Positions 1 to 34,377 of a stretch of DNA of 34,377 bases are shown piece after piece; the stretch's first letter is position 1; each line of letters starts with the position of its first letter. The DNA comes from Burkholderia sp. Ac-20379 (GTDB lineage Bacteria > Pseudomonadota > Gammaproteobacteria > Burkholderiales > Burkholderiaceae). Where the stretch lies: NCBI RefSeq assembly GCF_017104645.1, contig NZ_JAAGPF010000049.1:1-34377 (forward strand), in the 5' to 3' direction. The notes under the pieces are model-generated. The model did not search any database. It was not told where the DNA came from and was given only the letters and a program-made list of their open reading frames with translations. The position numbers and the translations under genes are program-made.

Positions 1-576
1 TAGGCGGCCGAGCCGGTCCGCCTCGGCCGCCTGCGCCTCGTTGGCGGCCGCCGCCGCGTTGCGGCGCAGGCCGCCGGCCAGGTCGATCTCCCAGCTCGCC
101 GCCGCGCCGAGCGTGTACTCGCGCTGGCTGCGGCTGTAGCCCGGGAACGTCTTCGCGAGCGAGCCGGTGGGGCTCAGTTCGCTCTGGTGCTGGTCGCTCG
201 CCGAGCCGTCGAGATCGACGGTCGGCAGCAGCTCGGCGCCGGCCGCGGACGCGGCGGCGCGCGCCTGCCGCACCCGCGCGAACGCGGCGGCCAGATCGAG
301 GTTCTGCGCCAGCGCGCGATCGACGATCGACACCAGCACCGGATCGTGGAAGCCCGTCCACCAGGTGTCGAGCGCGGCGGCCGAGGCCGACGCCGACGTC
401 GCGCCGGCCGCCGGCTGCTTCGGCGCATGTTCGAACGGCACCAGCGTATCGACCGGCGCGCGGTAATCGGGGCCAACCGCGCAGCCGGCCAGCGCGAACA
501 GCAGCGCGGCGGCGGCAGCGAACGCCGGCACGCGCGGCGGGCGCACCGCCTGCCAGGGTTTCGACGGCGACATCAT
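1..576 (-). CDS. RND efflux outer-membrane lipoprotein, NodT family (3' end outside window)
   Basis: Outer-membrane channel of a tripartite drug efflux system; only the N-terminal ~192 residues are in the window. The start ATG at 576 overlaps the pump stop codon in an ATGA arrangement, so translation is probably coupled. A signal peptide with an Ala/Leu-rich core ends in a lipobox LAGC (Cys at residue ~32), followed by AVGPDYRAP, the usual start of mature NodT/OprM-type proteins. Further on, TWWTGFHDP and LDLAAAFARVRQARA are typical of the first OEP repeat, with its long periplasmic helices. A second ATG follows directly at 573 in the same frame. Family identity is clear; the pump and adaptor upstream support the role. 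Substrate is unknown. Confidence 0.9.
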   Translation of the reverse strand, partial: MMSPSKPWQAVRPPRVPAFAAAAALLFALAGCAVGPDYRAPVDTLVPFEHAPKQPAAGATSASASAAALDTWWTGFHDPVLVSIVDRALAQNLDLAAAFARVRQARAAASAAGAELLPTVDLDGSASDQHQSELSPTGSLAKTFPGYSRSQREYTLGAAASWEIDLAGGLRRNAAAAANEAQAAEADRLGRL

Positions 577-3500
577 GCTTCCTCCTTGCGACCGAGCCAT
601 GCTTCCTTCTTCTTTTGACCGAAGCGGCGGATGAACACGTAGAACGCGGGCGTGAACAGCAGGCCGAAGCCCGTCACGCCGAGCATCCCGAACAGCACCG
701 CGGTGCCGAGCGATTGCCGCATCTCCGCGCCCGCGCCGGTGGCCACCGCCAGCGGCGCGACGCCGAGAATGAACGCGAACGAGGTCATCAGGATCGGACG
801 CAGACGCGTGCGCGCCGCATGCACGGCCGCGCCGGCCGCGTCGGATCCTTCGTCCTCCTTCTGCCGGGCGAACTCGACGATCAGGATCGCGTTCTTGGCC
901 GCCAGCCCCACCAGCACCACGAAGCCGATCTGCGCGAGGATGTCGATCGGCATGCCGCGCATCGACAGCCCCGTGACCGATGCCAGAATGCACATCGGCA
1001 CGATCAGCACGATCGCCAGCGGCAGCTTCCAGCTTTCGTACTGCGCCACCAGCACGAGGAACACGAACAGCGCGGCCGCGCCGAACACCACCAGCGTGGG
1101 CGTGCCCTTTTGCTGCTGCTGATAGGCCAGATCGGTCCATTCGAACGCGATGCCCTGCGGCAGCACGTCGTGCGCCAGTTCCTCCATGCGATGCAGTGCG
1201 GTGCCGGTGGCCACTCCCGGTGCGGCCGCGCCCTGCACTTCGGCGGCCGGATACAGGTTGAAGCGCGGCACGCGATACGGGATCGTGCGGTCCTCGAACG
1301 TCGCGACCGAGCCGATCGGCACCATCTCGCCGGCCTGGTTGCGGGTCTTGAGGCGCGCGATGTCCTCGCCGCTGTGGCGGAAGCTGCCGTCGGCCTGCAC
1401 GATCACTTCGTAGGTGCGACCGAGGTAGTTGAAGTCGTTCACGTACTGCGAGCCGAGATAGACCTGCAGCGTCGAGAACACGTCGGTGGGCGTGATGCCG
1501 AGCTTCTGCGCCTTGACGCGATCGATGTCGGCGAACACCGACGGCGACCCCGCGTTGTACAGCGTGAACACGCCGGCGAAGTGCGGATCCTTGTTGGCCG
1601 CCGCCACCAGCGATTTGGCCGCCTTCACGAGCGCATCCGGCCCGAGGCCCGCGCGATCCTCCAGCATCATCTTGAAACCGCCCGCGCTGCCGAGGCCCTG
1701 CACCGGCGGCGGCGGGATCGTCAATACGTAGGCATCCTTGATGACCGACAGGCGCTTGCGCAGGTCGGCCAGCACGGAGCCGGCGGTGACGCCCGGCAGC
1801 GAGTGGTTGTAGAGCGACGGCAGGCCGGTGAACACCGTGCCCGAGTTCGAGGCGACCGTCAGCGTGGTCGCGTCGAGCCCGACGAACGGCGCGGCGTGCT
1901 CGATGCCCTTGGTGGCGAGCGCGATGTCCGTCACCTGCCGCACCACCTTCTCGGTGCGTTCGAGCGAAGCGCCCGGCGGCAACTGGATCACCGTGATCAG
2001 ATAGCCCTGGTCCTGCTCCGGAATGAAGCCGGTGGGCGTGCGCGAGAACTCCACGCCGGCCACCGCGATCAGCGCGACGTAGATCGCGAGCATCACCGTC
2101 AGCCCGCGCACCAGCCGCCGCGTGAGGTTGCCGTAGCCGAACGAGAGCCGGTCGAAGCCGCGGTTGAAGCGCGCGAAACCGGCTTCGATCCACTGCGAGA
2201 CGCGGCCCTTCGGCGCGGCCTCGTGGCCGGGCTGATGCGACTTGAACAGCACCGCGCACAGCGCCGGACTCAGCGTCAGCGAGACGAAGCACGAGATCAC
2301 GGTGGAGGCCGCGATGGTCACCGCGAACTGCCGGAAGAACAGCCCCGAGATGCCGCTCAGGAACGCCGACGGCACGAACACCGCGCACAGCGTCAGCGCG
2401 ATCGACAGCAGCGCGCCGCCGACCTCATCCATGGTGCGGTGCGCGGCTTCCACGGCCGACATGCCCGCGCGCATGTTGCGCTCGACGTTCTCGACCACCA
2501 CGATCGCGTCGTCCACCACGATCCCCACCGCCAGCACCAGCCCGAACAGCGAGAGGTTGTTCAGCGAGATGCCGAACGTCGCGAGCACGATGAACGAGCC
2601 GAGCAGCGACACCGGAATCGCCACCACCGGAATGATGGTCGCGCGCCAGTTCTGCAGGAACACGAACACCACGCCCACCACCAGCAGGATCGCGACGAAG
2701 ATCGTCGTGATCACCTCGTCCACCGATTTGCCGATGAAGATGGTCGGGTCGTAGATGATCTGGTAATCGACGCCGGCCGGGAATGCCTTCTTGAGCCCTT
2801 CCATCGCGCCGAGCACCTCGTGCTCGACGGCCAGCGAGTTCGCGCCCGGTTCGGCGTAGATCAGCATCGCGGTCGCGTCGTCGCGATCCTTGAACGAGGT
2901 CGCGCCGTAGTCGGCCGCGCCCACCTCCACGCGCCCGATGTCGCGCAGGTGCGTGACGCGCCCCTGCGGGTCGGACTTCAGCACGATGTCGCCGAACTGC
3001 TCGGGCGTGGCGAGCCGGCCCAGCGCCTCGACGTTGATCTGATAGGCGCTGCCGCTCGCCACCGGCGGCTGATTCAGGATACCGGCCGACACCTGCACGT
3101 TCTGCGCGCGCAGCGCGGCCAGCACCTCGCTCGCGGTCAGATCGTGCGCGGCGGCGCGGTCGGGATCGATCCAGATCCGCATCGCGTATTCGCGCGCGCC
3201 CTGGATCTGCACGTCGCCCACGCCCTGCAGCCGCGCGAGCGCGTCCTTCACGTGCAGCGTCGCGTAGTTCGACAGATACAGCGTGTCGTGCGAGTGGTTC
3301 GGCGAATACAGGTGCACCGCCAGCAGGATGCTCGGCGTGGACTTGCGCACCTGCACGCCGAGCCGCTGCACGTCCTCGGGCAGGCGCGGCAGCGCGTCCT
3401 GCACGCGGTTCTGCGTCAGCATCTGCGCGACGTTCAGATCGGTGCCGATGCGGAACGTGACGGTGACCGTGAGCTGGCCGTTGCCGGTGGACTGGCTGCT

Positions 3501-3740
3501 CATGTAGAGCATGTTCTCGACGCCGTTGATCTGCTGCTCGAGCGGCGTCGCCACGGTGCGCGCGATCGTGTCGGCCGACGCGCCGGGGTACAAGGTCGTG
3601 ACCTGCACCGTGGGCGGCACGATCTCCGGATACTGCGCGACCGGCAGCACGAACATCGCGCCGAGCCCGATCAGCGTCAGGAACGCGCTGACCACCGTCG
3701 CGAAGCGCGGGCGGTCGATGAAGAAATGGGCGATTCGCAT
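573..3740 (-). CDS. RND multidrug efflux pump, inner-membrane permease (MexF/BpeF-like, HAE1 family)
   Basis: Proton-driven inner-membrane transporter of 1055 residues, the normal length for the HAE1 family. Visible hallmarks: N-terminal FFIDRPRFA before TM1, QYPEIVPPTV at the start of the first periplasmic domain, NGVENMLYMSS (residues ~72-82), and the TM4 motif GIVVDDAIVVVEN with Asp410 and Asp411, equivalent to the proton-relay Asp407/408 of AcrB. A second large periplasmic loop follows TM7 (about residues 560-870). Wording of the first 350 residues is closer to remembered MexF/BpeF sequences than to AcrB/AmrB; that is an impression, not a computed result. The gene lies 12 bp downstream of the adaptor and overlaps the outer-membrane gene by 4 bp, forming one operon. 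Substrates cannot be read from sequence. Confidence 0.95.
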   Translation of the reverse strand: MRIAHFFIDRPRFATVVSAFLTLIGLGAMFVLPVAQYPEIVPPTVQVTTLYPGASADTIARTVATPLEQQINGVENMLYMSSQSTGNGQLTVTVTFRIGTDLNVAQMLTQNRVQDALPRLPEDVQRLGVQVRKSTPSILLAVHLYSPNHSHDTLYLSNYATLHVKDALARLQGVGDVQIQGAREYAMRIWIDPDRAAAHDLTASEVLAALRAQNVQVSAGILNQPPVASGSAYQINVEALGRLATPEQFGDIVLKSDPQGRVTHLRDIGRVEVGAADYGATSFKDRDDATAMLIYAEPGANSLAVEHEVLGAMEGLKKAFPAGVDYQIIYDPTIFIGKSVDEVITTIFVAILLVVGVVFVFLQNWRATIIPVVAIPVSLLGSFIVLATFGISLNNLSLFGLVLAVGIVVDDAIVVVENVERNMRAGMSAVEAAHRTMDEVGGALLSIALTLCAVFVPSAFLSGISGLFFRQFAVTIAASTVISCFVSLTLSPALCAVLFKSHQPGHEAAPKGRVSQWIEAGFARFNRGFDRLSFGYGNLTRRLVRGLTVMLAIYVALIAVAGVEFSRTPTGFIPEQDQGYLITVIQLPPGASLERTEKVVRQVTDIALATKGIEHAAPFVGLDATTLTVASNSGTVFTGLPSLYNHSLPGVTAGSVLADLRKRLSVIKDAYVLTIPPPPVQGLGSAGGFKMMLEDRAGLGPDALVKAAKSLVAAANKDPHFAGVFTLYNAGSPSVFADIDRVKAQKLGITPTDVFSTLQVYLGSQYVNDFNYLGRTYEVIVQADGSFRHSGEDIARLKTRNQAGEMVPIGSVATFEDRTIPYRVPRFNLYPAAEVQGAAAPGVATGTALHRMEELAHDVLPQGIAFEWTDLAYQQQQKGTPTLVVFGAAALFVFLVLVAQYESWKLPLAIVLIVPMCILASVTGLSMRGMPIDILAQIGFVVLVGLAAKNAILIVEFARQKEDEGSDAAGAAVHAARTRLRPILMTSFAFILGVAPLAVATGAGAEMRQSLGTAVLFGMLGVTGFGLLFTPAFYVFIRRFGQKKKEAWLGRKEEA

Positions 3741-3752
3741 GGCCTCGCCTCC

Positions 3753-4994
3753 TTATTGCGGCTGCGCCGCATATTGGATCGCGCCGTCGTGCGGCTTCAC
3801 CTTCGAACCGGGCGCGGCGAACGGCAGGCCGTCGATGATCACGCGATCGCTGTCGGTCAGGCCCGAGCGGATCACGCGCAGGCCGCCGCGCAGGTCGCCC
3901 GTCTCGACCTGCTTGGGTACCACCGTGCCGTCGGCGGCCACGGTCAGCACCAGATGCTCGGACTGGTTCGGCAGCACGGACGCGTCGGGCACCAGCAGCG
4001 TGGGCGCCGGATGCGCGACGGCCACCCGCACGCGCGAGAACTCGCCGGGCGTGAAATGGCCGTCGGCGTTCGGCACCGTGGCGCGCGCGTGAATCGTGCC
4101 GCTCGAGCGGTCGATCGCGTTGTCGACGAAATCGAGCGTGCCCTGGCGGTCGTAGTTCGTGGAGCCGCCCGAGGCCAGCTCCACGCGGTCGGCCGGCAGG
4201 CCGGCCACGTTGCCGCGATAGCGCTGGAACGCTTCGTAGTCCGATTCGCTCATGTCGAAATCGAGGTAGATCGGATCGAGCGAGACGATCGTGGTCAGCA
4301 GCGTGGTGGGGCTGGCCGCATAGCGGCTGCCGGCGATCAGGTTGCCGACCGACACCTGATGGCGGCCGATGCGGCCCGTAAACGGCGCGACGATGCGGCA
4401 GTGGTCGAGGTCGAAGCGCGCGTCGCGCACCTGCGCGTCGGCGTCGTCGAGCGCGGCCTGCGCGGCGTGCAGCTCGGAGGTGCGCTGCTCGGTGTTCTGC
4501 TGCGTGCCGGCCTCGGCGCTCTGCAGTTGCTGCGCGCGCGTCAGCTCCTGTTTGGCCAGCACCAGCCGCGCGGCGGCCGTCTGCTGCTGCGCCTTGGCCT
4601 GCGTGTAGCGGATTTCGTAAGGCACCGAATCGATCGTGAACAGCAGATCGCCCTTGTGGACCACCGCGCCGTCGCGGAAGTGGATGCCGGTCAGCGTGCC
4701 GCCCACCTGCGCGCGCAGCTCCACCTGATCGACCGCCGAGAACTGGCCGAGAAAGCCGAGCCGCGTGTCGAGATCGCGCACCAGCGGCCGGCTGACCGTC
4801 ACCTCGTGCGGCGGCATCGGCGCGGCGCTCGCCGTGCCCGCGCCGCCCTGCTGCGCGTGATGGAACCACAACCCGCCGCCGATCACCACGATCGCGGCCG
4901 CGATCGCCACGGCCCGCGCGCGCCCCTTCGGCCCGCCGTTGCGGCCGCCGTCCACGTGCGCGCCGTCTTCGTCCAGTCTTGTCTTCGTATCCAC
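3753..4994 (-). CDS. RND efflux periplasmic adaptor (membrane fusion protein)
   Basis: Adaptor linking the pump to the outer-membrane channel. After a short basic N-terminus there is one membrane anchor (VAIAAAIVVIGGGLWF), then the barrel-sandwich half motif QVELRAQVGGTLTGIHFRDG, a coiled-coil hairpin rich in Gln/Ala, and the second lipoyl half with APFTGRIGRHQVSVGNLI. I place the start at GTG 4994 (413 residues), preceded by CAGGGTGAAGCA, rather than the upstream in-frame ATG at 5111. That ATG lies inside an operator palindrome, about 5 nt from the predicted transcript start, and the 39 extra residues look unlike any adaptor N-terminus. First gene of the efflux operon, 12 bp before the pump. 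No Cys lipobox is visible, so it is probably anchored by the helix. Confidence 0.9.
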   Translation of the reverse strand: MDTKTRLDEDGAHVDGGRNGGPKGRARAVAIAAAIVVIGGGLWFHHAQQGGAGTASAAPMPPHEVTVSRPLVRDLDTRLGFLGQFSAVDQVELRAQVGGTLTGIHFRDGAVVHKGDLLFTIDSVPYEIRYTQAKAQQQTAAARLVLAKQELTRAQQLQSAEAGTQQNTEQRTSELHAAQAALDDADAQVRDARFDLDHCRIVAPFTGRIGRHQVSVGNLIAGSRYAASPTTLLTTIVSLDPIYLDFDMSESDYEAFQRYRGNVAGLPADRVELASGGSTNYDRQGTLDFVDNAIDRSSGTIHARATVPNADGHFTPGEFSRVRVAVAHPAPTLLVPDASVLPNQSEHLVLTVAADGTVVPKQVETGDLRGGLRVIRSGLTDSDRVIIDGLPFAAPGSKVKPHDGAIQYAAQPQ

Positions 4995-5093
4995 TGCTTC
5001 ACCCTGGAAAGCGTTGCGCCCGGCATCGTGCGCAGCGCGAACGAACCGGGCGATGTCGGCGCCGCGTAACCCCACCCGGCGGCCGGCCTCATT

Positions 5094-5143
5094 TTGGATG
5101 TCTATCGACATCCAAGTTGCGTTAGATTACATGCAACATCCAA
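5094..5143. promoter_or_regulatory. Repressor-type operator cluster upstream of the efflux operon
   Basis: A perfect 9-bp inverted repeat, TTGGATGTC (5094-5102) and GACATCCAA (5107-5115) with a 4-bp spacer, lies just downstream of the predicted -10. A third half-site, ACATCCAA at 5136-5143, repeats 5108-5115 exactly 28 bp away and sits in the promoter spacer. A further inverted pair GTTGC/GCAAC (5116-5120, 5133-5137) flanks the -10. The arrangement is typical of TetR-family repression of RND operons, but no regulator gene is adjacent in this window, so the binding protein is unknown. Confidence 0.6.
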
Positions 5144-5151
5144 ATGATCAA
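5124..5151 (-). promoter_or_regulatory. Candidate sigma-70 promoter of the efflux operon
   Basis: On the minus strand TTGATC (plus coordinates 5146-5151) is separated by 16 bp from TAATCT (5124-5129). Transcription would begin near 5117, giving a leader of about 120 nt to the GTG start at 4994. It is embedded in the inverted/direct repeats described separately. Prediction by eye only. Confidence 0.5.
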
Positions 5152-5421
5152 GCGCGCCGAAATGACGAAACGCAGCGCCGGATCGCGGGAATCGGGGCAA
5201 ACCCTTGCCGGGCGGGGATCTGGGGGATTGTTCTAGGCTGTCGGCTACTGAATTCAGGCGCGACGCACAGCGGGTTTCGAGTAAAAAATCTGGAATCCGA
5301 AAGGAAAATGGAAGCTTGTCGCGGCGTGCGGGCCGGCGAAACATCTTATGAATTTAATTTTCGTCGCGTACAGTGTGGCCCGGCTTCCCGGAACCGCCGC
5401 TCCACTCCACGCTGAACATCG
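5152..5421. other. Divergent intergenic region, rest of the efflux/MFS spacer
   Basis: No gene is supported here. A weak plus-strand promoter candidate for the MFS gene is TTATGA (5346-5351), 17 bp, TACAGT (5369-5374). The stretch 5275-5360 is noticeably richer in A/T than its surroundings. No clear Shine-Dalgarno sequence precedes the ATG at 5422. Confidence 0.3.
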
Positions 5422-6711
5422 ATGTCCCGCCTTCCGCCTCATATCGCCTCGCTTCGACTCGTCATCATCTGCGGCATCCTGACGGTCTTCCCCGCGCTCT
5501 CGATCGATCTCGGCCTGCCCGGCTTCGCCAGCATCGCGACCATGTTCTCGATGCCGATCGAGCAGGTGTCGCAAACGCTGAGCTTCTTCTTTTTCAGCTT
5601 CTCGGTGTCGCCGCTGATCTACGGGCCGCTGTCGGACCGGATGGGACGCCGCCCGGTGCTGTTGTTCGCCTGCGTGGTGTATACGTTCGCGAGCGTGCTG
5701 GCCACGTTCGCGACCTCGTTCGACATGCTGCTGGTGTGCCGGCTGCTGCAAGGCACCGGCGCGGGCGCGGCCTCGGTGCTGGCGATCACGGTGATCCGCG
5801 ATCAGCGCAGCGGCGACGAGGCGCGCCAGTTGCTGTCCTACGCCGCCGTGGTGCGGATCATCGGGCCGACCACCGCGCCCACGCTCGGCAACCTGCTGCT
5901 GATGTTCGGCAATTGGCGATGGATCTACGGCTTCATGGCGCTCGGCGGCTTCCTGATGCTGCTGATCGTGGCGCGCGAGCTGCCCGAATCGTCGCATGCG
6001 AAGCTCGCGCGCGCCGGCGGGCACGGCGCGAAGCTCGGCGGCATGGACGGCCTGACGCCGTCCGAGGCCGCGCCCGCGCGCCGCTCGGTGCTGGCCGATT
6101 ACCGGCAGTTCCTGACCGACAAGGTCAGCCTGTCGTATGCGCTGATCGTGGCGCTGACGTTCTCCAGCCACTTCTCGTACATCACCGGCTCGCTGTACGT
6201 GTTCGTCGACGTGCTGCACGTATCGACCACGCTCTACGGCCTGCTGTTCGCCGTGATGGCGCTGTGTCTGATGCTCGGCTCGTTCGTCAGCGCGCGGCTC
6301 GGCAAGCACGGCGTGCCCGGCGAGCTGGTGCTGGCGGCCACGCTGGCCGTGTCGGTCGCGTCGCCGCTGACCATGCTGTCGCTCGCCGCCGGCCATCGGC
6401 TCGACGTGACCGTGCTGACGCTGCTGCTGTCGCTGAACACCACCTGCCTCGGCATCCTGACGCCGATCGCGCAGCAAGGCGCGATGGAGCGCGCCGCGCA
6501 GTTCGCCGGCACGGCCTCCGCGCTGATGAACGCGCTGATGACGGGGATGGGCGCCTGCGCGAGCTATATCGAGGGCGTGCTGCTGACGCGCTTTCCGGAA
6601 TCGCCGGCGCTCGTGATGAGCGCGCAGATGGCGCTGTGCTGCATCGGCGGCGCCGCGATTTTCCTGGTGGGGATCCTGCCGGCCGCGCAGCGGCGGCGCG
6701 CGGCAGGCTAG
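5422..6711 (+). CDS. MFS drug-resistance transporter, Bcr/CflA family
   Basis: Inner-membrane proton-coupled exporter of 429 residues with about 12 membrane segments. TM1 carries ALSIDLGLPGF, the acidic residue pattern usual in Bcr/CflA and other DHA1 drug exporters. Motif A between TM2 and TM3 reads YGPLSDRMGRRPVLL (residues ~67-80), TM4 carries RLLQGTGAGAAS, and a motif-C-like segment GPTTAPTLGNLL lies in TM5; together these mark a drug:H+ antiporter of the DHA1 group. The family includes bicyclomycin and chloramphenicol exporters; the substrate here is unknown. It is divergent from the RND efflux operon and shares its intergenic region, so joint control is possible but unproven. The C-terminus ends in basic residues just before a tandem-repeat block. 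Confidence 0.9.
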   Translation: MSRLPPHIASLRLVIICGILTVFPALSIDLGLPGFASIATMFSMPIEQVSQTLSFFFFSFSVSPLIYGPLSDRMGRRPVLLFACVVYTFASVLATFATSFDMLLVCRLLQGTGAGAASVLAITVIRDQRSGDEARQLLSYAAVVRIIGPTTAPTLGNLLLMFGNWRWIYGFMALGGFLMLLIVARELPESSHAKLARAGGHGAKLGGMDGLTPSEAAPARRSVLADYRQFLTDKVSLSYALIVALTFSSHFSYITGSLYVFVDVLHVSTTLYGLLFAVMALCLMLGSFVSARLGKHGVPGELVLAATLAVSVASPLTMLSLAAGHRLDVTVLTLLLSLNTTCLGILTPIAQQGAMERAAQFAGTASALMNALMTGMGACASYIEGVLLTRFPESPALVMSAQMALCCIGGAAIFLVGILPAAQRRRAAG

Positions 6712-6749
6712 GCGGCCGGGCCGGTTGCGCCGACCGTGAGGTCGGCTCG

Positions 6750-6882
6750 GCGCGGTTGGCGCGGTTGGCGCGGTTGGCGCGGTTGGCGCGGTTGGCGCGG
6801 TCGGTCGGCTCGGTCGGCTCGGTCGGCTCGGTCGGCTCGGTCGGCTCGGTCGGCTCGGTCGGCTCGGTCGGCTCGGTCGGCG
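6750..6882 (+). repeat. 9-bp tandem repeats (two related units) between convergent genes
   Basis: Five perfect copies of GCGCGGTTG run from 6750 to 6794, followed by one variant copy (6795-6803). The next array has eight perfect copies of CGGTCGGCT from 6802 to 6873, plus a last copy ending in CG at 6882. In the same register the two units (GCGCGGTTG and GCTCGGTCG) differ at two positions of nine, so they look like one repeat family that diverged and re-amplified. The block lies between the stop codons of the MFS gene and the SDR gene and is not inside either reading frame. The G-rich strand is plus. Confidence 0.95.
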
Positions 6883-6904
6883 CAAATTTCCCGATCTGCC
6901 GCTC

Positions 6905-7684
6905 TCAGCGGTACTTCGCGCCGCCGTCGGCGTCGATCACCACGCCGCTCAGGTAGGACGCGCGATCCGATGCGAGGAAGCTGACCAGATCGGCCATCTC
7001 CTCCGGCTCCGACGGCCGGCCGAACGGCAGCGCGTCGAGCAGCTCGCGCCAGCGCGAGGCATCGCCGAACTGCGTTTCGGCGCGGCTGCGGTAAAGCTTT
7101 TCGAGCCGCTCCGTCGCGCACGGCCCCGGGTTGATGCCGACCATGCGCACGCCGCGCCGCGTCGCATGTGCGCCCACCGCCTGCGTGAACGCCACCAGCG
7201 CGGCGTTCGCCGTGGAACCGAGGATGTAGTCGTAGCGCGGCGTCACGCCGGCCGCGCCGATCACGTTGACGATCACGCCGTGGCCGCGCTCCATCATCGC
7301 GGGCAGCACGAGCCGCGCGAAATCCATGTAGCCGAACAGCTTCAGCTCCCAACTGGCCCGCCACCGGGCGTCGTCGATCGCCTCGAGTCCGCCGCCCGGA
7401 ATCGCGCCGGCGTTGTTGACGAGAATATCGATCGGGCCGGCGGCCGCCAGCAGATCGCGGCGCGCGGCCGGATCGGACAGATCGGCCGCGCTGGCGCGCA
7501 CCGCGGCCCCGCCGGCGCCACTCGCCGCCGCGACGTCGCGCCGAGCCTGCTCGAGCGCGTCGGGGTTCGACGACACCAGATGCACGGCGCACCCTTCCTT
7601 TGCCAGCGCGATCGCGCTCGCCAGCCCGATGCCCTTCGATGCGCCCGTGATCAGCGCGGTGCGTCCTGTGATGCCGAGATCCAT
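6905..7684 (-). CDS. Short-chain dehydrogenase/reductase-like protein with atypical active site
   Basis: Rossmann-fold protein of 259 residues. The N-terminal cofactor motif ITGASKGIG (residues 12-20) and the NNAG motif (90-93) are intact, and the C-terminal part has NPGP and the closing DADGG found in beta-ketoacyl-reductase-like SDRs. The usual catalytic Tyr is present as Tyr153, but the YxxxK lysine position is Ser157 (YILGS). The Ser expected about 13 residues earlier is missing (VNVIGAAG), and the Asn of the tetrad appears to be Lys115. I recall a conserved SDR subgroup with the same ELKxFGY, NVIGAAG and YI(A/C/L)GS wording, so this is probably a real subfamily, not a damaged gene. GGAG stands 7 bp before the ATG. 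Substrate unknown; possibly not a standard dehydrogenase. Confidence 0.85.
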   Translation of the reverse strand: MDLGITGRTALITGASKGIGLASAIALAKEGCAVHLVSSNPDALEQARRDVAAASGAGGAAVRASAADLSDPAARRDLLAAAGPIDILVNNAGAIPGGGLEAIDDARWRASWELKLFGYMDFARLVLPAMMERGHGVIVNVIGAAGVTPRYDYILGSTANAALVAFTQAVGAHATRRGVRMVGINPGPCATERLEKLYRSRAETQFGDASRWRELLDALPFGRPSEPEEMADLVSFLASDRASYLSGVVIDADGGAKYR

Positions 7685-7882
7685 GAGGGTGTCTCCAATC
7701 CGTGTCGTCGGGGGGAAAGCGAGCGTGCTCCGGCAGCAGGAACGTCGCCGGGCTGCTCACGTTTCAGGTCGCCGAGGATGGTAGCAGTGCGGCGTAAAGC
7801 GGGCTGGCGGCCGGAAAATGGCCGCGATTCGAAGAGGGGTATCGGCATGACGGGCGGTCTCGTGGGCGGGTTCGAGGCACTG
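7685..7882. other. Intergenic spacer before the SDR gene
   Basis: No gene is supported. On the minus strand CGGCCATTTTCCGGCCG (centred near 7819) is a short inverted repeat that might end transcription of the upstream NAD(P)-binding gene. It has no U-tract, so this is only a suggestion. Confidence 0.25.
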
Positions 7883-8536
7883 TCAGGCGCGGCCCGTCTT
7901 CCACGCGCGCAGTTCGCCGTTGGTCAGCAGCCCGTGATCGGCGCCGTATTTGGCGACATCGAGCAGGCAGTACGCGAGTTGGTCGCAGTCGATGCTGTAG
8001 TCCGCGCTGAACAGCGACAGAAGGCTGCCGATCGGCGCGAGCAGGCGCGCCAGATCCTTGCGCGGGCCGCTGCGCGCCGTCGGGCGGATATAACCCGGGC
8101 GGAACACGAACAGCGGGCCATCCAGTTCGCCGAGCCGGCGTTCGGTGCGCCCCTTGATTTTCGCGTACAACGCCGCACGCTGCTCCGTCGGATCGGCGCT
8201 GCGGCCGCTGACGAAGCAAAAGCGCATCAGCGGGTTGTAGGCGCGCATCGCGCGGGCGGCCGCCAGCGCGTAGTCGAGCGTGATGCGAACGTACGCATCC
8301 TTGCCGACCTGCGCCTGCGACACGCCAAGGCACCAGATGCAGGCGGCGTGATCGCCGAGGTCCAGCCCGGCGTAGTGCTCGAAATCGTCGAGCACCACCG
8401 TGCGCAGCTTGGGATGCGTCATGCCGGGATCGCGTCGCGTCAACACGGTGACCTGCCCGATATCCGGGTCGGCCAACGCCTGACGAAGCACTTCTCCGCC
8501 GGCGAAGCCGGTTGCGCCGGTCAGGACGATTTTCAT
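7883..8536 (-). CDS. NAD(P)-binding Rossmann-fold protein (atypical SDR, HTATIP2-like)
   Basis: A 217-residue protein beginning MKIVLTGATGFAGGEVLRQA: the glycine-rich GATGFAGG motif at residues 7-14 marks an NAD(P)-binding fold of the extended/atypical SDR or NmrA-like type. FCFVSGRSAD and FRPGYIRP are typical later segments of this group. Members act as oxidoreductases or redox sensors, so no specific reaction can be given. The start is ATG 8536 with an excellent AAGGAG 9 bp upstream; frames extending further upstream to 8881 run into the divergent lyase gene and are rejected. It is divergent from the ammonia-lyase gene and has its own promoter candidate. Confidence 0.85.
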   Translation of the reverse strand: MKIVLTGATGFAGGEVLRQALADPDIGQVTVLTRRDPGMTHPKLRTVVLDDFEHYAGLDLGDHAACIWCLGVSQAQVGKDAYVRITLDYALAAARAMRAYNPLMRFCFVSGRSADPTEQRAALYAKIKGRTERRLGELDGPLFVFRPGYIRPTARSGPRKDLARLLAPIGSLLSLFSADYSIDCDQLAYCLLDVAKYGADHGLLTNGELRAWKTGRA

Positions 8537-8582
8537 GGCGGGTTCTCCTTGCGGCGAAGATTCGGAACGGTGGCTTTTTAAG

Positions 8583-8616
8583 CGGAGAATATATCTCCGT
8601 TTATATCCGACTTCAA
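8583..8616 (-). promoter_or_regulatory. Promoter with overlapping palindrome, upstream of the NAD(P)-binding gene
   Basis: On the minus strand TTGAAG (8611-8616) is followed after 17 bp by TATATT (8588-8593). A perfect inverted repeat CGGAGA-N5-TCTCCG (8583-8599) covers the -10, which suggests an operator. The binding protein is unknown; HxlR-, MarR- and TetR-type regulators use sites of this size. Confidence 0.45.
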
Positions 8617-8633
8617 GCCCAAGCGACGTGATC

Positions 8634-8681
8634 TTGTTGCACTCGGTCATTTTATAGATAATAGATAAAATCAACTGACCG
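8634..8681 (+). promoter_or_regulatory. Promoter and inverted repeats upstream of the ammonia-lyase gene
   Basis: TTGTTG (8634-8639), a 17-bp spacer, then GATAAT (8657-8662) form a good sigma-70 promoter. The -10 lies within an inverted repeat TTTTAT-N9-ATAAAA (8650-8670). A second, wider pair CGGTCA (8644-8649) and TGACCG (8676-8681) flanks it. These are natural candidate sites for the GntR-type regulator encoded downstream, but this has not been shown. Confidence 0.45.
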
Positions 8682-8693
8682 GAACCCACCCCC

Positions 8694-10337
8694 ATGACCC
8701 TCGCATCCTCCATCGTCCTCACCGGCGACAGCCTCACCCTCTCCCAGATCGTCGACATCGCACGCCACGGCGCGGCCGTCGCGCTCAGCGACACCGCCCG
8801 CGCCAACCTCGCCGCCACCCGCCAATTCATCGACGACACCTGGCTCGTCGACGACGCCCCGCTGATGTACGCGTTCAACACCGGCGTGGGCGCGCTGAAG
8901 AATCAGCGCATCGGCGCGCTCGACATCGCCCGCTTCCAGCGCAACCTGATCCATTCCCACTCGGCCAGCACCGGCGAACCGATGCCGCACGAAACCGTGC
9001 GCGCGATGATGGCGATCCGCGTCAATACGTTCGCGCGCAACCATTCGGGCATTCGGGTCGAGGTGGTGGAACGGCTCGTGGCGATGCTGAACCTCGGCAT
9101 CACGCCGGTGATCGCGGCCAAGGGCAGCGTGGGCGCGAGCGGCGATCTCGCCCCGCTCGCGCTGATGAGCGGCGCGCTGCTGGGCCTCGAACCGTCGGTG
9201 GTCACCTACCAGGGCAGCACCATGAGCGCGCGCGCCGCGTTCGAGCGCGCCGGCCTGCCGCCCACCTTCGATGTCGAGGCGAAGGACGCCACCGCGCTGA
9301 TCAACGGCTCCACCGCGTCGCTGGCCTACGCCGCGCTCGCCGCGTTCGACGCGCGGCAACTGCTGTCGGGCGCGACGATCTCGCTCGTCATGTCGCTCGA
9401 GGCGATTCGCGGCGAACGCGCCTGCTTCGAGGATCGCGTAATGCTGGCGCGGCCGCATCCGGGCCAGCGCCGCGTGGCGCAGGCGGTGCGGCGCCTGCTG
9501 GCAGGCAGCGCGCGCTGCACGCACGACGCGCGCGCGTTCGCGCCGCCGGGCGCGACCGAAGCCGAAGCGCTCGCGGCCGCGCAGCCGCGCATTCAGGATG
9601 TCTATTCGTTCCGCTGCTCGCCGCAGGTGTACGGCCCGGTGCTCGACGCGCTCGACTACATCGACGGCATTCTCACCACCGAGATGAACAGCGCCACCGA
9701 CAACCCGCTGATCTTCGCCAACGACGCGCGCTACGACATCGTCTCGTGCGGCCACTTCCACGGCCAGTACGTGGCGCAGGCGATGGACCTGCTCGCGCTG
9801 GTGGTGACCGATCTCGCCGCGATCTGCGACCGCCGCAACAACCTGCTGATCGACCCCGCTTATAATTTCGGCCTGCCGCGCAACCTGATCGCCCGCGAGC
9901 CCGGCATCAACACCGGTTTCGCCGTGGTGCAGAGCATGGGCACCGGGCTCGTGCTCGAAAACATGGGCCTGTGCGCGCCGGCCAGCGTGACGAGCCTGCC
10001 GGCCAAGGGCAATCAGGAAGACCACATCAGCAACGCCTGCTTCGCGGCGCGCCGCACGCGCACCGTGGTCGAGAACGCGCAGGCCGTGGTGAGCGCGGAA
10101 GTGCTGATCGCGGCGCAGGCGCTGTCGCTCACGCAGCAGACGTTCGCGGCGTTCCCGCTCGGCCGCGGCGCGCAGGCCGCGCTCGAACGCGTGCGCGCCG
10201 AGGTGCCGGCGATGCTCGGCGACGACCGCTGGGTGCACGACGACGTCGAGGCCGTGCGCGCGCTGGTGAGCAACGGCGCGCTCGCGCAGGCGGTGCGCGA
10301 CGCCTGCGGCGACATGTGGGCCCCCGCAACTCCCTAA
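8694..10337 (+). CDS. Histidine/aromatic amino acid ammonia-lyase (MIO enzyme)
   Basis: Non-oxidative deamination of an aromatic amino acid, by family most likely L-histidine to urocanate. The MIO-forming triad Ala148-Ser149-Gly150 lies in GSVGASGDLAPLA. The catalytic Tyr is Tyr59 in MYAFNTGVG, and TNSATDNP-like wording (EMNSATDNPL) and QEDH-type segments are present further on. The substrate-selectivity pair is Ser88-His89 (NLIHSHSAS), which corresponds to the SH of histidine lyases rather than HL of tyrosine or FL of phenylalanine lyases. Length 547 is somewhat above the ~510 of standard HutH. There are no hutU, hutI or hutG genes beside it; instead a GntR-type regulator follows after 14 bp. 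It may therefore be a paralogue with a different role or substrate. Confidence 0.85.
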   Translation: MTLASSIVLTGDSLTLSQIVDIARHGAAVALSDTARANLAATRQFIDDTWLVDDAPLMYAFNTGVGALKNQRIGALDIARFQRNLIHSHSASTGEPMPHETVRAMMAIRVNTFARNHSGIRVEVVERLVAMLNLGITPVIAAKGSVGASGDLAPLALMSGALLGLEPSVVTYQGSTMSARAAFERAGLPPTFDVEAKDATALINGSTASLAYAALAAFDARQLLSGATISLVMSLEAIRGERACFEDRVMLARPHPGQRRVAQAVRRLLAGSARCTHDARAFAPPGATEAEALAAAQPRIQDVYSFRCSPQVYGPVLDALDYIDGILTTEMNSATDNPLIFANDARYDIVSCGHFHGQYVAQAMDLLALVVTDLAAICDRRNNLLIDPAYNFGLPRNLIAREPGINTGFAVVQSMGTGLVLENMGLCAPASVTSLPAKGNQEDHISNACFAARRTRTVVENAQAVVSAEVLIAAQALSLTQQTFAAFPLGRGAQAALERVRAEVPAMLGDDRWVHDDVEAVRALVSNGALAQAVRDACGDMWAPATP

Positions 10338-10351
10338 AGGACAGATCGAAC

Positions 10352-11002
10352 GTGGTTCCCGACAACTCGGATTCCCTGCCGGCGCGGATCGCCGCAGGTT
10401 TGGCGCAACAGATCATTCGCGGCGAGCTGAAGCCCGGGGACCGCGTTCGTCAGGACACGGTCGCCGCCGAATTCGACACGAGCCACGTGCCGGTGCGCGA
10501 GGCGTTCCGTCGGCTGGAAGCGCGCGGGCTGCTCGTCTCGCGCGAACGCAAGGGCGTGTACGTGCCCGCGCTCGATCAGGCGTCGATCGTCGAGATCACG
10601 CGCATGCGCGCGGCGCTCGAGGTGCTCGCGCTGCGCCATGCGATCCCGCACCTGACCGATGCCGATTTCGCGCTCGCCGAAGATGCCATCGCACAGGCCG
10701 AGCACTGCCGCGACATCGCGGCATGGGAGGACGCGAACCGCCGCTTCCATTCGAGCCTGTACCGGCCGTGCGGCATGCCGCGCCTTTTGTCGGACATCGA
10801 CGGCCTGCACGAGGCGCGCCTGCGCTACATGTACGCCACCGCGGCGATGATCGACTGGAACGCGAAATCGGAAGCCGAGCACGTCGCGCTGGTTGCGGCC
10901 GCGCGGCGCGGCGACGTGGCGCTCGCGTGCGCGCTGCTGGAGCGGCACGTGAACGATTCGGGGGAGATTCTGGTGGCGGCGGTGGGGGCCTTGCCGGGCT
11001 GA
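10352..11002 (+). CDS. GntR-family regulator, FCD (FadR-type) subfamily
   Basis: DNA-binding regulator of 216 residues. The N-terminal winged helix spans residues ~10-72 (LKPGDRVRQDTVAAEF, VPVREAFRRLEARGLL, RERKGVYVP), followed by an all-helical FCD ligand domain with the conserved His residues in NRRFHSSLY, SEAEHVALV and LLERHV that normally bind a metal and a carboxylate effector. Start GTG 10352 is chosen because AAGGA stands at 10336-10340 and upstream residues in the frame fall inside the lyase gene. It is 14 bp downstream of the ammonia-lyase and almost certainly co-transcribed, so it probably controls that operon. Effector unknown; an amino acid or its acrylate product is plausible. 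Confidence 0.9.
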   Translation: MVPDNSDSLPARIAAGLAQQIIRGELKPGDRVRQDTVAAEFDTSHVPVREAFRRLEARGLLVSRERKGVYVPALDQASIVEITRMRAALEVLALRHAIPHLTDADFALAEDAIAQAEHCRDIAAWEDANRRFHSSLYRPCGMPRLLSDIDGLHEARLRYMYATAAMIDWNAKSEAEHVALVAAARRGDVALACALLERHVNDSGEILVAAVGALPG

Positions 11003-11030
11003 TTGCGCGGCAAGCCAGCAACGCATCGCC

Positions 11031-12071
11031 TCAGGCGCTCTGCCGTTCGACGATCGTGAATCCCTTGTCGATCTTGACGGCGGCCACCGCGCCGCCGGTA
11101 TCGTTGAACCGCGCGAGCAGCGCCTCGGCCGTGCTCGCGCCGATCGCGGCGCCATCGATGCGCACCGTCGACAGCGCCGGAAACACCTGCGCGGCCGTGC
11201 TCAGGTCGCCGAATCCCATCACCGCCAGATCGGCCGGCACGCGCAGCCCGCGGCTGGCGGCCTCGGCCAGCACGCCCTGCGCGAGCGTGTCGGAGCTGCA
11301 AACGATCACGTCGGGTTTCGCCGTGTCGAGCAAGCGCCCCGCCCCTTCCCGCCCGGCCTGCAGCGTGGCCGGCGCGGGCAGCACCGCCACGGCGGGCTCG
11401 GCGATGCCGAGCGCGGCCAGTTCCGCCTTGAGGCTCTTCAGGCGGCGCAGGCCGCGCGGGTCGTCCACCGACACCACGCCGAACGAGCGATAGCCCTTGC
11501 CGACCAGATGCCGCGCGACTTCCTTGCCGACCTTCTCGTGCGAAAAGCCGATCACCATGTCGATCGGCTTGCTGGTCAGATCCCAGATTTCCACCACCGG
11601 CAGTTTCGCCTTCGACAGCCGCTCGACCGTGGCCTTGCTGTGCAGCGTGCCGGCCAGCACGATGCCGTCGGGGCGGCGGCCGAGAATCGCCTCGACCAGT
11701 TCCTCCTCGCGCTGCGTGGAATAGGCGGTCAGGCCCAGCAGCGTCTGGTAGCCGAAGCGCGACAGGCCGTCCATGATCGCCTGCACGGTATCCGCGAAGA
11801 TCGAATTGGTGATGGTGGGCACCAGGATCGCGACCAGGCGGCTGCGATTGCTGGCCAGGCCGCCCGCCAGCAGGTTCGGCACGTAGCCGGTGGCGCGCAC
11901 GGCGTCGAGCACCTTCTTCTGCGTGTCGGCGCGCACCAGCTCGGGACGGTTCAGCGCGCGCGACACCGTCATCGGCGCGACGCCGGCCACGCGCGCCACG
12001 TCGATCAGGGTCACGCTCTGGCCCGACGCCGCGCTGTCGGCCGGCGCGACGCGCACGTCTTTCTTCTTCAT
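11031..12071 (-). CDS. LacI-family repressor of the aldarate cluster (GntR/LacI gluconate-type)
   Basis: A 346-residue LacI-type regulator. The helix-turn-helix is at residues ~20-45 (VTLIDVARVAGVAPMTVSRA), followed by the hinge region (NLLAGGLAS) and a periplasmic-binding-protein-like core (LVAILVPTITNSIF, YQTLLGLTAYS, SDTLAQGVLAEA). Wording resembles LacI regulators of gluconate and related sugar-acid genes. Start ATG 12071 has AGGGGA 8 bp upstream; a further upstream start at 12152 lacks a ribosome site. The gene is divergent from the transporter operon. Two palindromes TGATTGCGCAAYCA lie in the shared spacer and two more precede the dehydratase gene, so this protein is the likely common repressor and controls its own gene. 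Confidence 0.9.
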   Translation of the reverse strand: MKKKDVRVAPADSAASGQSVTLIDVARVAGVAPMTVSRALNRPELVRADTQKKVLDAVRATGYVPNLLAGGLASNRSRLVAILVPTITNSIFADTVQAIMDGLSRFGYQTLLGLTAYSTQREEELVEAILGRRPDGIVLAGTLHSKATVERLSKAKLPVVEIWDLTSKPIDMVIGFSHEKVGKEVARHLVGKGYRSFGVVSVDDPRGLRRLKSLKAELAALGIAEPAVAVLPAPATLQAGREGAGRLLDTAKPDVIVCSSDTLAQGVLAEAASRGLRVPADLAVMGFGDLSTAAQVFPALSTVRIDGAAIGASTAEALLARFNDTGGAVAAVKIDKGFTIVERQSA

Positions 12072-12160
12072 CGGTTCGTTCCCCTGCCCGTCCTGTTCAT
12101 GCGGAAGGATTAGAACACGATCCGCGCCCGCCCAACCGCCCTGCGGGCGCATCCGGCATC

Positions 12161-12189
12161 AGTGTAAACGACAGTGATTGCGCAACCAA
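12161..12189 (-). promoter_or_regulatory. Promoter of the LacI-type regulator gene
   Basis: On the minus strand TTGGTT (12184-12189), 17 bp, TACACT (12161-12166). The operator at 12175-12188 overlaps the spacer and -35, consistent with autoregulation. Confidence 0.5.
12175..12188. promoter_or_regulatory. LacI-type operator O1
   Basis: TGATTGCGCAACCA, a palindrome with one mismatched pair centred on the CpG typical of LacI-family sites. It is 26 bp centre-to-centre from O2. Confidence 0.75.
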
Positions 12190-12195
12190 CATCGC

Positions 12196-12223
12196 TTGAA
12201 TGATTGCGCAATCACTGTATGAT
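12196..12223 (+). promoter_or_regulatory. Promoter of the aldarate transporter operon
   Basis: TTGAAT (12196-12201), 16 bp, TATGAT (12218-12223). Operator O2 fills the spacer, so repressor binding would block polymerase. Predicted transcript start near 12230 supports the downstream GTG start of the transporter gene. Confidence 0.5.
12201..12214. promoter_or_regulatory. LacI-type operator O2 (perfect palindrome)
   Basis: TGATTGCGCAATCA is a perfect 14-bp palindrome. It lies in the spacer of the predicted transporter promoter. Confidence 0.8.
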
Positions 12224-12300
12224 CGTCGAAAAATACGATGACGCGTCGACACGGCCTGCCCGCTGCGATTCGTCCGACCGATCCAGCTCAGGAGGCAAGC

Positions 12301-13644
12301 GTGGCCGCACGACCCGACACTACCCGGCGCACCAACGTGCGCTGGCTCACGTTGGCGATGATCTTCATCGTCACGACGTTCAACTACGTCGACCGCGCGA
12401 CGCTGTCGATCGCCGCGCCGAGCATGCGCCACGAGCTCGGCTTCGACGCGCTGACGATGGGCATCGCGTTTTCCGCGTTCGGCTGGGCCTATACGGGCAT
12501 GCAGATTCCGGGCGGCCTGCTGCTCGACCGCTTCGGCGCGCGCCTCGTGCTGGGGGCGAGCCTGATCGCCTGGTCGGTGCTGACCTTTCTGCAGGGTTAC
12601 GTGCACCTGTTCGCGTCGGCGTTCGCGGCGCTGTTCGCGCTGCGCTTCCTGATGGGGCTGGCCGAATCGCCGGCCTTCCCGTGCAACAGCCGGCTCACGG
12701 TGATGTGGTTTCCGAGCGCCGAGCGCGGCTTCGCCACCTCGGTGTTCCAGCTCGCGCAGTATTTCGCGCTGGCCGTGTTCACGCCGGTGATGACCTACAC
12801 CGTCAGCACCTGGGGCTGGCACTACGTGTTCTACACCACGGGCGCGGTGGGCGTGCTGCTCGGCCTGTGGTGGCTGAAGGTGGTGCGCGAGCCGCAGCGC
12901 GACCATCGCGTGAACGCCGCCGAGCTGGCCTATATCGAGGCCGGCGGCGGCCTGCCAAAGATGGGCGACAGCCCGCGCCCGTTCAGTTGGCGTCAGGTGA
13001 AGGCGATCGCCGCGCACCGCATGATGGTCGGCATCTACATCGGCCAGTTCTGCCTGACCTCGATCACCTGGTTCTTCCTGACCTGGTTCCCGACCTATCT
13101 GATCGAAGCCAAGGGCATGTCGATCCTGAAGGTGGGGCTGGTGGCGTCGATCCCGGCGATCGCCGGCTGCATCGGCGGGCTGGCCGGCGGCGCGTGGTCG
13201 GACTGGATGCTCAAGCGCGGCTTCAGCCTGTCGGCCGCGCGCAAGACGCCGATCATCGCCGGGCTGGTGCTGTCGTGCTCGATCGTGGCCGCCAACTACG
13301 TCCATTCGACCGCGCTCGTGATCGCCGTGATGTCGCTCGCGTTCTTCGCCAAGGGCGTCGGCAATCTCGGCTGGTGCATCGTCGGCGACGTCTCGCCGAA
13401 GCACGCAATGGGCATCAGCGGCGGCATCTTCAACCTGTGCGGCAACCTGGCCAGCATCGTCACGCCGCTGGCGATCGGCGCGATGATCAAGCTCACCGGC
13501 TCGTTCGAGATCGCGCTGACCTATATCGCCGCGCTGTCGCTGCTCGGCGCGCTGTCCTATCTTTTGATCGTCGGCAAGCTGGAACGCATCGAGCTCGACG
13601 ATGCCGACTCGCCGGCGCGCGACACCGCCGTCGCGCACGGCTAA
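12301..13644 (+). CDS. MFS aldarate transporter, GudP-like (anion:cation symporter family)
   Basis: Uptake of glucarate/galactarate-type sugar acids across the inner membrane. The 447-residue protein has ~12 membrane segments. TFNYVDRATLSIAAPSM in TM1, QIPGGLLLDRFGAR (motif A), and LAESPAFPCNSR in TM4 are characteristic of the ACS family that includes GudP/GarP. I chose GTG 12301, which has a consensus AGGAGG at 12290-12295 with a 5-bp gap; an in-frame ATG at 12238 has no ribosome site and would lie about 8 nt from the predicted transcript start. First gene of an operon with a second MFS transporter and an amidohydrolase, under LacI-type operators. The exact substrate is inferred from the talarate/galactarate dehydratase nearby. 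Confidence 0.88.
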   Translation: MAARPDTTRRTNVRWLTLAMIFIVTTFNYVDRATLSIAAPSMRHELGFDALTMGIAFSAFGWAYTGMQIPGGLLLDRFGARLVLGASLIAWSVLTFLQGYVHLFASAFAALFALRFLMGLAESPAFPCNSRLTVMWFPSAERGFATSVFQLAQYFALAVFTPVMTYTVSTWGWHYVFYTTGAVGVLLGLWWLKVVREPQRDHRVNAAELAYIEAGGGLPKMGDSPRPFSWRQVKAIAAHRMMVGIYIGQFCLTSITWFFLTWFPTYLIEAKGMSILKVGLVASIPAIAGCIGGLAGGAWSDWMLKRGFSLSAARKTPIIAGLVLSCSIVAANYVHSTALVIAVMSLAFFAKGVGNLGWCIVGDVSPKHAMGISGGIFNLCGNLASIVTPLAIGAMIKLTGSFEIALTYIAALSLLGALSYLLIVGKLERIELDDADSPARDTAVAHG

Positions 13645-13682
13645 CGCAGTACGCTTCGCAAAAAAACAAACCGGAGACAGAC

Positions 13683-14936
13683 ATGAACGCATCGCAAAAA
13701 TGGATACGCATCGGCGGCAGCCTGCTGGCCGGCCTGTTCGTCGCGTATCTCGACCGGATCGCGCTGTCGGTGGCGCTGCCGTCCATCGCGACGGATTTCG
13801 GCTTCGCCGGCCCGCACATGGCGGCCACCGCGAGCTGGGCGCTGACGGCCTTCCTGATCGGCTATGCCGTGGCCAACGTGCTCGGCGGCATCCTGACCCG
13901 GCGCTGGGATCCGAAATACGTGGCGGTGTGGACGTTCGCGCTGTGGTCGGTGGCGACGTTCTATGTCGGCCTGACGAATTCGATCGCCGTGCTGCTGATC
14001 TGCCGCGTGCTGCTGGGGATCGGCGAAGGCGTCTACTGGCCGCAGCAATCGCGCTTCGCGACCGCGTGGTTCGCGCCGAACGAGCGCACCAAGGCCAACG
14101 CCGTGATTCAGTATTACGGCCAGTTCCTCGCGCTCGGCATCGGCTTCATGCTGCTCACACCGCTGTACGACGCGTTCGGCTGGCGCGTGCTGTTCTACAT
14201 CGCGGGCGGCCTCGGCCTGTTCGCGATCGTGCCGCTCTATCTCGCGATGCTCAAGCCGCAATCGGATGCGCCGTATCCGCCGCCGCGGCGTGGCGCGTCG
14301 GCGCCGAAGCTGACGCTGGCGGCGCTGGGCGGCCCGTCGTTCTTCCTGATCCTGTTCAGCTACGTGATGCAGGGCATGCTGTTCTGGGGCGTCACGCTGT
14401 GGATTCCGCTGGCCGTCAAGTCGATCGGCATCACCGGCGCGCAGCAAGGGCTCGCCAGCGCGCTGCCGTATCTGGCCGCGGTGGTGCTCGCGCCGTTCAT
14501 GGCGCGCCTGAGCGACCGCACCGGCAAGCGCATCCGGATCGCGGCCAGCGCGCTGCTGCTGCCGGGCGTGCTGCTGATGCTGCTGCCCGCCGTGACCAGC
14601 GGCTACGGCAAGCTCGCGCTGATCACGCTCGCGCTCGGCTATTGCGCCAGCAACTACACGCCGAACATCTGGTCGATCCTGCAGGCCTCGGTGGACCCCG
14701 AGGCGGTGGGCGCGGCCGCCGGCATCATGAACGGCATCGGCGCGGGCGGCGGCGGCACGCTGGCCGGCTTCCTGGTCGGCCTGACCAAGGCCGCGACCGG
14801 CTCGTTCATGGCCGGCTTCGTGCTGCTCGGCGTGCTGGCGCTGCTCGGCGGCATCGCGCTGCTCGTCTACGAGCGGATCGCGTCGGGCCTGATGCGCGCA
14901 CGCGCCGCCGGCTCGGCCGTCCCGACCGCGCGATAA
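13683..14936 (+). CDS. MFS transporter, ACS-type, second sugar-acid carrier
   Basis: A 417-residue MFS protein with AYLDRIALSVALPSIATDF in TM1, LGGILTRRWDPKYVAV in the TM2-3 loop, LGIGEGVYWPQQSRFA in TM4 and ARLSDRTGKRIRI in the central TM8-9 loop. The pattern places it in the same broad anion:cation symporter group as the preceding gene but clearly diverged from it. Start ATG 13683 has GGAGA 7 bp upstream, and the gene follows the first transporter by 38 bp, so both are in one operon. It may import a related acid or lactone, or export an intermediate; sequence does not decide. Confidence 0.88.
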   Translation: MNASQKWIRIGGSLLAGLFVAYLDRIALSVALPSIATDFGFAGPHMAATASWALTAFLIGYAVANVLGGILTRRWDPKYVAVWTFALWSVATFYVGLTNSIAVLLICRVLLGIGEGVYWPQQSRFATAWFAPNERTKANAVIQYYGQFLALGIGFMLLTPLYDAFGWRVLFYIAGGLGLFAIVPLYLAMLKPQSDAPYPPPRRGASAPKLTLAALGGPSFFLILFSYVMQGMLFWGVTLWIPLAVKSIGITGAQQGLASALPYLAAVVLAPFMARLSDRTGKRIRIAASALLLPGVLLMLLPAVTSGYGKLALITLALGYCASNYTPNIWSILQASVDPEAVGAAAGIMNGIGAGGGGTLAGFLVGLTKAATGSFMAGFVLLGVLALLGGIALLVYERIASGLMRARAAGSAVPTAR

Positions 14937-14940
14937 CACC

Positions 14941-14994
14941 CGGCACGGCGCGCCGTGCCGCCTCCTTGTCCGCACGGCTGCCGTTGCCGTGCGG
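14941..14994 (+). other. Two tandem hairpins between transporter and amidohydrolase genes
   Basis: Positions 14941-14960 form a perfect 20-bp palindrome (CGGCACGGCG and its complement). A second hairpin follows with a 9-bp stem, CCGCACGGC (14970-14978) and GCCGTGCGG (14986-14994), and a 7-nt loop. No U-tract follows, so they may stabilise the upstream mRNA or attenuate rather than terminate. The second stem would bury the in-frame GTG at 14989, which argues against a start there. Confidence 0.6.
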
Positions 14995-15030
14995 ATGTGT
15001 CTTTTCCGCCTTGCCCACGCGCCACGAGCC

Positions 15031-15873
15031 ATGACGCCCTCCTCCATCGAACCGCCGCTCCTGATCGATTCGCACGTGCACGTCTGGGCCTCGGACCCGG
15101 CCTACCCGTTCGCGGCCGGCGCGCAGGTGCCGCCGGACGTAGACGCGAGCGCCGAGCGCCTGATCCGCATGATGGATGCGCACGGCATCGCACGCACCGT
15201 GCTGATCCAGGTGATCCATTACCGCTGGGACAACCGCTACCTGGCCGACGTGCTCAAACGCCATCCCGGCCGGTTCCACGGCGTGGCGCGCGTGAATCCA
15301 GCCGATCCGGCCGCGCCCGATCACGTCGATGCGCTGACCGAACAGGGCTTTCGCGGCGTGCGCATCAGCCCGTTCGCGGACGCCGGGAGCGACTGGATCG
15401 GCGGCCCGCTGATGGCGCCGCTATGGGCGCGCTGCGAAGCGCTCAAGGTGCCGATGACCGTGCTGACGGTGCCCAGCCGCCTGCCGCAGATCGCCGCGCT
15501 GATCGATCGTCATCCCGATCTCGACGTGGTCATCGATCACATGGCCGACACCCCGCCCGAGCGCGCCGACCAGATCCGCGCGCTGCTCGCGCTGGCGCGC
15601 TTTCCGAACGTCTACGTGAAGATCTCGCACCTGTGGTCGCTGTCGAAGCAGGCGTTTCCGTACGCCGATGCGTTCGCGCTGCTCAAGCAGGTGTACGACG
15701 CGTTCGGGCCGACGCGCCTGATGTGGGGCACCGATCACCCGGTGTGCCTGCCGCATCTGTCGTATTCGCAGGCGATCGCGCTCTATCGCGATCATCTCGG
15801 CTTCATGCCGCTCGAGGATCGCCGGGAAATCTGGCACCGCACCGTGCAACGGATCTGGCCGTTCGGCCTGTAA
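15031..15873 (+). CDS. Amidohydrolase family 2 protein, putative sugar-acid lactonase
   Basis: TIM-barrel hydrolase of 280 residues in the Amidohydro_2/COG3618 group, which contains fuconolactonase, rhamnonolactonase, 2-pyrone-4,6-dicarboxylate lactonase and galactarolactone isomerase. Near the N-terminus LIDSHVHVW supplies the metal-site HxH; VVIDHMAD and WGTDHPV near the C-terminus supply the later His and Asp. In this aldarate operon the natural suggestion is hydrolysis or isomerisation of an aldarolactone, but that is inference from context. I place the start at ATG 15031; in-frame GTG 14989 and ATG 14995 overlap a hairpin. The ribosome site is weak at either start. It lies 94 bp after the second transporter gene. 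Confidence 0.8.
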   Translation: MTPSSIEPPLLIDSHVHVWASDPAYPFAAGAQVPPDVDASAERLIRMMDAHGIARTVLIQVIHYRWDNRYLADVLKRHPGRFHGVARVNPADPAAPDHVDALTEQGFRGVRISPFADAGSDWIGGPLMAPLWARCEALKVPMTVLTVPSRLPQIAALIDRHPDLDVVIDHMADTPPERADQIRALLALARFPNVYVKISHLWSLSKQAFPYADAFALLKQVYDAFGPTRLMWGTDHPVCLPHLSYSQAIALYRDHLGFMPLEDRREIWHRTVQRIWPFGL

Positions 15874-15932
15874 CCGGCGCGGCGCGGCGTGGTGTGCCGC
15901 CCGCCCCGCACCACCTTTCGCGTTAACGATGA

Positions 15933-15973
15933 TGGTTGCGCAATCATTTCTTGCTAGAATGATTGCGCAACCA
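15933..15973 (+). promoter_or_regulatory. LacI-type operators O3 and O4 with promoter of the dehydratase gene
   Basis: O3 is TGGTTGCGCAATCA (15933-15946) and O4 is TGATTGCGCAACCA (15960-15973), mirror images of each other and near-identical to O1/O2, 27 bp apart centre to centre. Between them lies TGCTAGAAT (15952-15960), an extended -10 element; no good -35 is visible. Occupancy of the pair would cover the promoter on both sides, giving the dehydratase its own regulated transcript. Confidence 0.75.
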
Positions 15974-16034
15974 AAAACCGGGCCGTGTGCATCGTGCGCT
16001 CGCGGCCGTTCAAGCCTCAGCCAAGGACCCTGCC

Positions 16035-17195
16035 ATGAACACTTCCCACCCGCTCGCGCCGCAAGCCTCGAACGATCGCATCCAGTGGATCCGGATCGCC
16101 TCGACGTTCCTGCCGCTCGCCAACCCGATCAGCGACGCGAAGGTGCTGACCGGCCGCCAGAAGCCGATGACCGAAATCGCGATCCTGTTCGTCGAGATCG
16201 AGACGGCCGACGGCCATCGCGGCCTCGGCTTCAGCTACTCGAAGCGCGCCGGCGGCCCCGGCCAGTTCGCGCACGCGAAGGAAATCGCGCCGGTGCTGCT
16301 CGAGGAGGATCCGAACGACATCGCGCGGCTGTGGGACAAGCTCGCCTGGGCCGGCGCCTCGGTGGGCCGCAGCGGGATGGCCGCGCAGGCGATCGGCGCG
16401 TTCGACGTGGCGCTGTGGGACCTGAAGGCGAAGCGCGCGAACCTGTCGCTCGCCAAGCTGCTCGGCGCGCAACGCGATTCGGTGCGCTGCTACAACACCT
16501 CGGGCGGCTTCCTGCACACGCCGCTCGACCAGTTGCTCGTCAACACCGAGATCTCGCGCGAGAAAGGCATCGGCGGCATCAAGCTGAAGGTGGGCCAGCC
16601 CGACTGCGCGCTCGACATCCATCGCGTGTCCACCGTGCGCAAGCATCTCGGCGACACGTTCCCGCTGATGGTCGACGCGAACCAGCAATGGGATCGCCCG
16701 ACCGCGCAGCGCATGTGCCGCACGTTCGAGCAGTTCAACCTGATCTGGATCGAGGAGCCGCTCGACTGCTACGACGCCGAGGGCCACGCCGCGCTGGCCG
16801 CGCAGTTCGACACGCCGATCGCCACCGGCGAGATGCTGACGAGCGTGTCCGAGCACTGGGAATTCATCCGCCAGCGCGGCGCCGATTACCTGATGCCCGA
16901 TGCGCCGCGCGTGGGCGGCATCACGCCGTTCCTCAAGGTGGCCACGCTGGCCGAGCACGCCGGCATGATGCTCGCGCCGCACTTCGCGATGGAGCTGCAC
17001 GTGCATCTGGCGGCGGCCTACTCGCGCGAGCCGTGGGTCGAGCACTTCGAGTGGCTGGAGCCGCTGTTCAACGAGAAGCTCGAGACGCGCGACGGCCGGA
17101 TGATCGTGCCGACCCGGCCGGGGCTGGGGCTGTCGCTGAGCGAGCGGGTGGCGGGATGGACGGCGCAGGAGGTCGAGTTCGGGCAGCGGGGGTAA
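16035..17195 (+). CDS. L-talarate/galactarate dehydratase (enolase superfamily)
   Basis: Dehydrates galactarate (and probably L-talarate, with epimerisation) to 5-keto-4-deoxyglucarate in the cytoplasm, Mg2+ dependent. The 386-residue sequence matches remembered Salmonella TalrD/GalrD closely: SDAKVLTGRQKPMTE, FSYSKRAGG, ASVGRSGMA, YNTSGGFLHTPLDQ and HFEWLEPLFNE. Catalytic features align with a constant offset of 12: KxK with Lys183 and Lys185 (IKLKVGQ), metal ligands Asp214 (DANQQWD), Glu240 (IEEPLD) and Glu266 (TGEMLTS), and His316 (APHFAME). Start ATG 16035 has AAGGA 7 bp upstream. It is transcribed separately from the preceding operon through its own pair of LacI-type operators. Next pathway steps (aldolase or dehydratase) are not in the window. 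Confidence 0.93.
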   Translation: MNTSHPLAPQASNDRIQWIRIASTFLPLANPISDAKVLTGRQKPMTEIAILFVEIETADGHRGLGFSYSKRAGGPGQFAHAKEIAPVLLEEDPNDIARLWDKLAWAGASVGRSGMAAQAIGAFDVALWDLKAKRANLSLAKLLGAQRDSVRCYNTSGGFLHTPLDQLLVNTEISREKGIGGIKLKVGQPDCALDIHRVSTVRKHLGDTFPLMVDANQQWDRPTAQRMCRTFEQFNLIWIEEPLDCYDAEGHAALAAQFDTPIATGEMLTSVSEHWEFIRQRGADYLMPDAPRVGGITPFLKVATLAEHAGMMLAPHFAMELHVHLAAAYSREPWVEHFEWLEPLFNEKLETRDGRMIVPTRPGLGLSLSERVAGWTAQEVEFGQRG

Positions 17196-17226
17196 CCGGG
17201 CTTGCGGCCACCGGCCCGGCCGCCGC

Positions 17227-17250
17227 GCGCCCCCGAAGCCGGGGGCGCGG
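17227..17250. terminator. Strong hairpin between convergent genes
   Basis: Perfect 10-bp stem CGCGCCCCCG/CGGGGGCGCG (17227-17236, 17241-17250) with loop AAGC, located 31 bp after the dehydratase stop and 7 bp after the rhomboid stop on the other strand. There is no U-tract; probably a bidirectional transcription barrier. Confidence 0.55.
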
Positions 17251-17257
17251 GCATGGC

Positions 17258-19216
17258 TTATTGCGCGTCGCTGTCGGGATCCGCGGTCGAGTCGGCCTTC
17301 GGCATCGATACCGGACACAGAAAGCGCTTGTCGCCATCGGCATGGTCCGGTTCCATGAACCTGTTCATGTCGTAGGCGGTCAGGACGCCGTGGGCTCGCG
17401 GCATCCCGCTCGTCAGCGCGTAGAGCATCGTGTCGTTGCGGCCGAACACGACGTGCTCCGCGCCGAAGCCGGCCCGATACGCGCGCATCGCATGTCGCGT
17501 GGCGGCCTTCACGAGGTCGAGCGCGCCGCCGTTCTCGACCACGAGCCACGCGCCGTCCGCGCTCGTGGCCCGCACCCGCATCCGATCGTCGCAGATGTCG
17601 TACGCCTGCTCGACGCGCAGCGTGCGCGGATCCGCCCAGGCCATGCCCGCCACGCTGTGCAGCCAGACGCCGCGCCCCGACGACGCCGGCAGCGCCGCCG
17701 TGTAGACGTGTTCGGGATCGCCCCGCTCGCCCGTCGGATGATCGGCGATCCGATGCCGATCCCCCGTATCGAACTCGGACACTGCGTTCTTGCCGTAAGG
17801 CATCGCGAACAGGCGCGTGCCGTCGGCCGACAGCCACATGCTCAGATCGCGGAACTGGCCCCCGCGCGTGAATTGCGAATCGAGTTCCACCGGCTCGTCG
17901 TCGAACTTCAGCGTGGCCGTCACCGCCGGCCAATGCGCCAGATCGAGCACCGAGATCGTGTCGTCCCAATCGTTGAAGACGTAGAGCGTATCGCCCGACG
18001 ACGACAGCATCAGCTTGCGCGGATAGCTGCCCACCTTGACCGAATCGAGCAGCTTGCCGCTGCGCAGGTCGATGCGCGACACGCTGTCCTTCTGCATCGA
18101 CGCCACGTAGGCGGTCTGCTCGTCCGGGCTCACCGCCACGCCGTTGGCGCCGCGGCCGGGACAGAAATCGTAGCCATCGTTGAGGTAGCAGTCGTCGGTG
18201 TGCTTGATGGCGGCGCCCCGGACGGTGCGGGTGACCGTCATCGTGGCCAGGTCGACCACGCGCAGGCTGTTGTCGCCGAGATCCGTCACGTAGGCCCGCG
18301 CGCCGGAGCGGCCGATCGCGACATTGCTCGGGTACGGGCCCAGTTCCACGTCCGTGCCGCCAGCGTCCCTGGGGTCGATCGGCGCGGGCTGGCTGCGCAG
18401 GTCCGCCTGCACCTGCTGATCGAGCGCATGCTGCGCCTCGGCCGCGGCGCGCTCCATCGCCCGCTTGGCCTGCTCGGCCTGGATCGCATCGCGGATCTCG
18501 ACGAGTTCGGACGTCGAGCTGATCTGCGCGAAGCCGAAGAACAACGCGCCGCCGATCGCGGTCACCAGCAGGGACAGCCCGGCGGGACGCAGGCGCGCCA
18601 CCAGCGCCGCCGGCAGGCACAGCACGCAGGCGGCCAGCACGCCGGTGAGCACGCCGCCGAGGTGCGCCGCGTTGTCCACGCCGTGCGACGTCAGGCCAAA
18701 GGCGAGATTGATCACGATGACCTGCACGATCGCGCCGGTCTTGATCTGCGCCGACTCGCCCTTCGGCGGATTCATCGCCAGCACGAAGGCCGCGCCCGCG
18801 AGGCCCATCAGGGCGCCGGATGCCCCCACGCTGACGGCCGGCAGGATGTGCGGCGGCAGCCCCACCTTGTGCGCGATGTTCCAGAGCGCACTGCACAGGC
18901 CGCCGCCCAGCGCCGACAGCAGATAGATCGACGTGAAGCGCGCCGCGCCGACGAGGCGCTCGAGCACGCTGCCGAGCACCAGCAGCATGTACATGTTGAG
19001 CAGCACGTGCAGCCAGTTCGCGTGCAGGAACGCGCTGCTCAGCAGCCGCCACGATTCTCCCGTCAGCGTCAGCGGCGCGTAGTTCGCGCCCCAGGCCAGC
19101 AGCAGCGCGTTGTCGGGGCTTCGGTAGCCGGCATGAATCCAGAGCGCGAGGAAAATGACGAGATTGGCCGCGATCAGCAAGCCGGAAACCGAAAGTAGCG
19201 ATGTGGTTTTTTTCAT
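17258..19216 (-). CDS. Rhomboid intramembrane protease fused to a C-terminal beta-propeller
   Basis: 652 residues with two clear parts. Residues ~1-231 are a rhomboid: TM1 after MKKTT, Trp56-Arg57 of the L1 loop, HxxxxHxxxN with His65, His70 and Asn74 in TM2, catalytic Ser133 in SVGASGALMG, and His185 in NAAHLGGVLTG, so the Ser-His dyad is intact. A seventh membrane segment (213-231) gives a 6+1 layout that should put the C-terminus in the periplasm. A charged, helical linker (234-275) leads to a YVTN/NHL-like propeller (~285-640) with blades containing ARAYVTDLGDNSLRVVDL, TAYVASMQKDSVSRIDL and TLYVFNDWDDTISVLDL. Four Cys (343, 352, 542, 634) in the propeller are compatible with disulfides. 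Substrate unknown. No clear ribosome site at ATG 19216. Known: rhomboids cleave membrane helices; inferred: the propeller recruits substrate or ligand. Confidence 0.85.
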   Translation of the reverse strand: MKKTTSLLSVSGLLIAANLVIFLALWIHAGYRSPDNALLLAWGANYAPLTLTGESWRLLSSAFLHANWLHVLLNMYMLLVLGSVLERLVGAARFTSIYLLSALGGGLCSALWNIAHKVGLPPHILPAVSVGASGALMGLAGAAFVLAMNPPKGESAQIKTGAIVQVIVINLAFGLTSHGVDNAAHLGGVLTGVLAACVLCLPAALVARLRPAGLSLLVTAIGGALFFGFAQISSTSELVEIRDAIQAEQAKRAMERAAAEAQHALDQQVQADLRSQPAPIDPRDAGGTDVELGPYPSNVAIGRSGARAYVTDLGDNSLRVVDLATMTVTRTVRGAAIKHTDDCYLNDGYDFCPGRGANGVAVSPDEQTAYVASMQKDSVSRIDLRSGKLLDSVKVGSYPRKLMLSSSGDTLYVFNDWDDTISVLDLAHWPAVTATLKFDDEPVELDSQFTRGGQFRDLSMWLSADGTRLFAMPYGKNAVSEFDTGDRHRIADHPTGERGDPEHVYTAALPASSGRGVWLHSVAGMAWADPRTLRVEQAYDICDDRMRVRATSADGAWLVVENGGALDLVKAATRHAMRAYRAGFGAEHVVFGRNDTMLYALTSGMPRAHGVLTAYDMNRFMEPDHADGDKRFLCPVSMPKADSTADPDSDAQ

Positions 19217-19562
19217 CGAGGAACGCGAGTAGTCGAAAAGTATCGCCGCTCAGCCGGCGTGGCGAGGGATGACAAACGGCACACGGCAAACGCTGGTGCG
19301 CGGCATGCCCGGAGCCCGCCGGGCATCATGGTGCACCCGATCGCCGGCGCGATGCATAACGAAATCAAGCGGCGCAAGCGCCGAACTCGCACCGTCAGCC
19401 AAGGCCGAAGCCTCGCGTCGCCAACCGCCGGAGCGGCACCGCGTCGAGCGCGAGCATCGACACCGTCATGCGGGTCTTCTGCCATTGCCTTAAGGAAATT
19501 CGCCAGCGAGGCCGGCCGTTCGCATGGCGGCGAGGCATCCTCACCGCGCCGTCGGCGGGCGC
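19217..19562. other. Intergenic region upstream of the rhomboid fusion gene
   Basis: I see no supported gene, RNA or repeat in these 346 bases. It presumably holds the promoter of the rhomboid gene, but no -35/-10 pair on the minus strand is convincing. Confidence 0.4.
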
Positions 19563-20105
19563 TCAATTGCCGTCGACCTGATCGCAAGGATCCTCGTCCT
19601 TGCGCGGCGTGGCCAGGCGCACGCCGCCGCCCGGCTGTGTCAGCAGGCAGAAACCACCGTCGTAGGTCGGGCCGTAACTGCCGGCCGGCATGATGCCGAA
19701 GCCGTAGAACCGGTCGGCGTCGAGTGGCTTCGGCGGCGTGCGCACCGTCGCGCCGGGCAGCGTCTGCCCATAGACGATGCATTCGCCGCGCCTGAGCGTC
19801 ACCGGCGGCGCATCGTCGGGAATCCGAACGTCCCAGTAGATCACCGACGGGCTTGCCGGCCCGGTGGATCGCGAGACGCCCACGTAGCGGATCCGCACCG
19901 GATCGGCAGCGGCGTCGCTCGCGGGCAGGCAGGCCGCGGGCTTGCCGCCGATCTGCCGGATCTCGAGCGCGAGCGGCATCGTCGAGGTGGCGTGCGCGAC
20001 AGGTGCGGATGCGCAGTACGCGGCGATCAACGCCGCAACGCATCCGAACGGCGTTGTCATGATCCGATGTTGCTTATGGCGCATCGGGGTTCCGGCGAGT
20101 GTCAT
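19563..20105 (-). CDS. Secreted small protein of unknown function
   Basis: 180 residues if started at ATG 20105, only 7 bp after the stop of the upstream membrane-protein gene; an alternative ATG at 20085 (MRHKQHRIM...) also fits the signal peptide. The basic n-region, a hydrophobic core and a cleavage-like AHA|TS predict export to the periplasm. The mature part has five Cys, several Pro/Gly-rich segments, GECIVYGQ and YDGGFCLL. The pattern of an all-beta domain with a CIVYGQ-like strand recalls small periplasmic proteins that some annotators label putative T6SS immunity proteins; this is a weak impression. Organised as a two-gene unit with the upstream gene. Confidence 0.7.
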   Translation of the reverse strand: MTLAGTPMRHKQHRIMTTPFGCVAALIAAYCASAPVAHATSTMPLALEIRQIGGKPAACLPASDAAADPVRIRYVGVSRSTGPASPSVIYWDVRIPDDAPPVTLRRGECIVYGQTLPGATVRTPPKPLDADRFYGFGIMPAGSYGPTYDGGFCLLTQPGGGVRLATPRKDEDPCDQVDGN

Positions 20106-20112
20106 GGTGTTC

Positions 20113-20907
20113 TCAATCGATGCGTTCGGCGTGTTTTCGCGCAACGCGCGCGTTCGCTTCGTCGATCAGTTCCCGGATCGAATCGTAGGACGGGTTGTTG
20201 ATTCCGAGCTTCGTCTGCTTGCCCTTGCCGCGCAGATACATCCACTCCGGCCATCGGCGCATCTGGCTGAAGATGCCGACCACGAACTCGCCGCACGGCG
20301 GCACGTGCAGTTCCTCGGCCGTCTTCTCGCCCGCAAAGTAGGCGTTCGAATCCGGGCCGAACACGCGGTCTTCACAGGACTCGTGCCAGAACACCATCGG
20401 CCGGTTCGTGTCGGCCGCCGGCAAATCGTCGAAGCTGAAGCCGTCTTTCCGGTCCGACAGCGCAAAGACGCGCAAGCCGCCCTGCGCGCTCCGGATGGCG
20501 ATCTTCCAGTGCGGGTTGTCGTGCTCGTCGTAGTCCTGCCACGGGTTGATCGCCTCCGACAGCACCTCCCGGCGGCCGTCGCGCCGCGCCAGCTCGAACA
20601 CCACGGTGCTGTTCGGAAACGCCGCCGAGTGGCCGAGCGCGGGGTTGCCCTTGATGCGGAGGATCCCGTTCTCCGGCACGCGCACCTCCAGCCCGTCCTT
20701 CGTCCGCAACGGCGCGACGCCGTCCGGCTGATCGAACAGTGCGACGACCGGGCCCGCATAGTCTTCCGGGATCACGTAGATCAAGGGCATGCGCCGGATT
20801 CGGTCCACGCCGAACCCGATGGCAATGGCCAGCACGATGGCGAGCAGGATCGGGATGGGTTTGCCGATACGGCGTATCGCGGGGTTCGGCACGTTGGGGG
20901 CTTTCAT
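20113..20907 (-). CDS. Single-pass membrane protein of unknown function, DUF6843-like
   Basis: 264 residues. An N-terminal basic segment (NPAIRRIGK) precedes one membrane helix (PIPILLAIVLAIAIGFGVD), then a soluble domain predicted on the periplasmic side. It starts with PLIYVIPEDYAGPVVALFDQ, a wording that resembles the opening of DUF6843-type domains (low certainty, from memory). Later parts contain FWHESCEDRVFG and HVPPCGEFVVG with a possible Cys pair. Start ATG 20907 is preceded by GGAG, closely spaced; a GTG at 20976 would add 23 residues and is less likely. The following secreted-protein gene begins 7 bp after this stop, so they probably act together. Confidence 0.7.
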   Translation of the reverse strand: MKAPNVPNPAIRRIGKPIPILLAIVLAIAIGFGVDRIRRMPLIYVIPEDYAGPVVALFDQPDGVAPLRTKDGLEVRVPENGILRIKGNPALGHSAAFPNSTVVFELARRDGRREVLSEAINPWQDYDEHDNPHWKIAIRSAQGGLRVFALSDRKDGFSFDDLPAADTNRPMVFWHESCEDRVFGPDSNAYFAGEKTAEELHVPPCGEFVVGIFSQMRRWPEWMYLRGKGKQTKLGINNPSYDSIRELIDEANARVARKHAERID

Positions 20908-21356
20908 GAGCTCCGGCTGGGATGCTTGGACTGCTCCGGGAATGCCGGACGCCGTTGGCCTGATGCTTTGCGCCACCGCGGTATTCGCCAGGCACGTTCC
21001 TGCCGAGCGGCAATTTCAACGCCGAATTTGAGGCGCGGCATGGGTTTCAGTCCTATGCGAGGCATATCGGCGTTCTTTGATGCCCTCGAATTTCGAATAT
21101 TTGAACGTCCGCCGACACTTCGTGGTGGAGGTCGGAATAACGACTGACCTGCCTGACTCAGTTGAGCAGTATCGTTGCTTACACTCGTTGGGCGTCACGT
21201 AGGCCAGACTGCCCAAGGATTCGAATGTCCGGAGTGTCATGATCGCGATTCGAAAAATCGCCGATGGAAGGATTCTGGATGCGCTCCGGCTCGGGCGGGC
21301 GAACGATATCGCCGGGCATCGGCAAATGGGGCGACGCGCGGTTTCGCGCTACATGC
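20908..21356. other. Gene-poor spacer, possible transposase scrap
   Basis: No intact gene is supported. On the minus strand a frame at 21016-21240 contains SLAYVTPNECKQRY (about 21169-21207), which resembles the C-terminal S(S)LGYxTPxEFxxRY of IS3-type transposases, but the rest of that frame does not continue the match. Base composition is less GC-rich than in neighbouring housekeeping genes. Confidence 0.25.
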
Positions 21357-21662
21357 CTACGCGTCGGAATGTTTCTGGCGATAGGCCAATGCAATCGCCG
21401 ACGCATGAGCCCTCGCGTCGGAAATAGACCCAAAAAGTCCGGCCCTCGCGATGTTGCCCCAGAAAGGCAATACGTATTGCGGGTCGCGATGCGCCTTCCC
21501 TTTGACGAGGTACTCGGTCGTGTAAAGCCCGTCCGAGGCACGCCGCCAAATGAGAAGGAACGCATCGTTTTCATCGTCGTACTCTTCGACGACAAGTTCA
21601 TTGCAAGTCTCGGCTCTGTTGATCCATAGGCCACCTCGCTTCTCGACCCAAGGCTGACTCAT
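21357..21662 (-). CDS. Hypothetical protein, 101 residues
   Basis: Small, soluble, probably cytoplasmic protein with no signal peptide or membrane helix. It begins MSQPWVEKRGG and has an acidic segment (VVEEYDDENDAF), several aromatic residues and a helical C-terminus ending in YRQKHSDA. GGAG lies 8 bp before ATG 21662. The amino-acid composition and wobble pattern look like a real gene rather than a shadow, and it lies in the same direction as its neighbours. I do not recognise the family. Confidence 0.6.
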   Translation of the reverse strand: MSQPWVEKRGGLWINRAETCNELVVEEYDDENDAFLLIWRRASDGLYTTEYLVKGKAHRDPQYVLPFWGNIARAGLFGSISDARAHASAIALAYRQKHSDA

Positions 21663-21765
21663 GTCCTATTCTCCAACCCACCAAGTACGTGATGCGTGAT
21701 CGACCGATGCGTCGGCATTGTCCGAAAGCCGCCGCCGACGAAGGATTTCGACTGGCCGCGTTACG

Positions 21766-22233
21766 TCAGAACGGCGCGCTGTCGACTACCATTTTGGCGA
21801 GCCGTTCATAGTAAGCCGCCGAGCGTGCATTGCCCGCATCCTTGAACCGCTTGGCCGTGGCATGCGCAGCGTGCTCGCCCAGTTGAAAGATCGCGTCGGT
21901 GTCGCGGCCGTCCGAATCGCTCTGCGCTTTCAAGGATGAGTCGAAACGGGTTGCAGTCATCCAGCCGCCACTCATTTTCAGCAAACCGCGAACAGGGCGC
22001 CCAGCCTTCATTTCGCCGAGAAAGAACAGGTAAGGTTCGGCCGCGCCGATCCGCATCACGCCGAGCCCGTCCGCCAGGCCACCTGGGCACGGTCCCTGCC
22101 AGCGAGACGAGCCTGCGTCGAAATCTGCCGGCTTTGCGGCACGACATCCAACGCCATCCCCTTCCCCGGCGAAACTGGGCGCGGCCACCACCGACATCGC
22201 CAAGCTCATTGCTGCAATCCACCAACGGCGCAT
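21766..22233 (-). CDS. Secreted protein with MORN-like motif
   Basis: 155 residues with a signal peptide (MRRWWIAAMSLAMSV..., likely cut after SFA|GEG). The mature part has RWQGPCPGGLADGLGVMRIG, which fits one MORN-like repeat (WxGxCxxGxAxGxG), followed by a second beta-hairpin-like stretch and a helical C-terminal half (AAHATAKRFKDAGNARSAAYYERLA). Start ATG 22233 has a strong AAGGAG with a suitable gap. Located 41 bp downstream of a frameshifted small gene on the same strand. Function unknown; MORN motifs often occur in envelope-associated proteins. Confidence 0.7.
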   Translation of the reverse strand: MRRWWIAAMSLAMSVVAAPSFAGEGDGVGCRAAKPADFDAGSSRWQGPCPGGLADGLGVMRIGAAEPYLFFLGEMKAGRPVRGLLKMSGGWMTATRFDSSLKAQSDSDGRDTDAIFQLGEHAAHATAKRFKDAGNARSAAYYERLAKMVVDSAPF

Positions 22234-22274
22234 TTGACATTCTCCTTGATCGTAAATCGGCGAGATCGGCCGCT

Positions 22275-22497
22275 TCAGGGTTTGGGCGCCAAGAAAAAGA
22301 CATTGCAGTACGACAATTTGACGACGCGCGGCGATGAAGAAATCAGCTTCCCATACGGCCCGGCGTCCACCGCCACATCCACGGCATCGATTTCGCCTTT
22401 TTTCAAAGCCTCGAATTTATCGAACAACTGCTTTTTCGCCGCGACGCCAGGGCGCGCACAATAACGACGTTTGTTTCGGCGCTTTAAATTTATTCAT
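22275..22497 (-). pseudogene. Frameshifted small gene (about 73 residues if repaired)
   Basis: From ATG 22497 the frame reads MNKFKAPKQTSLLCAP and then stops 11 codons later. Skipping one base within the CCC at 22450-22452 restores a frame running to TGA at 22275-22277 with plausible coding sequence (KKQLFDKFEALKKGEIDAVD, VVKLSYCNVFFLAPKP). The total length of 223 bases is one more than a multiple of three. The ATG overlaps the stop of the upstream truncated gene (ATGA). It is either a decaying gene, a sequencing error, or a +1 slip at CCC-T. Family not recognised. Confidence 0.55.
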
Positions 22498-22688
22498 GGT
22501 TTCAAACCTTGGTGGTTGGCATCGAATAAATTGGAAGACGGCCCGTCCGGGGGCACAGCGTAATGCTTCAGTCGATGTTTCTCAAGATCGTTGTACCGCG
22601 CTCTGATCCATCGAGATCCTGGCAATGACCGTTGGAAGAGCGCTATGGAATCGTCTCGCACCTCCGTGAAATCGTCGTTAAGAATCTT
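22494..22688 (-). pseudogene. 3' remnant of a gene truncated near an IS3 relic
   Basis: A 64-codon open stretch without a start codon, opening after an in-frame TAA at 22689-22691 and closing at TGA 22494-22496. Its content looks like real protein: FTEVRDDSIALFQRS, RWIRARYNDLEKHRLKHYA, VPPDGPSSNLFDANHQGLKP. The 4-bp overlap with the next frame is typical of a genuine operon junction. The missing 5' part would lie toward 22727, where transposase debris begins, so the gene was probably cut by insertion and later decay. Identity of the parent gene is unknown to me. Confidence 0.55.
22557..22585 (-). promoter_or_regulatory. Candidate promoter inside the truncated gene
   Basis: TTGAGA (22580-22585), 17 bp, TACGCT (22557-22562) on the minus strand. 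It could drive the frameshifted gene and the MORN-like secreted protein after loss of the original upstream promoter. By eye only. Confidence 0.3.
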
Positions 22689-22726
22689 TTATGTTGAAAT
22701 TTCCCCTGACTCGATAAATAGTCCGG

Positions 22727-22917
22727 CTCGAAAAATTGGCGAGGCGACGTTTTACAACTGGAAGAAGAAATTAGGAGAGTTGGGCCTTTCAAGTTGCGCC
22801 GATTGCTCCAGATCGAGGCGGAAAACGCGAAGCTGAAACGGCTTGTTGCGGGCTTGAGCCTGGACAAGGCCATGCGTGCACCACGAGTATCGACGCGTTC
22901 ACGCGAGCCTGCGACGG
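22727..22917 (+). mobile_element. IS3-family transposase relic (orfA end joined to a piece of orfB)
   Basis: Three blocks in different frames match IS3/IS407-type transposase. ARKIGEATFYNWKKK (from 22727) is the OrfA helix-turn-helix end. After a frameshift near 22788, KLRRLLQIEAENAKLKRLVA (from 22791) is the OrfA leucine-zipper segment, followed by LSLDKAM. After a deletion, HEYRRVHASLRRD (from ~22882) corresponds to the (Y)GYRRVHxxLRRE segment of OrfB. No terminal inverted repeats were found, and the element cannot be active. Confidence 0.7.
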
Positions 22918-23060
22918 GATGTCAGTGAGCAACCGTCCCCAAGGCGCTTCGCTGCGTGGCATGCATACCCGCCGATGTTCACGCTTGGGGCAGAGGCCGG
23001 CCGCGTTTCAGTCGTTGTGAACGGCAAAGTGCCGCGGCCAATGGGCTGCGTGATGGGCCG
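22918..23060. other. Spacer between the IS relic and the tRNA terminator
   Basis: No gene or repeat is supported. This segment lies directly downstream of the tRNA-Ser 3' end, where an integration junction would be expected. I see no second copy of the tRNA 3' sequence. Confidence 0.3.
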
Positions 23061-23102
23061 AAAAAGAAAAAGCCCCGCAAGTCCGAGAACTTGCGGGGCT
23101 TT
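23061..23102 (-). terminator. Rho-independent terminator of tRNA-Ser
   Basis: A perfect 14-bp stem (23069-23082 with 23089-23102, containing GCCCCGCAAGT) and a 6-nt loop, followed on the minus strand by TTCTTTTT. It ends 12 bp after the tRNA 3' CCA. Confidence 0.9.
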
Positions 23103-23114
23103 GTCACCGCCTAA

Positions 23115-23208
23115 TGGCGGAGACGGAGGGATTCGAACCCTCGATCCAGGTTTTGGCCCAGATGCTCCCTTAGCAGGGGAGTGCCTTCGACCTCTCGGCC
23201 ACGTCTCC
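23115..23208 (-). tRNA. tRNA-Ser (anticodon GCU)
   Basis: A 94-nt cloverleaf with the long variable arm of class II tRNAs. Acceptor stem GGAGACG pairs with CGTCTCC, followed by G73 and an encoded CCA. The anticodon stem CTCCC/GGGAG encloses loop CTGCTAA with anticodon GCT (plus-strand 23172-23174), and the T arm contains GGTTCGAATCC. It reads AGC/AGU codons. It has its own promoter and terminator. Confidence 0.97.
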
Positions 23209-23251
23209 CAAACTTTCGATCGCGCCAGGGAGGCAGCGCGACGAGAACGAA

Positions 23252-23280
23252 ATTCTATCTGGACACTGCGCTCAGGTCAA
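23252..23280 (-). promoter_or_regulatory. Promoter of tRNA-Ser
   Basis: TTGACC (23275-23280), 17 bp, TAGAAT (23252-23257) on the minus strand, near consensus. Transcription would start about 35 nt before the mature tRNA 5' end. Confidence 0.75.
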
Positions 23281-23390
23281 ATGTTTCGGCACGTTTTTTT
23301 AGCGACAGCCGAAAACCTGTTGCATGCCCATTCCGGCGCGGCGTGCGACACGGCCTTGTCATCGATCGCGGGATCCAAAGCGCCCACGTC

Positions 23391-23415
23391 GAAACAAGGC
23401 CGGCGCGCGCCGGCC
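23391..23415 (-). terminator. Terminator downstream of lysC
   Basis: An 18-bp palindrome at 23398-23415 (GGCCGGC stem around GCGC) is followed on the minus strand by TTGTTTC. It stands 9 bp after the lysC stop codon. Confidence 0.6.
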
Positions 23416-23423
23416 GATCGGCC

Positions 23424-24674
23424 TCAGGCCTGGTCGAGTTCGAACGCCTTGTGCAGCGCGCGCACGGCCAGTTCCATGTACTTCTCGTCGATCAGCACCG
23501 AGATCTTGATTTCCGAGGTGGAGATCATCTGGATGTTGATGCCCTCTTCCGACAGCGTGCGGAACGCCGTGCTGGCCACGCCCACGTGCGAGCGCATGCC
23601 GACGCCGACCACCGACACCTTCGACACCTTCGGATCGCCGAGCACCTGCTCCGCGTTCACATGGCCCTTGACCTGGTTCGTCAGGATGTCCATGGCCTTC
23701 TGGTAATCGCCGCGGCCGACCGTGAACGTGAAGTCGGTCTTGCCGGCCACGCTCTGGTTCTGGATGATCATGTCGACGTCGATGTTGGCGTCGGCGACCG
23801 GGCCGAGGATCTGGTAGGCGATACCCGGCTTGTCGGGCACGCCCATCACCACGATGCGGGCTTCGTCGCGTTGAAATGCGATGCCGGAAATGACTGCCTT
23901 TTCCATGGTCTCGTCTTCTTCAAAAGTAATCAGGGTGCCCGACTTCATTTCCTGGTCGAGCGCAATCAGGGGATCGGTCAGGCTCGACAGCACGCGCGTC
24001 TTGACGCGGTACTTGCCGGCGAATTCGACCGAGCGGATCTGGAGCACCTTCGAGCCGAGGCTGGCCATTTCCAGCATCTCCTCGAACGTGACGCGATCGA
24101 GCCGGCGCGCATCGTCCACCACGCGCGGATCGGTGGTGTAGACGCCGTCGACGTCCGTGTAGATCAGGCATTCCTCGGCGCCGAGCGCCGCCGCCACCGC
24201 GACCGCCGAGGTGTCCGAGCCGCCGCGGCCCAGCGTGGTGATGTTGCCTTCCGGGTCCACGCCCTGGAAGCCCGTGATCATCACGACCTTGCCGGCCGCG
24301 AGATCCTGCTTCACGCGCGCATCGTCGATCGACTGGATGCGGGCCTTGGTGTAGGCGTTGTCCGTCTTGATCGGCACTTGCCAACCCGCGTAGCTGACAG
24401 CGGGCACGCCGATGTCCTGCAGCGCGATCGCCAACAGACCGACGCTGACCTGCTCGCCGGTCGACGCGATCATGTCGAGTTCGCGCGGGTCGGGCTGGCT
24501 CGTGATTTCCTTCGCGAGGCCGAGCAGGCGGTTCGTTTCGCCGGACATCGCCGACGGCACGACCACCAGCTGGTGACCGGCCTGATGCCATTTCGCGACG
24601 CGTTTCGCGACGTTCTTGATGCGCTCGACCGAGCCCATCGAGGTGCCGCCGTATTTGTGTACGATGAGTGCCAT
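23424..24674 (-). CDS. lysC: Aspartokinase
   Basis: Phosphorylates L-aspartate at the entry to lysine, threonine, methionine and diaminopimelate synthesis. The 416-residue length is that of monofunctional bacterial aspartokinases. The kinase domain begins [12 protein letters not shown] (Lys7 and the GGTS loop) and includes [16 protein letters not shown] and [13 protein letters not shown]. Two C-terminal ACT domains (about residues 265-416; [16 protein letters not shown] and [14 protein letters not shown]) usually mediate inhibition by lysine and/or threonine. Some organisms of this type have an internal start for a small beta subunit; none was assigned here. It has its own promoter at 24900-24928, a leader of about 220 nt, and a terminator behind it. 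Confidence 0.97.
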
Positions 24675-24899
24675 TGTCGTTCAGTACTGGAGATTGACCG
24701 CGCGGGCGCGCTGCGCTGGACGCCGCGCTGCCGTTCGGTCACGCGGCTTTTGGCAGTGGACGACGACGGGAAAGACGGCGGGAAGCAACACGCTGGCGTG
24801 GCGGATTTGCCCGGAAGGCGGATCAGGCCGCGCAAACCGGGTACGTCACGCGGGAAACCTGCACAAGATGCTCGAAAAATCGAGCCGAGCAAATGCCTG

Positions 24900-24928
24900 A
24901 GCGTACTCTATCGAGGTTCGCTTGACAA
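24900..24928 (-). promoter_or_regulatory. Promoter of lysC
   Basis: TTGTCA (24923-24928), 17 bp, TACGCT (24900-24905) on the minus strand. The leader from about 24893 to the ATG at 24674 is long, but no lysine riboswitch or leader-peptide attenuator was recognised in it. Confidence 0.55.
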
Positions 24929-24952
24929 GTTTGCCGATTTGATCGGGCACCA

Positions 24953-24991
24953 TATAAGAAAATGCCCCAATTTGGCGCGATATTTCGGGGC
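24953..24991 (-). terminator. Candidate terminator downstream of tilS
   Basis: Stem GCCCC/GGGGC (24987-24991 with 24964-24968 on the minus strand), extendable by a G-U and an A-U pair, a long loop, then ATTTTCTTATA. Weak stem, but correctly placed 5 bp after the tilS stop. Confidence 0.35.
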
Positions 24992-24995
24992 CTGA

Positions 24996-26432
24996 TCAGC
25001 CGATCAACAGATCCGGCCGCCATTCGATGCGGCGATGCGTACTGCCCTGGTCGCCCGCCTCGCCGGCTTCCGGCGCACGATTCGCGCCGATGCACGGCAC
25101 GAACAACAACACCTCGCCCACATGCAGCAGCGGCACGTCGCGCTGCCAGGCCGGCACGCCGCGCTCCTGGAACAGATTCTTCAAGGTTCGCGACGGGCCG
25201 GCCGCCGACGTGCGCAACCGCTCGCCGCCGCTGCGCGCCAGCGCGACGAGCGGCGCGGCGGAAAGTTGCGCCTCGGTCACGGTGTACGCGTCGATCGCCT
25301 CGCCTGACTCGACCGGCCGGAACACGAAGCTGCCGCGCCAGGCCGGCAGGTGCCAGACCTCCTGCCCGCGCCATTCGAGGCGGGCGACCGGCCGCGCTTG
25401 GGCGGTGCCGTCGTCGGGCGGATCGGCGCTGTCGCCGGCCTCCCAATACACGTCGCCGCGATACAGGCGCAGGCACTGCCCCGCATGATCGATGCGCAGC
25501 GCGTGCGACACCTGCGTGGCGCGCAGTTGCTTGATCATCTCGGCCAGCCGCGCGGCAGAGGCGCCGGGCAAGCCCAGCGTGCGCATCCAGTGGCGCAGCA
25601 GGTTCGCGCCGCGTTCGTCGTCGAGCGCCAGCAGGCGTTCGCGCGACAGCACGCGGCGGCCATCGTCGTCTTCGTGGCCCACCTGCTCGAGATCGCCGGC
25701 CGCGAGCACGTCGAGCAGACGCTGCGCGGCGGCGGCATGCTGCGCCGTGCGCGACAACGCATCGCGGAACCCGGGGAAGTGCACCGACAGCGCCGGCAGC
25801 ACCTCCAGACGCAGCGCATTGCGTGCATAACGCGTGTCGGCGTTCGATTCGTCGTCGATCCAGCGCAGCGCACGCGATTCGGCATAGCGTTCGAGTTGCG
25901 CGCGCAACAGATGCAGCAGCGGCCGCATGCGCACGATATGCGCGTCGGCCGGCAGATAGCTCGGCGCCATCGCGGCCATGCCGGCCAGCCCGGCGCCGCG
26001 CATCAGTTGCAGCAGCACCGTTTCGGCCTGATCGTCGGCATGCTGGGCGAGCCACAGCGCCTGCACGTCGTGCAGTTCGCCGAGCGCATCGAGCGCACGG
26101 TAGCGTACCTCGCGCGCACTGGCCTCGACGCCCAGCCCCGTCTCGCGCGGCACCTCGACGCGCTGCGCGGCAAAGCGCACGCCGAGCGCCGCGGCCGTGG
26201 CCTCGGCATGCGCCAGCCACGCATCGGCGTTGCCGCTGAGGCCGTGATGCACATGGAACGCGAAGCAGCGCGCGGCGCCGGCCACGCGCACCGCGGCGTC
26301 GAGCAACACGGTGGAATCGAGCCCGCCGCTGTAGGCGATGGCGATCGTCGCGTCGTCGGGCAGGCGGCCCAAAGCAACGCGGACCGCGTCGAGCACGACG
26401 CGATCCGCGGAGAGATCTTTCGGTGGAATCAT
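24996..26432 (-). CDS. tilS: tRNA(Ile)-lysidine synthetase
   Basis: Modifies C34 of tRNA-Ile(CAU) to lysidine using ATP and lysine, which switches it to AUA decoding; essential in most bacteria. The PP-loop motif SGGLDS is at residues 35-40, with HVHHGLSGNAD and LAQHADDQAETVLLQLMRGAG following in the catalytic domain. A central TilS substrate-binding domain and a C-terminal domain (SGGERLRTSAAGPSRTLKNL) complete the ~478 residues, a normal length for the proteobacterial form. Start ATG 26432 has only a weak ribosome site, but upstream residues in the frame are not TilS-like. It lies 46 bp after accA on the same strand, so it is probably co-transcribed. Confidence 0.95.
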   Translation of the reverse strand: MIPPKDLSADRVVLDAVRVALGRLPDDATIAIAYSGGLDSTVLLDAAVRVAGAARCFAFHVHHGLSGNADAWLAHAEATAAALGVRFAAQRVEVPRETGLGVEASAREVRYRALDALGELHDVQALWLAQHADDQAETVLLQLMRGAGLAGMAAMAPSYLPADAHIVRMRPLLHLLRAQLERYAESRALRWIDDESNADTRYARNALRLEVLPALSVHFPGFRDALSRTAQHAAAAQRLLDVLAAGDLEQVGHEDDDGRRVLSRERLLALDDERGANLLRHWMRTLGLPGASAARLAEMIKQLRATQVSHALRIDHAGQCLRLYRGDVYWEAGDSADPPDDGTAQARPVARLEWRGQEVWHLPAWRGSFVFRPVESGEAIDAYTVTEAQLSAAPLVALARSGGERLRTSAAGPSRTLKNLFQERGVPAWQRDVPLLHVGEVLLFVPCIGANRAPEAGEAGDQGSTHRRIEWRPDLLIG

Positions 26433-26478
26433 CGGCAACACGCGCGCATCTCGAACAGGCCGGCGTGGCGCGCCAGGC

Positions 26479-27450
26479 TCACAGGCCCGGCGTGGTTTCC
26501 TTGAACTTGCCGTAGCTGAGCAGGCGCTCCATGCGGCGCTCGCGCAGCGCATCGATGCCCATGCCCTGGAACTGGCGCAGCGTGTCGGCGAGCGCACGGC
26601 GCAGCAGCGCGGCCATGCCCTTCGGATCGCGATGCGCGCCGCCGAGCGGCTCGTTGACGATCTTGTCGATCAGGCCGAGCGCCTTCAGACGATGCGCGGT
26701 CAGGCCCAGCGCTTCCGCCGCTTCGGGCGCCTTCGCCGCGCTCTTCCAGAGAATCGACGCGCAGCCTTCCGGCGAAATCACCGAATAGGTGGAGAACTGC
26801 AGCATCAGCACGGTGTCGGCCACGGCGATCGCGAGCGCGCCGCCCGAACCGCCTTCGCCGATCACGGTGGTGATGATCGGCGTCTTCAGTTCGGCCATCA
26901 CGTAGAGATTGCGGCCGATCGCTTCCGACTGGCTGCGCTCTTCCGCGCCGATGCCGGGATACGCGCCCGGCGTGTCGACGAACGTGAACAGCGGCAGGCC
27001 GAACTTCTCGGCCAGGCGCATCAGGCGCTCGGCCTTGCGATAGCCTTCCGGACGCGGCATGCCGAAGTTGCGCGCCGCACGTTCCTTCGTGTCGCGCCCT
27101 TTCTGATGGCCGATCACCATGCACGGGGTGCCGCTGAAGCGCGCCAGACCGCCGATGATCGACTGGTCGTCGGCAAACGCGCGGTCGCCGTGCAGTTCAT
27201 GGAAATCGGTGAACAGCTCGTTCACGTAATCGAGCGTGTACGGGCGCTGCGGATGACGCGCGATCTGCGAAACCTGCCAGGGCGACAGGTTCGCGTAGAG
27301 ATCCTTGGTCAACTGCTGGCTCTTCTTCGACAGACGCTCGATCTCTTCCGAAATATCGACGGCCGAATCGTCCTGCACAAAACGCAGTTCCTCGATCTTG
27401 CCTTCAAGTTCGGCGATCGGCTGTTCGAAATCCAGAAACGTGGTCTTCAT
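26479..27450 (-). CDS. accA: Acetyl-CoA carboxylase carboxyltransferase subunit alpha
   Basis: Carboxyltransferase alpha subunit, which with AccD transfers the carboxyl group from biotin to acetyl-CoA to give malonyl-CoA for fatty-acid synthesis. 323 residues, the usual length. The N-terminal helix [17 protein letters not shown] and the crotonase-fold motifs [40 protein letters not shown] and [12 protein letters not shown] are unmistakable. AAGGA precedes ATG 27450. The promoter candidate lies just upstream. The gene order alkA-accA-tilS on one strand is common in Burkholderia relatives. Confidence 0.98.
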
Positions 27451-27482
27451 GTATGAGAATCCTTGGTCGTGCGGCAGCGCGT

Positions 27483-27510
27483 ATTCTAACCGCGCTCGCC
27501 CACATCAAAA
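27483..27510 (-). promoter_or_regulatory. Candidate promoter of accA
   Basis: TTTTGA (27505-27510), 16 bp, TAGAAT (27483-27488) on the minus strand. The -10 is good and the -35 poor. Confidence 0.45.
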
Positions 27511-27555
27511 TCGGGCCGAAACTATCGTCCCGATCTTGGCAATAGTCAATTCGGG

Positions 27556-28416
27556 TTAAACGTCGCCGGTTTCCGTGTCCAGGCTGCGCCACATGTACCA
27601 GGTTGCGACAGTACGCCACGGCTCCCAGTTGGCCGCCACCTCGCGGGCCTCGCTGCGCGTGACCGGCTCGCCGCTGAAGTAGTTGACGCTGATCGCGCGG
27701 ATCAGGCCGGGATCGTCGAGCGGCAGCACGTCGGGCCGCGACAGGTTGAAGATCAGGAACATCTCGGCCGTCCAGCGGCCGATGCCGCGGATCTGCGTGA
27801 GCTCGGCGATCACGGCCTCGTCTTCCATCGAGGTCCAGGTGTCGACGTGCAGCGCGCCGGACACGAAGTGCTGGGCCAGATCGATGATGTATTCGGACTT
27901 GCGCTTGGAGAGGCCGCACGCCCCGAGCTTGTCGAGGCCGAGCCGGATCACCTGCTGCGGCGAGAGCTTCGGGCAGGCTGCCTGGATCGCGGCCCACACG
28001 GCCTGCGCCGACGCCACCGAGATCTGCTGGCCCACCACCGAGCGCGCGAGCGTGACGAACGGATCGCCGCGCTTGACCAGATGGGCCGGGCCGAATTTCG
28101 GAATCAGCTTCTTGAGGATGCGGTCGCGCTTGACGAGATCGGCGCAGGCCTTGTCCCAATAGGGCGGCCGCACCACCACCTCGACGTCGGCGTGCGCCGG
28201 CACGTCGGCCTCGGCCGGCGGTTCGCGGCGCTCGGCGGGCGCGGCTTTCGCCGCGGCCCGCGCGAGCGGCGCATGCGCGGCGCCGTTGACGGCGTCCGCG
28301 CGCGGGCCGGCCGCGCGCTTGGCGGCGACCTTCCCCGCCGGAGCACGCTTGGCCGCCGGCGACGCGTTCGCCGTGCGTGCCGCACCCTTCGCCGGCACTT
28401 TCCTGCCCGTTGCCAT
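27556..28416 (-). CDS. alkA: DNA-3-methyladenine glycosylase II with basic N-terminal tail
   Basis: Base-excision repair glycosylase for alkylated purines. The helix-hairpin-helix is in LTQIRGIGRWTAEMFLIF (residues ~206-223), followed by the catalytic Asp in LPLDDPGL (Asp234/235). VGQQISVASAQAVWAAI is the usual first HhH-GPD helix. Residues 1-75 are a low-complexity Ala/Lys/Arg/Pro tail with repeated AAKR, absent from the classical enzyme and probably disordered, possibly adding non-specific DNA affinity. Start ATG 28416 has AGGAGG 5 bp upstream, so the tail is real. It lies 43 bp downstream of cysS on the same strand. Confidence 0.9.
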   Translation of the reverse strand: MATGRKVPAKGAARTANASPAAKRAPAGKVAAKRAAGPRADAVNGAAHAPLARAAAKAAPAERREPPAEADVPAHADVEVVVRPPYWDKACADLVKRDRILKKLIPKFGPAHLVKRGDPFVTLARSVVGQQISVASAQAVWAAIQAACPKLSPQQVIRLGLDKLGACGLSKRKSEYIIDLAQHFVSGALHVDTWTSMEDEAVIAELTQIRGIGRWTAEMFLIFNLSRPDVLPLDDPGLIRAISVNYFSGEPVTRSEAREVAANWEPWRTVATWYMWRSLDTETGDV

Positions 28417-28459
28417 CTTGCCTCCTGCCTGGCGGGTCAGCGGAACGGACGACGCGCGA

Positions 28460-29854
28460 TCAAACGCGACGCCATTCGGTCAACCCGCCCGGTTTGTCTT
28501 CAAGCGCGACGCCGGCTTCGAGCAATTGCGCCCGGATCCGGTCCGCTTCGGCATAGTTCTTCGCCTGCTTCGCCGCGACGCGCGCGGCGATCTGCGCCTC
28601 GATCGCCTCGGCGTCGAGCGCATCGTCGGCTGCACCCGCAGCCTGCTGCAAATAGGCCCGCGGCTCGCGGCCGAGCAGGCCCAGCCGCGCACCGAGCTGC
28701 TTGAGCTGACGCGCCAGCGACGGCGAACCCGTGCGATTCACCTCGCCGGCCAGTTCGAACAGCACCGACACGGCCAGCGCCGTGTTGAAGTCGTCGTTCA
28801 TCGCGGCCGCGAAACGCTGCGCGTACGGCTCGTCGCGATCGAGCGGCTCGGCATCGGCCGCGACGTCCTTCAACGCGGTATACAGACGCGTCAGTGCGGC
28901 GCGCGCATCGTCGAGCGACGCATCGCTGTAATTGAGCGGCGAGCGGTAATGGGTGCGCACGATGAAGAAGCGCATCACCTCGGCGTCGTACTTCGCGAGC
29001 ACTTCGCGGATCGTGAAGAAATTGCCGAGCGATTTCGACATCTTCTCGCTGTCGACCTGCACGAAGCCGTTGTGCATCCAGTAGTTGACGAAGGTCGTGC
29101 CGGTGGCGCCTTCGCTCTGGGCGATCTCGTTCTCGTGGTGCGGGAACTGCAGATCCTGGCCGCCGCCGTGGATGTCGAAGTGATCGCCGAGCAGCGTGCA
29201 GCCCATCGCCGAACATTCGATATGCCAGCCCGGCCGGCCGCGCCCGTACTTCGAATCCCAGCTCGTATCGGCCGGCTCCTCGGGCTTGGCACGCTTCCAC
29301 AGCACGAAATCGAGCGGATCCTGCTTGGCGTCGTTCGCGGCGACGCGCTCGCCGGCGCGCAGATCGTCGAGCGACTTGCCCGACAGGCGGCCGTAGTTCG
29401 CGAACTTGCGCACCGCGTAATTGACGTCGCCGTCCTTCGCCTGATAGGCGTAGCCGTTCGCTTCGAGCGTCTCGATCATGCCGAGCATCTGCGGCACGAA
29501 CTGCGTCGCGCGCGGCTCGTGCTCGGGCCGCTCGACGCCGAGCGCATCGAGATCCTCGTGCATCGCGGCGATGAAGCGCGACGTGAGCGAGGCGATCGTC
29601 TCGCGGTTCTCGACTGCGCGGCGGATGATCTTGTCGTCGATGTCGGTAATATTGCGCACGTACGTCACGCGATAGCCGATGTCGCGCAGCCAGCGCTGCA
29701 CGACATCGAACACGACCATCATGCGCGCGTGCCCGACGTGACAATAGTCGTATACGGTGATGCCGCAAACGTACATCCGGACTTCGCCAGCATGCCTTGG
29801 CGCGAAGACTTGCTTGTCACGCGCGAGCGTGTTGTAAATGCGCAGAGATTCCAT
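28460..29854 (-). CDS. cysS: Cysteinyl-tRNA synthetase
   Basis: Charges tRNA-Cys with cysteine. 464 residues, typical length. Class I signature HVGHARM (residues 39-45) and KMSKS (271-275) are present. The zinc ligands of the family, Cys30, Cys214, His239 and Glu243, are all present with spacing like the E. coli enzyme. The C-terminus has the anticodon-binding helical domain ending in TEWRRV. I place the start at ATG 29854 ([15 protein letters not shown]), which matches known Burkholderia CysS N-termini, although no clear Shine-Dalgarno sequence precedes it. It is divergent from the TPR gene. Confidence 0.97.
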
Positions 29855-30046
29855 AGAGATGAAACGAGAGCCGATGGGTGCCGCCCTGGCGACGGGCGCT
29901 TGCAAGAGATTCCGCTCGGAGCGCCTGCCGCGGGCCGACTCGACTCGCCGCGCAACGGCGGCGCCGATCGGACGGCGGGCGAAGCGGTAACGGCCGCGAG
30001 AGGCAAAAGACAGTCCGCGGCTCGCCGGAACGCGCGGACGATTTGC

Positions 30047-30052
30047 TAGAAT
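30047..30052 (+). promoter_or_regulatory. Candidate extended -10 of the TPR-ppiA operon
   Basis: TGCTAGAAT (30044-30052) has an extended -10 context without a convincing -35. An upstream in-frame ATG at 30051 lies within it, which supports the start at 30084. Confidence 0.4.
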
Positions 30053-30083
30053 GGCTCGGAGTATAACATTGCGATTTAAGCCT

Positions 30084-30797
30084 ATGAAATCTTCCCGCGG
30101 CCGCGCGCCGAGCGCTGCGACCCTCGTTGCGACCGCCGTACTCGGTGCGGCGCTGGCATTCCCGGCCTTTGCCCAGAAGGCTTCCGCCACCGCCGACGGC
30201 ACGCCGGAAATCGACGCGTCGATCACCGGCCGCAACTGGTCGGCGGCGCTGTCGCAGCTCGACGCGCGCATCGCGTCGAACCCGCGCGACGTGCAGGCGC
30301 AGTTCAAGCGTGGCACCGTGCTCGCGCGGCTGAACCGGGACAACGAGGCGATCCAGCAGTTCACCGCGATCACCCAGGCCTACCCCGAACTCCCCGAGCC
30401 GTACAACAATCTCGCCGCGCTGTACGCCAAGCATGGCCGCTACGACGAGGCGCGCGCCGCGCTCGTCACCGCGACCCAGGCGAACCCCGATTACGGCGTC
30501 GCCTACGAGAATCTCGGCGATCTGTACCTGCGGCTCGCGGCCGAATCGTACAAGCGCGCGCAGAAGCTCGGCCACACGAGCGGCCCGACCGCGCAGCGCC
30601 TGGCCGACATCGACCGGATCGTCTCGCCCTCGCCGGCCTCCGCCGCCGCGCCGGCCGCCGCAAGCCGCACGCGCGCGCTGTCGAACGCGGCCGCCGCGAA
30701 CGTCTCCACCACCACGCTGCCGCTGTCGCCGAGCTTCCAGTTCGGCGTGAACGGCGCGACGGTGGCGACCCCGCCCTATCTCGCGCCGTCGAACTGA
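30084..30797 (+). CDS. Secreted TPR-repeat protein
   Basis: 237 residues. A signal peptide ([15 protein letters not shown]... cut near FAQ|KAS) predicts a periplasmic protein. At least two to three tetratricopeptide repeats follow ([59 protein letters not shown]), then an Ala/Pro/Ser-rich, probably disordered C-terminal tail. TPR domains mediate protein contacts; the partner is unknown. It is the first gene of a plus-strand series with two peptidyl-prolyl isomerases and lpxH, so a link to envelope protein folding is possible. No strong ribosome site at 30084. Confidence 0.88.
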
Positions 30798-30842
30798 CGC
30801 CGCATCGTCAGGCGCCTTTTACCCATCATCCAGAGGATCGTC

Positions 30843-31418
30843 ATGAAACGTCTGTTGTTGGCGCTCGGCAGCGCCGCCCTCGTTGCGACCGCACCGGCGT
30901 ACGCGCAAACGGCCGCCGCGCATCCCGTCGTGCAACTGAAGACCTCGCAGGGCGAGATCCGCGTCGAGCTGTATCCGGAGAAGGCGCCCAAGACCGTGGC
31001 CAACTTCCTCGACTACGTGAAATCCGGCCAATACAACGGCACGATCTTCCACCGCGTGATCCCCGGCTTCATGATCCAGGGCGGCGGCTACAAGGCCAAC
31101 TTCGACGAAAAGCCGACGCGCGCGGCGATCCCGCTCGAAAGCCGCAACGGCCTGAAGAACGTCGCCGGCACGATCGCGATGGCCCGCACCAGCGATCCGA
31201 ATTCGGCCACGGCCCAGTTCTTCATCAATACCGTCGACAATGCGAACCTCGACTACCCGAACCCGGACGGCAACGGCTACGCCGTGTTCGGCAAGGTCGT
31301 GTCGGGCATGGATGTCGTCAAGAAGATCGAGGCGACGCCCACCACCTCGCGCGGCGGCATGCGCGACGTGCCGGAAAAGCCGATCACGATCGATTCGGCG
31401 AGCGTCGTCGGCAAGTAA
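30843..31418 (+). CDS. ppiA: Periplasmic peptidyl-prolyl cis-trans isomerase, cyclophilin type
   Basis: Catalyses proline cis-trans isomerisation during folding of exported proteins. 191 residues with a signal peptide (MKRLLLALGSAALVATAPAYAQ). The cyclophilin core contains FHRVIPGFMIQGGGY with the catalytic Arg, and [27 protein letters not shown] precedes the ATG. The following gene encodes a cytoplasmic paralogue with strongly similar sequence. Confidence 0.95.
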   Translation: MKRLLLALGSAALVATAPAYAQTAAAHPVVQLKTSQGEIRVELYPEKAPKTVANFLDYVKSGQYNGTIFHRVIPGFMIQGGGYKANFDEKPTRAAIPLESRNGLKNVAGTIAMARTSDPNSATAQFFINTVDNANLDYPNPDGNGYAVFGKVVSGMDVVKKIEATPTTSRGGMRDVPEKPITIDSASVVGK

Positions 31419-31450
31419 CCGATAAACCGGCGCGCAGGTACGCGCCCCGT

Positions 31451-31482
31451 CACGCGGCCGCGTCGTCACGACCGGCCGCGTG
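31451..31482 (+). terminator. Hairpin between ppiA and ppiB
   Basis: A perfect 10-bp stem CACGCGGCCG/CGGCCGCGTG (31451-31460, 31473-31482) with a 12-nt loop, followed by CCATTTTC. It probably reduces read-through from ppiA into ppiB. Confidence 0.5.
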
Positions 31483-31514
31483 CCATTTTCACCACCCTCA
31501 ACGAAGGAACCATC

Positions 31515-32006
31515 ATGGTTGAACTGCATACGAACCACGGCGTGATCAAGCTCGAACTCGACGCCGCCAAGGCACCGAAGACGGTGGAAAACTTCCTCAG
31601 CTACGTGAAGGCCGGCCACTACGACAACACGGTGTTCCACCGCGTCATCAACAACTTCATGATCCAGGGCGGCGGTTTCGAGCCGGGCATGAAGCAGAAG
31701 CCGACCGAAGCGCCGATCGACAACGAAGCGAACAACGGCCTGAAGAACGCGAACTACACGGTCGCGATGGCCCGCACCAACGATCCGCACTCGGCCACGG
31801 CCCAGTTCTTCATCAACGTCAACGACAACGACTTCCTGAACCACTCGTCGCCGACGCCGCAAGGCTGGGGCTACGCCGTGTTCGGCAAGGTCGTCGAAGG
31901 CCAGGACGTGGTCGACAAGATCAAGGCCGTCAAGACGGGCAGCAAGGGCTTCCATCAGGACGTGCCGGCCGACGACGTCGTGATCGAGAAGGCCGTCGCG
32001 GTCTGA
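31515..32006 (+). CDS. ppiB: Cytoplasmic peptidyl-prolyl cis-trans isomerase, cyclophilin type
   Basis: 163 residues without a signal peptide, the size of E. coli Ppi[17 protein letters not shown] at the start, [15 protein letters not shown] with the catalytic Arg, and [20 protein letters not shown] are diagnostic of bacterial cyclophilins. GAAGGAA lies 7 bp before the ATG. It is paralogous to the preceding periplasmic enzyme. lpxH follows after 22 bp and is probably in the same transcript. Confidence 0.96.
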
Positions 32007-32028
32007 CGCAGTAACGGGAGGCACTTCG

Positions 32029-32832
32029 ATGCTGCAGGAAACGCCGCCGCGAAGCGTCTCCGGGGGCGTGCCGGGCGAGCAGAGTCTCGCTCACGCGGCA
32101 CGCCCGTTTTTGTTCGTCTCCGATCTGCACCTGAGCGACGCGATCCCGCGTACCGTCGCCGCGTTCGAGCACTTCGTGCGCGTCACGGCCGCGAGCGCCG
32201 ATTCGGTGTTCATCCTCGGCGATCTGTTCGAATACTGGGTCGGCGACGACATCCTCGACGACGACCCGTTCGCCCAGCGCATGGTCGCGCTGCTGCACAC
32301 GTTCTCGGAGCGCGGCATCGCGCTCTACGTGATGCACGGCAACCGCGATTTCCTGCTGGGCAAACGCTTCATGAAGGAAGCCGGCGCGATGCTGGTGCCC
32401 GACCCGTCGGTAGTGCTCGCGTTCGGCAAGCGCATCGTGCTCGCGCACGGCGACGCGCAATGCACGGCCGATCGCGGCTATCAGTGGTTCCGGGGCTTCG
32501 CGCGCAACCGGCTCGCGCAGTGGCTGTTTCTCGCGCGTTCGCTGGTGTGGCGGCGCGGGCTCGCGCAGCGCATGCGCGCCAAGAGCGAATCGGGCCGCGA
32601 GCGGCCGGTGTCGCCGCGCTACGACGTCACGCGCCAGGGCATCGCGCAACTGTTCCAGCGCAGCGGCGCCGACCTGATGATCCACGGCCACACGCACCGC
32701 CCGGCCCGGCATGCGGAGCCGGAAGGCACGCGCTGGGTGCTGCCCGATTGGGATCTGGACCACGGCGCGGCGCGCGGCGGCTACCTGCGGCTCGACGCCG
32801 AAGGCGTGCGGGCGCTGCCGCTCGAATCCTGA
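32029..32832 (+). CDS. lpxH: UDP-2,3-diacylglucosamine diphosphatase
   Basis: Hydrolyses UDP-2,3-diacylglucosamine to lipid X and UMP in lipid A synthesis, at the inner face of the inner membrane. The dimetal calcineurin-like signature is complete: SDLHLSD (Asp32, His34), GDLFEYW (Asp65), HGNRD (Asn105), AHGD (His140) and HGHTHRP (His219-His221 region). 267 residues, slightly longer than the E. coli protein owing to ~25 N-terminal residues. GGGAGG precedes the ATG. The gene order ppiB-lpxH also occurs in E. coli. Confidence 0.95.
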   Translation: MLQETPPRSVSGGVPGEQSLAHAARPFLFVSDLHLSDAIPRTVAAFEHFVRVTAASADSVFILGDLFEYWVGDDILDDDPFAQRMVALLHTFSERGIALYVMHGNRDFLLGKRFMKEAGAMLVPDPSVVLAFGKRIVLAHGDAQCTADRGYQWFRGFARNRLAQWLFLARSLVWRRGLAQRMRAKSESGRERPVSPRYDVTRQGIAQLFQRSGADLMIHGHTHRPARHAEPEGTRWVLPDWDLDHGAARGGYLRLDAEGVRALPLES

Positions 32833-32837
32833 ACGGC

Positions 32838-32855
32838 GGGCGGCACGCGCCGCCC
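32838..32855. terminator. Small hairpin between convergent lpxH and cysE
   Basis: Stem GGGCGGC/GCCGCCC (32838-32844, 32849-32855) with a 4-nt loop, 5 bp after the lpxH stop. No U-tract; weak candidate. Confidence 0.3.
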
Positions 32856-32901
32856 TGCCCGTCCACGTCATTCCCTACTTGGCGGCATCGCGCGCCGGCG
32901 T

Positions 32902-33690
32902 TCAGCCGGTGTGTTCGATCGCGTGGCCGTCGAGCGCGGCCGACAGGCGGCGCAGATCGAGCCGCCCGTCGGCCTGCAGCGCTTCGAAGCGCTCGCCGAG
33001 CCGCTCGAGCGCGGCCACCACCTCGTCGACACGCTGCGCTTCCTTGGCCGCGTGATCGATCAGGCCATGCATCGCGAGCGACATCGGATCGTCGGCGTTC
33101 GGCGTGATGCCGTAGGCGCTGAACGCGACACGCTCGGGCGTGCCGCCGGGCTGGCTGCGTTTCGCTTCGGCCTGCGCCGGCATGACCACGCGCGCCGGGT
33201 TGCCGACCGCGGTGCCGCCCGCCGGCACCGGCTTGACGACCACCGCGTTCGAGCCGATCTTCGCGCCCTCGCCGATCGTGAACCCGCCCAGCACCTTCGC
33301 GCCCGCGCCGACGATCACGCCGCGCTCCAGCGTGGGGTGCCGCTTCGCGCCGCGCGCGAGCGACGTGCCGCCGAGCGTCACGCCCTGATAGATGGTGCAG
33401 TCGTCGCCGACGATCGCCGTCTCGCCGATCACCACGCCCATGCCGTGATCGATGAACACGCGCCGCCCGAGCGTGGCGCCCGGGTGGATCTCGATGCCGG
33501 TCATGAAACGGCCCAGCTGCGAGACGAAGCGGCCGAGCCAGCGCTGGTTGCGCCGCCAGCAGGCGTGCGCGATGCGATGGAAGATCAGCGCGTGGATGCC
33601 GGGGTAACAGGTCAGCACCTCCCAGGCGCTGCGAGCGGCGGGATCGCGCTCGCGGATCGTCGCGATGTCTTCTCGGAGTCTCGTGAACAT
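32902..33690 (-). CDS. cysE: Serine O-acetyltransferase
   Basis: Acetylates serine with acetyl-CoA, the first step of cysteine synthesis. 262 residues. The N-terminal helical domain ([22 protein letters not shown]) is followed by a left-handed beta-helix of hexapeptide repeats. Asp81-His82 in [12 protein letters not shown] correspond to the catalytic Asp157-His158 of the E. coli enzyme, and [20 protein letters not shown] is the usual CoA-binding loop region. The C-terminal ~80 residues after NPARVV are longer than in E. coli and helical. There is no clear ribosome site before ATG 33690. It is adjacent to trmJ on the same strand, as in many beta-proteobacteria. Confidence 0.95.
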
Positions 33691-33891
33691 GGTGTGGGCT
33701 GATGTCGACCGGGATGAGCACGCCGCGCGCTCTGCGTCGCGCGGCCCTTATGCGCCAGCAGCATGTGCTTATGACGCGCCGACCGATTGTAGGGCGACTC
33801 GCGCGCGGCCGCTGAGGGCGCGCGCTTGCCCCCATCGGCGCCGGGGGTATTGGCGGCACCGGCCGCCGATGCGCCATGCCCGCCCGATGCG
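33691..33891 (-). promoter_or_regulatory. Spacer with candidate -10 for cysE
   Basis: TACAAT (33786-33791, minus strand) is a good -10 about 95 bp before the cysE start, without a recognisable -35. GGCGCCGGGGGTATTGGCGG-type G-rich sequence lies near 33838. Nothing else is supported. Confidence 0.3.
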
Positions 33892-34377
33892 TCAGCGCGG
33901 CTCGCGGCCCGACTTGATCAGGATGTGCTTGGCGATGCCGCGCAGGATGTTGACCTCCTCGCGCTCCAGCCCGGCGCGCGAGAACAGCCGCCGCAGCCGC
34001 GGCATCAGCTTCTTCGGGTTGTGCGGATCGAGAAAGCCGAGCGAGACCAGCGCCGTTTCCAGATGCGAGAACATCTTCTCGATCTCCTCGGCCTGCGCGA
34101 GCGTGCCGGCCCCGCCCTCGTGCACCGGCGGTTGTTCGGCCTCGGCGTCGAGCAACGCGACACGCAGCTCGTAGGCCAGCACCTGGATCGCCTGCGACAG
34201 GTTCAGCGAGCTGTAATCGGGATTGGCCGGGATGTGCGCGATGGCGCTGCAGCGCTCGACATGCTCGTTCGACAGCCCGACGCGCTCGTTGCCGAACACG
34301 AACGCGATCTCGCCGCTGGCGAGCTGGCGCCGGGCCTCGCCGGCGGCCGCGCGCGGCGCGAGACGCGGCGGGCCGTA
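33892..34377 (-). CDS. trmJ: tRNA (cytidine/uridine-2'-O)-methyltransferase TrmJ (5' end outside window)
   Basis: SPOUT-fold methyltransferase that 2'-O-methylates position 32 of several tRNAs. The C-terminal 161 residues are present, in frame to the window edge. The trefoil-knot cofactor motifs are visible: FVFGNERVGLSNE, then IPANPDYSSLNLSQAIQVLAYE, the standard SpoU motifs 2 and 3. The C-terminal extension (EEIEKMFSHLETALVSLGFL, PRLRRLFSRAGLEREEVNIL) distinguishes TrmJ from other SpoU proteins. The start of the gene and its promoter lie beyond 34377. Confidence 0.93.
   Translation of the reverse strand, partial: YGPPRLAPRAAAGEARRQLASGEIAFVFGNERVGLSNEHVERCSAIAHIPANPDYSSLNLSQAIQVLAYELRVALLDAEAEQPPVHEGGAGTLAQAEEIEKMFSHLETALVSLGFLDPHNPKKLMPRLRRLFSRAGLEREEVNILRGIAKHILIKSGREPR

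What the first reader, a model, noticed from the sequence alone, without database searches (positions are those of the whole stretch)
17258..19216. Active-looking rhomboid protease fused to a periplasmic beta-propeller
The sequence shows a complete rhomboid core (Ser133/His185 dyad, WR loop, HxxxxHxxxN) followed by a seventh helix, a charged linker and a ~350-residue YVTN/NHL-like propeller with four Cys. A 6+1 topology would place the propeller in the periplasm above the active site. Known bacterial rhomboids usually carry small cytoplasmic domains; a large propeller suggests a substrate-recruiting or ligand-sensing module. This architecture is not one I recognise as characterised.
Basis: partly seen in the sequence, partly recalled or inferred. 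Interest (0 to 1): 0.7.

Follow-up and report, generated by a model that had tools for sequence, protein, structure and literature searches.

The report
Rhom7-type membrane protease with periplasmic propeller
This gene encodes a membrane-embedded protease that looks like Rhom7, a quality-control protease studied in Shigella, and its sequence suggests that the little-studied tail of such proteases is a propeller-shaped domain outside the inner membrane.

Summary
Window 17258-19216 (minus strand) encodes 652 residues: a rhomboid core with Ser133/His185, a seventh helix, a linker and a YVTN-type beta-propeller with four Cys. The claim that no characterised family has this architecture does not hold. 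Its reciprocal best match among the E. coli rhomboids compared is a 625-residue protein of the same layout with Ser133/His187, the residues reported for Shigella sonnei Rhom7 (PMC7232013). Rhom7 is active on orphan respiratory subunits; its seventh helix and C-terminal domain were dispensable on an artificial substrate. That paper never says propeller. The E. coli gene matches in 3222 of 5426 complete genomes but is absent from K-12 MG1655. Four propeller Cys in 16 of 16 intact fused proteins, charges around helix 7, and stand-alone cousins with signal-peptide-like starts support a periplasmic propeller. Best reading: a Rhom7-type quality-control rhomboid whose propeller selects or gates clients; that last step is inference. 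Structure prediction did not run, so the fold rests on sequence profiles, and three of seven blades are not supported singly. The fused proteins are not one clade (AU p 0.0002); propeller losses are my preferred reason. New member of a known kind; what is added is the anatomy of the tail.

The parts
17258..19216 (-). whole gene, 652 aa plus stop: rhomboid protease + TM7 + YVTN propeller
18596..19216 (-). residues 1-207: six-helix rhomboid core
   Evidence: PF01694 residues 53-200, E 1.5e-32; hydropathy
18818..18820 (-). catalytic Ser133 codon (GASGA)
   Evidence: invariant in 15 of 15
18662..18664 (-). catalytic His185 codon (HLGG)
   Evidence: invariant in 15 of 15
18521..18595 (-). residues 208-232: short Arg-bearing loop (probably cytoplasmic) and seventh transmembrane helix
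   Evidence: hydropathy; Lys/Arg in the loop between helices 6 and 7 in 15 of 15 aligned proteins
18365..18520 (-). residues 233-284: charged linker with the nearly invariant Pro279
   Evidence: alignment A1
17297..18364 (-). residues 285-640: YVTN-type beta-propeller, probably periplasmic
   Evidence: TIGR02276 and PF10282; profile of the domain hits surface-layer YVTN protein 1l0q, E 3.9e-51
18161..18190 (-). Cys343 and Cys352, between hand-drawn blades 1 and 2; proposed disulfide
17591..17593 (-). Cys542; proposed partner of Cys634
   Evidence: two similarly spaced Cys remain in the shortened relative L039
17315..17317 (-). Cys634 near the C-terminus; proposed partner of Cys542

Best explanation
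The gene is a Rhom7-type rhomboid: an inner-membrane serine protease that cuts single-pass membrane proteins within or next to the membrane by a Ser133/His185 dyad opening towards the periplasm. Helix 7 carries the C-terminus across the membrane, so a disulfide-held YVTN propeller sits in the periplasm close to the entry of the active site. As for Rhom7, the likeliest job is quality control of membrane complexes: cutting subunits that lack their partner. The propeller is not needed for catalysis; it most likely decides which clients reach the active site, by binding their exposed periplasmic parts or by restraining the enzyme until a client is bound. Shown here: the architecture by sequence, the intact catalytic residues, relatedness to the E. 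coli Rhom7-like protein in both halves, the conserved Cys set. Shown in print for Rhom7: activity, substrates, dispensability of the domain on one artificial substrate. Inferred: that this protein has the same kind of clients, the periplasmic side, the disulfides, and what the propeller does.
For: Best matches both ways in a small comparison set: E. coli P0002 core to this protein 38.9% over 180 residues, E 3e-34, ahead of the two other rhomboids of the window's genome (7e-21 and 0.02; the first is cut by its contig end); this protein's core to P0002 40% over 166, E 2e-32, against 6e-11 for GlpG; propeller halves E 4e-16. P0002 has Ser133/His187 as reported for Rhom7. Rhom7 cleaved a TatA reporter and the HybA, HybO and FdnH helices, and orphan FdnH, when expressed from a plasmid. 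The window's genome encodes a formate dehydrogenase beta subunit whose C-terminal hydrophobic stretch holds a proline; a proline there is reported as needed for cleavage of Rhom7 and GlpG clients, but I did not align the positions. Periplasmic side: exactly four Cys in the C-terminal domain in 15 of 15 and in L051; Lys/Arg before helix 7 in 15 of 15; seven stand-alone relatives of the propeller have starts that look like signal peptides by eye. Precedent for a regulating tail: deleting the extracellular domain of YqgP seems to raise its activity four- to sixfold.
Against: No gene travels with it across genera: neighbours are shared within the genus loci fetched (7 of 7) but differ elsewhere. 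A formate dehydrogenase beta subunit is in 64 of 65 genomes of the genus, with or without the fused gene, so co-occurrence says nothing. Rhom7 at native level gave no detectable cleavage, and a review notes no obvious growth phenotype of the double mutant. The fused proteins are not one clade in the rhomboid tree (AU p 0.0002). After helix 7 one of 15 proteins (L032) is net positive by one charge. Blades 5-7 are not supported singly. Rhom7's own sequence was not compared. No structure model could be made.
Confidence: 0.6

Rival explanations
1. The propeller is a brake or lid that lowers protease activity in general rather than choosing clients, as the extracellular TPR domain of YqgP seems to do.
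For: Deleting the YqgP domain seems to have raised activity four- to sixfold on both its native and a model substrate.
Against: Rhom7 without its domain was reported only as still active on an artificial substrate; no rise is stated in the passages read. A whole propeller is large for a simple lid.
Confidence: 0.2
2. The propeller senses a small ligand, a metal or the redox state through its four Cys and switches the protease on or off.
For: Exactly four conserved Cys; [quoted passage not shown]
Against: In L039 the first two Cys of the domain are missing while two others, spaced much as the last two, remain; this fits two separate disulfides better than one four-Cys site. One case only.
Confidence: 0.1
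3. A dedicated processing enzyme with one native substrate, like rhombosortase, not general quality control.
For: TIGR03902 rhombosortase gives a sub-threshold match (45.2 bits against a cut-off of 84).
Against: The cut-off is not reached; no neighbouring gene travels with it across genera.
Confidence: 0.07
4. The propeller faces the cytoplasm.
For: No direct topology test exists for this protein or, in the passages read, for Rhom7.
Against: Seventh helix, charge bias and the conserved even number of Cys; stand-alone relatives with export-type starts.
Confidence: 0.03

Closest known systems
Rhom7 (SSON_0610) of Shigella sonnei and its E. coli counterpart (P0002, WFY01505.1)
   Same: Rhomboid core with Ser133, seventh helix, C-terminal domain; for the E. 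coli protein also a four-Cys YVTN-like propeller and best matches both ways in each half.
   Different: 25% identity overall to P0002; His at 185 instead of 187; different genomic context; a different bacterial family. Function of the window's protein untested; identity of P0002 with SSON_0610 inferred.
YqgP (GluP) of Bacillus subtilis
   Same: Rhomboid with an extracellular C-terminal domain thought likely to bind proteins or peptides.
   Different: That domain is a predicted TPR array, not a propeller, and there is an extra N-terminal cytosolic domain.
GlpG of E. coli
   Same: Rhomboid core and catalytic dyad; shares the orphan client HybA with Rhom7.
   Different: Six helices and no C-terminal propeller; GlpG model TIGR04239 scores 36.9 bits against a cut-off of 250.
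YVTN / YncE-type propellers (1l0q, 3vgz)
   Same: Propeller repeats; the profile of the domain hits 1l0q at E 3.9e-51 and YncE at E 6.7e-9.
   Different: Listed there as separate proteins, not fused to a membrane protease.

Membership tests
Active rhomboid protease (PF01694) | Rhomboid domain above the curated cut-off | tested here: met
   113.2 bits against 22.6
Active rhomboid protease (PF01694) | GxSG serine and helix-6 histidine | tested here: met
   Ser133, His185; invariant in 15 of 15
Active rhomboid protease (PF01694) | Proteolytic activity | not testable with these tools
   needs an assay
Rhom7 type | Six-helix core + seventh helix + C-terminal domain | tested here: met
   Rhom7 layout from PMC7232013
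Rhom7 type | C-terminal domain homologous to that of the E. coli counterpart, with the same four Cys | tested here: met
   E 4e-16; four Cys in 15 of 15, the first shifted in E. coli
Rhom7 type | Reciprocal best match | tested here: met
   set: the three rhomboids that PF01694 finds in the window's genome, one of them cut by its contig end, and P0002 and K-12 GlpG for E. coli; not whole proteomes
Rhom7 type | All fused proteins form one clade on the rhomboid core | tested here: not met
   55-row tree; AU p 0.0002; propeller-less L036 lies within the Burkholderiaceae fused clade and L052 beside L051
Rhom7 type | Sequence identity with SSON_0610 itself | not tested
   its sequence was not held; matched by catalytic residue numbers and layout only
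Rhom7 type | Cleavage of orphan HybA/FdnH-type subunits | not testable with these tools
   candidate client gene present; no assay
GlpG | TIGR04239 cut-off | tested here: not met
   36.9 bits against 250
Rhombosortase | TIGR03902 cut-off | tested here: not met
   45.2 bits against 84
YVTN beta-propeller | TIGR02276 cut-off | tested here: met
   65.5 bits against 27.85
YVTN beta-propeller | Folded seven-bladed propeller | tested here: inconclusive
   four blades supported singly, three not; no structure model available

The most novel reading that the evidence does not exclude
The propeller is the part that reads orphan status: it binds the partner-facing surface of a periplasmic subunit, which is hidden in an assembled complex, and hands the subunit's helix to the active site below. 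The published deletion test, made on an artificial substrate that holds only a transmembrane helix between carrier proteins, could not have seen this.
Probability: 0.25. Interest if true: 0.7.

Novelty: new member of a known kind. Interest (0 to 1): 0.4.

Why it matters
How bacterial rhomboids tell an orphan subunit from an assembled one is not settled. Identifying the tail of Rhom7-type proteases as a probable periplasmic propeller, shared by Burkholderiaceae, Providencia and E. coli, names the part to test. The E. coli gene is in 59% of the complete genomes searched (3222 of 5426) but missing from K-12 MG1655, which may explain why it drew little notice beside GlpG and gives a natural null background for tests.

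Tried and rejected
Structure prediction of the window's protein was tried and never ran, so no fold search was made. A viral-contig search gave two rhomboid-only loci with the alignment and none with the single protein. The genome-contig scan gave three Cryobacterium rhomboids without a propeller match. Searching around E. coli by locus handle was not accepted, and a class sample of 185 genomes held no match to the E. coli lnt protein at E 1e-120 or better, so the spread in Enterobacterales beyond E. coli and Providencia is not measured. A dedicated operon partner was looked for and not found across genera; an efflux pump gene pair (AcrB-type and HlyD-type by Pfam in the window) lies 12 kb from the gene in the window and about 5 to 7 kb from it in the genus loci, but at only 37-43% and about 30% identity, so I take it for members of a large family, not a conserved locus. 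Mutual exclusion of fused genes (9 of 65) and stand-alone propellers (7 of 65) in the genus, no genome with both, is within chance (P of no overlap 0.33). Co-occurrence with formate dehydrogenase beta subunits is uninformative (64 of 65). A first blade-profile step printed nothing and was rerun. A scan of 17000-21000 found no promoter-like site and 3 terminator-like ones against 1.5 (sd 1.3) in shuffles.

Full report
Observation. The ORF at 17258-19216 on the minus strand encodes 652 residues. Pfam and NCBIfam put a rhomboid domain at 53-200 (E 1.5e-32) and YVTN/lactonase-type propeller repeats in the C-terminal half (TIGR02276 E 3e-18; PF10282 above its cut-off over 79 residues). Ser133, His185, Trp56-Arg57, His65, His70 and Asn74 are in place. 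A seventh hydrophobic stretch lies at 212-230, followed by a charged linker. Cys occurs at 343, 352, 542 and 634 in the C-terminal domain.

Relatives. In the window's genus, 9 of 65 genomes examined, the window's own included, hold a full-length fused match. In a sample of 398 genomes of the family, 13 do, these 9 included; the other 4 are in two further genera. In a sample of 300 genomes of the order, the window's genome and one in another family, L051, do. In a class sample of 369, only the window's own does. In the three wider samples only three or four candidates per genome were scored, and searches listed matches at E 1e-30 or better only, so those counts are lower bounds. Outside the order, E. 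coli (L044) and Providencia alcalifaciens (L046) carry it. Over all loci then held (L001-L071), a script found 19 open frames with both halves: 16 distinct intact genes (the window's gene was fetched three times) and one E. coli copy whose frame is split, L045. Fifteen of the 16 are in alignment A1, the others being 41-46% identical to the window's protein in Burkholderiaceae, 25% in E. coli and 23% in Providencia; L051 was found later.

The link to Rhom7. E. coli P0002 has Ser133 and His187. Liu and colleagues (PMC7232013; I saw the abstract, the whole of section 6 and search passages elsewhere) report for Shigella sonnei SSON_0610, named Rhom7, potential catalytic residues Ser133 and His187, seven predicted helices and a C-terminal domain. 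They show cleavage of a TatA reporter, loss of activity in Ser133Ala and His187Ala, and activity without helix 7 and the C-terminal domain on that reporter. Their screen gave HybO, HybA and FdnH helices for Rhom7; orphan FdnH was cut by plasmid-expressed Rhom7, while native levels gave no detectable cleavage. The authors suggest that helix 7 could place the C-terminal domain in the periplasm. The words propeller, YVTN and WD40 do not occur in the text. The sequence of SSON_0610 was not held here, so P0002 = Rhom7 is an inference from residue numbers, layout and the close kinship of Shigella and E. coli (the last recalled). Best matches both ways tie the window's protein to P0002 in the core and in the propeller, within a set of three rhomboids of the window's genome and two of E. 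coli.

Presence in E. coli. 3222 of 5426 complete genomes match, 3217 over at least 80% of the gene; 3227 of 3228 places are on chromosomes. In the two records looked at, both labelled plasmids of over 1.2 Mb, the gene or its split copy lies between gltI and lnt. K-12 MG1655 has an IS5 element between those genes, and blastn finds no remnant of the gene there beyond chance-length matches.

Topology and Cys. In A1 the loop before helix 7 carries Lys/Arg in 15 of 15. The 20 residues after helix 7 are acidic or neutral on balance in 14 of 15; L032 is positive by one. Every A1 member has exactly four Cys in the C-terminal domain; L051 also has four there. Stand-alone relatives of the propeller occur in 7 of 65 genomes of the genus, with starts that look like signal peptides by eye, no predictor being used; the four Cys are at matching places in the three of the seven that I aligned. 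In L039 the C-terminal domain is shortened; the first two Cys are missing and two others, 102 residues apart against 89-95 in A1, remain. This fits two disulfides, 343-352 and 542-634, in an oxidising compartment, but rests on one case.

Tree. On the rhomboid core (55 rows; L001, L048, L045, L006, L037, L014 and L009 were left out as duplicates, near-duplicates or broken) the 14 fused proteins need four changes of label, and holding them as one clade is rejected (AU p 0.0002). The propeller-less L036 sits within the Burkholderiaceae fused clade and L052 next to L051. Repeated loss of the propeller is my preferred reading, given that the propeller halves are homologous across both orders; repeated gain is not excluded. 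Several rows, L046 and GlpG among them, have long branches, so their places are unsure.

Blades. Four blades are supported singly, three are not. The profile of the domain matches the YVTN surface-layer protein 1l0q at E 3.9e-51. No structure model could be computed.

Context. The window has a galactarate dehydratase gene next to it. The seven genus loci fetched (of eight other fused genus genomes) share a block of neighbours, including a binding protein of SBP family 3 and an ABC permease just downstream. A type VI secretion gene lies beside L051. An MFS-transporter cluster is shared by the genus loci and L082 of another genus, and an efflux pump pair by the genus loci and the window, at low identity and some kilobases away. 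No neighbour is shared by all; the rhomboid cluster is in 14 loci and the next largest in 8.

Mechanism. For YqgP, a Bacillus rhomboid with an extracellular tail, removing the tail seems to raise activity four- to sixfold (PMC7231995, section 9 read whole; other passages). Together with the Rhom7 data this makes a client-selecting or restraining role of the propeller the most likely, with quality control of membrane subunits as the job. The client step for the window's own protein is untested.

Literature. Searches: rhomboid + beta-propeller (38 papers, 25 listed, none on a bacterial rhomboid-propeller protein by title and abstract start); rhomboid + YVTN (2, unrelated by title); Rhom7 (6 papers; passages seen in all six; the word propeller was searched in five of them, not in PMC8778405, and was absent); three broader searches, of whose 117, 13 and 29 papers 20, 11 and 10 were listed; rhomboid + NHL repeat + periplasm (none); SSON_0610 (one paper). 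Within this open-access library I found no text that names the Rhom7 tail a propeller; sequence databases may already do so.

Noticed in passing
L047 (E. coli K-12 MG1655) 3749-5343: K-12 lacks the rhom7-like gene that matches in 3222 of 5426 complete E. coli genomes; an IS5 element lies in the gap between gltI and lnt.
   Followed up: partly
L072 10298-11960; L044 6572-7480: The fused gene lies next to an ABC transporter binding-protein gene of SBP family 3 in genus relatives, and next to the glutamate/aspartate binding-protein gene gltI in E. coli, in different orientations; possibly chance.
   Followed up: no
L039 943-2463: Rhomboid with a shortened C-terminal domain that lacks the first two Cys and keeps two others spaced much as the last two: a natural truncation that hints at disulfide pairing.
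   Followed up: partly
L016, L018-L023: Stand-alone relatives of the four-Cys propeller with export-type starts; in L084 the next gene encodes an NHL-repeat protein.
   Followed up: partly
window 19566-20976, minus strand: Two small genes upstream: one with a signal-peptide-like start and no Pfam match, one with a hydrophobic stretch near its start and a sub-threshold DUF6843 match.
   Followed up: no
window 23115-23208: tRNA-Ser (GCT) between the region upstream of the rhomboid gene and the aspartate kinase gene.
   Followed up: no
window 576-5111, minus strand: Efflux pump pair (AcrB-type and HlyD-type by Pfam) with distant counterparts near the fused gene in genus relatives.
   Followed up: partly
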